Source: Porpolomopsis calyptriformis
Lineage: Eukaryota; Basidiomycota; Agaricomycetes; Agaricales; Hygrophoraceae
NCBI GenBank assembly: GCA_951640195.1
Contig: OX621176.1
Span: 1,359,105 to 1,423,104 of the forward strand
DNA length: 64,000 bases
Reading direction: 5' to 3'
How positions within the stretch are numbered: the stretch's first letter is position 1; the number at the start of each line of letters is the position of its first letter. Position numbers and translations under genes: made by a program. Positions 1 to 64,000 of this stretch are shown here, one piece after another. The notes beneath the pieces were generated by a model. It was not told the origin of the DNA. It ran no database searches and saw nothing but the letters and a program-made list of their open reading frames with translations.

Positions 1-12
1 GCATCTTTTACC

Positions 13-1472
13 ATGCCAGCTCGGTATCTGACTGACGATGAGCCCCCCGAGATTCTCAAAGTGTGCTTCTCGATTAGGATCACTCCCGTTACGATTCATC
101 TTGTCAAAGATGTTGGGCCACTCGGAAATCTATTTAGCGCAAATCTAATGGACGAATACCATGTCCATGTCCTGCCCGAACTTCCTGCGCCTTCCAGGAT
201 GTCCGAAATACCTTCCTCAAACCATACTAGGAGTATTCTCCCTCAGATCGGGGAATCTTGCGCTGCAGTAGTCAAACTGGATGAAAAATGCAAGTTGGTT
301 GCGTCTTTGACTTGCAGGATACTTGTTGAAAACGAAGCACCCAAACATCTATTCACGTCGGGGGCTACGCCACAGGTCGCACAAGTGTCGCCGTGTGTGA
401 TGAGACTCACTCTCGGCACACACACTCAAGATGTGGTCTATCCCTTCCCTATTATCGGATCACAATACACGCTTCGCCTTGCCAGGAAATCGTTGTACAT
501 CGAGGCAAGTTACCATATACTTCTCAATGACTACATTTCAAATGTTAGCCCCTCCAGATCGTTGTCCCAGTTTCTGGGCCGTTCAAGCCTGATGGTATGA
601 AGCTTAATCCATTCCCTGTAATGGGTGCAAGGAGAGCTTATAGCCCATGGAACATCCACCGTGTAAACTTGTCCTGCCTTCCATCGCTGGATCTCGATGG
701 GAAGAATTTAGGCAAATGGATGAACACTCACGTCAGCTCTATGATGTCCGACCACGAACGTTCCCTTGTAAAAAATGACCATGAGGATACTCTTTTGTTT
801 GTCAAAGACACCCTGCACTCCATCCTTATTCGATCTGCGGGCCTACAACGCGGTTCTGCGAAACGAGTTTTTGCTTTGCTTGACAAAGCTAACAAAAATT
901 GCGATACTGTGTTCTTTATCAGTGGACTGAAGTTTGACCTGCAAGCTCACACCATCATCGGTGATGGTTACGTCCTCCCACTCACCGACACGATCATGCC
1001 GAAGATCAACCATAACTTTGGCAAGCTCTTGTCCACGGAAGTTGTACACATCCCAATTTACAAAGGTGAAGTGCAGGCATGGAAACAGCTGTTGCCAGCA
1101 TTCGCTGAGCGATGTCGATCGACTTGGCAACACGGGAATAACTGCGAGTATGAGTCCCATGGCAAAATTCCGCTCATGGATATGGACCCGTTGTGCAGCT
1201 GCGGGAGAGGGAAAGATGTTGACGGTATGTCTGCAGTGGCCTCATGGAAGGAATTCGCACCATACGTGACAAGAGTGGCCTTGTCCCCGTTGTTCGCGGT
1301 GTCATACTTGGAGACTATTATTCCTCGTTCGGGATCGAGGTGTCATGTGTGCCGTAGGGAAGGCAACCCGAAGCTACTGCAATGCAGGCAGTGCAAGCGG
1401 GTGCGGTACTGCTCTAAAGAATGTCAGACGAAGGATTGGGGACATCATAAATTGAGCTGCAAGTCGTCTTGA
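13..1472 (+). CDS. MYND zinc-finger protein, possibly 5'-partial
   Basis: The C-terminus is a clear MYND finger (about positions 1338-1463): CHVC, then CRQC, then CSKEC, then an HHKLSC ending, giving the C2-C2-C2-HC zinc ligands. MYND fingers bind proline-rich peptides; the fungal family with a long N-terminal region and a C-terminal MYND finger is of unknown function. Two open stretches join if an intron at 509-570 (GT...CAG, 62 nt) is removed; this keeps phase and reads ISGPFKPDGMKLNPF across the join. The frame is also open from base 1 to the ATG at 13, so the true start may lie outside the window. Function is inferred from the finger only. Confidence 0.8.
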
Positions 1473-1657
1473 TCAGCGTTGTATCTCCCACAGAATGACT
1501 TGATTTTTCATTTCCGCCATGTATCATTTTGCTGTACATCTTTCTTGATCTCGCCTTCAGTAGTCACAAGAACGACAATTTTTGCCTGACTTGATGTAAG
1601 AACGGCTACAACTCAGATTCGAAGAACATAAATGGCCTTGATAACTTCACATTTCTT

Positions 1658-4600
1658 CTAAACTCTCTCAAAAACATACAGATACGCCAACCGTTTGAGC
1701 TCCATTATACTTTCCCTCTCGGCCTTCACCACCTTCTCATCATTGAACAACACCCAGTCCTCCCCGAGCCGCACATGTGCAACATAGTGCCCAGAATGTA
1801 CCGATGGACCTTTGTGGGAGATGAAAGCCTTAAGTCTGTACCGCGCCGGGAACTCTTTCGTCCCACCGACGTCCACATTTGCTTGAACAGGAACGTTGTT
1901 TTCTTCTCCAGAATCGTCAGGATGGCTGAACAACCATTCAACAGCTCTCTCCGCATCGCCAGACTATGGAAACCATCAGCCGAGTCAAACGACTTCGGCA
2001 ACAAAACAGAATCAACACCAACCGTCTCGCGAAGTGCCTTGCGTGCTTGTGCCGTTGTGAATCCCATATCGGCCAACATCCCAATCCGTTCTGCATTCGG
2101 CTCGGGCCCGCTATTTGTCGCAAGCTGAATAGGAGTGTCGATATCTATACACGCGTGTATAGTCGCAGAAGTCGACGAAGGACAAAAAGGCAGAACGTAC
2201 CTGGATCATCCATGTGTGCAAACAGCCACTCCGTCGCGGCCGTCGCATCACTTCCATTTCCAGTGGATAAAAGTGCTTTTTGGCAACGAATCATTGGGAA
2301 CCCCATCCCTTCCAGTTGTGCCATAACCCCCGCGTCGAAGGTAGGCAAAACTATCCCAGAAGCTACGATGCGGGTGAGTGTGATGTAAGTAGAGGGAAAG
2401 ATAGATAAAGCCAAACCGGGACTGCCGTCGTCTGGAAGTTCAGTCTCGCTCGCTTGAAGCCCATGTCCGATGTACTCGTCAAGGACGACTTCATTTAAAG
2501 GCGGTAGTATTAGAGGTATATCTGCATGTGCGAAAACATAATACGTTCCATAAGAACAGTCAATGTCAGCCCGTAGAATTCGTCGAACTGGCACCCACCC
2601 AGTTTCATAGGGACCCAATTCACCAGATGGAATTTTTTGGCATGGACAACGAGGACGTCAGGAACTGTTGAGAATCTTAATTGCCTAAAGAAATCGGTAA
2701 CACTTGTAACACGTGTCTAATATGATAATGAATAGGAAGACTTACTTGGCAGCAATGACGTTTCGTCCACAGAACGGACACTCATACTCCAATGCCTCGG
2801 GCGCCGTAAGTGCATCCAAGCACGTCTTAAGGCTAACGTCTTCCCATTCCTTTTTCTCTTGGTCCACTGTAGGTGTCTTCTCGTAGGCGGGCAATGAAAT
2901 GCTGACAACATCCATTTTATCGACCCTGTACCTCACCCGTTTGCACTCGCCACATTGCAGCCTTTGCTCCATTCCAAACGCAAAAACCTCAGTTGGCTCC
3001 TTTCCTATCCAATTACGCCAGTGAAACGAAATATGATTAACACACTCGTGAATGAGAACTTATATGAAGAAAAGCGCACCTGAAATGCCTGCCCTCTTGG
3101 CGTCTCTCCTCAAGACCTCCATCAAATGTGTCAAGAACTCCTCCGAGTCCTGCTGCTTCATCGTGGCAAACTCTACATGATCTTTGCCGACAAGGGCCTT
3201 AAATCCAACGGGCCTCAGCCCTTTCTGGAAGATCACGTCAGGTTTCGCTGTTCCTTCAATCTCGGAATGACGGTGGACATCAGATGACGGCCGTGAATAA
3301 CGTCCAGAGAGTAGTCCGTCGGCCATTTTCCGCATCTGGCACTCCAGGCAATCCGCCGGAGGGGGTGCGGTGCACGCTTCTGCATGCGTTGTTACTCTTG
3401 AGGGTGTAGTCGAAGAGTAGTATCGTGCTTGGAAGGCCGGGAGGGCAAAAAGTGTTTGGAGGACGGAGGCCATGTAACAGCTGTCAGGTGTTAGCTGATA
3501 CATATGTGGTAGAGTGATGAAGAAAGCGCACCTGTTTCCGAGATTCGACAGACCCGTCAAGCCAGGGCCAAACATTGGATCTAGAGCTTTTCCATCTTCA
3601 CCAACAAGAGAAAATTGGTATTTGAGGTTGTGATCGATGTTCTAAAAGGCGTGATCTGAGTTAGCAAGGAGCAGAGATATCGAACATGACGGTCGTGGCG
3701 GAAACGAATGTGAAGCGGCAAGGGTGGATTGACAAAGTGACAAACGCAACCCACCAGTTCAGTCATACTTTTCTCGGTCTTGCTCAACGTTTCCACATTG
3801 ATCCCAAAATGGGACAAATGAAAAGCAAGCTCGGGATCTAATTTCGTATCTTTGCAAGTGTAGCAATAGATATCTACCTCCAGTAACATCACAGATGAAT
3901 ATATCAATTCATTCATGACGAAGGAAGATAACGCACCGGCATTGCCCTCAGGTGTGATGGTCCCCAACTTGACGCTAATACAGTGTCCAGTCTCTTCAAA
4001 ATGCTGCAATCCATGGCTATTGCCATTTGCTCCCCCGAATTGCTTGCGCCCACACCCAAGGGAGCCGCAAGTCATACAAAGCCACAAGTTTTCTTTTAAT
4101 TCGCATTTCCCGCAATGCGCCAGCTCTGATCCATTCCGCGACATCAGTCGAAATACATCAGGAGTTCAATAGACGGAGACAACATACCAGAAGTTGGGAT
4201 ATGGCCCGTGTCAGATTGTTGGAGAGTCAACGTGTGTTCGCATGCTACGGTTTCTTCTTCCCAAGCTTTGACCTCAGATTGTCGGGCAGAGGACATTGAT
4301 TTCATGATTCCATCTATTAATGATGCAACGTGTTGCGCTAGAGTGGAATTCGAGGGTGTGGGGATAACGGTGAGACCACTTTGCGGATCACATTTCCAGC
4401 ATCGTAGCGCGGTGGCGGTGTCGTACTTGTCCTCCTCGCGTTCTTCGACGATGGCCAGTTTCGTCATCTTGGCTGGGGGCTCTTCGTCTTCTGTCTGTAT
4501 GGTCAGTGGTGTAACAGTTAGCGACGGCGGAAAATCGATCAAAAAGAATGCTATTGAGTACTGACCCGTTGAGTGGAAGGCTTGCGTTTGCGCTGGACGT

Positions 4601-4867
4601 TCACGGTAAACGAGTGTCCAAATTTCTCGACATGAGTCCTGGCGTGGTGTCTTTCTTCGCCGAGACATCCGCCGTTGAAGCACGCCAGACATACATCGAT
4701 GCCAAGTGGCTCATCCTATCGACAATCGGCTCAGGGCTAGAATCTGAAACTTGGAAGTAACTTGCCTGATCATCAAAACATTGCGTACACTCTTCACGGT
4801 GGACCGATTGAGAGAGCTTTGGTGGTTGTAAGCGCGTCAGTTCCTGGAGGTGATTGCAGCTTGCCAT
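1658..4867 (-). CDS. UBP14: Ubiquitin C-terminal hydrolase, UBP14/USP5 (isopeptidase T) type
   Basis: Multi-exon cysteine protease that disassembles free ubiquitin chains to recycle monomer. In order on the minus strand: a variant zinc finger (HREECTQCFDDQ, then IDVCLACFNGGC); the ZnF-UBP domain (CGKCELKENLWLCMTCG) that recognises the free ubiquitin C-terminus; the Cys box GLSNLGN|SCYMASVLQTLF, with an intron splitting the Ser codon before the catalytic Cys; two UBA domains (LEGMGF and LADMGF, about 2330-2200 and 2080-1930); and the His box SVHSGHYVAHVR followed by WVLFNDEKV near the end. ATG 4867 is chosen because it gives MASCNHLQEL, matching the family N-terminus, and the upstream GTG is not a start. 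The first intron has a GC donor. Gene and length fit the family well; inner exon edges are approximate. Confidence 0.93.
4716..4765 (-). other. GC-AG intron 1 of UBP14
   Basis: The donor reads CAG|GCAAGT and the acceptor GATAG|GATGAG on the minus strand (50 nt). Splicing here joins CFDDQ to DEPLGIDVC in phase 0, which is how this family reads. There is no GT donor nearby that keeps the frame. CAG|GCAAGT is the textbook strong context that compensates for a GC donor. Confidence 0.82.
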
Positions 4868-5010
4868 CCTTCTCACACCTTATCTAATCATTTTGACTTA
4901 CGTCAACTCATATGGGGGAGCCTCCTTGAGGTCATGATATACAAAGTTACCTACTTTACAAACACAGCCAAGAATTGGCGTATAACAGGATAACTTCTTG
5001 CTTACAGATA

Positions 5011-6206
5011 TCAAAGTTTGGCAGGGATCTTCTGTATCGATGCAAACCTGGGTTGTTTCTTCGTCTTGAAGGCTTTGACGCATTCGCTCCAATCCTGGAA
5101 TAAGTATAGTTAACCACACAGAGCCGCATGTAATATCTGTGATCATTCTTGCCTTTGACTGTAATGCTGCTGCGTTCCAGGTGGCCGTGTATTCCAAATT
5201 CTCTGCAACACTAGCAGTGATAAAGTGAGTAAAGCGGAGCGGGGATCTCCGCGTGTGGGACTGCGGACCACTTACGAGTGATCCCGTGCATGAGTTATCA
5301 GGTGTTTTGTTCCCACTACTGCGATGGGACTCTTGGAGGCGATAACTTTCGCGAGCTCCAAAGCTGATTCGACCACCTCGTCTTTTCCCCCTTCGACCAC
5401 CTTTGAGACGAGCCCAAGCTTTTCGGCTGTGGCGGCGGGGAACGTCCGTGCAGTGTAAGCCAGTTCACGGACGAGAGAATGGTTGCCGGTTATTTTCGGC
5501 AAGAAAGCAAGAGTGCCGATGTCGGCTGCCAAGCCAACGTCAACTTCCTGTGTTTTGTCAATTTATTTATCCAATGCATTTTGTTTTTTTGAGAAATGCG
5601 AGACGGTGGGCACCTTGATACAGAAGGTGGCATCAGAGGAGGCGTAGCGGATGTCGCAATAAGATATCATATCGATACCGAGCCCGATGACTGGGCCGTG
5701 GACGGCGGCGATCACGGGAAACGGACAACGTTCTGGAGCGCCGATGGCGTACTGGAAAAGGCCTAGCATCCTGCGGATGCCAAAAGCCATTCTTGCAGGC
5801 TCCGGGTGTATGTCATTCCAAGAACCTGCCTCAGCAACTGACAGGGCAAATCAGTTAGACGTGTATTGAACAGGTAGAGAGAATTACGATCTAGTCCTGC
5901 GGTAAATATATCGGGCAAGCCTGAAGACAACACCACGGCGCGAACATCTGGTCCTTCGTCGATTAGCCTTTGGAAGAGTTTGCCGTAATCTGTCCAGAAT
6001 CTGGAAACGAACAAAATGTTCGCACTTGGTACCTAACCAAGTTGCAAGAGTCTTACTCCTTTGAGAATGCGTTCAATGGTTGACTGTGATTGGCCATAAG
6101 GAAGTGCACACCAGATGATACCGAAAACATACCGAGTTAGCTGGATATGCAGGACATGAGGTGAAGGCACCGAGACGTGAAGCCACTTTGTCGAATACCG
6201 GGACAT
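5011..6206 (-). CDS. ECH1: Peroxisomal delta3,5-delta2,4-dienoyl-CoA isomerase (enoyl-CoA hydratase family)
   Basis: Crotonase-fold enzyme that moves double bonds during beta-oxidation of unsaturated fatty acids. My exon model is 6206-6133, 6083-6057, 6000-5888, 5837-5614, 5547-5276, 5210-5153 and 5094-5011, a total of 852 nt or 283 residues with every phase closing. Exon 2 is a 27-nt microexon (QPLNAFSKE). The oxyanion-hole loops are VVLSSGLPDIFTAGLD and HGPVIGLGID; the acidic residues expected for ECH1 sit in GLGID, IKEVD and GLAAD. The protein ends in ...KIPAKL, a PTS1 peroxisomal signal, reached only if a 58-nt GC-AG intron is removed. It is divergent from SSZ1 with a 51-bp gap. DCI1-like naming would also be possible. 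Confidence 0.9.
5095..5152 (-). other. GC-AG intron 6 of ECH1, controls the PTS1 ending
   Basis: The donor is AAG|GCAAGA and the acceptor TTCCAG|GATTGG (58 nt). Removal gives SKDWSECVKAF...IPAKL and a stop. Retention leaves an open frame that runs to a stop near 4898 and ends without AKL. The sequence therefore allows two C-termini, only one with a peroxisomal signal. Confidence 0.8.
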
Positions 6207-6257
6207 CTTCAATCGAATCCACGTGACAAAAATCAAAATCTTTTTTCAGAGTCGACC
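6207..6257. promoter_or_regulatory. 51-bp divergent spacer between ECH1 and SSZ1 start codons
   Basis: ECH1 (minus, ATG 6206) and SSZ1 (plus, ATG 6258) start 51 bp apart. Both starts are supported by family N-termini. Shared promoter and overlapping 5' leaders are inferred from the spacing; no TATA box stands out. Confidence 0.6.
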
Positions 6258-8361
6258 ATGGCCTTGCCGAATGGGACTGCAAGCGCATGTTCAGTACCCT
6301 CACCGGAGCATTCGTCTTTGCCCCCCGTCGTTGGTATAAACTTTGGAAACTCATACGCTTCCATAGCCGTTTTCACCAAAGTTAGTCGTTTTGAACCGAG
6401 TTCGACCCGTCTTCGTCAAGCTGACTGAGAGCGAACAGGAAGGTTTGGCAGAATGCATAGCCAACGAGGACGGAGAACGTCAGATTGCGTGTGCTATTTC
6501 GTTCCACGGAGAGGAAATCGTGAGTGTGCCACGAAACATCTTTCTGAAGACCCAGCGATGAACCATCATCTCTTCAGTATATTGGAAATCAAGCCAAGCA
6601 TCAACTCATCAAAAACTCCCAAAACACTATCATCGGATTTCGTAACCTGCTCGGTAAAAAGTGATTAGAGCCTTCGTTGTCTACATATCGATTTGAACCT
6701 TCCCTACGTATAGGTTCTCTGAAATCCCTAAAGACCAGCCAACCACCTCGGCGCCAGTCATTCAACACCCCGACCTTCCAGATGAACCGGCCTACAAGGT
6801 GGATGTCCTCCAACCCGCGCCTACCCCGCTGGCATCTACTACAGCCACTCATACCCCTGCGACCATGACCCCAGCGGCTTCCCAAGTGCCTACCCCACGC
6901 TCCGAGCCTATACCTAGTACTCGTATCATAACCGTCTCTGAAGTTACCGCGCTTTTCCTAAAGTCACTGGTTCAATCCGCGTCCGACTTCCTCGGTAAAC
7001 CCATTCTTGGTTGTGTCATTTCCGTTCCATCTTCCTTCACTGAAACCCAAAGATCGGAATTGATCAAGGCTGCTGAAGATGCCGGCGTGCATGTCCTGCA
7101 GCTCGTAGATGAGGCGGGCCTTGTCGGCGCCGTGACTATGACAGACCTTTGGATGAATGAAACAGATCTGCAGCCCGATCGCACGCAGCTTATAGTCGAC
7201 CTCGGCGCATCCTCGCTGGCGCTCAACCTCCTCTCCATACGCGACGGTCTCGCTCACGTCCTCGCCTCATCCATCCACACGGATATCGCAGGTAACCAAA
7301 TTGATGACAAACTCATCAAATTCTTCGCAAAGGAGTTTACCAAGAAAACCAAGACGCCTCTCACAGTTTGCCCCGCGAGAAGCGCAGCCGACCAGCGCGC
7401 CGAGGTGAAATTGCGGCTAGCTGTGGAACACACCAAACGTACCCTTTCTGCCTCTCCAGGCGCGGCGACGTGTTCTGTAGAATCGTTGATAGATGGACTG
7501 GACTTTACGGGATCCATCAACCGCATGCGCTTCGACATGGAGGCACGCCCGATATACGCAGCCGTAGCAGCACAAGTGCGAGCGTTGCTTGCCGAGGCGA
7601 ATGTTGACGCTCACCATGTGGATGAGATCGTTTACGTGGGCGGTTCGACATGTCTCCCCGGACTTGATGAGCATTTGGGGCTGGAGGGCGGCTTTAGCGA
7701 GCTTGTGAAAACGCCGTTCAGTTTGGGCACGATTGTCGGTGGAGGTGTGGGTGATCCTACTGAAATCCTAGCGCGTGGGTGTGCGCTACAGGCGGAATTG
7801 TTATTCTCGCTTGGGCCAGAGGATAAGGAAGTGCAGAAGGCGTTTGAAAATGGGAGTCAATGGAGCAGGGTGAACGTGAGCGGACGTACGGTTGGGTTGT
7901 TGTTCCCTGGACCGAGCCTGATTGTGGATGAATTTGGGTTGGGGGGGAGCTGGATTCCAGTCCTGTTAAAGGAAACGGGCCTTCCTGCCAGGCGTAGAGT
8001 TGCCTTTGACGTTGCGCTTTCGGAAGGGAGCAAGAGGATTGGTATGGAGGTTTGGGAAGTTTCAGAGGGTATTAGAACGGCGAAAGTGGCGATTCCTAAG
8101 GCGGAACTATCAGATTCGGAGCAGGACGAAGGGGAAGAGGAGGGGGAAGAAGAAGAAGAGGAGGAAGTGAAGTACAAAACTATAACGAAAGAACGGCTTC
8201 TGGGAAGTGTGGAACTCAAAGCCAAGGCGGGGGTAAAAACCAAGGGACATTGGGATACCAAGATAGAGGTGGAGCTTGTGGCGACTACGGATGGGGGCAT
8301 ACGTGTGTCCGTTCAAGAGATGGGACGAGGAGGAGCAGTAGAAGAACTGGTGATCGGATAG
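6258..8361 (+). CDS. SSZ1: Ssz1-type Hsp70, ribosome-associated complex subunit
   Basis: Atypical Hsp70 that, with the J-protein Zuo1, forms the ribosome-associated complex helping nascent chains fold. Exons 6258-6380, 6439-6519, 6578-6660 and 6714-8361 give 1935 nt (644 residues) with all phases closing; the third donor is AAAAA|GTGATT, giving NLLGKKFSEIP. N-terminal nucleotide-binding motif VVGINFGNSYASIAV, then GEEIYIGNQAKHQL and VIVDLGASSLAL-type phosphate loops (here LIVDLGASSLALNLL), and EIVYVGGSTCLPGLDEHL in the adenosine loop. The protein is longer than yeast Ssz1 because of a Pro/Thr/Ala-rich linker (about residues 108-145) and a Glu-rich run near residue 570 (positions 8120-8168). 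The substrate-binding domain is short, as usual for Ssz1. Confidence 0.9.
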
Positions 8362-8486
8362 TATATCACGTGATTATTAAAGTTAATGATCCGGTTAATT
8401 CCGAGACTCCGCTTTAAAACGTTAATTTGCGGAATTTTATTTTGTGGTCTTTTAACCGACACAATCAACGTATTCGAGTACTTGCG

Positions 8487-9949
8487 ATGTCTTCTAACGT
8501 TCCCATCTCAAGTTCAAATATCACGGCTCCTACGCCTCAGAATACTCCATTGACCCATGCACCCATCTCTGCCGGTTTATCGCGCCCAACTGTGCCCGAT
8601 ATCTCAGAAGATAATGAGGGTGAGGAAGCCAACGAGGAGGTCCCGAGGAGCGTACAGAGCGTGATGATGGGTTTAGTTCAGGGCAAACTAGCTGGACTCG
8701 TTGGGAAAAGTTCCGGCTACATCGAAAGCTTGCCTGTAGAAATCAAAAAAAGCATCGAGGCTCTAAAAGGCGTGCAGGTCAAGCACAACGAGCTCCAAAA
8801 CCAGTACAAGCGGGAATGTCTGGAATTGGAGAAAAAAGTAAGCCCGATCCCAGAGTTTTTCCTCTGCCGTTTGGTGACCCATCCGTTCGCTTAGTATCTT
8901 GAGCTTCAAAAACCTCTGTACGCACGCCGACATGCCATCATCACCGGGGCTTCTCAGCCTACACCAGAAGAAATCGCGGCTGGCGAGAAGCAGTCGTTGA
9001 AGGACGATCCTGACTATATCCCACTTCCAGAGGACGACAGTTCGGGCCCAATCCCTGAATTCTGGTTGACCGCTCTCCGTAATCACGTGGGATTATCAGA
9101 GCTCATCACAGACCGGGACGCTGCGGCGCTGAAACACCTTCTTGACATTCATATCTCATATCTCCCGGCTGATCCGAAGCCTGGTTTCAAGATCTCCTTT
9201 GTGTTTTCGCCCAACGAGTTTTTCGAGAACGAGGTGTTGGAGAAGACGTATCTGTATCAGGAGGAAGTCGGCTACTCTGGTGACTTTGTGTATGAGCGGG
9301 CGATCGGCACAGAGATCAATTGGAAGGAGGAGAAAGATTTGACGAAAGAGTTTGAAATCAAGAAACAACGGAACAAGAGTGAGAATTTGTTTGTGTTTAC
9401 GCCCCCCGCCCTTACTGAATTTACTCTTCAAAGACACGAACCGCACGCGTTTGGTACGCAAGGCTCATCCAACAGAGTCCTTTTTCAACTTTTTCACGCC
9501 ACCAATCCTCCCCGTCGACGAAGAGTTGGATATCGACAGCGATGAGTATGAGGAGATTGAGGAGAAACTTGAGATGGATTATCAAATCGGCGAAGATCTG
9601 AAGGAGAAGGTATTTACCTTCATTCTTAAGAGAACTCGTTGCATAAACTTTATTTTTTCTCAGATTATTCCTCGTGCGATAGATTATTTCACTGGAAAGG
9701 CATTGGAGTACGAGCCAATCGACGACTCTGACGAATTTGAGGATTTGGACGACGACGAGGAGGAAGAGCCATCGGATGACGACGTATGTGTGTGCTTTGC
9801 TCGCATCTGTCTTTCCACCTCGCTCACCCAGTTTTCAGGAATCTGAATCAGACGCAGATGTTCCCACCGGGCACCGTGGTCCGCCCAAAGGACGGCGTGG
9901 AGGAGCACCAGCGGGAGCGAACAAACCTGAGGAGTGCAAGCAGCAATGA
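8487..9949 (+). CDS. NAP1: Nucleosome assembly protein
   Basis: Histone H2A-H2B chaperone acting in nucleosome assembly and nuclear import. Exons 8487-8837, 8895-9378, 9434-9609, 9664-9783 and 9839-9949 give 1242 nt (413 residues), all in phase and close to the yeast length. The N-terminal helix reads QYKRECLELEKKYLELQKPL across the first intron. The core includes GIPEFW-like PIPEFWLTALRNH, the FVFSPNEFFENEVL strand and IKKQRNKNTNRTRLVRKAHP across intron 2. The acidic tail (DDEEEEPSDDD, ESESDAD) is typical. A Gly/Arg/Pro segment closes the protein. Start at 8487 is preferred over the earlier in-frame ATG at 8427, which adds an unrelated stretch. Confidence 0.93.
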
Positions 9950-10055
9950 TTTTCTTTAAAAACACGCATAAATAAAATAAAAATTTTATTAGACCACGTG
10001 ACAAATTACCGTCCTTTTCTTGGCTGGCCAACACCAGATTTCATGTACACCAGCA

Positions 10056-11022
10056 ATGGCCGAACTGGATATCATAGAGGGGTCCGCCCATGCCTTTTTT
10101 CAATCTTTCGCCATGATCATCGTCTCCGAACTCGGTGACAAAACATTTCTCATTGCCGCCATCCTTGCCATGCGACACTCTCGCCTCGTCGTATTCGCCG
10201 GGGCCTTTGGATCACTCCTCGTCATGTCCGTGCTTTCCGCCGCCATGGGTCGTCTTCTTCCCACGGTTATCCCAACCCAGTGGACACACGTCGCCGCCGC
10301 CATCCTGTTTCTCGTTTTCGGCACGAAGATGACGATCGAGGCGAGGCAGATGAAAGGCGGCGGGTACGAGAAGCTGCAGGAAGAGATGCGGGAGGTTGAG
10401 GAGGAGATCGAGGGTGATGAGGCTGAGCATGATGGAGCGGGCTCTCCCACGCCCTATCCCGATGTCATCCCTTTGGATGTGCTCGAAGAGGGAGGCCGAC
10501 CGGTTCGTACGCCCCGCTCTGGCACCTTCCCGTCGGCTTCGTGGTCGAGGCAGTCGGTGAGGGAAGGAGCTAGGAATTTTTGCAGTTTGATACTCGGGCC
10601 GGTGTTCGTTCAGGCGTTCGTTCTCACTTTCCTTGGCGAGTGGGGCGACCGCAGCCAGATCGCGACTATTGCTTTGGCTGCCGCCCATGTTTGTCCAATA
10701 GTATTGATTTTTAGTGACCTTGGCTGATTGGTCTTTTTCGTCCAGAACGTCTACCTGGTTACGCTCGGTACGATCGTCGGACATTCTTTCTGTACCGCTT
10801 TGGCGGTCATCGGAGGTCGATATATCTCTACTAAAATTTCGGTCAAGCATGGTTGGTGCCTCGTCTACATTTGCCATACCCGTCACTTACTTACGCTGCT
10901 CTCATTCAGTGACCTTGGGCGGAGCTGGACTTTTCCTTCTTTTCGGAATAATCTATTTGTACGAGGCATGGGCGATGATGACGGACATGGGACATTCATT
11001 GCCTATCACACCGGAAGAATGA
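10056..11022 (+). CDS. GDT1: Gdt1/TMEM165 (UPF0016) Golgi Mn2+/Ca2+ transporter
   Basis: Multi-pass membrane protein that supplies Mn2+ and Ca2+ to the Golgi for glycosylation. Both signature E-x-G-D motifs are present: VSELGDKTFL in the first half and GEWGDRSQIA in the second, each at the start of a helix hairpin. Exons 10056-10688, 10746-10851 and 10910-11022 total 852 nt (283 residues) in phase; intron 1 has a GTTTGT donor and the second join reads VKH|VTLGGAGLFLLFG. The central cytoplasmic loop is acidic, then Pro/Ser-rich. The protein begins MAELDIIEGSAHAFF without an evident cleavable signal; the first hydrophobic helix likely serves as signal anchor. Confidence 0.9.
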
Positions 11023-11385
11023 ACCTGCGAACGTTTTTCATGCCCGTTGGTTGGGTATTTATTTCTTTTATAATTCACGATACATAATGGGCTAGACATT
11101 AGAACGAATACGACCATGCCAAACTCATGCTGGCCATGGGTCCCGACGTGACGTTCAAAGTAGAAACAGAACGAGCGACTTTTCTAAGGGAATAAGGCGG
11201 CGAACTGACTATTTGAGTTTGGCAATCGATGTCGTAATAATATACCGACTGCGGCACAGCGCCTGTTCAAGTCCAACCAGCACCTTCCCGCCAGTCAGAC
11301 TCACCATCGACAACAAAAAATACCACCGTCTCCAAACTTCTTTGCGGGAATCATCGTCGTCGTCGTCGTCATCGCATAAATTACC
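11023..11385. other. Intergenic spacer with a GTC/TCG run
   Basis: No gene is visible. It should hold the 3' end of GDT1 and the 5' leader of the next gene. A short trinucleotide run of tcg/gtc units lies at about 11350-11375 just before the next start codon. Confidence 0.5.
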
Positions 11386-11793
11386 ATGGTCGATCATTCC
11401 AAAGATGACGAGGAGTCGTGGCAGGCAGCTTTGAAGGAATTGCAGCTCCAAGTCACCTTATATAAAGAGGAGAAACGCAAGCCTGAGAATGGGACGAGCC
11501 TGCAGCAGGCGGAGGGGAGACTCATCGAGGGCATGAAACGGGTCGGCGATAGCCATCCCGATCCCAAGATTCGGAACCATTGGGAGGAGCAAGCGCGGGC
11601 GTTCGAGGGTGCGAACGAGAAGGAAAAGGAAAACATCCTTCGAGAACTCGGCAGAGGTATTTTGATTCTGCTCGCTGTTCCTTTTGCGTTGGCCGCCGCC
11701 GTTATCTTTGGTGCCGGAGCGATCGTCTACGGTGTTGGTACCTTTATCAAAGGTTTGGGAAATCTGATGACGGGTGGGATGTTAGGATCGTGA
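11386..11793 (+). CDS. Small hypothetical membrane protein
   Basis: Single-exon 135-residue protein that I cannot place in a named family. The first 85 residues are charged and predicted helical (SWQAALKELQLQ, KEKENILRELGRG). Then comes a long hydrophobic, Gly/Ala-rich stretch (ILILLAVPFALAAAVIFGAG, continuing AIVYGVGTFIKGLG) that could form one helix or a tight hairpin, and a short tail LMTGGMLGS. The balance of a soluble N-terminal part and a Gly-rich C-terminal membrane part suggests a tail-anchored topology, but this is inference. ATG 11386 is the first in frame. Confidence 0.72.
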   Translation: MVDHSKDDEESWQAALKELQLQVTLYKEEKRKPENGTSLQQAEGRLIEGMKRVGDSHPDPKIRNHWEEQARAFEGANEKEKENILRELGRGILILLAVPFALAAAVIFGAGAIVYGVGTFIKGLGNLMTGGMLGS

Positions 11794-11864
11794 AGAAGCT
11801 GAATTTCTTGACCGTTGTATGTTTGTCAAACGTTTGCATAAAATCTAAACTACTTTTGCTGGAT

Positions 11865-14800
11865 TTATACCTTATCAGAGTCCGGTTCCTCGATAAATAT
11901 CGGTTCTACATCTTTCCACTGCCCTCCCTCATTCCACACATTCTCTCTCTCCATCCAATACTCCAAAGAATCGCCGATCCGCGCAGGACACCACACCCTC
12001 TCGCCCGTGTCTCCGTCCGTCTCGGCCGAAAACCATCGGGGCTTATGTGCCGCAGCTCTCCCTTCCTCTCTCGCCCTCCTTGTTGCACGCTGCCTTTCCT
12101 CCTGCAAGTTTTTCAAATAATTCGCGAGCTCATATTTCCCATTCTCGAATGCCCGTTGGTCAGGTCGCAGCCGGCAGTCCGTAGGACAAATATACGGCCG
12201 CAACGTGTGTTTAGGACAATCATTCAAAGTTATCGCAAACGGTGTGAGATTGAATGGTGTGATGGGCTTCTCCGAGTTTCGCCAGAGTAAAATGTACTCC
12301 CAAGATGAATTTGGTGAGCTTGGGCCGCTGATTGTCACATCTGGATGAAGAAATCCATTTTCGGCTCCCACTGCTCGCGCGACCAGTTGACTGTTCCAGC
12401 GACCGGCGATTTCGTATGTAACTCTGCCGTTTGCATCTCTAACATGACCAGAAATTTCGTATGCATCTCGTCCACGCCAGCCTCTCGGCTTGAAGGTCAG
12501 AATACACTGGTCCTTGGTACGATGGTTTGTTATCTACAAGAGTTCGAGCGTGAGCCTCAAGCCAAAATGGAAGACAGCGACGCACAATCATGTCTCCGTA
12601 GTGATCGATTGTCGGAGAGCCAAGAATAAATCCCGACACATTCGTAGTGACCTTCTTCCAGCTGTAATGTTCTATCACCTTCCCATCACCCATCTTTCCC
12701 TTTGCCCTTGGATATCCAGGAGCCCATTCCTGAGGCAAAAGCAACTCCGTGTGTGCAACTCCGGTCGGGCGAATTTCAAAGGATTTACCCATAAACTTAT
12801 TCTGCGCGTCGACCTGCCAGCAAGGTTGGTCAATGTATTCCCAGGAAACACGAGGGTATTGTCAAACCTCGCCATAGTAGTGCCATGAAGGTGACTCAGC
12901 CCAACAAGCTGAAATAGGAGGGTGGTGGCTGACTTGTTCCGAGACGTATCGATATTCCTTGTCTAATCGGACGTATTCGAATGTTTCACTCTACGATCAA
13001 ACAATCAGTTTATCTCCAAGAACAAATAGATAGACTAACAAGCATGGGATTGAAGGGTTTGGCAATGCGTCCGATGGTCGAGGAATAGTTCGACATGCCG
13101 AATGCTGCTACAAACGCGATTCGGCGGTGAGGGTCAGGCTCCTTTGCGGCAACGTCAACTGTGATGAAATCAGTTAGGAACCACGCGGGATAAGACAGAC
13201 CAGACGAACGACACTCGGAGAATTCCATATCTTCCGCCTTAAACCACACGAATTAGTGAAGCTGGAAAGCTAGAGGAAGATTTGGAGACGCACCATTCTC
13301 TGTAACATGCTAGTTGGTTCGTTGAAAAATACAGGAAAACTGATTTTTGTGAGGTCTTTCCCGATACTATGCTTCAACACCGACCACAAACTTGTACTCG
13401 GTCTATCATCTGCTCCGATATTCAGTTGTGTACGTAAGGTCGCGTACCCTTCGTACTGGCGTCGGTCGATCTTCGATGGGAGCAGGCTTTCAAAGTTTGG
13501 GATCGGGCCGAAAGATTTTGGGACAACGAGATTGGGGAGAGTATTGGACTCGATAGCGTCGAAAAATTCGTCCTCATCATCTGTATCGACGCTCGCGCTG
13601 TCCGGGTCTCTCGGTAGCACATCGGAGATCTGTGGACAGCTCGGAGTAGGTGTAATAGGACCGGGGGACGACGACGTGATGGCGAGGTCTTCAGATCTGG
13701 CAGTCGCCGAGACAACAAATCTCTCTTGCGACGCACCTCCCTCGACAATAATGTTAGATGCCGCCAGAGTGAATGCTTCCCGGGTCGATCTTTGCCTGAT
13801 CGTGCTGTTCCTATCTTCGAGGAATCGGCTCCCCCGCCTGCGCGACCGTTTCCGCAGTTCTTGTTCGAGAGCCTCGCCATCCTGGACAGCTTTCGCCAAG
13901 CTCTCTTCCCAAACACGTTGGCTCATCTTCTCCCGTTCCAAATTACTCTTCCACCACTCGTCCCTCTCCTTCACCATCTGGATGTATTCATTAAGCATTG
14001 CTTGGACCATCGTAAATGAGTCTTGTAATGCCGACTTCAACTCGTTTGTCCGAGTGGGGGTGTTGGGTGGGAGAATGATGCTAGCGAGGAGCTGTGAAGT
14101 TAGCTCCATCTGGGCAAGCGTGGAATTTCCTTGGAGCTCGAAAGTAGTGTCGTGTGGGGCCGCGCGGCTGGTTGAACTTGCTACTAAGGAATCGTCGTCA
14201 TTCCTGTCGTCGTCGTCGTCAAGATCACCATTTTCCGCCATGTCATTTCCAGAACTTGGGTTTTGCCCTCCGTCATGAAGACTCGAACTCAAGTCCTCAC
14301 TAGCATAGCCGTCTACACCAAGCTCACTGTTAATGGACGCCCTTTCACTCCTGGCTTTGCGGCGTAAGAATGCCACGGAAGATTCTGCGATGCGTGGCGA
14401 AGGGGATGAGGCACGCGTACTGCTAACCATGCTCTCCATACTCTTTCTTCTCTTGGCTACGTCCGCTTCCTGTTTGTACCATTCGATGCTGTTTTTTATC
14501 GCCTGTGTCCACCGAGAGGCTTCAACGGGATGATTAGCCTTCATATACCACTTTTGCACGCCTGAATGGTGGCCTCGGGATGGCGTAGAGTGCACTTCAA
14601 ACCGAAGCTTCTCGCTAGAAGGCGACACTTTCAAGATGGCTGTCTTCATGGAGATGGAGCCGCGAGAGGCAACGGTTTCATCTTCTTGGTGACGGTAATC
14701 TGTAGTAGGCGTCTGTGTCAATGTCGAACGTAGAGATGACCGAGAGTTGGGTTTGAACGCACATGAAAGAATCCCCCCTCTGAGGACGAACCACCTTGTA

Positions 14801-15947
14801 TTATAGCCGCGAGCAACATTGGTATATTTGTTTAAGTACCCTTTTAAAATGTTAGGTGCGCCTGATGGGGCGTCGATGAGGGTTGTGTCCTGATTTGCAA
14901 CTGCGCCGCTGGGTGTTAAATTGTAAACAGCAAAGGCAAGAGGACAACGCACATTGTCGCAAGAAAACCCTCACGCGATCATCCTTCCCTGAACCGTCGT
15001 AAGCCATCCTGCCCCTGCGATCCCGTACAAATACGTCGGCACCGGCGCGGACGGCCAGTTCGATTAACCTGAGATCTTTCCGTTTGGCAGCTTCATGCAA
15101 AAGCGACATCCCGGAGTCATCGTCCAGATATGAGAGATTCACAAAACGAACACGCGGAGACTCTAAGAGAGATAGGAGGGCGGTGTCAGGAGGGGCCGTT
15201 TGAGGGGAGAGAATGTATGTTCTGAGAAGAGAACGGAAGGATGCGTTGAGAAATGAACGTGAATCTGTTTAGAATAGGTGATATGTCATTAGGGAAAGTC
15301 GTTCATTCCAGCGGCAACGTTACCATCGATAACCCGAATCACATCTTTACTCTTTGCAACATCCCTACAAGTTTTCCCTTCCTTGTCCTTCGAACTATCG
15401 TCAATATCATCTTGTTCCAGCAGCATATTCACTATATCAACTCTCCCCAGCGATGCTGCGAGATGGAGTGGCGTGGTGCCCGATCCCATGGGATGAATCC
15501 CGTTAGGAGAGATAGCCCGGTGTGAGAGCAAGAAGGAAACTGTTTCGGCTGTGAAATCGAAATGTCAAGACAAAAGTTGCTGAGAATATAGCAAAAGGTC
15601 GCACCGGATGCACACCGAATTGCTAGATGCAATGCTGCTGCGCCCGTATCGATTACATCTCCAGTCGCGAACTTCCGTTTGTCTTTACCAATTTCGGCAA
15701 GGAAAGGGTGGATAAGCGTAGGGTCGCCTGACACAAACGCCAATGAGAGAATGGGGTGTCAAATGGGAGACAAGACTTGCCACTGCGCAGAGCAGACAAG
15801 AACTTGACCTGAGAGAGAGGCTCCGCGAAATCTGAACAAATGATCAGAACGTTATGACCGAAGCAAAATGAAAGCAAAAGCCGAACAAGTTTCGCGAGAG
15901 GAACTGGACGACAGAGAGGGGGCATGGGTAGCCGCGTTCTGGCTCAT
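11865..15947 (-). CDS. Oxysterol-binding protein with ankyrin repeats, PH domain and FFAT motif (Osh1/Osh2 type)
   Basis: Lipid-transfer protein acting at membrane contact sites. Reading the minus strand: ankyrin repeats (AALHLAIRCAS; GTTPLHLAASLGRVDIVNML; GMSLLHEAAKRKDLRLIELA); a PH domain (LKGYLNKYTNVARGYNTRWF ... WTQAIKNSIEWY); a serine-rich linker with an acidic cluster; an FFAT-like motif DEFFDAIES with upstream acids, which in this family binds ER VAP/Scs2; then the sterol-binding ORD with EQVSHHPPISA (about 12925-12960), GKSFEIRPTG and SWKKVTTNVSGFILG. It ends PRWFSAETDGDTGE...DSDKV at 11865. Many introns are present. The N-terminus is uncertain: ATG 15947 (MSQNAATHAP) is a guess, since the donor joining it to the first ankyrin exon is weak. 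Confidence 0.88.
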
Positions 15948-16084
15948 GAAAGTGGCTGTCGATGGGTCAAAGTCCGAGAGTGAAACGGTCAATGATTTGT
16001 CTAAAAATAGCACGCTCTATGCTTTGACGCGCCTCAGCAATCCCGCTTTGACCGTGTTACGCCAACTGGAAAACTTGCAATACC

Positions 16085-18210
16085 ATGTGGAAAGCATCAC
16101 CACCTCCGGAAGAGCTATGGACTGATGACGAAGGCGGGAGTGCGGGTGGCCAATGGCCAATAGTCGGGATAGTGGGAGAAGAAATAGATTCGTCTGGGTC
16201 ATCAACGTATTCGTGTTCCTTGATTTCTTTTCTAGAGTCGACTTGGATTCATGAATTTTTGCAATCAGATTCGAAGTAGGGGGTCAATTTGCCCAATCAA
16301 TCGCGTACTGAGCGATGTATACCTTCTTTCAGATCAGGTGGGCTGAATGGAATCGCGATGACGGATCCAATACAACTTGGATGCCCGACCTGGTTGACCA
16401 CCCAGGAGTGGTACGACGTTGGCAGCGAAGGCAAAAACTGCGACGAGAGCATCTGGCCATAGAAAGCCTAAGCATCCCAATTTACGGTGGTTTAGACATT
16501 CACAATATCAACACCATCTTACGGGCTCAGGCCTACGATGAGAAATTGCAGAAGATCAACAATGCAATACCAACCTCCACCATGCTTCGACACAAGATGG
16601 ACAGGCTTTTACGGGAGAAAGGTAATCGTGAAGATGGCGAGGCATCATCTCCGCGGACTCTTCGCCGGAGTACTTCCCTTCGCCAATTATCTCGCTGCTC
16701 GTCCGCAGGGTCTCTGGGAAATCGATCCAACACGACTTCTCATTCCAGTTGGAGTGGCAAGTCAAACACATCAGCAGGTTTAACATGTCCTACTCGCTCT
16801 CTTCCGCAGAGGGTAAAAACCTCTCTGTCGATCGGTAAAGAGCCGAGGCTGTAAGTATCCACTTTCTACATTTTCTAAATAGTTTTGATGATCTCTCGTT
16901 CAGACGAGCCGCATTGGAAAAAGAGTGGAAGACGGCGGCCAGAAAGGAACACGCAGCTTTGATAAGCATAGTGAATGAAATCGATGAAGATGAAATTCCA
17001 GACGAGGGTGAAAACTTCATCTATTGCGAAAGAAAATACGTCTAGTATGTTTTGTAAATGTCGGCTCTCTACTTCTGACCTCCAAATAGCGGAAAAAATG
17101 TCCCGCGACTAACAGATCTGGAATGTCTTGTTTCTTGCGACTGTGAAAGTTGCGTCGCTTCGAAGTGCGATTGTCAGGACCTCTCCAAACTTCAGGATGA
17201 TGACGGGCGGCCGGCATTCGCGTACACGAAAGAGGTGGGATATAAAATCCAACGGTCATCTATTCCTCCCTTATTCCACACTCCAGGGCCTGTTTGCTTT
17301 CACTCTCCCCCGGGGGGATGAGGTCATCGAGTGCAACCAAGTGAGTCATATCGAAGTGTCATTTGATATGTTCCGCTGAGACTCGCGCCCTAGAGGTGTT
17401 CGTGCGACCAGTCCTGCCCCAACCGAGTCGCACAAAAACCTCGAGACATACCCATCCAAGTCTTCAAGACCGAGGATCGTGGATGGGGTGCGCGATCGAC
17501 TGTTGCTGTAGAGAGAGGGAAAGTGCTTGGTGTCTACACTGGGTGCGTTGGCCAAGAATTTCGCTTTGGAACCAACAAGCTGATTTCGAAATCTCCGTCA
17601 ATAGAGAATTAATGTTGGAGCTTCACTTCCCTCGTCGGAGTCGCCCCCAAACTGATTGCATAATTCACAGACATCGTGAAGACGCACAAAACCGAGGGAA
17701 TTATTGCTTTGACCTTGATGGAAATGAGTGTCGGAGCGATAAAACACCCGAGAATTCGTATTCAGTAGATTCTCAACATTATGGCGAGTTGGTTTGTTTC
17801 GTACTTCCTCTAACATGCTCATGGCGCGAGTTTAGGAAATTGGACGAGATTCATCAAGTGAGTCCAAGCTGAACATTCAGACCAAGAACTTACCACTCGT
17901 CTTACCAGTCACTCGTGCGAGCCTAACACCCGTGTTTTCCCTGTGATATATGATACTATACCAGAGGCGAGTTATTATCACTTTAAACCCTGACTACGTC
18001 CTTACGAGGCCCCTGTAGATGAACATGCCGTATCTTGCCTTTGTAACCTTGAAGGATCTCCCAGCTGGCACCGAATTTACAGTCGATTACAATCCTGCCG
18101 CGGGACGGGCGATTACCAAGGGGAAAGGCAAAGGCAAATCGAGAATCCCTGATGATGCCATGAGCTGCCAATGCGGAACAGCTCAATGTCGTGGCTGGAT
18201 AAATTTATAA
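16085..18210 (+). CDS. CLR4: SUV39/Clr4-type histone H3K9 methyltransferase
   Basis: Chromodomain-SET enzyme that deposits and reads H3K9 methylation in heterochromatin. Chromodomain pieces are [12 protein letters not shown] (exon 1) and [10 protein letters not shown]...TTWMP. The pre-SET cysteines are [17 protein letters not shown] and [14 protein letters not shown] motifs are [42 protein letters not shown] and [10 protein letters not shown]; post-SET is [11 protein letters not shown] just before the stop. From 16904 the exons 16904-17044, 17090-17234, 17287-17340, 17394-17542, 17605-17783, 17836-17857, 17909-17966 and 18019-18210 close in frame, including a 22-nt exon. Two introns need GC donors. 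The first exon junction (16207-16340) is unresolved, so the start is provisional. It is divergent from the oxysterol-binding gene. Confidence 0.9.
17784..17835 (+). other. GC-AG intron in the SET domain
   Basis: Donor TATG|GCGAGT, acceptor TTTAG|GAAATT, 52 nt, with an internal CTAAC branch site. Only this donor joins SQHYG to GNWTRFINHSC in phase. GT donors nearby shift the frame. Confidence 0.72.
17967..18018 (+). other. Second GC-AG intron in the SET domain
   Basis: Donor GAG|GCGAGT, acceptor CTGTAG|ATGAAC, 52 nt, with a CTGAC branch site. It joins VIYDTIPE to [11 protein letters not shown] in phase 0. The same GCGAGT hexamer is used as in the previous GC intron of this gene. Confidence 0.72.
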
Positions 18211-18794
18211 AAAAGGTTACAATCGGCGGTTGTCACACGCTGTACGTACTCTTTTGATTTGCCTGCAATGTGTGTACGTATTCTTTTATAATTGGCCAAG
18301 TATCACTCTTTGACAGCCAACGTCATACTCGCCGTGAAAACCGGAGGTGTCTGGGCAACCATCGACCCTCACAGGCCATCACCCATTTTAACTGGACTGA
18401 TATATTACATAAGGTAGATGATCACGATCAACTCTCAAAACCCGCCACACCACACTCCCACTGTTGATGCGAACAGATGGAATGATTACTGTTGGTGGAT
18501 ATTCTATGCAACCGCCTTCTCCTCTCAGGGTTAGCTTACAGCTTAACAATGCCCCCGTTGCCTTGAAAGCAGGCACTGCATGATTATCATTGGATGCTTC
18601 TTTTGGCCATCTCCGAAACGTTTCATTCCTCGCTGGTTACAGAGGCAGCGACATATAAAAGGCGGTTAATGTGATCTGGATACCTTAGCAGGTGCTCTTC
18701 TTTGTGCTGGTCACTGAGAAATTCCACAAGTCAATCCTTCACGTTTCACGACACACTACATTCATCACCCTAACCTATCGATTATTCATTCGCT

Positions 18795-19765
18795 ATGGTC
18801 CAAAGAACTTCTAGCCTTATCTTCGCGACCGCTGCTCTGTCTGCAGCTTTTGTGGCGGGTACCCCAGTCCAGTAGGTGTTGTATGTGTCAATAATCGCTC
18901 CAATGTTGACATCGTGCTTCGTAGTGGATTTGGAAGGATCGGAATGGCCGGGGCACCGCACACGCTTTCCGCGGAGACCAGGCACTCCTTGGGGGAGTCT
19001 GCTATCAGTGGCGCCGTCTCCCTCGCTTCGAACGCTTATTCCGCTCATCAACAGAAAAAGATGGCGAAGAAGATGATGGCGCAAGAGCAGATGCAACCTG
19101 GTCGACGGGACGTTGAGGACGACCTGTTCTCGTTCAGCCGTCGTGACTTTGAGGTGCTCGACGCTCGCGGACCAGGCGGGAAAGGCGGGAAAGTCATGAA
19201 AACCGAGAGAGGCGAGAAAGGCGAGGGATCCCATCGCCGCAAACCCCACCGCGGCATGAGCATGCATGGCGCTGTGCCAGCCGGTATGCAAGGCATGCAA
19301 AGCGGTATGCAAGGTATGCAAGGCGGTATGCAAGGCGGTATGCCAGGCATGGGATCTCCCATGCAAGGCGGTCAACAACAACAGCAGGAAGCACCGCCGA
19401 TGCAGCAACAGATGGCTGGGCGCGATATCGAGGAGTTGTACGATTTCGAGGCCCGTGAGTTGGAGGAAGTTGAGGCACGGAACTTTTTGGAAAAGGCCGG
19501 GGCCGCGGCACTTCGCCATGGCGTATCTGCCCTCACCCACCACGGCCCGAGTCTCATCGAGGGGGGTGCTAACTTCGCTGGACAAGCCATCCAGGCCAAG
19601 TCGCAAGCTCGGATGATGATGATGCCTCAAGCTTACCAACCTTACCGACGAGAAGAAGAAGAGTTCTGGACACGCAGGTTGGTTCCTTTATTTACGTCCA
19701 AACGACGTGAAAGTTGACATGATATTTCGATATTCAGCTACGAAGACTTTGATGAGCTCGACTGA
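18795..19765 (+). CDS. Secreted hypothetical protein with Met/Gln/Gly repeats and dibasic sites
   Basis: Exons 18795-18871, 18925-19677 and 19738-19765 give 858 nt (285 residues). The N-terminus MVQRTSSLIFATAALSAAFV is a convincing signal peptide. The mature part has Kex2-like dibasic sites (GRRDVED, SRRDFEVLDAR), a basic stretch (HRRKPHRG), a low-complexity tract of repeating GMQ units (about 19283-19360), then Gln runs and acidic motifs resembling each other (RDIEELYDFEAR, RELEEVEARN). It ends SYEDFDELD. I do not recognise a family. The pattern fits a precursor processed into peptides or an amyloid-like or adhesive secreted protein, but this is inference. The genomic repeat is in phase with the codons. 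Confidence 0.75.
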
Positions 19766-19849
19766 ATTCGAGCGGTAGTGTACGATGACTGTGATGTATT
19801 CTACATCGTTTGAATGACTTTTGGCATCACAAACAAACGTAAACGATCG

Positions 19850-20614
19850 ATGGTTGCCCGCTTCCCACCCGAGGTTCTCCTGACCATCTTTCAGTTCTTC
19901 CCACTCAAGTCCCTACTCGCCGCCAAAGGTGTCAACTACCAATGGCGTACGCTATCAGCCACGACAGATATGCTTCCTGCCCGCCGCATGTTGTATGACC
20001 TTTACCACGAAGTGATTACCTCGCCCAGTTTCCTTGCCAGCCGAGAGTTGGTGTTGAGTCATCTCTTTTCATTCGACCGCGAGGGTTATGTCGCGGCACT
20101 CGAAGGTGAGGACGGAAGCGGGGCGAAAGGGATAGACCGCAGTCTTCCGGACGAGTACCGTTGCTATATCCTCGAGTGGCCCGAGAAGGCAGTCTTTGGG
20201 TGGTTATGGCCCGGATTGGATAACGATTTCACCGATGGGTCCTGCGCGAAGTATTACGGATCTAACAGTATTAGCTGCGCCTCTCCGAAGATCGAAGAGT
20301 TGAGGTTTTATTACCCAAAGGACGCGAGTCCGTACCCTCCCGTCGAGCCTCAGGATTTGGGAAGCTGGTTCAAAAGGGCAGATGAGGATCTGATGTCCTT
20401 TAATGCGCTCGAGGTGTGGGATTATGGGAGTCATGCGCATTCATGGTTGATAGTGGATGCGAGCAAACCGTTGCTTCACGGACTGGTGCATACGTTTGAG
20501 GGAGATTCTGCTTGGGAGAATGAACTTCCGAGGGCAAGTGGTTGGGTCGAGACGATGAAGAAAAGGCTGGCCGAGTTGGACAGTGAAGAGGAGCTCGAGT
20601 CTGATAAGGAATAG
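19850..20614 (+). CDS. F-box-like protein, copy 1
   Basis: Single-exon protein of 254 residues from ATG 19850 (MVARFPPEVLLTIFQFF), or 266 from ATG 19814. The N-terminal FPPEVLLTIFQFFPLKSLLA followed by VNYQWRTLS is an F-box-like helix set, which in general docks to Skp1 in SCF ubiquitin ligases. The remainder (YRCYILEWPEKAVFGWLWPG, ALEVWDYGSHAHSWLIVDA) has no motif that I recognise; Trp/Tyr-rich strands suggest a substrate-binding beta fold. The second copy at 27208 has a stop in the extra 12-residue N-terminal frame, which favours the 19850 start. Both copies are intact, so both may be expressed. Confidence 0.75.
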   Translation: MVARFPPEVLLTIFQFFPLKSLLAAKGVNYQWRTLSATTDMLPARRMLYDLYHEVITSPSFLASRELVLSHLFSFDREGYVAALEGEDGSGAKGIDRSLPDEYRCYILEWPEKAVFGWLWPGLDNDFTDGSCAKYYGSNSISCASPKIEELRFYYPKDASPYPPVEPQDLGSWFKRADEDLMSFNALEVWDYGSHAHSWLIVDASKPLLHGLVHTFEGDSAWENELPRASGWVETMKKRLAELDSEEELESDKE

Positions 20615-20834
20615 TCTATTTCTCGGGCCAGACGGGTTGTCTAAACACACGTTGTTGACAGATATTCGGACGTTATAAATAAACTCGATCGATCCTGAGT
20701 CCGATGACTGAATGGTTGCGCCGACGCCAAGAGCCAATCGCTTTGTTATCTGCAGGGAAAAGGTTGAAACGATCGATCAATGATCCCAGTCCATTCTGTA
20801 TAAGACCACGCCAAAACTCTCTTCATGCACCATC

Positions 20835-22443
20835 ATGTCCACCTCAAGGGGGGTGATTGTCGATGATAGGCACGTTCTAACCCTCTCCAGCAGGCTTTGG
20901 ACTGACTCGATCATTTCATGAAGGAGCATACCCATTCTGACCTACTCAGGAAGCTGGAAGAATGGCGCAAGCTCTGGCGGGTATCAAGAGTATAACGCCA
21001 CAACGAATTCGCCTTTAGCCCAAGGGGCAAATGTTATTTTTCCATTTAACGGTTAGTGTGGGTATTACTACGCGGAACGAAAACTAACTATTCCGTAGGT
21101 ACATCAGTCTCAGTGTTCGGTATGTATTTCGTACTTATCTATGATATGTGTCTCACTATACTTCATGCTTTCAGGAACGTTGAACGGCGAGAGCCCGACC
21201 ATCGAGTATACGATCGACAACACCACACCGACCGTTTCCCAAATTTCAAATACGAATGGCGCCACATACCACAACCAATTTTACAGCACGAATAATCTCG
21301 TCGCTGGCCCCCACACGCTACAGATTACCGCAACACAACTGAACAGCACCGCACCGTTCAGCTGGTATCTCGATTATATCATTTACACGCCCTCCGCCGA
21401 TCCTTCAATATCGTCGTTGAGGCCAGGAGAGTCATTTTTCTTCGATGACGCAGACTCCACATTTCAATACTCTGGCTCATGGTCAACTGGAGATGGTACA
21501 GGGAGCGATATGCAAGGTACCCTACACGGTGCACTGTCACTGAACTCGTCCGTGTCCTTGCAGTTTACAGGTAAGCTTTACACTGAAAGCATTTAATTTG
21601 GGTAATAACAACGCTTCGGACATGATAGGCACGTACGTAGATGTGTTCGTCAGGCTGCCCTCGTCTAAAAGCATCTCAACCATCGCTCAAGTCGTCGTTG
21701 ATGGCGGTGATCCTTTCCTTGCAAATTACCCTCCACTCACAGACGTCAATTTCGATTCTTCCACATCAGCGTCTTCAAACTATCGACTATACCATAACCC
21801 CTCCCTTCCACTGGCTTCTCACGTCATGGTTATAACGCCTGCAGCTGAACAAGCTCTTTGGCTTGATTATGTTATTGCTGGCACTGGTCTCGACATGTCT
21901 AATCCACAAGACTCTCCATCTTCCCCATCGTCGACTTCTTTGGTGCCTAGCTCAACGCCATCGTCGAATTCTAGCGCGTCATCATCCTTGCACACCTACG
22001 TTGCTGTCGCCGGAGTAGCTGTCGCTACTGTTATCATCCTGATTTTGTTGGCTGTCGGGATATTCGTGTTCATCCGCCGGAAACGAAAACTTCCTCAAGA
22101 CGTTCTTGTCAACCCTAGCGTGAACGAGATGGCCGCACCCACTCAGGATATCCGCAGGAATAGGCTCGTTACACCATACAGCCTCACCTTCGGCACCACC
22201 ACCATGGCCCCAGTTGATACCCCAGAGGTTACAGATAGATTCAGAGTTGGGGAGAAGTCCCCAGTGCAAACCGGGCCAACTGCTGTTTTGGATATCGCCC
22301 CTCCAATGAGGATATCATCCTCCTCCGCACCATCCACTTCAGCTTCGCAGGCTCCATTGCGACACGCGGATAGCGGTAGACGTGGATTTACCCCGTCAGA
22401 TTCGATATCACAAGATTTGCCGCCTTTTTATTCGGTGAATTAA
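20835..22443 (+). CDS. Single-pass membrane protein with two tandem beta-type ectodomains, paralog 1
   Basis: Exons 20835-20869, 20924-21051, 21099-21119, 21175-21570 and 21629-22443 give 1395 nt (464 residues). Two related modules follow each other, each opening with a DD..-YSGSW motif: VDDRSIPILTYSGSW and FFDDADSTFQYSGSW, and each closing with a WxLDYI/V strand (SWYLDYIIYT; LWLDYVIAGTG). A Ser/Pro stalk leads to one transmembrane helix (about positions 22003-22070, VAGVAVATVIILILLAVGIF), an RRKRK stop-transfer and a cytoplasmic tail ending PPFYSVN. There is no signal peptide. Many Asn-X-Ser/Thr sites lie outside. Function unknown; a cell-surface or cell-wall sensor is a guess. Intron 1 is GC-AG and exon 3 is a 21-nt microexon. 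Confidence 0.82.
20870..20923 (+). other. GC-AG intron 1 of membrane paralog 1
   Basis: Donor GATAG|GCACGT, acceptor ATGAAG|GAGCAT, 54 nt, with a CTGAC branch site about 20 nt before the acceptor. It is the only join that reads VDDR-SIPILTYSGSW. The equivalent splice fits paralogs 2 (28230-28287), 3 (30401-30459) and 4 (43809-43857), always leaving a 35-nt first exon. Confidence 0.72.
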
Positions 22444-22938
22444 TCTGTGTTTTTCGTTGTGGTTTGCTCTCATTCTTCCCGGGGTGTTTATCAAATCGGA
22501 CACTCATTGCATACGTACAGTATTGATGTATTCAGAGGTCGAGGACAATGTACTGTACCTTTTGTGTTTTCTTTAAGGAATGATGTAGTTGGGAGAGAAC
22601 CCTAGTGTTGCCGTGGTTCCGCTCAGAAGCGGCTAGCTACCGGAGCCAAGCTGTAGCGGAGCTGAGCTGAGCTGTAAATCTACTTCGTGGTTTGATACGG
22701 CTCAGCTTTCCCACAGTATTGGCTTCGAGCCGCTCGAGCTGTAGCTTTGATCCAAATCTGTCCATTAAAGCTGTGTAGTCTGCTGCAAGCAATAATGTTG
22801 TCTATCCACCTCTCTCTCTCTCAGACAAACAATAAGAACTTGGGAGTGCATCCACCTGCCAAAGGCCTCGAGGTTCCAGCATGCCCTGTAACGTGAGTAT
22901 ATATACATACAATGTACGTCCGAACCCACTAAAAAATC

Positions 22939-25900
22939 ATGCCTCCCAGAGCGTTTGCCAACGGTTCAATGGAGTCGTCTTTTCAAGCAGCTGTCCCCCC
23001 AGTCTCAGTCCCCTTAACGCCACTTAAACCAGGGCACCGGAAACGGGGGCGACGTGATGCCCCTTCATCTGAGTATACAATCCCCACTTCGCTAACTCCA
23101 AGTCGACGCGAGAGCCGCCGCCTGAGGCAGACAAGCCCAGTTCCACTTCCCGCCCCAACTCTCTCATATCTAGAAGTCCCCTCTTTGGTTTCATCAATAC
23201 ATCACGATAGTATCTTTGGAGAGCAAGCCCCCGGAAGTCAAACAACGACTCCCGCCTCTTCGCTTTCCTCTCTTCCTCTAAGGACCTCTTTCGCATCAAG
23301 CTCTTCTCACACGATTCTAGACTACCGCTCATCTACTCAATCACAGGGTCGCACAAGATCAAATTCAAGATCATCGTCTGGAAGATCGCAAGGTTCTAAC
23401 CTTACCACCAATCCATACAGCAAGCATTGTCGACGATCCTCACAGCCTGGACCCGCTGGAAATAAAACTGGAAAGAAAGCCCGTGATGTCTGGTCATTCT
23501 TTTCAGCCGAGGGGGATATTAATTTCTGCCTACTTTGCAAGTAAGCCCCCGATGTTTTACGATTGATCTACATGAAAATATTTATTGCATAAACAGACAT
23601 GGAAATGAAATGGACATAAGGAAGAACGTCAAGCATTACAGCAAAGGAACAGGGACCACAGTTCTGCGGAAGCATCTTGCCGAATCTCATATCAGTCTAT
23701 GGGTTTCTGGATGCGACAAACTCAATATCTCAATTAATGCAAAGGAAGTACAGCAAGCGGTAACACATTATCGAAAGGAACAGGGCCAGGCAACTTCGGA
23801 GCCATCACCACAACCGGCACCAGTAGGCCGCAACTTCTCAAAGGAAGCATTCGTTGATGCGATTGCTGAATTCATTGTTGCCGATGATCAGGTCAGGTTT
23901 CCGTGGAATAAAATGCTTCAGTTGACATTGTATTATTACAGTCCATCAATGTCATCGAATGCCCTCAATTGCGGGCTCTCTTTCTTATGCTGCGATGCGG
24001 CCTCAAGGACTCTGATATACCCCACCGAACCACCATCCGAGAACGCATTTTGGAGCTTTTTGACGACCATCTTAATGAACTTGAGACGGATATGGCTGTA
24101 AGTTGTCCTTCTTTTGGTTTCATAATGCTCACAGTGATAGACATCAATCAGCAAAATCTCATTCACAATGGATATGTGGTCAGATCCCAACCTGACACCT
24201 TATATGGCAGTTACCGCACACTGGATCGAGACGCAAATCGAGAACACGCCTCACGGCCCACAACACACCTTGAAGCTACGGGCAGATTTGGTAGGATTCA
24301 TGCGGGTGCAAGGACACCACAGTGGTGATCATCTTGCACATGCTTTCATTCACATCTTGAGGCGTATCAAGATTTTGCACAAGGTTTGTTGCTACCTTGT
24401 CGTTTATTACCCCTCTAACTGTGTCAGTCCAGATTGGATGGGTCACGCTTGACAACGCATCCAACAATGACACCTTCATGGTTGCGCTACAACAGGAGCT
24501 TCGCAAGCTAAACATACCATTTGATGCTATACAATGGCGCATCAGGTAAGATTTCATATAATGCTAACGCAACTAATTTCACATGTATTCTCATCATAAA
24601 ATTAGGTGTTTTCCTCACGTAGTCAATCTCGCATGCAAGGCTGTCCTTGCAGCTATTACAAACATGAATTTTGCAAGAGACGAAGCTCCCGACTTTATCC
24701 CTGTTAATGAAGGTTCGTCCTCAATTGATGATGCTATTCGCTGAGACCCAATTGCCATATCTCGAACCCTTGTTCGTACAGTAAGTGTGCCCTCTTTCTA
24801 AAATTGTGGTTTAGTGTATTTATCTTTATAGATACGAGTGTCTTCGCTCCGCCGTCAATATTTTTCAGAAGTTATGAAAGCTCTCAAAGAGCATGATCTA
24901 CAGCTGCTACGTGACATTGATACCCGATGGTCCTTGACCCTGCTGATGGTGGAGCGCGTACTGCTTCTCCGTGAGGTATATTTTTTGTTTTATCTTCTGC
25001 GCATCATTCACAGCTTCAAATTTTAGGCAATCGAACGGTTTCTTGATCATGACGACTTCAAGGAGTTACGGAGGTACCAACTCAATGCAAATGAGTGGAA
25101 CGTGCTTGAAGTATTCAAGGAAATTCTTGCGGTAAGTACTGTATTCATTTTTTCATTCACACCCACACTTGAATATGATATCTAGGTACCTCACGCATTT
25201 CAGCAAAAGCTATCAGCTGAAAAGACGCCAACGCTATGTAATGCGATCCCATACTATGATGCAATGATGCGCGTTTGGGAGAAGCATCAATCCGACCACC
25301 CAGAGACCTCTCAGGTGATCGACAAAGGCCTTGACAAGCTGGAGGCATACATTTTGCAAGCATCGATCGTTCCGGCATATGTGTTGGCCATGGGTCTGTG
25401 TTCCAATGTGTTTATTGGCTTGCGTGCACTAACTGTCTTCCCTAGTCATCAACCCACTCATGAAACTGAAGTGGTACAAGCGGTACGAGCCTACTAAACT
25501 AGAGGGGGCCAAATCAGTCTTTACTCATGCGGTACGCTACTGATTTTCATTCTGTTAATGAAATTTCACCTATGCCGAATGATTGCAGCTGCGCGCATAC
25601 CGGAAAGAGCCAACAAGTCCATGTCAAGACTCATTGTCTGGACAGGATAGCAACACACCCTTGCGACATGCCTGGGCAGACCACATCCTTGAACTAGACT
25701 GTCACGGATCTGAAATTCGAGACATGAGATTGAGCGCGCTGAGGCTGTCTCTCATGAACGTCGAGCAGATTCTAGCCGGTCACGTGTAATATGGTATATA
25801 TACTGGGAACAACCGAACTGGGTAAGTCCAGTTCTGCGACGTTTTGGCTCAGTGGTCTGAGCCGTTGCCAAGATGCGCACGTTCCCAGTGCAATTCTTAA

Positions 25901-26252
25901 CATAGACAAGGAGGACGACTACTCACAGGAACGCAGCTTGGAAGCGGAAGTCGAAGCATACTTGGCGGATTCACAAACCAACAGCAACATCCTGATATAT
26001 TGGTATGGAGCTCGTCTTATTCACTTCTACATGTTAATCACTGAGTTTTTAAATTGCAGGCAGGAAAATCAATTGCGCTATCCTACAATATTTACCCTGG
26101 CGATGGACATCATTCCTATCCAAGGGTCTGCTGTCCCTTGCGAGCGAATTTTTTCCTCCAGCAAGGAGACCACCACGGCGCGTTGCAACCGCATTAGTCC
26201 CAAGACTATGGAAGCCCTCCAGATGCTCAAGTTTTCCTTCAAGAAAGGGTGA
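22939..26252 (+). pseudogene. hAT transposase with BED finger, disabled
   Basis: A Ser/Pro-rich N-terminus leads to a BED finger split by an intron: VWSFFSAEGD, CLLCK, then LRKHLAESH. Catalytic-domain stretches follow in several exons (FTMDMWSDPNLTPYMAVTAH; GWVTLDNASNND, with the second acidic region; CFPHVVNLACKAVL; DIDTRWSLT). The C-terminal dimerisation block is AMDIIPIQGSAVPCERIFSS. Two in-frame TGA codons look secondary: 24742 (IR*DPIAISR) and 26250 (SFKKG*GLDFTAGTS), where reading past each continues family-like sequence for a normal hAT ending. Both would be CGA Arg before a C-to-T change. Confidence 0.88.
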
Positions 26253-26310
26253 GGATTGGACTTTACCGCTGGGACCAGCCGAGAGGCTGAACTTGAAGAA
26301 CTCACTTTCA

Positions 26311-26514
26311 TATGAGGGACCAAACTGGACAAAAATCAAAATTTGTCAATTTAACAAGTCTGAATTACCAAAAAAGGCAGTATCCTGCAGGATTCTGCAC
26401 TCTCCTGCACTCTCCTGCAGGATCTCACACTCTCCTGCAGGATACTGCCTTTTTTGGTAATTCAGACTTGTCAAATTGACAAATTTTGATTTTTGTCCAG
26501 TTTGGTCCCTCATA
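26311..26514. mobile_element. 204-bp foldback/MITE nested in the hAT element
   Basis: Two arms of about 83 bp are almost perfect inverted copies, starting TATGAGGGACC and ending GGTCCCTCATA, with one A/G difference seen. The centre is a short tandem array of CACTCTCCTGCAGGAT-like units. A direct repeat CTTTCA flanks it (26305-26310 and 26515-26520), a likely 6-bp target duplication; a TA duplication is an alternative reading. No coding capacity. Confidence 0.85.
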
Positions 26515-26997
26515 CTTTCAAGTCGGTTGATCTGCCGGAAGATAGACTCGGCTAGAATGACCGGTCTCTCGCCTCGTGAGTTCTGAGATCCCTACACATC
26601 TAACGGACGCGCGAGGCTGTTAAACACCTAGGGTTGGTGTGTTGCCCCTTCCCTTTGCTGAGCCGACACCACATACACATCCCCGCAAGCACAAAAAACC
26701 TTATACCATTTCAAACAGCTGCAAAATGACTGTTCCATCTTCCTTCTTCTCTGACACAGTATATTTGTATATACATCTTGACTCCTTATAGTGCAAACAA
26801 GTCTCGTAGATGAGTGGAAAACAAATTTTATTTACAGTTGCCCAATTTGGAGGTAAGCTGCAGCTAGCTACAAGCTGAGCCGCTCGAAAGCGGAGCTGGT
26901 CCCATTTTGGGATGAGCTGACTTGAACCAAGCTATCCCGTGAGAAAAGCTACTGGAGCCAAGCAAAAGCGGAGCGGAGCCGAGCGGCGGCAACACTA

Positions 26998-27207
26998 GAG
27001 AACCCTAGGCATATCGGGTGAGATCTTCGCAAGACACATACTGGCATTATCTTGGCAATATCTTGTGGTAAGACATGCTTTCTGGCACACTCTCACAAGA
27101 CTGTCCAAATATTACAATGTAAGGTGAGGCTTGTATTGCCTCACTACTACTTGGAATAAAATTGCACTTTTCGGACTTTTGGTATCACAAACAAATGTAA
27201 ATGATCG
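26998..27207. other. Spacer between hAT and the second F-box copy
   Basis: It begins with the right target duplication GAGAACCC and continues as single-copy DNA up to the start of the duplicated block at about 27175. No gene seen. Confidence 0.5.
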
Positions 27208-27969
27208 ATGGTTGCCCGCTTCCCACCCGAGGTTCTCCTGACCATCTTTCAGTTCTTCCCACTCAAGTCCCTACTCGCCGCCAAAGGTGTCAACTACCAA
27301 TGGCGTACGCTATCAGCCACGACAGATATGCTGCCTGCCCGCCGCAAGTTGTATGACCTTTACCACGAAGTGATTACCTCGCCCAGTTTCCTTGCCAGCC
27401 GAGAGTTGGTGTTGAGCCATCTCTTTTCATTCGACCGCGAGGCCTATGTCGCGGTACTCGAAGGTGAGGACGGAGGCAGGGCGAAAGGGAGAGACCACAG
27501 TCTTCCGGACGAGTACCGTTGCTATATCCTCGAGTGGCCCGAGAAGGCAGTCTTTGGGTGGTTATGGCCTGGATTGGATAACGATTTCACCGAGGGGTCC
27601 TTCGCGAAGCCATACGGATCTAACAGTACCGGCGCGTCTCGGAAGATCGAAGAGTTGATCTTTTATTACCCACAGAACGCGAATCCGTACCCTCCTATCG
27701 AGCCTCCGGATTTGGGAAGCGGCTTCAAAGGGGCAGATGAGGATGCGGTGTCCGTTAATGCGCTTGAGGTGTGGTATTATGGGTGTACGGCGTATTCGTG
27801 GTTGATAGTGGATGCAAGCAAACCGCTGCTGCACGGACTGGTGTATACGTTTGACGGATATTGTTCGTGGAAGGATACTCCTCCAAGCGCAAATGGTTGG
27901 GCCGAGATGATAAAGAAAGAGCTGGCCAAGTTGGACAGTGGAACGGAGCTCGAGTCTGATAAGGAATAG
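27208..27969 (+). CDS. F-box-like protein, copy 2
   Basis: Intact 253-residue copy of the gene at 19850, starting at the same MVARFPPEVLL. The N-terminal 80 residues are nearly unchanged, while the C-terminal third (FYYPQNANPYPPIEPPDLGS, VWYYGCTAYSWLIVD) is more diverged, suggesting relaxed or diversifying change in the presumed target-binding part. Upstream, AATGTAAATGATCG contains a stop in the frame that would extend the protein, supporting this start. The role is inferred as for copy 1. Confidence 0.75.
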   Translation: MVARFPPEVLLTIFQFFPLKSLLAAKGVNYQWRTLSATTDMLPARRKLYDLYHEVITSPSFLASRELVLSHLFSFDREAYVAVLEGEDGGRAKGRDHSLPDEYRCYILEWPEKAVFGWLWPGLDNDFTEGSFAKPYGSNSTGASRKIEELIFYYPQNANPYPPIEPPDLGSGFKGADEDAVSVNALEVWYYGCTAYSWLIVDASKPLLHGLVYTFDGYCSWKDTPPSANGWAEMIKKELAKLDSGTELESDKE

Positions 27970-28194
27970 TCTATTTCTCGGACCAGATGGGTTGTCTAAA
28001 CACGTTGGTGACAGATACTCGGACGTTATAAACAAACTCGATCGAACCTGATTCCGATGACTATGGTTGCGCCGACGAACCATAAAATCGCTGCGATTTG
28101 TTATCCGCAGGGAAAAAGGTTGAAACGATCACTCGATCAATGATCCCAGTCCATTCCGTATAAGACCACGCCAATACCCTCTTTATGCACCATC

Positions 28195-29793
28195 ATGTCC
28201 ACCTCACGGGGGGTGATTGTCGATGATAGGCACGTTCTAACTAACCCTGTCCAGTAGGCTTTAGACTGACTCGATCATTTCATGAAGGAGTATACCCATT
28301 CTGACCTACTCAGGAAGCTGGAAGAATGGGTCAGGCTCTGGCGGGTATCGAGAGTATAACGCCACATCGAGCTCGCCTCTAACCCAAGGGGCAAATGTAA
28401 TTTTTCCATTTAACGGTTAGTGTGGGTATTACTACGCGGAACGAAAACTAAATATTCTGTAGGTACATCAGTCTCAGTGTTCGGTATGTATTTCTTCCCT
28501 TATCGTGGACATCTCACTATACTTCACGTTTCCAGGAACGTTGGACGGCGAGAGCCCAACCATCGAGTATACGATCGACAACACCACACCGACCGTTTCC
28601 CAAATTTCAAACACGAACGGCGCCACATACCACAACCAATTTTACAGCATAAATCTCGTCGCTGGCCCCCACACGCTACAGATTGCCGCAACACAACTGA
28701 ACGGCACTTCCACGTCGAGCTGGTTTCTCGATTATATCATTTACACGCCCTCCACCGATCCTTCAATATCGTCATTGAGGCCAGGAGAGTCATTTTTCTT
28801 CGATGACGCAGACTCTACATTTCAGTACTCTGGTTCATGGTCAACTGGAGATGGTACAGGGAACGATATGCAGGGTACGCTACACGGTGCGCTGTCACTG
28901 AACTCGTCCGTGTCCTTGCAGTTTACAGGTAAGCTTTACACTGAATGCATTTCATTCGGATGATAGCAATGTTTGGGACATTGATAGGCACATATGTAGA
29001 TGTGTTTGTAAGACTACCCTTGTCTACAAGCATCTCAACCATCGCTCAAGTCGTCGTCGATGGTGGTGATCCTTTCCTTGCAAATTATCCTCCATCCACA
29101 GATGCCATATTCAACTCTTCCACGTCAGCGTCTTCAAACTATCGACTATACCATAACCCTTCCCTTCCACTGGCTTCTCATGTCATGGTTATAACGCCTA
29201 CAGCTGAACAAGCGTTTTGGCTTGATTATGTTATTGCTGGCACTGGTCTCGACACGTCTAATCCACAAGATTCTCCATCTTCCCAATCGTCGACTTCTTT
29301 GGCGCCTAGCTCAACGCGCTTGCCAAATCCTAGCACGTCATCATCCTTGCACACCTACGTTGCTGTCGCCGGAGTAGCTGTCGCTACTGCTATCATCCTG
29401 ACTTTGTTAGCTGTCGGGATATTCGTGTTCATCCGCCGGAAACGAAAACTTCGTCAAAACGTTCTTGTCATCCCTAACGTGAACGAGATGGCCGCACCCA
29501 CTCAAGATAGCCAAAGGAATAGGCTCATTACACCATACATCTACGACGCTACCACGGCCCCAGTTGACGCGCCAGAGATTACAGATGGACTCAGAGTTGG
29601 GGAGAAGTCACGAGTGCCAACCGGGACAACCGCTCCTTTGGTGATTGCCCCTCCAATCAGGGTATCACCCCCCTCCGCACCATCTACTTCAGCTTCGCAG
29701 GCTCCGTTGCGACACGCAGATAGCGGGAGACGTGAATTTACCCCGTCAGATTCGATATCACAAGATTTGCCGCCTTTTTATTCAGTCAATTAA
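28195..29793 (+). CDS. Membrane protein with tandem beta-type ectodomains, paralog 2
   Basis: Same five-exon plan as paralog 1: 28195-28229, 28288-28415, 28463-28483, 28536-28928 and 28988-29793, total 1383 nt (460 residues). Exon 2 (128 nt) and the 21-nt exon 3 match exactly in length. The two YSGSW modules, the Ser/Pro stalk, the transmembrane helix (AVATAIILTLLAVGIFVFI) and the RRKRK anchor are conserved. The cytoplasmic tail has a small deletion relative to paralog 1 (TPYIYDATTAPVD) but keeps the DLPPFYSVN ending. It appears functional. Function unknown. Confidence 0.82.
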
Positions 29794-29926
29794 TCTGCGT
29801 TTTTCATTGTGGTTTGCTCTCTCGTTCTTCCTGGGGAGTTTATCCAATCGGACACTCATAACTTGTATTGCATATGTACAGTATTGATGGACTGAGGTCT
29901 CGAGCAAGGACAACCTTTTTTGTTTT

Positions 29927-30365
29927 CTCGTAGCTAAACTCTAGGTGAAGGTCTTTCACGTGCCTCGTCCACACTCCCTGAGTCCCGACGGATGTAAATC
30001 TTGAAGGTTGAACGGCAAGGGAGGCTGACAACACTCGGATTAACCTATTAAAGCCATTTTTATCAAGGGTACAAGCGAACACGTTCTTTATCTGGCATGT
30101 GATCAAGATAGCCTTCTGTTGTGGCTCAGAAAGGCAAGGCGGTGAGTAGATTTGGCTTGAAGTTCACAAAACGACGTGATCGTACCTTTACGTTTTGATT
30201 CCAGAGTGTCCAATTGTGCCTGGCCATGATCCTTGAGATATCCGTCTGTTGGAATCAGTGATGAAAAAGAGGACGAGCAAAATAGGCAGGTTGGGTCGTT
30301 CAATCTTCACGATGCCAGTCCCATTCTGTGTATAGCCCTCATCAAGACACTCTTCACTTATCACC
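29927..30365. other. Spacer before membrane paralog 3
   Basis: No convincing gene. The F-box half of the module is absent here, so paralog 3 either lost it or was copied alone. Only the last 50 bases before 30366 resemble the other copies. Confidence 0.5.
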
Positions 30366-31850
30366 ATGTCTACCTCACGGGGGGTGATAGTCGATGATAG
30401 GCACGTTCTAATTGTCTCCCCAGCAGGCTTTGGACTGACTCTCAATGATTTCAATGAAGGAGTATACTTCTGACTTTCTCGGGAAGCTGGGGGTCCGGGG
30501 CAAACTATGGCTATTATAAAGAGTATAATGCCACAACAAGCCAACCTTTAGCCCAAGGGGTGAATCTGATTTTTCCGTTTAATGGTTAATTTAGATATTA
30601 CTGGGCGGAAACATAAAACAGACTATTGCATAGGTACATCAGTCTCAGTGTTCGGTATGTATGTCTTCCCTTATCGTGGACATCTCACTATACTTCATGC
30701 TTCCAGGAACGTTGACCAATGAGATCCCGGCCATCGAGTATACGATCGACAACACCACGCCAACCGTTTCCCAAATTTCAAACACGAACGGCATCACATA
30801 CCACAACCAATTTTACAGCACGAATAATCTCGTCGCTGGCGCCCACACGCTACAGATTGCCGCAACACAACTGAACAGCACTGCACCATTAGGCTGGTTT
30901 CTCGATTATATCATTTACACCTCCGCCGATCCTTCGATGTCATCATTGAGGCCAGGAGAGTCATTTTTCTTCGATGATGCAGACTCCACATTTCAATACT
31001 CTGGCTCATGGTCAACTGGAGATGGTACAGGGAACGATATGCAGGGTACCCTACACGGCGCACTGTCATTGAACTCGTCCGTGTCCTTGCAGTTTACAGG
31101 TAAGCTTTATACTCAAAATATTTAATTTTGGTGATAACAATGATAGGCACATATGTAGATGTGTTCGTAAGGCTTCCCTCGTCTACAAGGATCTCAACCA
31201 TTGCTCAAGTCGTCGTCGATGGTGGCGATCCTTTCCTTGCAAATTATCCTCCATCCACAGACTTCACATTTGATTCTTCCACATCAGCATCTTCAAACTA
31301 TCGACTATACCATAACCCTTTCCTTCCACTGGCTTCTCACATCATGGTTATAACGCCTGCAGCTGAACAAGCGTTTTGGCTTGATTATGTTATTGCTGGC
31401 ACTGGTCTCGACACGTCTAATCCACAAGACTCTCCATCTTCCCCTTCACCAATGCAGTTGTCAAATCCTAGCAAATCATCCTTGCACTCCTATGCTGCTG
31501 TTGCTGGAGTAGCTGTGGTTATTTCCATTCTCCTGACTTTGTTTGCTGTAGGGATATTCATGTTCATTCGCCGGAAATGAAAACCTAGCCAGATTGCGGG
31601 CAATCTTGATGTTTCCGTCACCCCCAACATGAACCAGATGGCCGCCCCGGCTATGGATGGTCACCAGAATATTTTCCTTCCGCCATACAGCACGAGCTAC
31701 GGAAACACCACCATGGCCCCGGTTGAGGTACCTTTGATGGAGAATACCATTCCTCCGACCACTGGATCTTCATCCTTCGCACCATCTGCTTCAGCCCCAC
31801 AGGTTATGCATTCTGTGATACGATACTCAGGTTATGAGGGACGTGGATAG
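30366..31850 (+). pseudogene. Membrane protein paralog 3, truncated by a stop after the transmembrane helix
   Basis: Exons 30366-30400, 30460-30584, 30634-30654, 30707-31099 and 31147 onward follow the same plan as the intact copies. The ectodomain and transmembrane helix (VVISILLTLFAVGIFMFI) are open. TGA at 31578 falls where the other three copies have CGA (GGAAACGAAAA), a C-to-T change. The same frame then stays open to 31850 (MNQMAAPAMDG, TTMAPVEVP), showing the old cytoplasmic tail, but the DLPPFYSVN ending has decayed. It could still make a protein lacking its tail, so a truncated functional receptor cannot be excluded. Confidence 0.82.
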
Positions 31851-32200
31851 ATTCGAGCATATCAGAACATTTACCACCTTTTATTCGGTGGCTAGTGTGC
31901 ATTCTGTGTTGTTGTATGATCTCATTCTTCCCAGGGAGTTTGTTAACTTGACACTCATAGTTTGCATTGCACACGCACTGTATATTACACATGTCCTAGG
32001 CTGTTGCAAGCAACCCTTTTAAATTGTCTATAGCTTCGGCGAGCATTTGTATACTGCAGCGTGAACTTTCCCAATCCATTAATTGTCCACTAAACGAGTG
32101 AGGAGGGCAAGTATTCTTGCTCACGCATTTACAAGGCATAGCATACATTGTAATGGGTACTTATGAATACAGTTGTTCCATTAAACACCTGAGCATATAA
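31851..32200. other. Spacer between paralog 3 and the split gene
   Basis: Contains the decayed end of paralog 3 and the 3' flank of the minus-strand gene that stops at 32201. Nothing else seen. Confidence 0.45.
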
Positions 32201-32684
32201 TCAAGATTCAGACCCAGGTTTAGTCCTCACCGCTACGGGCCCCTTGTACCAGAAATGGGGTTTTGGGACTTGTTTCCCCTTGTGGATGTGAGTCAGGATA
32301 GAGCGATACATCTCGGTGAGACATTTGTCTACCTGTGCAGCCACTCGTTCTCCGTAAACTTGCATCTCGTGGAATAGACAACAGAATCTCAGCGCATCGA
32401 ATGGATACTGAAGACGGAAGATTGCTGGTCCTCTGACTTTGTATTTCTGGGGATGATTCCAGATATCTATGATATTTATCTATTGTGCCGTCAACACCAG
32501 ATAGTTTTTCAGATATTACCCCCACCTGCATACTGTCATTCATCCATCCAACATAGAGGGTGGCTGTACTTGCTTCTATGAGAAGGCCAAAGATGGGCCA
32601 CTCAAAGCCTCGGAGCCCCAAGGTGTAAAAGTGGTGCAATGAAGTCACCATAGCCATCGCCAGTTGGCGAACATGGCGTATTCC

Positions 32685-32796
32685 TGTTGGGATATGTACA
32701 ATCACGACACCATTGATACAAATGTACGCACGTATCGATTATGTAATCTTTAGTATTTTCCTTAATCCGACATTTTTCATCCGACCAACTTCATCA
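32685..32796 (+). repeat. Left LTR of the copia element (112 bp)
   Basis: It begins TGTTGGG and ends ATCA. It differs from the right LTR at two sites, both CpG versus CpA. It is very short for a complete copia element. Confidence 0.92.
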
Positions 32797-32811
32797 GGTT
32801 ATGAGCCCTGG
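32797..32811 (+). promoter_or_regulatory. Putative primer-binding site, half-tRNA-iMet type
   Basis: GGTTATGAGCCCTGG directly follows the LTR. Its complement CCAGGGCTCATAACC is the anticodon stem-loop of initiator tRNA-Met (loop CTCATAA), not the 3' acceptor end. Drosophila copia is known to use a 5' half of tRNA-iMet this way. The gag ATG (32801) lies inside the site. Confidence 0.65.
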
Positions 32812-35800
32812 TTCACCAATGTCTGATTCTATACTCACCTCCAATTCCCAATCCTTGGTCATTCCAAAACTTCGAGATGATGGCTCCAACTGGGCAGATT
32901 ATGAGCCGAGGGCTATGCGAGCGATGGGCTCAAAAGGCCTCGTACCCCACTTGAATGGACGATCCAAACGGCTAGTGGATCTGGTCGAGCTTAATAGTGT
33001 CCCCCAGTACAATGGCAAAGATGCCACTGATGAACAAATCGAAACTAGAGAGAAGAAAATGCTTGACTTTGATAGCGCGAGTATCTTGCGCAACATCTAC
33101 TCCTCTCGACAGTCTCACCTCGTTTGTCACAAAAGATTATGAAGCTTACCACTGCCAAGGACATGTGGGATATGGTTAAAGCAGATGCGACCACGAAAAG
33201 TGTTCTTCACCAGGTCGATATGCTCAATGCGCTACAGAACATGAGATGCGCATCGTCTCCAGACCCGAAGATACATCTTGCCGAGCTGAAGGCTCATCTG
33301 GCTAAGATGACAGAGCGGGTGGAGTATTTTAGGGTGACTAGCTCACCTGTTTCCGACCCGATGCAGGTCAATATAATGATTGCGTCGATGCTGGAGGTTT
33401 ACCGTGCCACTGTGCAGACGGTCGAAACCACCATGAAGGTTACTGGAAAGTCTATCCAGCCTGATGACCTAGCGTCAATTTTCATCCAGGAAGCGGAACA
33501 CCGCTTGATTGCCAGTGGGCAAGAAAGGGCTGCTGAGGCGGCGATGTTTGCCTCGCAAGGTTCCCGAGGATCTGGATCGAAACGCACAGAAAAGAAGTCC
33601 GCAACAACTAAAACTTGCTATAACTGCCAAAAGGTCGGTCACCTGAAGGCAACGTGTTATGCCCCAGGAGGCGGCATGGAGGGGCAAGGTCCCCATCAAC
33701 TGAAGGCGAAAAAGAAACTTGAGGCGGCTAATGTAGCGAAAGTATCAGAAAACGATGACTTGTTCGCATTCACATGCACCTCGGACTTTAAAGCCATCGT
33801 ATCTAACCTCAGGTTGGATGGATTGGGTCGCGATACGATCCTCGATAGTGGCGTCAGTCGTCACTTTTGCCCAGATAGGGCAAGGTTTGAAAACTACGTA
33901 CCGATTGACCGCAAAATCAAAACTGCCGATGGAAGGACGTTTAAGGCAATCGGAACTGGAGACGTAAGGATTGAGCTACCTAACGGCAGTTCATCATCGT
34001 CAGTGATGTTGAAGGACTGTGTGTACGCACCAGATTTAGCCTTCACACTTGTTTCTGTCAGCCGACTACCTCAAGCTGCCAAGTCTGTGGTCTTCGGAAA
34101 AGACCACGCAATTGTTACTCACCCTCGTGGACATGTGATAGCGAAGATCCCACGATTCCAAGGGTTATATAGGATTACACCCAGAACTGAAACCCGGTGT
34201 GATCATGTGAATGCCGTGACTACCAAGATGACGCTGATGGAGGCCCACCGGAAGTTGGGCCATATTGCTGTGTCGACAGTAAAGCGTATGGTATCGAACG
34301 GAATGATATTGGGTATCGAGATTGACCCATTGTCCAAGGAAGAATTTTGTGAGCCATGCGTAAAGGCAAAGGCGGCACGAAAACCATTTCCAAAAGAGTC
34401 ACTTACCTGAGCAACACAATATGGTGAACGAGTCCATTGGGATCTCTGGGGACCTGCTTCGACATCTAGCCTAGGTGGGAAGCACTATGCTGCCTTCCGA
34501 AAAGATGACTACTCCCGTGAGACACAAGTCTACTTCCTCACAAAGAAAAGTGAAACTCTCAATGCCTACAAGAAGGACGAGGCAGCCATTAATACTCAAC
34601 AGAATGGTGCCCGGATCAAATACCTCCGGTGTGATCGAGGGGGAGAATTCCTGAGTAATGACTTCGATCACCACCTCACTACGAAAGGGACAAAACGTGA
34701 ACTTACTGTCCATGACTCTCCTCAACAGGATGGAGTCTCTGAACGTGGTATGCGTACCCATGCTGAACACGCCCGTGCCCTCCTTTTTGCGTCGGGATTA
34801 CCGCAATCCCTTTGGGCCGAAGCTATGCACCACTGTGTGTGGCTAGAGAACCGGACTGAAACCCGAGCACTGAATGGAAAGACCCCATATGAGATGGTAC
34901 GTGACCGGAAACCATTTCTGGGTGGGATCCATGAGTTTGGAGCTGCCGCATATGTGAAAGACTTGCATGCTGGAAAGCTTGATGAACGTGCACGGAAAGC
35001 CCGCTTTGTCGGATACGATTCCGAGAGCAAAGGGTTCCGGATTTACTGGCCTGATAAGCGAACCATCAGTATCGAATGGGATGTTGTGTTCAACCCGGAA
35101 GACCTACATCTGCTTCAGGGTGAAGGTATTATCATCCCTGAAGATACCCTGGATGAAGGGGAGAAGAATAAAGTCATCCAGCACTATCCCGATGAACCTA
35201 GACACCTACCCCCCAATTCCGAAGTTGTCCCGGAAACTCCAAAAATTCCGGAAACCCGGAGACTTAACCCGGAAATCCCGGAAATCCCGGAATTGGCACC
35301 TACCTTTGGACACGGAATGCATACACGTTTACCCCCGGGATCTTACCAGGATATGACAAGGGGTGTTTATGAACCTGCTGCCCTAGCATATGCTGAGGCA
35401 TTCATCTGTGATCTCGGTCTGGAGAGTGGTGATGAACCAGGGGGAGTAATCCCGCTCAACTTCAATTCCGATGATGAAACCCTTGACCTGCTTTATGCGA
35501 TAGCGGGATCCATGGGCTCGGAACCATGCTCAATGACTGAAGCACTTGAGGGGCCACATGGAAAGGCATGGGATGCTGCTCTGAAATATGAGATAGGTCA
35601 ACTCCAGAAACTCCGGACTTGGGAGATTGTCGACCTACCCCCCGGAAAACCCGTAATCCCATGTTCCGAAGTATTGAAGGAGAAACGGAATGCGGATGAC
35701 GTTGTGGATACACGTCGGGTTCGCATAGTTGCTGGTGGACACCGCCAAATGTATGGTGTGAATTACACGGAAACGTTCTCGTCAGCTGCGAAGATGCCAT

Positions 35801-37080
35801 CTGTCCGAGTCATCCTCTCTTTAGCTGCTCAACTCGACTGGGAAATCCACCAGGTAGATATCAAGAGTGCTTACCTCAATGCCCCACTGAAGGAGGAGGT
35901 CTATATGTGGCCTCCGAAAGGAGTTCTGAAACCCGGAGAGGAAGGGAAGGTCTGTCATCTGCTGAAAGCGATGTATGGACTGAAACAGGCCGGGCACGAA
36001 TGGTATGAAACACTTTCTGCAGTGTTCTACAAGCTCGGATACCAACGATCAAGCGTGGACCACTCTGTATTCTTCAAACGCAATGCCCATGAATCTGTCA
36101 TTGTTGCTGTAGCCACAGATGACATGGCTATTGCCGGGTCATCTATTCGAGCTGTAAACGGATTCAAACGAGGACTTTGAACCCACTTCGAGATTGCAGA
36201 TATGGGAGATATCCACTGGTTCCTAGGATTCGAGATAAGAAGGGACAGAGCAACCAGGACCATCTCCATCAACCAACGAGCCTATATAGAGGCAATGGCA
36301 ACAAGGTTTGGACTATCAGATGCCAAACCCGTAAATCTCCCGGCTCTGCCTGGTCAGGTGCTATCTGGAGATCAATCACCTGTTACACCACATCAGATAA
36401 GTGAGATGCAGGATGTACCTTATGCCGAGGCTATAGGTCATGTTCTCTGGCCGGTTATGATATCCCGGCCGGATGCGATATTTCAAGTTGGGCAGCTTGC
36501 CCAATTCGTTAAAAACCCGGGAATGGCGCACTGGGAGGCCTTAAAACGCCTCATTATATACCTCAACTCAACGAAGGACCTATGGCTGGTCTTGGGTGGG
36601 GGTGAACGGTCAGACCCGGTGATATACACTGATGCCGACTGGGGATCCCAGTCGGATAGACACTCAATATCCGGATATGTGATGCGGATGGGAGAAGGGA
36701 CTGTCACATGGAGCTCGAAGAAGCAGCCTATCGTGGCCCTCTCAAGTACGGAATCTGAGTACATCGGGCAAACCCATGCCCTGAAGGAACTGTTATGGGT
36801 ACGACAATTTTTGGGAGAACTCACCTCAAAATTCACGAACCCGACTACCCTCTATTCGGATAACCAAGGCGCGATCGCCCTTGCGAAGAACAACAAGTTC
36901 CATGCTCGATCCAAGCACATCGACATCCGATATCATTTCATCAGGGAATCGGTAACAAACAAGGACGTCGAAATCATCTATGTCCCTACCTCCAAAAACA
37001 TCGCCGACATCTTCACGAAAGCCCTCCCAGCTCCAAAGTTTATGTACTTCCGCGACAAGCTAGGACTACGTTGTGATTGA
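32801..37080 (+). pseudogene. Copia gag-pol polyprotein, broken by one frameshift and two TGA stops
   Basis: Gag runs from MSPGSPMSDS; a 1-2 nt frameshift near 33073-33080 separates it from REYLAQHLLLSTVSPR and on. Zinc knuckle CYNCQKVGHLKATC; protease TILDSGVSRHFC (DSG motif); GAG-pre-integrase EAHRKLGHIA...FCEPCVKAK; integrase VHWDLWGP, YLRCDRGGEF and DGVSERG supply D, D and E; reverse transcriptase WDAALKYEIGQL, QVDIKSAYLNAPL, YGLKQAGHEWYE and VATDDMAIAG (the usual YVDD Tyr and Val replaced); RNase H YTDADWGSQ and ALSSTESEY. Stops at 34408 and 36178 fall inside otherwise continuous frames and both fit CGA to TGA. Probably not autonomous now. Confidence 0.92.
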
Positions 37081-37087
37081 GGGGGAG

Positions 37088-37199
37088 TGTTGGGATATGT
37101 ACAATCACAACACCATTGATACAAATGTACGCGCGTATCGATTATGTAATCTTTAGTATTTTCCTTAATCCGACATTTTTCATCCGACCAACTTCATCA
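37088..37199 (+). repeat. Right LTR of the copia element (112 bp)
   Basis: Matches the left LTR except for the two CpG-related transitions. Followed by the ATTCC target duplication. Confidence 0.92.
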
Positions 37200-37264
37200 A
37201 TTCCTGGTGTCTTCTTATACTTGATAATGAGGCAGGAAAGGTCGATGTGTCATGAAATTGGCGT

Positions 37265-38710
37265 TCACTCTCTTGAAATTCTTCTCTTTTCTTCATTCTT
37301 TTCTTCTTCATCAACTTTCTTAGCTTGGATATTTCCAAATTTCTTTCTAGGGCAAGCTCTGGCCATATGACCTGCTTGTCTACAGAAGAAGCATTGCCCT
37401 TCTTTCATCAGGCTTTTTCGTTCTTCCTCTGTTAGTTGAGCGACTTTGATGGCTACAGGTTTTTGGTAGCCTCCGGTGGGCTCGACTCTTCTTTTTTCTT
37501 TGGCCCTTATTAAGATTCTTCCTTCAATGGTTAAGGCCACTTGCAATAATTCCTGCAAGGTTCCGGGCCTCTCAACGGTAACCATGATATCTTTGATCTG
37601 ATCTTTGAATCCTTGGTAAAATATCTCGGCGAGGGTCTCTTCTCCATATTCGCATTGGAGCGCCTTTTCGAGGAATTTAGCATAATAATCCGTGATCGAT
37701 TTTTCCTGTTTAATGGTCCTTAGGGCTTCTCGTGCATCCTGCACTTCATTAATTGGTCCATATAGAATGGTTCCTCGTTCTAACAGTAGTCTCCAATCTC
37801 TCAGCATCAGAGATTCATGTGGAAGATCTCTTGTAACTAATATTGCGTCAGCCCACGGCCTTGCAAGTCCAGTAAACCAATTCAATAAGTAAAGACATCG
37901 GTTTCTGGAATTAGTTGTCTCATCGAAGAAGTCAGGGAAATGGAGGAAATAGTGGTAGGCTTGGATGAGGAATGTTCTCCACTTGCTCCTGTCTCCATCG
38001 AAATGGTCCAGCTCTGTTGGCTTAGGAATCCTTATATTTGGAACTCCCCCTCCAGCTGGTCCTGGTCCTGGTCCTCCTAAGGGTGGTCCTAGGGGCGGTC
38101 CTCCAAGGGGCGGTCCTCCAGGTGGCTGTCCTCCAGGCGGTCCTCCAGGTCCTGCGGGTTGCCTGCCTCCTCCTATTGATCCTCCAGGGGGTGGTGCAAA
38201 TGGATTTAATGTCGGAGTTTTCTTGGGACTTCCTTCAGGTGGCTCCTCTCTTCCTTTCCCTTTTGGTTCCTTGGTTGGTGTTTCCATTCCCAAGTGGGCA
38301 ATCGGAATCTTCAGTCCCCATCTGGTGAGCCCTGTTTTCTCTATTGGTTTCGTCGGTACTGGGTCTAGTAATCCAGTTCGACTCGCATAAGTTGTGCTTT
38401 CCCTTCCTATTCCCCTTCCTCTGCTACTTAATGCTCTGCTCGCTTCAAGTTCTCCTCCTGCCTTCCTTTTCAATTTCCTTCCTATCATGGTGAAGAGCCC
38501 CTTCTCCTTTTCAGTTTCATCATCTCCATCATCTTCGGGTTCATCTGCTGTCCTAGAGAAACTGGTGGTGGACCCCCAGAATACTCCTTCAGGTGTCTCT
38601 TTTTGGGGTTCACTCTTGGAGCTTGTAGGAGTCTCCAGGTCCTCTATTCCTACTTGGTAACTGAGCACAGTTACAGTGGTATCTTTCGGATCCTGGTATG
38701 GTTGACTCAT
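37265..38710 (-). CDS. Ty3-like Gag with zinc knuckle, intact 481 residues
   Basis: Uninterrupted ORF starting MSQPYQDPKDTTVTVLSYQV. The first 150 residues are charged and low in structure, then there is a Pro/Gly-rich tract (about 38040-38170). The retrotransposon capsid domain follows (FDGDRSKWRTFLIQAYHYF; LNWFTGLARPWADAIL; EVQDAREALRTIKQ; DYYAKFLEKALQCEYGEE). A CCHC knuckle CFFCRQAGHMARACP is near the end. The tail KRRISRE is encoded by the inverted terminal repeat itself. No protease, RT or integrase follows, so the element must rely on another element for replication if it moves. It is the only retroelement ORF here without a stop. Confidence 0.88.
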   Translation of the reverse strand: MSQPYQDPKDTTVTVLSYQVGIEDLETPTSSKSEPQKETPEGVFWGSTTSFSRTADEPEDDGDDETEKEKGLFTMIGRKLKRKAGGELEASRALSSRGRGIGRESTTYASRTGLLDPVPTKPIEKTGLTRWGLKIPIAHLGMETPTKEPKGKGREEPPEGSPKKTPTLNPFAPPPGGSIGGGRQPAGPGGPPGGQPPGGPPLGGPPLGPPLGGPGPGPAGGGVPNIRIPKPTELDHFDGDRSKWRTFLIQAYHYFLHFPDFFDETTNSRNRCLYLLNWFTGLARPWADAILVTRDLPHESLMLRDWRLLLERGTILYGPINEVQDAREALRTIKQEKSITDYYAKFLEKALQCEYGEETLAEIFYQGFKDQIKDIMVTVERPGTLQELLQVALTIEGRILIRAKEKRRVEPTGGYQKPVAIKVAQLTEEERKSLMKEGQCFFCRQAGHMARACPRKKFGNIQAKKVDEEEKNEEKRRISRE

Positions 38711-39562
38711 AGTTAGGGTCTTCGTGTATATCTATTTGAATTCTAATTGGCTTATTCGCAAGCTTATGGTAGGCCAAGTAGTTTATGCTTCCTTTAGCTG
38801 CTGAAAAGAATAACGTTTCTCATCTAAGGAGATGGCATCGTTTGTCGTCCAATATTAAGCAGGATAACCAGTCTGCGGTGTGATTCCAACACTTCATCCT
38901 AATATCACAACTGTAGTTGCAAGTCTTTTCGTCAATCACAAGGCAGGCCTTGGAGCTTAATAAGTCTAGTAGGATGTAGAAGAAAGTCCTAATGGGGACG
39001 TCCTCGTAAAGGGTGATGATTCCTTCTGAGTTAAGTTTTACTTCTACAAAGAAGTTGTTCTGCGAGTTAAATCCATTGCGTGCCTCTGCTGAGAGTTTAG
39101 GGAATATGGGCATGAACGATTGGCTCAGTAGTTATGGGTTTATGTTTCTCTTTTCTTGTTCTGGTGGAAAAGAAGTCTGATGATCCTGATTGCGTTCGTG
39201 CTACTACAAGTAATCTCACAGGAGGATGAAGTGATGATCCGCTTCACCCTCAGGGTTTATATAGTATTTCTAAAATAGGAGTCACTATGAGTCAGCTTCC
39301 ACAGTCACCCCATTTTCTATTGTTCACAGCCTCCGGTTTAAGGTTTGCCATTGTTCTTAGTCATACTGTGGAAGGCTGTGTTGTTTTGATGACTCAACTC
39401 TATTGGGCATAGCCTTCCGCAGTATCAGGCTGTGCTGTCTCATGACTGGTTCCTATTGTTCTTCTAGTCATGAGATCGCCGCTGTTTCTATCTCTTGTCC
39501 GGCGTATCGGGTTTCTCTTCTTTGACTGAGGAACCTCCTTTTGGTCTTCCCTTTGTGTCTGA

Positions 39563-39572
39563 GCATATAAAA
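39563..39572 (+). promoter_or_regulatory. TATA-like element before the accessory ORF
   Basis: CATATAAAAA lies 50-60 bp upstream of ATG 39623 on the plus strand, opposite to gag. Spacing suits a promoter for the accessory ORF, but this is inference. Confidence 0.4.
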
Positions 39573-39622
39573 AGGTGTGGGGTTGTATCCCTATGCTTCA
39601 GTTCAATCTTTGTCAATTCATC

Positions 39623-40079
39623 ATGACTCCCTCCCACTAAGGCCACTACGTCCGATTCTTCAAGCAGTCTGGAGTGGTGCACCGCACCGCTCCTGTCTTC
39701 CTCGATTGTGATTCGTTTCATTACTACCTTCAGCGCATCCCTTCCGACGCTGACCTCTGCTGGTCTTCCTTCTCCTGTTTTGCTTGCGGTGGCAAGCATA
39801 AGGTCAGAAAGTGTCCGTATGTTCGCTGGCCGATCCAGCATGTTTGTGGCTTAATGGAGGATCTGCTTGGTATGTATTTTGTTTTGTCTTTATTAGTCCG
39901 TGTTTATTGATAATAGGCTTTTTCCCTTTTTAGCTTGGGATGATGATGCCCCTCCCCCTACTTCCCAGCTCCCTTTGGAGGAGCAGGTCAATTGGGGGTC
40001 CGACAAGTGGGCTGACTCTCTTCCTTCCGTCAAGAAGGAGGCAGTTGACTGGGCTGCCAGTCCCCCTTTCTGTCCTTAG
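39623..40079 (+). pseudogene. Accessory ORF in the gag-only element, antisense to gag
   Basis: ATG 39623 is followed five codons later by TAA (39638), which could be CAA changed by C-to-T; the frame is then open. Exon 39623-39869 joins 39934-40079 (donor CTTG|GTATGT, acceptor TTTTAG|CTTGGG) to read MEDLLAWDDDAPPPTSQL. The visible features are FLDCDSFHYYLQRIPSD and a Cys/His cluster CFACGGKHKVRKC (C-x2-C-x3-H-x4-C), like a variant zinc knuckle. It ends SPPFCP. I know no function. The TAG at 40077 could instead be a splice acceptor leading to the following ORF. Confidence 0.55.
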
Positions 40080-40143
40080 ATGCCTGGTCCATTGAGTGTT
40101 TTGTCTAGTGGTAACGCTCTCAACTCTCTCGGTCTCTTCGTAG

Positions 40144-40458
40144 TTGCTGATTTCTTTGCCTTTTTTAGTCGAAGATTTGTCATTGTCGTTGACTAACGTC
40201 AACGTCAAGATCGAGGAGGAAGAAGTTCCTCCCAGTTTGTTGTGGAGTCCCACCAACGATTGGTTGGGTGAGGAAGCGAGAAAGATAGCGATGGGTTTCG
40301 TCGAAGGGAAGGCTGCCGAGTTGCAGGCCTCCGGTGGTGACACCAATGGGGCAATTTACTGGGGTAATAAGTTGGCCGCATTAGATAGTCAAGTAGTCTC
40401 GAGTTTCGTAGAGTTCTTGAGGGACAGTATGGTGCAAGAGATTGCCAAGACGGACTAG
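40144..40458 (+). CDS. Second accessory ORF or 3' exon in the gag-only element
   Basis: Open for about 100 residues with acidic, soluble character (VKIEEEEVPPSLLWSPTNDW; EEARKIAMGFVEGKAAEL; EFLRDSMVQEIAKTD). There is no ATG at its beginning, so it is probably the last exon of the gene starting at 39623 or 40081 (ATGCCTGG), via an intron ending CTTCGTAG or TTTTTTAG. Not recognised. A probable polyadenylation signal AATAAA follows at about 40517. Confidence 0.45.
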   Translation: MLISLPFLVEDLSLSLTNVNVKIEEEEVPPSLLWSPTNDWLGEEARKIAMGFVEGKAAELQASGGDTNGAIYWGNKLAALDSQVVSSFVEFLRDSMVQEIAKTD

Positions 40459-41871
40459 TTTAGATAGTTAGTCGGACATGGACTCCCCCTCTTTGTACAA
40501 ATAGTTTCCGCTGCCAATAAAGACAGCCCCCTTTCCAAAGAGAACAGGCAAAGAAAAGAAAAGAACGAAGAAAAGAGAAGAATTTCAAGAGAGTGAATGC
40601 CAATTTCATGACACGATGGTAGGGAACTCAGCATGGCACAGTGTCTCGACAGTGTTGATAATTGGTTGCATCTGTGTAATATATTGGTACATCCTACTAT
40701 CCCGCCCTATGGTGCAAAGGATCTCCTGTCGATGTGGTGGCGGGGGCTCATTCTGAACCTGAAAGGCCAGGACCAAGTCAGGACGAATGATATCGGGCTC
40801 CCATATCTTGATGGCATTTTTGGGAGACTCTGGGTCCACAAGTCTCCAGGATGGCTCGAATCTATGGAATAACTTGTTATAATCATCATTTAGAATATTA
40901 ATGGGAATCTCACAATACTATAGGAGCGGTTGCACCAAATGCCCACAAGCTATCTACTAGACCATCGACACTTGCCCTCCATGATGCCTCAGTCAGAGGG
41001 TGGGTCACTGATTTTTGCGCAGCTATAACCTGGCGTCGCCCAGCGGCCACGTAGAGTTCTGCCGCTTTCAGAATCTCTTTCAAGCCAATGGCCTCGCTGA
41101 TATCAATGAATGACGAGTTAAATTGTGTGCTAATCTCCTGGTGCAGACCAAAAAAGAAACGCTGAAGGTCTTGTTCGTGATTGTCAAATGGCTCGAATGA
41201 TGCGTGATAAATCTATTTAGATTTGAAATGTAAGTAGAATTCTGGAGTAAAGATTCCGCCTAACTTACTCCGTTTGATGACAGCGGATCCTTCATGTCCT
41301 CAGGGAGCCTGATTCTCAGGATGTGATCTACGGCAATGGGAAGCTTATAAACTAACGCGGTCGATACCCTGGTGACGGAAACATTGATCCTTTCTAGTGT
41401 TTCTGCTTGTGGTAATATATGTTGAGCTCTGGCCGTGACAATATTGACTTTTCATTGCTGAAGCCAGTACTGTGATGCTTGATCAGAAAGAGCAACCCTG
41501 GGTGAGATGTAAGCAACTGATATTTACAAAATGTAGAATAGACATACTTAGAGGCGGAAAGCACGGAAGATAGAGGGGGTTGCGACATACTTAATGTCCA
41601 AAGTAATCAGATAACGACAATGAATGAGGTCTCGTAATACCGTAAACACAACAAGATATCTCCAAACACAACCCAAAACTCACGAAACTCACTGTGTCGC
41701 CCAAAGCCCTGGGGCATACCCCTCTACATGTCCACGACCAAAGTAGCAGGGTTAGCTACAAGTGTTATAGAGTTAACCACCGCATCTTAGCACATCCGTT
41801 TGCTTGTTGCGGTATATAAATGCAAAAAAAAAAATGAGTCACATCCAAACCAAAGTTTCTTCCCTTTCACA

Positions 41872-43226
41872 ATGAGTGATTGTTTGGATGGAGCCCTTTA
41901 CCCTCTGTCTCTGGATGACCCAGCCCGTCAGTATGTAGCATCGCTCTCTCCGTGTCATCCAGATCTCATTGTTGCATAGACTCGCATATAATGAAGACTC
42001 CGCAGCCAAATGGCTTCGCTCACGAGGTTGTAGTTGCTATCCGCTTCCTTCCTCTATCATCGTAGACCCATGGTTGTATCCCCCAGTCCCTCGGTTGATA
42101 CTGGAACCGGTAACTCGTCTCACACAGGTCCTGTCCGAGTCCACACTGAATCCCATTTCAAGGAATCTGATACCGCTCAGAGGTGCCACAATGCTTGCTT
42201 CACAGGCATCCAGGCCTTCACGGCAGGTGATCTATTTCAAGCTCGGCTTCCTGACCATTTCACAGTCGATGAAACCGAGAATGACCTTGTCCATGTAATG
42301 CGTGCCATCCATTTCACTGCTGCAGTTCGCGAGCGACACCGTAACCTGGGAGAGCCTGCAAATCTCCCTTCGGCATGGCCCATTCTCTACAATTCCTTCT
42401 TCGAAGATACCAGGGCCGATATTTTTCTATATTCGCACGTTGATATTAGGCGAGCCTTTTCATTGTTTCCGTGAAATAAGTCTGAATTGGTCTTAGTCAC
42501 AACCCAAGATGGAGTGTGCGCGGCGAAATTACGTCAGGCATTTCTCACATCGTCCCTGATACTGTGTTCTACATCTCTGTTATCGGAACACTGCTTGACC
42601 GAAGTTCAGAACTGGGGGATGCGACCCTACACAATCAACTGAGAATTGAATATGATGAACCGCTCGGCGGCATCGCGCACAGCATCCGTGTTCCCATGCT
42701 AGTGGTGGAGTACGTGAAAACAAATCTCTTTGCTGATGATGGTGAGGCCAGACATCTCGATCATCTCCTCATGGCAATGTTGTCAGCCTCGGGATTTTAT
42801 AAAACCCTGGGTATCTCACACATTCCTGTGTTCGGCCTCTTGGTTGAGAGGGCTGAGGCAACGTTGTTCGCGGGATGCGAGAGTGACTATCAGGTACGCC
42901 CCTAGTTCTTTCAGCTTCATGACACTCATTGAATCGCTTCTTAGGTCGAGGGGATGCGTCACTCCAAACTTACCACATTTAGCGTAGCGAACCCTTTTGA
43001 CGCACTTCGCTTGCGCCTGTTACTTGTCAACCTCCTGAATCATGCAACCCTCATCAACACCGATATGCAGGCAGCGTGTCCTGAGGTATTGGAAGCCATA
43101 AACAATGGTAGTTTACACCGCTGGAGAGACTTGGAACCGAGTAGGGAGGAATGTGGGCCTCCTGAACGCAATTCATACATTGAAGAGTGGTGTGATAGCC
43201 TTTGGGATGACTCGAGGTGGGTATAG
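41872..43226 (+). CDS. Unknown-family protein, unsplit relative of the broken gene
   Basis: Begins MSDCLDGALYPLSLDDPARQ with a good donor (GTCA|GTATGT, 41931). Later exons carry DTGTGNSSHTGPVRVHTESH, FTGIQAFTAGDLFQARLPDH, VMRAIHFTAAVRERHRNLGE, VPMLVVEYVKTNLFADDGEA, MAMLSASGFYKTLGISHIPV and FGLLVERAEATLFAGCESDY, then after an intron (43-nt class, near 42900-42945) NPFDALRLRLLLVNLLNHAT, ending SLWDDSRWV. Soluble, acidic, no signal peptide or membrane helix. It and the split gene lie head to head. I could not make every exon junction close between 42026 and 42090, so the model is partial. Function unknown. Confidence 0.6.
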
Positions 43227-43773
43227 GTTGAGTGCTGTGTTTTTTTTTTGCCTTTTTGTTGACGGTAAAGTCAGAGAGATGAACCCAGTAATTCCCGGTG
43301 ACAAAACCGATTGAGGAAGGATGGGTCGAAAAATTATTGTTACAATCTTCCCGTCTCATGCTTTTAACTTGGCTCCCCGCTTTTGTAACCAGTTTCTGTG
43401 AAAGTAAGTCAGCAGACCGTCAATGAGGTCAAATTACACCCAATCATCAATCGGTATCAGCACTGCACTATAATACGGTACACAACAACAATTGCCCGTC
43501 TGCCTCGGAGGAGGAACGTAAACATCAATATTGGCTGTTACACCTTCCTTTCAACTGGAGAACGCGTGGCAGAAAATACAATGGGAACTACGAAGCTCAA
43601 CGATAGAATCCAGGAAAGGGTGTCACACCCGTACTGTAGGTATTGCGCATAAGAATTCACTTTACTGACACGTTGCTAGATCAACTGCGGTTGGCGGTGT
43701 ACCATAACGAGGATGGTTACCATGCCGTTATTTATCTTAGCAGACCAGAGAACTCTTCTCCCCGTTTACCTTC
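43227..43773. other. Spacer before membrane paralog 4
   Basis: No supported gene. Contains a T-run at 43241-43249 and the presumed promoter of paralog 4. Confidence 0.45.
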
Positions 43774-45403
43774 ATGTCCGACTCACGGGGGATAATTGTC
43801 GATGACAGGCGCGTGCCAATCATCTCCCTTGTCGAATCTTAATAATCTCAAGCACAGGAACACACAGGTCCTAACATATTCGGGTGGTTGGAGTCAAGGT
43901 ACAGACTTGGGCGGGTACCAAGAGTATAATACTACAACGAGCACTCCTTCGGCCCAAGGAGCAAGTGTTGTTTTTCCATTTAATGGTTAGTGTGGATATT
44001 GTTACGTGGTACCGCAAAACTAATTCTTCTATAGGTACATCGGTCTCAGTATACGGTATGCATTCCTTACATCCTTAACCCAAATCGTCTGTGATAAGCG
44101 CCTCACTATACTTCACGCTTCCAGGAACATTAAACGGCGTGAGCCCAACGGTCCTATATACCATCGACGGCATACCAAGTAGTTCCCAAATTTCAAGTTC
44201 TAATGGTACCGGACACCACGATCAATTTTATGCCACGCACAATCTCGTCGATGGCCAGCACATACTACAGATTGACACGACACAACTGACTAGCACCTCA
44301 ACAGCAAGCTGGTTTCTTGATTACATCGTTTACACGCCTTCTGCGAATCCTTCGTTGAGGCCTGGAGAATCGTTTTTCCTCGATGACGCAGACTCCACAT
44401 TTCAGTATTCTGGCACATGGTCAGCAGGAGACGGTACAGGGAGCGATATGCAGGGTACGCTACACACTGCGCTCTCGCTAAACTCGTCCGTGTCTTTGCA
44501 GTTTATAGGTAAGCATTACAGAAAGCAGTGATTCTTGGTGGTAAAAATGCTTCGAACATCATAGGCACATATGTAGATGTGTTTGTACGACTGCCCTTGT
44601 CTACAAGCCTCCAAACCATCGCTCAAGTTGTCGTTGATGGTGGCAATCCTTTCATTGCAAATTATCCTCCATCCACAGACGTCGTATTCGATCCCTCTAC
44701 ATTAGCATCTTCAAACTATCGACTATACCACAATCCTTTCCTTTCACCAGGTTCTCACGTCATGAATATCACACCCACAGCTGAACAAGCCCTTTGGCTT
44801 GACTATGTTATCGCTGGAACTGGGTCCGATCTGTCTAATCCACAAGACTCTCCTCTTTTGCCATCGTCGACTCCTTCGCCAACTCCTTCGCCGGGTTCGA
44901 CGGGATCATCCCAACCTGGCACATCATCACCCTCGCACACAATCGTTGTCGCTGGAGTGGCTGCCGGTGGCGCCGTTCTCTTGACTCTGCTTGTCGTCAG
45001 CATATTCATGTTTCACCGGAAACGAAAACGAAAACGTAGACGGGTTAGGGCCAATATTGATCTTCTTGGCGATGGTGATACGAATGAGATGGCCGACCTG
45101 ACTCCAGGCAGCAGTGGGCACACACTCGTCACCCCATACAATAAGGCCCTCGTCACTCTCGATACGGCTTCAAGCGAAGTGCCAGGATTGACGGGGACCA
45201 CGAGTAGCTCGAGGATCGGGGAAAAGTCGCAAATGCAAACCGAGACGAGCACACCTCCGGTGGCGATTGTCATCACTCCGCCAGACGCACCATCCTCTTC
45301 TCTGCCTCCTGCAATACGACACACGGATAGTGGAATACGTGGGTTGACATCACCTGCTTCGGGGATATCAGCGGAGTTACCGCCTGTTTATTCGTTGGAT
45401 TAG
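43774..45403 (+). CDS. Membrane protein with tandem beta-type ectodomains, paralog 4
   Basis: Exons 43774-43808, 43858-43985, 44035-44055, 44125-44508 and 44565-45403 give 1407 nt (468 residues). Lengths 35, 128 and 21 of the first three exons match the other paralogs exactly. It is the most diverged copy: VDDRNTQVLTYSGGW, FLDDADSTFQYSGTW, transmembrane AAGGAVLLTLLVVSIFMF and a basic anchor HRKRKRKRRRVR, with the cytoplasmic end ELPPVYSLD. It lies about 14 kb from paralogs 1-3 in this assembly, but 8 kb of that is retroelements. Function unknown. Confidence 0.8.
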
Positions 45404-45699
45404 ATCGTTCTGCGATGTGCTGGGGAGTTGGGTGAATTAGTACCACTTCCTAACCGTATCGTCGCTGGATTTTTGGCCATGTCTTTAGATTATTTTACTG
45501 GTTAGTAATGTAAGGCCCAACCACCAATCCCTGGTCTCATTGCCGCAAAATTGAAAGAGAAGTTACAGAGAATAAACATACAAGTCCGTCGTTAACAGGT
45601 GTGTATCTACTGTATGTGTAATCGAAGAGAGGAACCTGCACCGCGCACTGAAATAGTGATCATGTGTGGAGATGCAAACCACCTACTATCATATCTCCC
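45404..45699. other. Convergent spacer between paralog 4 and ATG4
   Basis: 3' flanks of two converging genes. An AATAAA-like GAATAAACA is at about 45570. No gene. Confidence 0.45.
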
Positions 45700-48600
45700 T
45701 CAATCATCAGTCGGTATCACTCCTTTCACACCTCCGCTTTGCGTCCTCCCCCCATCACGCGCTCGAGTGGTGTGCATCCTCTTCCCTTTGACGTTCCCCA
45801 ACACACTTCGCATGTTCTCTTCTTGCGGAGACGAAGGTGATTCGTCTGTGGATTTTTGCGACACTGGGAATGGATAGTGCTGTTGCTGCGGAAGGTTCCG
45901 CTGCCCTTCATCCGGAGTGGGAATCTTGATCGTAACCGCCTCCTTCCCCTTCTTCCCCCTCTTACTCTTCTTTCCTCCATTCAACTTTCCCTTCCCCGGC
46001 GGGACCATTTCTACCGATGAAGTCTGCGGTGGAGGCGGCGGTTGTGAAGGGCGACGTGGCCGGGAGATTGGCGAATCTACCCAATCGTCCTCTATATCGT
46101 CTTCAAAATCATCTTCCCTCCTGGCACTTTGCATCATCGCCTCCGTCTTACCGTTCGTGTTTTCAGCAATGTCCATATCAAACGTCCGAGCTTCAGGTCC
46201 AGGCGTCGTCGGGCCGGGCTGATCATCTTCTGTATCAATCTGAACCTCCTTGCCTCGCCTCCTCCGCACTCCTCCACTCGATGTTGATCCTGATCGTGTA
46301 TCAAAAAATCGGTCTCCTTCCCCGTGCCCACCCCCGTCCTTCTCTCGATCTGCGGTTTCATTCAACATACTGTCAATATCGTCTGGGTCCGAGATTGATT
46401 CAAATCCAAGATTATCTTCTGAATCAGAAGGCCAGGTCGGCGGCTCATCCTGTATCGAGAAAATTGTCTTGAACTTCTGTGAAAGCTATAGCCACCTACA
46501 TCAACTAGCCGCAAAAAAAAAAAAAGAAATAAAGCGCGATGCTAACCTCCTCGACCCGCCTCCTGAAATCTTTCCAATCCTCCTCATCCTTGCATAAGAA
46601 CCCAATAAGCATACTGGGGTCTAATCCACTCAGTGGCATCTTCCTCACTCGCTCGCAATGAAACGTCCTCAACTCCGAACTTGAATATGCTTTCACATAA
46701 TGATCCTGCACAGCATTCCACTCTCTCTCTCCCGTACCATGGTCTAGCTCCGACCCAGCAAAGGGCGACCCAGGAGCGCTCCCCGTCCCGCTGTTCAATC
46801 GCCCACCATGTGAGATCGGCGATGAATGTTGCAGCTGTGGTGGCGAGGATGAAATGGACAGAGACGTGGACGAGGTGGATGCAGCCGACGTTGTTGAAAG
46901 CTGTTGTTGAAGAGGAGAGGGTGATATTGGCGAATGGTAAGAAAAGGTCGAGGAGCCTGTGCGGATGGAGGACGGATATGTTGGCAAGCGGTGGTGACTC
47001 GGAGGTGAGCGTGAAGTTGGACGATGGCGATCTTTATCTTTCTCACGATCTGACTCGGATGATGCCTCGCGCGCCCATTCGTTTGGTGGGGCCGGGGGTG
47101 GCGGGCGGAGCGGTATGGAAGGGCGTGTGTGGTGCGGGTCAAGATAGAACAGGTTATCAGCCTGTGATCCGACGAAGTAGTAAGATGATGACGGTCGTCC
47201 ACCGGCAATGCCGACGGACTGAGGAAATGTGTATAGCGCCTATTCAAGCAAAATCACTATTCGGTCAAAAGAATCTCGGGAATGAAGCAAACTGCGTACT
47301 TTTATTGTATCGCCATAAATCGGGTTGAAGCCATCTAGGCCTAACCGTACGCCGATAAGCACCAGGACAGCATGTCCGCCCCATGTAGGTACGCGGGCGG
47401 ACCGATGTAGTGACCCATCACCTTCGGGCGAACTCGCCTCGTACACATCTGACTGGAACACCACTCCATCAGAAGCGACTGCTACACCTAGACCCGCCTC
47501 GGGGAATGCGTGTACAAGTGTCCTAGGGACGGTCAGATATGAAGGCAGAAGAATGTATGCAGAATGCTCACTTTAAAGCACCAGCAGCAATACTTGGCCC
47601 AAACCATTGGCCTACATCTGTACCAAGATCTTTTCCGGCAAGAGCCATCCGATGAACACTAAATGGCGCGTAGGGTGATGGTGTATCGAGGAACCATGTT
47701 AAGATTTGTACATATGTTGCATAGTCTGCCGTCTGGAGTGGGTGCTGCGGGCGACGCCAATCTGACGTGTCAGAAGGTTTCTTAGATGGGAATGACATAG
47801 TGTTGAAGGAAGAATGTGTACGTGCCTCGACCCAGATGCGTATGAATCAACGCATTAGCCACCAAAGACTGGCCAGTGCGTAACATACAACCCCACCCAG
47901 CGTCGGATGTCCATGTTCTCTCCCCCCCCCAATTCCACCGCTTTACGACAGGTGGGCTACCGCACCCCTGTACAACAGCATCTCCCTTCTCCAAATCCAG
48001 TGCAGCCAAGGTCGTATCGCGAATGGGGTAAAAGTGAGAACGGTAGGTGAGCCATATACGAGACATAAAGTCGGCGTAGAACAAAGGAGGCCAGCTTGTC
48101 GATGGGTGCTTCAAAGTCGATGGAGTAGGTTGAGACTGCGAGAGCGAAAAGGAGTTGTCTGGGGTGGATGGCGAGGATGAGGATGAATTGGAGGAGGTAG
48201 ATGAGTGGAAGGATGGAGGAGAATTGCGGCGGCGGGTGGTTATCGAGATGCGTCGAGGTGTGCCGTGGGGTGGCGGCGGGGGTGGCGGCACCTCGTAACC
48301 AGGGTGTTGCACACCCAGAAGCCAAATTGGCTCGGTACACTTATCAGGTGTAGAATCACTGTCGAGAAGATAACGCACGGCCTTGTCGAGCTGGCCCTTT
48401 CCGTGCTTTGCGGCTGTGAGGAGAGTAGAGCTCTTGGTCTTGGGGGAAGTGCTAAGATGGGACTGAGAGAGAAGGGAAGGGAGAGAGAGATCGGTGGAAG
48501 AGACACTGAATGTGTGCGAGAACCAGCCCGAGAGACGGGTTGGGAGGTCGCCAATGCGTGTGGTGGAGGAAGAACCGGAGGGGTTGATGTCCGAGACGGT

Positions 48601-48963
48601 GCTGAGAGGACGGTCGGGTCGGGTGCGAGGACGGGGAGTGTTGATAGGCTCAATAATGACTGGTGGGTCGTCTGTGGATTCATTGACAGGGGTCTTGTTA
48701 GCGGTAGCGGAGGTGCGATCGAAGGTTAGTTGAGAATGTAAAAGAGACTTTTTTTCCTTTTCTTTTACTCCGAGGAACTTGCTGTTTTTCCGTGACTTGG
48801 GCAAGACTGCGGGTTCAGTGGATGAAGCGGCACTGTTGAGAGTGCTGGTACTGCCAGTAGGGAGAGAATCAGTGACTGATTTAGACCTGTCTCGGGAACC
48901 TTGTCTCTGAAGAAATCTTGCCAACTTATAGCTGGTCGGGGACGAGGGAGGGTTGCCGGACAT
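45700..48963 (-). CDS. ATG4: Autophagy cysteine protease Atg4
   Basis: Processes and delipidates Atg8 in autophagosome formation. The N-terminal 250 residues are Ser/Thr-rich and disordered. The peptidase C54 core begins with PIWLLGVQH and [18 protein letters not shown]; the catalytic Cys is in [19 protein letters not shown]. Further on come [31 protein letters not shown] and [18 protein letters not shown], which supplies the catalytic Asp-Pro-His. After a Ser-rich insert, [20 protein letters not shown] and [20 protein letters not shown] complete the fold. The extended C-terminal tail (about 46440 to 45700) is acidic, then basic, and starts with a [11 protein letters not shown] motif. The tail is long for this family; several introns are present. 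Confidence 0.92.
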
Positions 48964-49687
48964 GGGTACGATGGGGGATATGTGGGTGCTCAGAAGAAAG
49001 AGAAGTGGAAAAGAGGATTGGGGTCGGAAAGCTGTAGTGAATCCCTCGTCGATCTAAGGGCGCGAAGCCACGAGTGAATAATTCAGATTGAACAGCATTC
49101 TTTGAATGGAGGGACGCACACAGCAAACTCAAGTGAGGACTTGTTCCGGTGACGAGAGCTGTACAGGCTGGCAGTGGAGAATGGGTGATATGTGGTGAGC
49201 TCGGGCAAAATTCCTGATTTCTATGAGAGAATGTTTAGCAACGATTATGAGAACCTCGTCCTGCGGTGTGGTGGTGATGAGTAGTATGGGTATAGGCAGG
49301 AAAAGGAGTCGAAATGTTCGCTGGGCGTGGTCGGATGTGGCGCTGGCACGCGTGCTTGACTTCCTAAAAGACACCAGCGTCGAACCGAACTCTTTTTTTT
49401 CTTCTTCTCATACGATCTCGCGTTCTGACCACGACGACCGTTCTGCTGGATCCCCTTTCGGTCGGTATTTACCATAGAACGGTGTGCGAGATGGTGGCCT
49501 GACATCTTTCTACTTCCCGGCACCGAACCATCAGTCATTGCTTCTGATACAACTGACATGCTCTACTCAATATCCGTCAAGTTCGCATAGCATTTTTACA
49601 CAGCAAAATGACTGCTTTCACTACCAGTATTAGTACGTAGAGAACGTTGAGTGAAGCCACTTTGGCCTTGTTTACATCAGCCAAAAA
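48964..49687. other. Divergent intergenic region between ATG4 and eIF3b
   Basis: About 720 bp without a gene I can support. Short open frames on both strands have no family resemblance. It must hold both promoters and 5' leaders. Confidence 0.5.
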
Positions 49688-52309
49688 ATGCCCATCGCGG
49701 TCGACGACGATATCAGCTATACCGACATAGAAGAAAAGTGCGTGTATCGCGCGTCCTAAATACACCGTCTCATGATTCACAGGTACAAGGTCCACTATGA
49801 TGAGAGTCTTGATAACACAATCGTTATAGATGGTATTCCCATCATCGACAACTCAAAGCTTGACAAGCTTTTGGCAAAGATATCCAAGGAATTCTCTAAA
49901 AAAGGTGCTCCAATAAAGCCAGGTGACATTTTTGTCCCATGGGACGATTCAACGGGAAAGAGCAAGGGGTACGCATTTCACTCGATCCCTTCTCAAGCAT
50001 GCACCCACAAGAGTCAGGTTTATCTTCGTCGACTTCCGCTCCACCGATGACGCCAATTTGGCTTTAAACGTGATGAACGGTCACCAATTCGATGCCAAAC
50101 ACCAATTCAAAGTCGACAAATTTACCGACATCGAGCGCTATGAAAACATGGACGAGACCTACCTCCCTCCCATCCCTGAAGCCTACCGGCCAAGAGTTTG
50201 TTTCTCCTCCGAAGCATCGTCTCCGACGTTCATTTAACTGTATTGAGTAGGAGCATCTTCGAGCATGGTTGGCTGATCCCCAGGGACGAGATCAATATGT
50301 CACCTATCGCGGCGATGAGGCGAACATACATTGGCACGGCAAACCCTCTCAATGTGAAGTCGCACACTCGCGAACGGTAAGCTTTGGCCTCAATATTTTC
50401 ATTCCTCCTTCCACACAACTTCATCCAGAATTGGACGGATTTATATGTGTCCTGGTCTCCTCTAGGAACCTATATGGCCTCAGTACACAGACAAGGTGTC
50501 CGCCTCTGGGGCGGTTCCTCTTGGGAACCCCAACAAAAATTTGCTCATCCTCTGGTCAAGTTAATGGACTTTTCACCTCGCGAACAGTATCTCGTCACGT
50601 GGTCAAACGATCCCATCGTTGTTCCAGACGGTGCGCTTCAAGGACCCCAATATTTCTCTCCCGATGACGAGGGCAACAATATTGCCGTATGGGACATTAA
50701 CTCTGGCGACCTTCTCCGCACATTCCCTACCCATCATCCGGGCGATGAACCTCATAACCCAAAAAAACCGATGCAGTGGCCCGTACTTAAGTGGTCTCCT
50801 GATGATAAATATGTTGCCCGCGTCACTCCCGGTCAACAAATCAGCGTGTACGAATTGCCAAGTATGGTGTTGCATGGGAAGAAGAGTATCAAAGTGGAGG
50901 GTGTTGTCGATTTCGAATGGTGCCCACAAGGGGAGAAGGATCGAGAGGACGCGGATAAAGACTCCAAATCCCTGCCCAACAAGACTGGCGTCAAGGTAGC
51001 CAAGTTGGCAAGAGAGAATGTGTTGGCTTATTGGACGCCTGAAGTTGGGAATCAACCCGCACGCGTCACTTTACTCAATTTTCCCAGTCGCGAAACTTTG
51101 CGCCAGAAGAATCTGTTCAACGTCACTGAGGTGTGTGGCGCTGATCATCATCGGGTAGGGGGTAGATGACATAGGGTGTTACAGTGCAAGCTTTACTGGC
51201 AAAACCAGGGTGATTTCCTCTGCGTCAAGGTGGACCGTCATACGAAAACTAAAAAGTCCATCTTCTGCAATCTCGAAATCTTTCGGATGCGTGAGAAAGA
51301 CTACCCGGTTGAGGTGCTTGAATTCAAAGGTAGGCTGACTCTTTCCGACCCCCCACCCACGCTCAATCCCGACTTTTTACAGATACCGTAACTGACTTTT
51401 CCTGGGAGTCAAAGGGTGAACGGTTTGCTATCGTGTCCAGCAGTGACCCCAATCTGGGCAATACCGCGCCTGGGATCACCGTCAAAACTGATGTTAGCTT
51501 CTATCAACTGGAGCACGGGAAGGATGACTTCAAACTCCTTCGTGAGATTTGAGTTACGTTTACCACAAAAACCGTTTTTTAATGCAGGGAACATCAGGCA
51601 CGCTCCCATCTCGAACCACAAACACTATCCGTTGGTCTCCTCGCGGTCGACACGTGGTTCTCGCCACCGTAGGTTCATCCACCAAATCCGAATTAGAATT
51701 TTGGGATCTCGATTTCAGTCTGGATGATAAGAGGGAAGGCCAAGCTTCGAAGGAAGAGTGGGGGAGCGGTATCCAGCAGCTTGGTACTGCCGATCATTAT
51801 GGTGTGACCGACGTCGAGTGGGATCCAAGCGGACGTTATCTGGCTACGAGTGCCAGCGCATGGACACATACAGTGAGGCTACATTGTTGACCCGTTGTTC
51901 ATCTGTTCTTATATCGACCTCCTAGCTTGAGAATGGCTATGCCATATGGGATTTCCGCGGACAAGAAATACAAAAGCATATTATGGATCGATTCAAACAG
52001 TTTATTTGGCGCCCACGCCCGTGTACCTTACTCACGAAGGAACAGCAGCGGCAAATTCGCAAGAACCTGAGGGAATACAGCCGAACTTTTGACGAAGACG
52101 ATGCGGCGGAAGATGCTGCTGATAGTGCCGATCTGATCGCTCACCGGAAACGATTGGTGGATGAGTGGAATGCGTGGCGTGCCCGTTGCAGAAGTGGGAT
52201 CGGGGAGGAGAGGAGGAAGGAGAGGGAAGGAGAGGATGATGATGATAGGGAAGAGATCGAGGTTTGGGTCGATGAGGTTATTGATCAGGTCGAAGAGGAC
52301 GAGGAGTGA
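49688..52309 (+). CDS. PRT1: Eukaryotic translation initiation factor 3 subunit b
   Basis: Scaffold subunit of eIF3 that binds the 40S ribosome. Start [17 protein letters not shown] is followed by an intron and the RRM ([52 protein letters not shown]). WD-type blades follow: [101 protein letters not shown] and [17 protein letters not shown], then [10 protein letters not shown]. The helical C-terminus ([20 protein letters not shown]) binds eIF3g/i in known structures. At least seven short introns. It ends VEEDEE. A conserved single-copy gene with no oddities seen. Confidence 0.94.
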
Positions 52310-52477
52310 TGTGCCGATTTGGTACATGAATACAGATTTTGCTCAAGACTGATACAATGACGTGTTAACAGCAGCAATACAGCCACGCAGAGAGACAGAG
52401 GGCTCAAAAAACACATCAAGATACAAACAAACATTTCTTTCCCTTACTTATCACTTTTATCTTCTCCTTCGGAAAGT

Positions 52478-54040
52478 TTAGTCGTAGCCGTGGGAATTAT
52501 TCCACCCTGCACCAGGTACGATAGTGCCGAACACGGTTGGGGCCAATTGGCAGATGGGGATGAGTTGGGGATAGTGCTCGTTCGCATCCGCGTTGCGAGA
52601 TTGAATGTAGTACCAGATCGTCTTGTTGTCAACATGGACATCTAGAAAGATGAAAAAGAAGTGAAAGGTATAAAAAAAGACTGATTGGCACGGAGTGTCT
52701 CCACCACTGCAAAAAAAAACAGAGTGAACAAAATATCGACGCACTGAAAAATGTTGTGTTCAGCCCAACGTCATTATTATGTAGCCTTTGAACTTCTGCA
52801 GTGATCTACTTGGAGTAAATGAATGGTCAGGACGATGAACGGCATTGGGCTTACCTCGTAGAACACCGGATGTCTACGCCCATGTCCATTGAAATAGGAG
52901 AATCGCGAGGCGGGGCCACGAAGGAGTCTAGGGAGGTGTTTGATGAAAGCCACATGGGCACGATAACCCTCAGCGAAGGTGTCAAAGTACACAATGTCGA
53001 ATTTGCCGAGGGGGACTTGGGGGTCGCGTTCGAGGAAATCTTGCCAGCGACCTTGAAGGACACGGACACCGGGTCGAGCGAACCAGCCGTTGACCCTCAT
53101 CCAGTCGACACATGTGGGGTGTGCTTCGATGATGACGTGCTCGGTTGGATGGGCGTTTTGAAAATAGGTATCGATCTGTTGATAGGGTTAGGTGCCACTT
53201 GGGTAGCTTTAGGAGATACTACTGACCATCCCAATGCCGAAACCGATATTGAGGATGCGCAATGGAGAGGTGGGCATTCCATCGAGGAGAAGTCGAGCGG
53301 TTTCGCGCACTATGATATATTATCGTCAAGTCGATTGGACTATAGGGAAGGACTGACTGATCGGGCGTTCCCACTCCATCATAACACCAGTTCCACTTGG
53401 CAAGGAAATCATGGCGACTTCATCCTCTGGGGCACCACGCGGGTTGATGTACATGATGGGTTGGTTGCAAAAGGATTTTGACTGATCAGGATGGGGTTCG
53501 CCAATCGTCAAGTAATTAGCGGGTTTGTCGTAGTCCGGGGATTCCTCTACGCGGGAAGTATTATAAAAAAGGTTGTATACTGGCTCGGGTGATTAGGGAT
53601 ATGAAGAATACGAGTGAATGGGTCATACACGATTTCAATCCGTATTCCCTCAAAAAAAGTTGCGAGTGCTTGTTTTGGCACATCAATGCCACCGTTTCTG
53701 GCAGATTTTGATCCGCATCCCGCGTGCTCCAGGGTAGACCCTTGTCGAGAAGCCACTTTACGGCAGCCAAACCGGCGGGACCAGGACACCCGGCTGCGAT
53801 GTGCAATGCGGACCGTTGGGTGAAGACGTCGACCTGGTGTAAAAGACCCGGTTCGCGTTCAAGAGCTCTCTCCATGCCAGGGATGTTGCCAGTTTGGGCT
53901 GAATGGAAATAAAGTATGGCGGGGTCATCGCTTGACGCGTAGGTTAGCACTGGAGTATATTTGAGAGAGTTGTGGGCTGCTCACGAATCGTCCATCAAGA
54001 CGAGTGTGTTAGTGAACGGGGCTAGTAGATGTGAGGCCAT
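52478..54040 (-). CDS. RMT2: Protein arginine N5-methyltransferase Rmt2 type, with ankyrin region
   Basis: S-adenosylmethionine enzyme that methylates the delta nitrogen of arginine (ribosomal protein L12 in yeast). Start MASHLLAPFTNTLVLMDDS (ATG 54040) joins through an intron at 53931-53984 (CTAAC branch, acceptor GTCAAG) to DDPAILYFHSAQTGNIPGME. An ankyrin-like stretch follows (RSALHIAAGCPGPAGLAAVK). The SAM fold shows LRILNIGFGIGM, HVIIEAHPTCVDWMR, GRWQDFL and FDIVYFDTFAEGY; then FSYFNGHGRRHPVFYE. The end HYPQLIPICQLAPTVFG...NSHGYD is less usual. Upstream, NYLTIGEPHPDQS and ISLPSGTGVMMEWERPI fit the family linker. Confident on family, less on the last exon. Confidence 0.87.
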
Positions 54041-54270
54041 TAAGTTGAATCTTACATAAGGATTGTGAATTTGACTGATCCTTGCTTTAACTGTATCCGT
54101 ATAATGTATTCTCAATTTAGTAACATCTCCGTTTAATAATCTGACAAATAAAGTTCCGACTTTTTTCTCTATAAAAACCCGATGGTTTTCATTTATTCCC
54201 CCTTCAAGGCTCTCCTGTCCTACCCACAGTCCTTTCAGTACGTTCAAAACTCACATTCCCTTTAACAACA

Positions 54271-55161
54271 ATGGATGTCGAAAAAGGTACCTTCCCTTCT
54301 CTACTCATCATTCCCCCTCATCATCCTCTTCCAGCAACCGCAACATACCCTTTCGCCGTCGCTCCCCGCCCCGCTAACAAAATAAGCAACCCTGCTTCTC
54401 TGTACGTACAATCCCCTTTCTCTCTCGCCCTCTATTCATCCGTCCACAGCGGTCTCTTCTCCTTCGCCTCCACCACTCTCATCCTCTCCCTCTACAATAT
54501 TGGTGCGCGAGGCATCACCGCTCCCAACCTCGTCGTTGGCATGGCCGTCTTCTGCGGCGGCCTCGCTCAGCTTCTCGCTGGCATGTGGGAGTTCCCCAGC
54601 GGCAATATGTTTGGCGCAACAGGTACCACCCGCGCCCTCGCCTTCTGCCTCGCTTTCTTAACCGTACTCAACAGCTTTTACCTCCTACGGTGCATTCTGG
54701 ATGTCTTTCGCGACCATCCTCATTCCCGGGTCCGGTATCGGCGATGCGTACGGCACGAACGCAGATGAGTTCGCCAGTGCTCTTGGCATTTACCTCATCA
54801 CCTGGTTCATCTTCACCTTCTTGCTCACGTCCGTCTTTTCTCTCTCTCTCTTGATAACTCACATTTAATCGTGGCACAGTATCGTCACCTTGCGCAAGGC
54901 TGTCGCTTTCATCATCCTCTTCACTCTCCTCTCGGTCACCTTCGCCATCCTAGCCGCCGGTCAATTCTCAGGAAAGGCTTTGTACGTCCCACTTTCCTCA
55001 TCTCATTCATCACACACTGACCTCACCGCAGCCTTGGAAAGATGGGTGGTTGGTTCGGAGTCGCCACCGCGTTCACCGCTTACTACATCGGTCTCAGCCA
55101 ACTCCTTGCTGGTGAGAAGAACGCACTGTTCACCCTGCCCATGGGTACCTTCTCCGATTAA
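54271..55161 (+). CDS. Acetate/succinate transporter family (GPR1/FUN34/YaaH, Ato type)
   Basis: Six-helix plasma-membrane carboxylate channel or ammonium-export protein. Exon 1 is 16 nt (54271-54286), joined to 54335 to read MDVEKATATYPFAVAPRP. Family signature SNPASLGLFSFA spans intron 2. Helices follow: TLILSLYNIGARG, VVGMAVFCGGLAQLLAGMWE, then the conserved GNMFGAT|AFTSYGAFWMS across an intron, ALGIYLITWFIFTFLLT, VTLRKAVAFIILFTLLSVTF and ATAFTAYYIGLSQLLAGEKN, ending LPMGTFSD. Substrate (acetate versus succinate) cannot be told from sequence. Divergent from RMT2 with a 230-bp gap. Confidence 0.88.
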
Positions 55162-55470
55162 CCCAATCGATATCCTTTCCTCCCCCTAATATTTAATGAG
55201 CAGTGGAGTGTTGTAACGTCTCCAGTTCATCGATGTGCGATAATGATCGTAGTGATGTATACCTGCATTCTCGAATGAAAAAAAGTTATCTTCTCCTTCT
55301 GGCATAGTTCTCGGTGGCGACCTTCGTTTCATGTTGATTAAATTCTGTCGATCAATCGGATTCTGATCATTTCATCCGTGCCAAGCCCTTTCGAGGGCCG
55401 GATCGCAACGCGAATTATCCTAGTCTTCCGATACGGAAATTCCCCCTAACGTACAGTTACAACGCGAGCC
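55162..55470. other. Convergent spacer between Ato-type transporter and UCH
   Basis: Two 3' flanks; no gene seen. Confidence 0.45.
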
Positions 55471-56588
55471 TCAATGGCCCACCAACGCCACCATGCTAAA
55501 TTCCATGCTGACTGACCCGGCCATATACTCTTCTTTCACGATCTTTGCAACGTCCTGGAAAGAAAGCATGACATGGCGTTCACACAACACACGCATCACC
55601 CACCTTCAGGAAATGGTCACATCCCCCCCTGTCGATCGGCCCATTCCGACGTCCGTCAAGTTCTATCAATCGCATGCTCATGTCCGTGTTTTGAGTCTCC
55701 CGTCTGAGCGCGGTCGGGGCCTGGACAAAGCACGTGAAGTGGAGGTTGGTGTTGAGGTCACTCGGGACGGCTGTCTGGCCGGATGAGGCTGCCTGAGAGT
55801 GGATGTTGGCAAATAGCGGGGTAGACTCGAGAATCTTCGCTCGTTCTTCAGGTGTTTTATCTATCCGATCGTCATTCTCTGTGTTGTACGGAGGGGGGGG
55901 AAGCTGCTCACCGATGCATTCGTCAATGAATTGGGAAATGGGACTCTCGGGAGTGAATGTCACGTTCGACTAATCAATGATCAGGTTTTTGGAAAAAGAC
56001 TGCAACAGTCGAGGACGGCTGACGTTGATAAGGGCGTGGAGAAGTCCGATAGTTCCACAAGCGTTCGAGATCTAAGGGATCAAGGTAAGCGTTCGAATAC
56101 CGATGCCCCTCAAGTAGAACCACACGCACGGTTTGTTTGATCCAGAAAATCGTCGGATCGAGTAACGGCTGACCGTCTCCGGCGGTTAGCGAGTCCTCCT
56201 TCTTTCGCTTCGCTTCTAAGCTTTCTGAGATGGGAAAGAGTAGGAGGACGGCCTTGACCGGTTGCGGTACCATTTCAAGGAGCTGTTTCCCAATGATCAG
56301 TCAGCGATGTTTGATCGATGGTAGGTATGCGTTGGGGGCAGGAAAGTACCTCATTGTCCAGTCCGAATATATCCTCGAATCCGGCTTGGGATAAAACCAG
56401 ACCTGCTTTCCTCGACCACTGCATGTTCTGAGTGAGTGTGAAACCGGTGATGGGGCTCGTTACTCACACCGTTGAGCACCTGGTGGGATTCAAGAGGGTC
56501 ATTAATCTGTGATTTCCACTGTGAATAGAGATCTTACATCCGGATTGTTTTCCAGAGGGATCCAGCGAGATGGTATGTCTTTGGCCAT
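55471..56588 (-). CDS. Ubiquitin C-terminal hydrolase, UCH (peptidase C12) family
   Basis: Small deubiquitinase that trims ubiquitin from small adducts (Yuh1/UCH-L3 type). Start MAKDIPSRWIPLENNPD (ATG 56588), then an intron. The core shows WSRKAGLVLSQAGFEDIFGL, MVPQPVKAVLLLFPISE, the oxyanion Gln and catalytic Cys in FWIKQT|ISNACGTIGLLHAL (intron between), catalytic His in NLHFTCFVQ and Asp in LIELDGRRNGPIDRG. The last exon after a GTGGGT donor gives DVAKIVKEEYMAGSVSM and ends VALVGH. All four catalytic residues are present. It is divergent from the zinc transporter with only 46 bp between start codons. Confidence 0.9.
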
Positions 56589-56634
56589 GGCTGATTTTTG
56601 CACGTGCTTGCTTACACCCCTGCCACCTGCAACG
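56589..56634. promoter_or_regulatory. 46-bp divergent spacer between UCH and zinc transporter
   Basis: UCH ATG at 56588 (minus) and transporter ATG at 56635 (plus) leave 46 bp. At least one 5' leader must overlap the other gene. Regulation is not visible. Confidence 0.6.
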
Positions 56635-58413
56635 ATGCTCTCTCGTTCGGCGAAGATCATCCTCCTTCTCACCATCGATGTCGTCTTCTTGTTTATTGAA
56701 CTCATTACCGGTTTGCAAATTTTTTTCCATTCTACTCTCTTAAGCCGTTCGCTGGACTGATGAGCTTCCACACAGGCTACACGGTGGGTTCGCTCGCCCT
56801 CGTTGCTGACAGCTTTCATATGTTGAAGTGCGTAGTCCGTCTGCTTTCAAGTCAGATCTTGATTTATATTTCCACACACAGCGACGTTATGAGCCTAGTC
56901 GTCGCGCTTTATGCCATCAGAGTACCTTTCTCCCCCTCTTTCCGCTTCCTCTTCACTCATTCGTGCACTCCCGCAGCTGACTGCCAAGACTTCTAATGAT
57001 TCGCGGTATACCTATGGCTGGCATAGAGCTGAAATTCTGGCTGCCCTCATAAACGGCGTCTTTCTTCTTGCTCTCTGTCTTTCGATATCTCTCGAGGCGA
57101 TTGAACGCTTCTTTAGCGTCCCTGGTGTGTTGATACCACCATCTTCCGTATCTCTAACCCTTCGCTTATTCCTAGAAATCTCAAATCCACGTCTCATCGT
57201 TGTCGTCGGAGTTTGCGGACTGGCATCTAACGTCGTCGGGTTGTTTCTTTTCCACGGTGAATCACCCTCCATACACTCCTCCGTTATAATCAATTGACAG
57301 TCTCAGAACACTCACATTCACATGAGCCTAGTCTTGCCGATTCTGCCAGCACCATCGTGCCAAGCCAAGACCCAACCAGCCACTCTGTTCCTCGGCAGAC
57401 GAGTTCGACGCATTTTGTTAGCCGTTCGCGAACTGGTTCCTATTCGTCGCTCTATGGTCATCCGGCCGCGACTCGGGCTTCTCTTGTCCAAGCGGCTAAC
57501 GACATGGCGTCACAAGCCCGATCCCCATCTCCCACGTCCCGCAGAAAAAACCGTAGGAATTCGGTTCATTCACGACATTCACGGGACCCGGATCCAGTTA
57601 GTTATGACCACGACGAGTCGACTCCTTTCGTTCCCGCAGGCGATCACGAGCGGACGCCGTTGCTTGACGGAAGAGTCCTTTACAACAACCATATCGATAC
57701 GCGTTCAGTCACTCCGTCAAGCATCGAGGATGGCCGGCATCGGCACTCCCATTCCGGATCTATGAATATGCGTGCTCTCTTGCTGCACGTTTTGGGAGAT
57801 GCTTTGGGAAATATCGGCGTCATTGCGACCGGCTTGGTCATTTTATTGACCGAATGGAGCTTCAAGTATTATTTCGATCCGGTCATTAGTGTTGTCATTG
57901 CAGCGATTATCTTTTCCTCCGCATTACCTCTTGGTGCGTGACACGACAAGCCTGGGATCATTAACGAATACTTTTTTTTTTAACAGTTCGATCCGCCTCA
58001 TTCATTCTTCTCCAAGGCGTGCCAGCCACCGTGTCGATTGAGGAAGTTAGGAAGTCCATATTGAATGTCGAAGGCGTCCTTTCCCTTCACGAATTGCATA
58101 TCTGGCAGCTCTCTGAAACCAAGATCGTTGCATCCGTTCATGTGACGGCCTCTCGCAATCACGATTTTATGCTCGTGGCTTCAAACATTCGCAAGGCACT
58201 TCACCACCAGGGCATTCATTCCAGCACGATCCAACCAGAATACCATAATTCGCGGAGCCCGCTCCCTGAGAGTTTGAAGGTCAGGACATTGGCCTATATA
58301 TCCATTTCTATCACTCATATTCTATGCAGACATCGGGGGATACAGGTTGTCTTATTCCATGCCCATCGGACCGTCAATGCAACCCGTCGGAAAACGCATG
58401 TTGTCCATTTTAA
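56635..58413 (+). CDS. ZRC1: Cation diffusion facilitator, vacuolar zinc transporter (Zrc1/Cot1 type)
   Basis: Zn2+/H+ antiporter that loads the vacuole with zinc. Start MLSRSAKIILLLTIDVVFLF. Helix 2 metal site ADSFHMLND (His and Asp) spans an intron; then YTYGWHRAEILAALINGVFL and VGVCGLASNVVGLFLFH. The cytoplasmic loop between helices 4 and 5 begins EHSHSHEP and later has RHRHSHSG, His-rich as in zinc sensors, but is mostly Ser/Arg. Helix 5 site HVLGDALGN; then YYFDPVISVVIAAIIF. The C-terminal domain has LLQGVP and VLSLHELHIWQLSETKIVAS. After a last intron (donor TTGAAG|GTCAGG) a Cys-rich tail ends ENACCPF, as in fungal Zrc1 relatives. Residues needed for transport are present. Confidence 0.9.
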
Positions 58414-58573
58414 ATATACTGTGCTAAGTTGTACAGAAAAAAACAAAAAGCTTACGTCTATGTCGTGAGTGAGTGAGTTGGAAGGAATCGACGAGCGAGT
58501 TATCAGTAAGAGAGAAAGCTTGGTACCGCATCAAACTGCCGTCTTACATAATTGAGCTTCATTCGACGTCGAT

Positions 58574-59969
58574 ATGTTTGCTCTCACTTCCCAAAAAATG
58601 AGAGACCTTGGTGCCGCCAATCCATTTCAAGCTAACTCGCGAGAGTATTTGGCATACCAGCGTGCCTATGTTCTCACCTCGGCATACCAGCCTGAACACT
58701 ATAATGCCTTGTGCGGTCGAGTCCTTGGACACATGTTGCGGGAGATCCCTTGGGATGAAGGACGCTCGAAAATGGCCAGCGAGATCAACAGTTGTGCCAA
58801 CGATCACAGCCTAGTAAATCTTGGCACTTTTTACATTAACCACTTCCTCCGCGCTTGTAAGTGAAACACATTGGTGTCTATTAATCTGACATTATTGCTA
58901 TCAGTTCGCTCTGCCAAGGGCCCCACACCATCGCCGTCAGAACATCCTTCCCGTCCATCCTTCGACGACGATCGTGATATGAATAGCGATGTTATCACAG
59001 AAGCACCGCAAGATCACCGCACTGCAAAGAGGCAGGTGAATCCAGTCCGCCGATTAACCGTTTGTTACCGATTGAACACATATTCCCCCAGGCACTCAAG
59101 CGCGATGGGTATCGATGCATGCTCTCTGGCAGATTAGATGCCAACACTCAGCTTGAACTTCTGGACAAAATCGACGCAGCTGACTTAGCCTCCCCTGAGG
59201 CTTGCAATGCGGCGGCGAAGTCATCCGCCGCCCCTTCAGACCCTGCGCTCGCCGAAAGAGCTGCGACACTCGCCAAGAAATCAGCTAAACTTAATACCGC
59301 CGCCAAACAAGCTGCTATGTTTCTGGCCAATTTCCAGGATCCCGCAGTCGCAACAAACGCAGCTCACATTTTTTCAGAGTCCACTAATGCAGACATTGGC
59401 AATGATGCGAAGGTGAGGCATTTTTGGGACGTTGTATTTCTTATACCTCATTTTTACATCTTCCAGATGGACTATGCTTCTAGTGTGTGGGCCGCGATGG
59501 AACGATTCGGACAAAATGGATTTAGGGATGAGCTGGATGGTCCCAAAATCCACCGTTTGAGTAACATCTTGACTCTCGATAACTCCCTTCACACATACTT
59601 TGATAAGTTAGCGTTGTGGCTTGAAGCCGACGATGTAAGTCACGTCGAAACATGTGAATCCTGTAGTGACCTCTAACTTCACAGACACTACCCCATACCT
59701 ACCGCATTTGCTCAACACACGACGTTATAACAAGGGGCCTCCCTAGCACCGTCACTTTTACATCTGCCTTTGATTCATTAGATCTCCCAGACCCCCGGTA
59801 CCTCAATATGCATGCAGCATGTTGTCGCGTTGCACATATGTCAGGAGCAGCAGGGTATCTTGCTGATATCATGGATGATCTGGAAAAGGGGCAGACAAAG
59901 GTGTTGTCGGAGGATGGTTCGGCAAGCAGAATTCTGGAATTTGCACTTCTTGCATCTAGAGGTATGTGA
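58574..59969 (+). CDS. HNH nuclease-domain protein
   Basis: Fungal protein with a degenerate-looking HNH domain, of a kind common in Agaricomycetes and of unknown role. Start MFALTSQKMRDLGAANPFQA; introns at about 58858-58905, near 59035-59090, 59414-59466 and 59635-59685. After the acceptor at about 59092, ALKRDGYRCMLSGRLD supplies the usual C-x-x-(S/T)G entry; an Ala/Lys-rich insert follows; then NAAHIFSEST (the H of HNH), VWAAMERFG and IHRLSNILTLDNSLHTYFDK (N and H). The C-terminal exon gives NMHAACCRVAHMSGAAGYLA. It stops at 59969 unless GGTATGTG is a further donor. It is the last host gene before the telomere. Confidence 0.8.
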
Positions 59970-60149
59970 TCATCAGAGCTTGTTGGTGATATCTGTGAGA
60001 GCCTGTAGTTGTAAAACCCTGTTTTGGGGGAAGGGGGTTTGTATTATTTTGCTATGAAAATCCTAACTGGTTGGCAGGAGTTAGCTGGGAGCTGAAACCC
60101 TCTAAGGTGGGTCTGGTTTATCTGACCCAGATTTTGATTCATCTGACCT

Positions 60150-60296
60150 AGGGTTTGATAAAGTTGCTCTCTTCCCAAACCTTCCAGCAATGAATTGAAT
60201 TAGCCACAGGTTGCTCAAAATGTAGCAATTGTTGAATGTTTTGGCTGATTCATAGCTGGAAGGTTTGGGAAGAAAGTAACTTCATTGGTCAACCCT
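60150..60296. repeat. Foldback structure A (about 40-bp inverted arms)
   Basis: Arms at 60150-60188 and 60255-60296 share a perfect 17-bp core (TTCCCAAACCTTCCAGC and its complement) and weaker matching outward to AGGGTT/AACCCT. Looks like a decayed MITE. No clear target duplication. Confidence 0.6.
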
Positions 60297-60511
60297 ACAA
60301 GAGCCTGATATATGGTGGTGAACTGGAGCTGAGCTATAGCACCTTATACTTGTTATTATAGGTGATATCCCCCCAAGGTCAGGGTTACCCTAGGGTTTTG
60401 GTAGCATTTTAAAAAGGGGTTCAAAATAGAGCAATAATCAAGAAATGAAAAAGTATATTGACCTCAAACTAAGGAATGGAAGCAAACAAATAGGTGAAAA
60501 TGAGGATAAGT

Positions 60512-60631
60512 AGTGCACATTGGACCAGTCCAATGTTGTGCTACTAACTTGCATTTTGAGTATCTGTATCTATAGATACGTATACTCAAAATACAAGTTA
60601 GGAGCACACATCAGACCAATCTGATGTGCAG
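60512..60631. repeat. Foldback structure B (about 120 bp)
   Basis: Arms contain ACTTGCATTTTGAGTAT and a near-complement, with 3 mismatches over 28 bp, around a small ATCTATAGAT palindrome. The outer arms are themselves imperfect palindromes (CATTGGACCAGTCCAATG; CATCAGACCAATCTGATG). MITE-like. Confidence 0.6.
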
Positions 60632-62340
60632 CATCAAAGTGGGATATGAGGGTGGGTATGTGTACCAAATTTGAAATCAATCTGATAAGTACAAGCTAAG
60701 ATATAGTATATGTTGAGTGCTGAATAGTCTTTTCAGTATTCAACTAAGTAATAGGAACAGACTTTGGATAATCAGTATGAAATAAAATAGTTGAAAAAAT
60801 TGACTTGCTTCATATTGAGTATACTTTGCAACCCATGCTTGATAGATTAGACCTTCTTTAGTGGGTGGTCATTTACTTATCATAGACTGCATCATGCAAG
60901 TTAAGTGATATGAGACAGACAGGTTAGCTATGGAGAAAGATTTTTCAGTGCTATGTCACATGTCACATATCACATGATCAATAACATGACTGTAGTATAG
61001 TATACAGCTTGAACCTTGACCCTAGTCTACACATGAACTATGGAAGTAATTTTTGCTAAAAGAGAGCATAAAATCAATAGCTAATTGGCATAATGTCCTA
61101 GTAAGTTACTAGAATGTCCTAACACAATTCCAAACTGAATACAACCTCTGCCTCTTCTGGTAATCATAGACAGTGAACTAGAATTCAAGATCTCCAAAAT
61201 CCTAGACTTAAAGATTGATATAGATATGCACATATCAGGTTTTAGTAATGAGAGCTATAAACATAAAAGAGATTTGTACAGTATATGACTTAGAGTAGCA
61301 AAAAGAGGTTAGTGTAGCAAATATAGAATATATACAAGACAATATACCTAGCAGATAGTGTGTATGATATATAGACTATATAATAAAATATATGCATAGT
61401 ATACAAGATATGTAGTATACACAATATATATAGAATAGATAGACACAGTATATAGGATATTGTCAGAGATATATTTTTTCTTTTTCCTTTGCTCGTCTAT
61501 TCCCATTTACATCAGACAGTTTACACTAATAGCCGCTTAGCCACCCAAGCTCCGCTTAGTAATACAAGGTGACCAAGCCATATCTATATTTAGTCAACCA
61601 TCACTCTCCTTATCTACATGACTCATCCATAGTCATTACGACTCACACGTAGTCAATATGACTCATACTTAGCTAGTATATAAAGCTAGCAGTAGATAGA
61701 CTTAGGATAAGTCTGTTTCTTTTGTTAACACCCCAATCAGTAGTCTTCCAACCCTTTGAAACCCTACACCCAGAGCCTGAAGTAAAACCTTGCGATCAAC
61801 CCTAGACTGCCGTCTAACAAGAAACAGACTTCCTTCTTGCTCACTCCACGCTATACAACCCCTACTCTGTCTAGCTAGTGCTGAAGGTCTTCACCCACGA
61901 GATCAATTTCACCACCCAGACATTAACATCGATTAGGCTTGCTCTCTCCCCTTGTATTCCCATCAAGCCCCCCAATATCCAACTGCCACCGTTCCACCAA
62001 TGGTTTTGACTCGTTCATCATCCACTATCCCTCACCCTGCTATCCCTCTCTCCCAGGAAGGCTCTCTCCCTCCTGCCCCAGCTCCCATCCCCGACGAGAT
62101 GGTTGACCCTGCCCAAGAAGAAGAAGAACAAGAACAAGAAGAACAAGCAGGTCCCTCTCACTCAAAAGGGAAAGGTCGAGCTGAGGACAATGATGAGGAT
62201 GAAGAAGAAGATCCACGCGTAGCCTTCGAGATCATGAAGCAGGATTATCAACAATTGCTGCAGGTCCAACAAGACCAAGCGCAAGCTAGTCATAGAATCG
62301 AACAACAACTCCAAGTATTGATGGCCAACCTCATAGGCCC

Positions 62341-62485
62341 CCAACCTGTCCCTGCCCCTCTTGGGCTATTCCCACAACCTCTCCAAGCACCCCCAGTATT
62401 CCCCCAACCTGTCCCTGCCCCTCTTGGGCTATTCCCACAACCTCTCCAAGCACCCCCAGTATTCCCCCAACCTGTCCCTGCCCCT
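62341..62485 (+). repeat. 63-bp minisatellite inside gag
   Basis: Two full 63-bp units at 62341 and 62404 and the start of a third at 62467. Each encodes a 21-residue Pro-rich unit beginning PQPVPAPLGLF. The third decays into PAPAPVPAPAPA. The unit length keeps the frame. Confidence 0.88.
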
Positions 62486-63474
62486 GCCCCTGTCCCTGCC
62501 CCTGCCCCTGCCCCCGCCAAGATCAAAATGAACCCTCCTGACGAATTCTCTGGTGATCCCACCAAGCTTCGCAATTTCCTGCGTCAAGTGAAGCTGAACC
62601 ATTTGGGACGACCAGGAATCTCAGAGGCTGACAAGATTATCTATGCCTTGTCGTTTATGATCGGAGGAAATGCAGAACCATGGGCTGAGTGTCAAGTAGA
62701 CGCTTACACAATGTTGAACTAGGTTGGTGCCGATTGGGCTGTCTTTGAACAAGCCCTTACCCGAGACTTTGGAGACTTGGACCCCAAGTCAACTGCTCAA
62801 CTGAAGATCAAGGACGTCAAGCAGTTCAACAAGAGTGCAGAGGAGTATAACATTAATTTCAATCGATGGGCCCATGATACTGGATACGGACAAGAAGCTT
62901 CGACAACTTTATATAAAGACGGACTCAACCCCTCCCTTTTGCGACAGATCTACCTTTCAGATCGTCAACCCACCACCCTCTTTGAATGGCAGTCTCATGC
63001 TGCTGAACTTGATAGACGACATCGAGAATTTCTGGCTAGAACATCTTCTAAGCCCCAGACTCGCAACACTCGCATCACCAACACCCCCTACCGACAAGGA
63101 CCACCTGCTGGTCCCTCCACCTATTCCAACCCTGCTGCCCCCAGAATCAAACAAGAAGAAAAGCCTGCTTCACTAGGAGGAATTCCCAAAGGAGCATGTT
63201 TCAACTGTGGATGATTTGGCCACTTTGCCAGTTCTTGTCCCAATGCTCCTAGGACGAGTACTTCTGGTTCTGGAAGCCGCCCCTTCACCCCAGCAGCTAG
63301 AGGTCATGGAGGAAAGAAACCCAGTCGAGGAAGAAATGTTCGAGTTCTGGAGACCTCAGCCTCGATTGAGGAGGTCAACTCCAATGAAGATTCTCATCAA
63401 GACTTCAAGAAGTGTGGTATCGTCAACTGGGAGCCTAAGAGGAAAGAAGAGCTGAAGAGAGCTTTGGAGAAACA

Positions 63475-63481
63475 GGGTTTT
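63475..63481 (+). promoter_or_regulatory. -1 ribosomal frameshift heptamer GGGTTTT
   Basis: In the gag frame the codons are CAG GGT TTT TGA, so G-GGT-TTT is a canonical X-XXY-YYZ slippery site next to the gag stop. Shifting -1 continues as FLNSPDNSSCVADSF into the protease frame. A downstream pseudoknot was not analysed. Confidence 0.72.
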
Positions 63482-63850
63482 TGAACAGTCCAGACAATAG
63501 CTCGTGCGTTGCGGACTCCTTTTCTATGTGTACCACTACCCCTATGCAATCTATTTCCCAAATTCTTGGTGCACTTGATTCAAGCGAAGAAGCTTTAACC
63601 ATACCCCTTTGGTTGGAAACCACAGACACTGGTAGACGAATTGCCGCCAGTGCATTGATAGACTCTGGCACCTCTGGATGCTTTATAAACTGGAATTTCG
63701 TGCAGGAGCGCGATATCCCTTTTTATTGATTGGAAGGACCAATCCCCGTGCGGAACGCAGATGGGACAGACAACCGAGGAGGTCCCATCGAATATACTGT
63801 AGACCTGTGGATGGAGACACCAGATTTTCCTAGGGAACGAACCCATTTGG
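63481..63850 (+). pseudogene. Ty3-like aspartic protease fragment, cut by telomere
   Basis: In the -1 frame relative to gag. It shows the retropepsin motif SALIDSGTSGCFINWNFV. TGA at 63727 (DIPFY*LEGPIPVRNADGT) fits CGA to TGA. The frame continues to FPRERTHLEG and runs into telomere repeats. Confidence 0.8.
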
Positions 63851-63854
63851 AAGG

Positions 63855-64000
63855 TTAGGTTAGGTTAGGGTTAGGTTAGGTTAGGGTTAGGTTAGGTTAG
63901 GGTTAGGTTAGGGTTAGGTTAGGTTAGGGTTAGGTTAGGGTTAGGTTAGGGTTAGGTTAGGGTTAGGTTAGGTTAGGGTTAGGTTAGGGTTAGGTTAGGG
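63855..64000 (+). repeat. Telomere array of mixed TTAGG and TTAGGG units
   Basis: 146 bp parse exactly into 27 units: 16 TTAGG and 11 TTAGGG. Two TTAGGG units are never adjacent and TTAGG occurs once or twice between them, so blocks are 11 bp (TTAGGTTAGGG) or 16 bp (TTAGGTTAGGTTAGGG). The G-rich strand points to the window end, as at a right chromosome terminus. Confidence 0.93.

Follow-up and report, generated by a model that had tools for sequence, protein, structure and literature searches.

The repeats that close this stretch of DNA mix two units, TTAGG and TTAGGG (coded below as 5 and 6), and the question they raise is whether the order of the two units carries information about the enzyme that made them. 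The window, i.e., the whole stretch of 64,000 nucleotides that was analyzed, is the 3' end of contig C14 in a genome of 33.5 Mb and 17 contigs. At its end, from 63854 to 64000 on the forward strand, lies a telomeric repeat array (by sequence, unit parse, shuffle test, and junction comparison), with the G-rich strand running outward to the contig end. These last 147 bp consist of one added G and 27 units, 16 TTAGG and 11 TTAGGG, which from 63855 read 556556556565565656565565656. The original prediction had placed here, from 63855 to the last base, blocks of 16, 16, 16, 11, 16, 11, 11, 11, 16, 11, and 11 bp, and the unit parse reproduces both position and order exactly. It had also claimed that TTAGGG never occurs back to back; this holds in the window, where none of the 10 steps out of a 6 leads to another 6, but not genome-wide, where 2 of 39 do. 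In 20,000 shuffles of the window units, 4.05 pairs of successive TTAGGG (66) were expected versus 0 seen (P = 0.0010). The end of the window is a natural chromosome end, made by telomerase.

Both ends of all 17 contigs were examined (n = 34, two of them not nuclear, as C17 reads as mitochondrial), and six carry telomeric arrays: the 3' ends of C1, C6, C7, C14, and C16 and the 5' end of C12. The TTAGG(G) strand points outward at all six. The arrays, of 128 to 146 bp, comprise 153 units, 110 TTAGG and 43 TTAGGG, and within them the unit parse met no other G number, unit type, or substitution; three close with one or two extra bases (T, TT, and TA), of which the TA, at C6, is off pattern. Ends of plain TTAGGG, named beforehand as evidence against a mixed telomere, were met at none of the six, and with so many TTAGG units the arrays lie outside the class built of TTAGGG units only. 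The mixture of units recurs at every array, with a grammar that is weaker outside the window. Intervals between successive 6s (n = 37) held no TTAGG in 2 cases, one in 14, two in 12, and three in 5, with one interval each of 4, 5, 7, and 14; the array of C7 opens with 16 TTAGG, and the run of 14 is found at C16. The last complete unit is TTAGGG at four of the six ends (binomial P 0.056), which hints weakly that GGG is often where synthesis ends.

The order of units is not random. Pooled over the six ends, TTAGGG was followed by TTAGG 37 times and by TTAGGG twice (39 steps; one 66 pair in C1 and one in C6), and TTAGG was followed by TTAGGG in 40 of 108 steps. Shuffling the units within each end gave an expectation of 11.5 such pairs versus the 2 seen, and two or fewer arose in 0 of 20,000 shuffles. 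The deficit is strongest in the window end, yet it is present without it: in the other five ends, pooled, 66 occurs in 2 of 29 steps versus 7.4 expected (P = 0.0047, 237 of 50,000 shuffles). Single ends are not significant (shuffle P of 0.10 for C12, 0.22 for C6, 0.59 for C7, 0.38 for C16, and 0.27 for C1). The C12 array, in the opposite orientation, is also built of TTAGG and TTAGGG, with 66 in none of the six steps out of a 6. The avoidance of two TTAGGG units running is a strong bias, not an absolute rule. A Markov model of order 1 had the lowest BIC (156.1 versus 167.2 for order 0, 165.4 for order 2, and 173.5 for order 3; fitted on 135 positions after exclusion of the three opening units at each end) and was the best of orders 0 to 3 also in the four ends without long TTAGG tracts, a preference that separates these arrays from a randomly heterogeneous class in which each unit is independent of its neighbor. 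All these order statistics rest on the assembly sequence, in which 6 of 34 ends carry a telomere.

The best explanation of this order, and one that we consider probable, is a single telomerase RNA template that spans both units and is re-annealed in two registers. Such a template would be about 13 to 17 nt long and hold both unit types, with the growing 3' end re-annealing on it in either of two positions. An end with a fresh TTAGGG would find its best pairing in the register for TTAGG, and an end with TTAGG would pair about equally in both, leading to either unit. The outcome would be a telomere stepped in TTAGG, with TTAGGG optional and almost never repeated. More tentative, at slightly less than an even chance in our judgment, is the fuller reading that a single telomerase senses the unit just made and that a two-unit template with competing registers turns this into a one-step Markov chain with one nearly forbidden pair. 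A memory of one unit is most simply explained if the template exceeds a single repeat: since each unit depends on the previous one, the template would have to reach back to the third G of that previous unit and thus be longer than one repeat.

We ranked the registers of nine template words found in the genome, taken as example templates, by counted base pairs rather than energies or kinetics. Two of them (16 nt and 15 nt, both containing TTAGGGTTAGG) fit the observed order: after a 6 they strongly favor a 5, and after a 5 the two registers are almost level. With AGGTTAGGGTTAGGTT, an end in TTAGGG would form 11 bp for a following 5 versus 4 bp for a 6, and an end in TTAGG 5 bp for a 6 versus 4 bp for a 5; with GGGTTAGGGTTAGGT, the counts are 9 bp for 5 versus 4 bp for 6 after TTAGGG and 3 versus 3 after TTAGG. 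Three other words favor 5 after either unit, more so after TTAGGG. The 17-nt word of C2 and the 13-nt words of C12 and C3 do not fit, and the 14-nt word at C3:2402396 produces no 6. The idea that an internal GGG in the template would abolish memory proved wrong for templates of about 15 nt. A vertebrate-type 11-nt template takes the identical register after 5 and after 6 and therefore gives no memory.

Two telomerase RNAs, or one RNA with a second, TTAGG-only mode, could instead alternate, the long TTAGG tracts of C7 and C16 coming from the second; we regard this as rather unlikely. The runs of 16 and 14 TTAGG are indeed outliers (about 4e-5 and 1.5e-4 per run under the first-order model) and count against the two-register template as well, passages of PMC8211666 speak of telomerase RNA paralogues that differ in template, and the genome holds two diverged copies of a locus with a 13-nt template-like word (C1:3178329 and C3:2512382). 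These copies, however, share one word, and both were rejected as telomerase RNA, lacking a P6.1-like hairpin and an Rfam telomerase match. About as unlikely is a template of one repeat at which random stuttering, or a random stop before the last G, produces the two units, with the order an accident. Heterogeneous yeast telomeres are known, with stalling, stuttering, and misincorporation among the causes named in the same source (PMC8211666, in part), and for Cryptococcus and Kwoniella passages of PMC11185503 give a motif with a variable number of C, TAAC(4,5); against this, the deficit of 66 pairs rejects independence of neighbors with the window or without it. A strict 11-nt dimer, (TTAGGTTAGGG)n, with slippage that adds one TTAGG was the mechanism originally put forward, and the window alone fits it, having blocks of 11 and 16 bp only. 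At other ends there are runs of 3, 4, 5, 7, 14, and 16 TTAGG, as well as the two 66 pairs, and the first 5 after a 6 leads to a 6 in just 14 of 35 pooled cases. A fixed 11-nt step to which no more than one TTAGG is added does not accommodate runs of 3 to 16 TTAGG, and TTAGG runs ranging from 0 to 16 set these arrays apart from the Bombus type with its one fixed repeat. The strict dimer is contradicted as a fixed rule, and as an explanation it is very unlikely; it remains the commonest product (14 of the 37 intervals). Least probable of all is an error of base calling or consensus in runs of G, for which one may cite the assembly as the sole data type and the final TA of C6, since random G loss gives another order whether it starts from TTAGGG (mean of 11.6 66 pairs, 99% of simulated runs 3 to 23, versus 2) or from strict TTAGGTTAGGG (no even-length TTAGG runs versus 14 seen), and the six arrays are free of other units and substitutions, C12 in opposite orientation included. 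In this respect the original statement that the order is not random error stands, being borne out at several ends.

The preferred two-register template calls for a telomerase RNA gene, and the search for one with a matching template gave no convincing locus: template-like words do exist away from telomeres, and the loci that were read are without telomerase RNA features. The word search covered CCCTAACCTAA, TAACCTAACCC, and CCTAACCCTAA as a whole and part of the other permutations of the 11-mer plus one base (100 of 181 places). CCCTAACCTAA occurs at 44 places, 40 telomeric and 4 not; TAACCTAACCC at 45, of which 10 are not telomeric (all 10 read); and CCTAACCCTAA at 66, with 27 not telomeric (10 of them read) and one place in common with the TAACCTAACCC set. 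The Rfam telomerase families gave no match in the loci tested, nor did the vertebrate telomerase family genome-wide at E up to 10, a weak search, its controls having yielded sub-threshold matches in 5 of the 14 genomes, all five of them prokaryotes. A P6.1-like 13-mer, one mismatch allowed, was present at 36 places versus 28 for its control and, judged by eye, at none within about 7 kb of the listed template words.

Alignment of the C1 and C3 loci over 1,462 columns gives 93% identity, and the template word lies 3' of a gene. This 1.46-kb duplication comprises the gene and its 3' region; the gene, which has homologues throughout the Agaricomycetes, is broken in C1. The homologue matches carry PF28377, and the Pfam scan of the gene itself gave a sub-threshold BNIP2 match alone. 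As a template, its 13-nt word does not favor 5 after 6, and in the C3 copy the sole Sm-like match, AATTTG, is 832 bases downstream. The longest mixed word (17 nt, C2:1922440) is flanked by an ICE2 gene and a nucleoporin gene (Pfam), near the start of the latter as read, and is probably part of a promoter; a single P6.1-like hairpin is upstream of the word. The word at C12:1618956 is within what we read as an LTR-like stretch. At C13:1328509 (15 nt), the fold is no better than shuffles (z of -0.57 and -0.42) and there is no credible family match; this locus has a TATA-like box, a T-rich stretch, a NACHT-like gene nearby ("NACHT-like" being our own reading of the frames), and one P6.1-like hairpin far upstream. 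The word with the best register fit (16 nt, C13:517252) is found at the start of a NACHT-like gene, and a relative 7.5 kb away has a similar word with the same flank, which points to a promoter element. The two best-fitting words are probably not telomerase RNA genes, one being at the start of a NACHT-like gene and the other known from a context of 201 bases. For telomere-like words of 16 nt or more, about 0.5 would be expected at even base composition versus six loci among those read, some with shared flanks. Since such words exceed chance and several lie close to a gene start, the RNA gene cannot be located from word matches alone. By gene readings that are mostly our own, TTAGGGTTAGG-like words stand close to where NACHT-like and some other genes begin, as though serving as promoter boxes.

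The telomerase protein was found. A genome profile search gave a PF12009 match at C8:1304322-1304690, which marks a telomerase reverse transcriptase gene, and in our own spliced model of it Telomerase_RBD (E 2.3e-30) and the C-terminal extension TERT_C (E 1.1e-11) are above cut-off, with RVT_1 slightly below (27.0 bits; cut-off 29.6). Among its best 33 matches, the best named homologues are agaricomycete telomerases (36 to 45% identity). An Hsp70-family protein of the window likewise has its best named matches in Agaricomycetes (ca. 60% identity; 77% for a metagenome protein). By these sequence comparisons, the genome is that of an agaricomycete with a telomerase gene. A search for the POT1 family gave no match in the genome and none in control genomes either, and is uninformative about the matching changes in telomere-binding proteins that had originally been suggested.

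Next to the array of the window is a fragment of a Ty3-like retroelement (62401 to 63853, forward strand) that breaks off at 63853, where the telomere caps it, while other copies run on past this point. Positions 62401 to 63850 match 39 other places of the genome at 96 to 98% identity (40 of 190 candidates scored, window included). Both copies that were read cease to match at 63853, the point at which the telomere starts with GTTAGG. Pfam matches to Retrotrans_gag (62723 to 63211, E 2.1e-4, under the curated cut-off) and, weakly, to Ty3_capsid (61937 to 62719) were obtained. As the repeat match stops where the telomere starts, the chromosome broke inside the element and the break was capped by telomerase. 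Elsewhere in the window (33076 to 37080), open frames in our own reading resemble a Ty1/copia-type retroelement. The telomeres of C6 and C7 cap, at separate points, the same subtelomeric element, which is >99% identical in the fetched stretches compared and present also at C1 5', C3 5', C9 5', C9 3', C11 5', and C15 5'. This element (e.g., C15:1-10000) encodes a SIR2-family protein (Pfam E 5.4e-22), the frame of which is cut by the telomere at C7, as well as similar ORFs of 195 to 218 aa; a Pfam scan of one of these ORFs gave no match. Repeats are thus joined straight to non-telomeric broken ends at three of six arrays (the retroelement of C14 and the subtelomeric element of C6 and C7), and at least these three look like telomerase-like additions to broken ends.

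Among telomeres already described, the nearest parallel is the bumblebee. According to passages of PMC9841428, Bombus telomerase makes TTAGGTTGGGG, and cloned TRAP products contain an irregular concatenation of TTAGG and incomplete repeats, linked by the authors to alternative annealing; the 11-nt repeat likewise consists of two units, TTAGG and a G-richer one. Bombus differs in being an insect with a known telomerase RNA, a dominant 11-nt unit, and irregular TTAGG in test-tube products (same passages), whereas here variable TTAGG runs are found at chromosome ends. The 5-nt unit is shared with two mushroom-class fungi given as plain (TTAGG)n, Boletus edulis (in parts of PMC12134998) and Rhizoctonia (in parts of PMC7884421), the latter ambiguous because TTAGG is reported yet the methods section names TTAGGG. 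In the yeast Tetrapisispora, sub-repeats of the template are thought to permit two registers and two unit lengths (28 and 25 nt), but this is an ascomycete with long units, without TTAGG in the portion of PMC8211666 concerned. The tremellomycete motifs TTAGGGG and TAAC(4,5) also show a shifted G number in basidiomycetes, with no ordered alternation in the portions describing them. Most of 21 Basidiomycota had TTAGGG in an excerpt of PMC10100673, as have matsutake and Somion in the excerpts concerned. The same short tandem repeat of TTAGGTTAGGG (11 bp) occurs, in a non-telomeric setting, in three IMG/VR viral contigs whose flanks resemble one another. Ustilaginales have a known telomerase RNA, and one has been proposed for Malassezia (PMC10035886 and PMC12506658, in part), and that of Kwoniella is called unidentified in a passage of PMC11185503. 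In the open-access literature, which leaves most subscription journals outside, we recognized no report of an ordered TTAGG/TTAGGG telomere in a fungus among the matches listed, and a search of the same literature found no paper on telomerase RNA in Agaricomycetes. The telomerase RNA of U. maydis is reportedly derived from an mRNA.

Mixed telomeres are usually ascribed to stalling, stuttering, or misincorporation (passages of PMC8211666). A unit order with memory would document, in nature, the repositioning of the template by telomerase, and the telomere sequence alone would then report the choice of register in vivo. If so, the TTAGG telomeres reported for other mushrooms may conceal a like order, which tools that give one consensus repeat, TTAGG or TTAGGG, would mask. 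For the telomerase RNA of this lineage, the concrete prediction is a template of 13 to 17 nt that holds both units. What we describe is a true telomere in which each unit bears a memory of the one before; a template with two registers explains it best, and the order suggests that the enzyme picks each unit by the preceding one.
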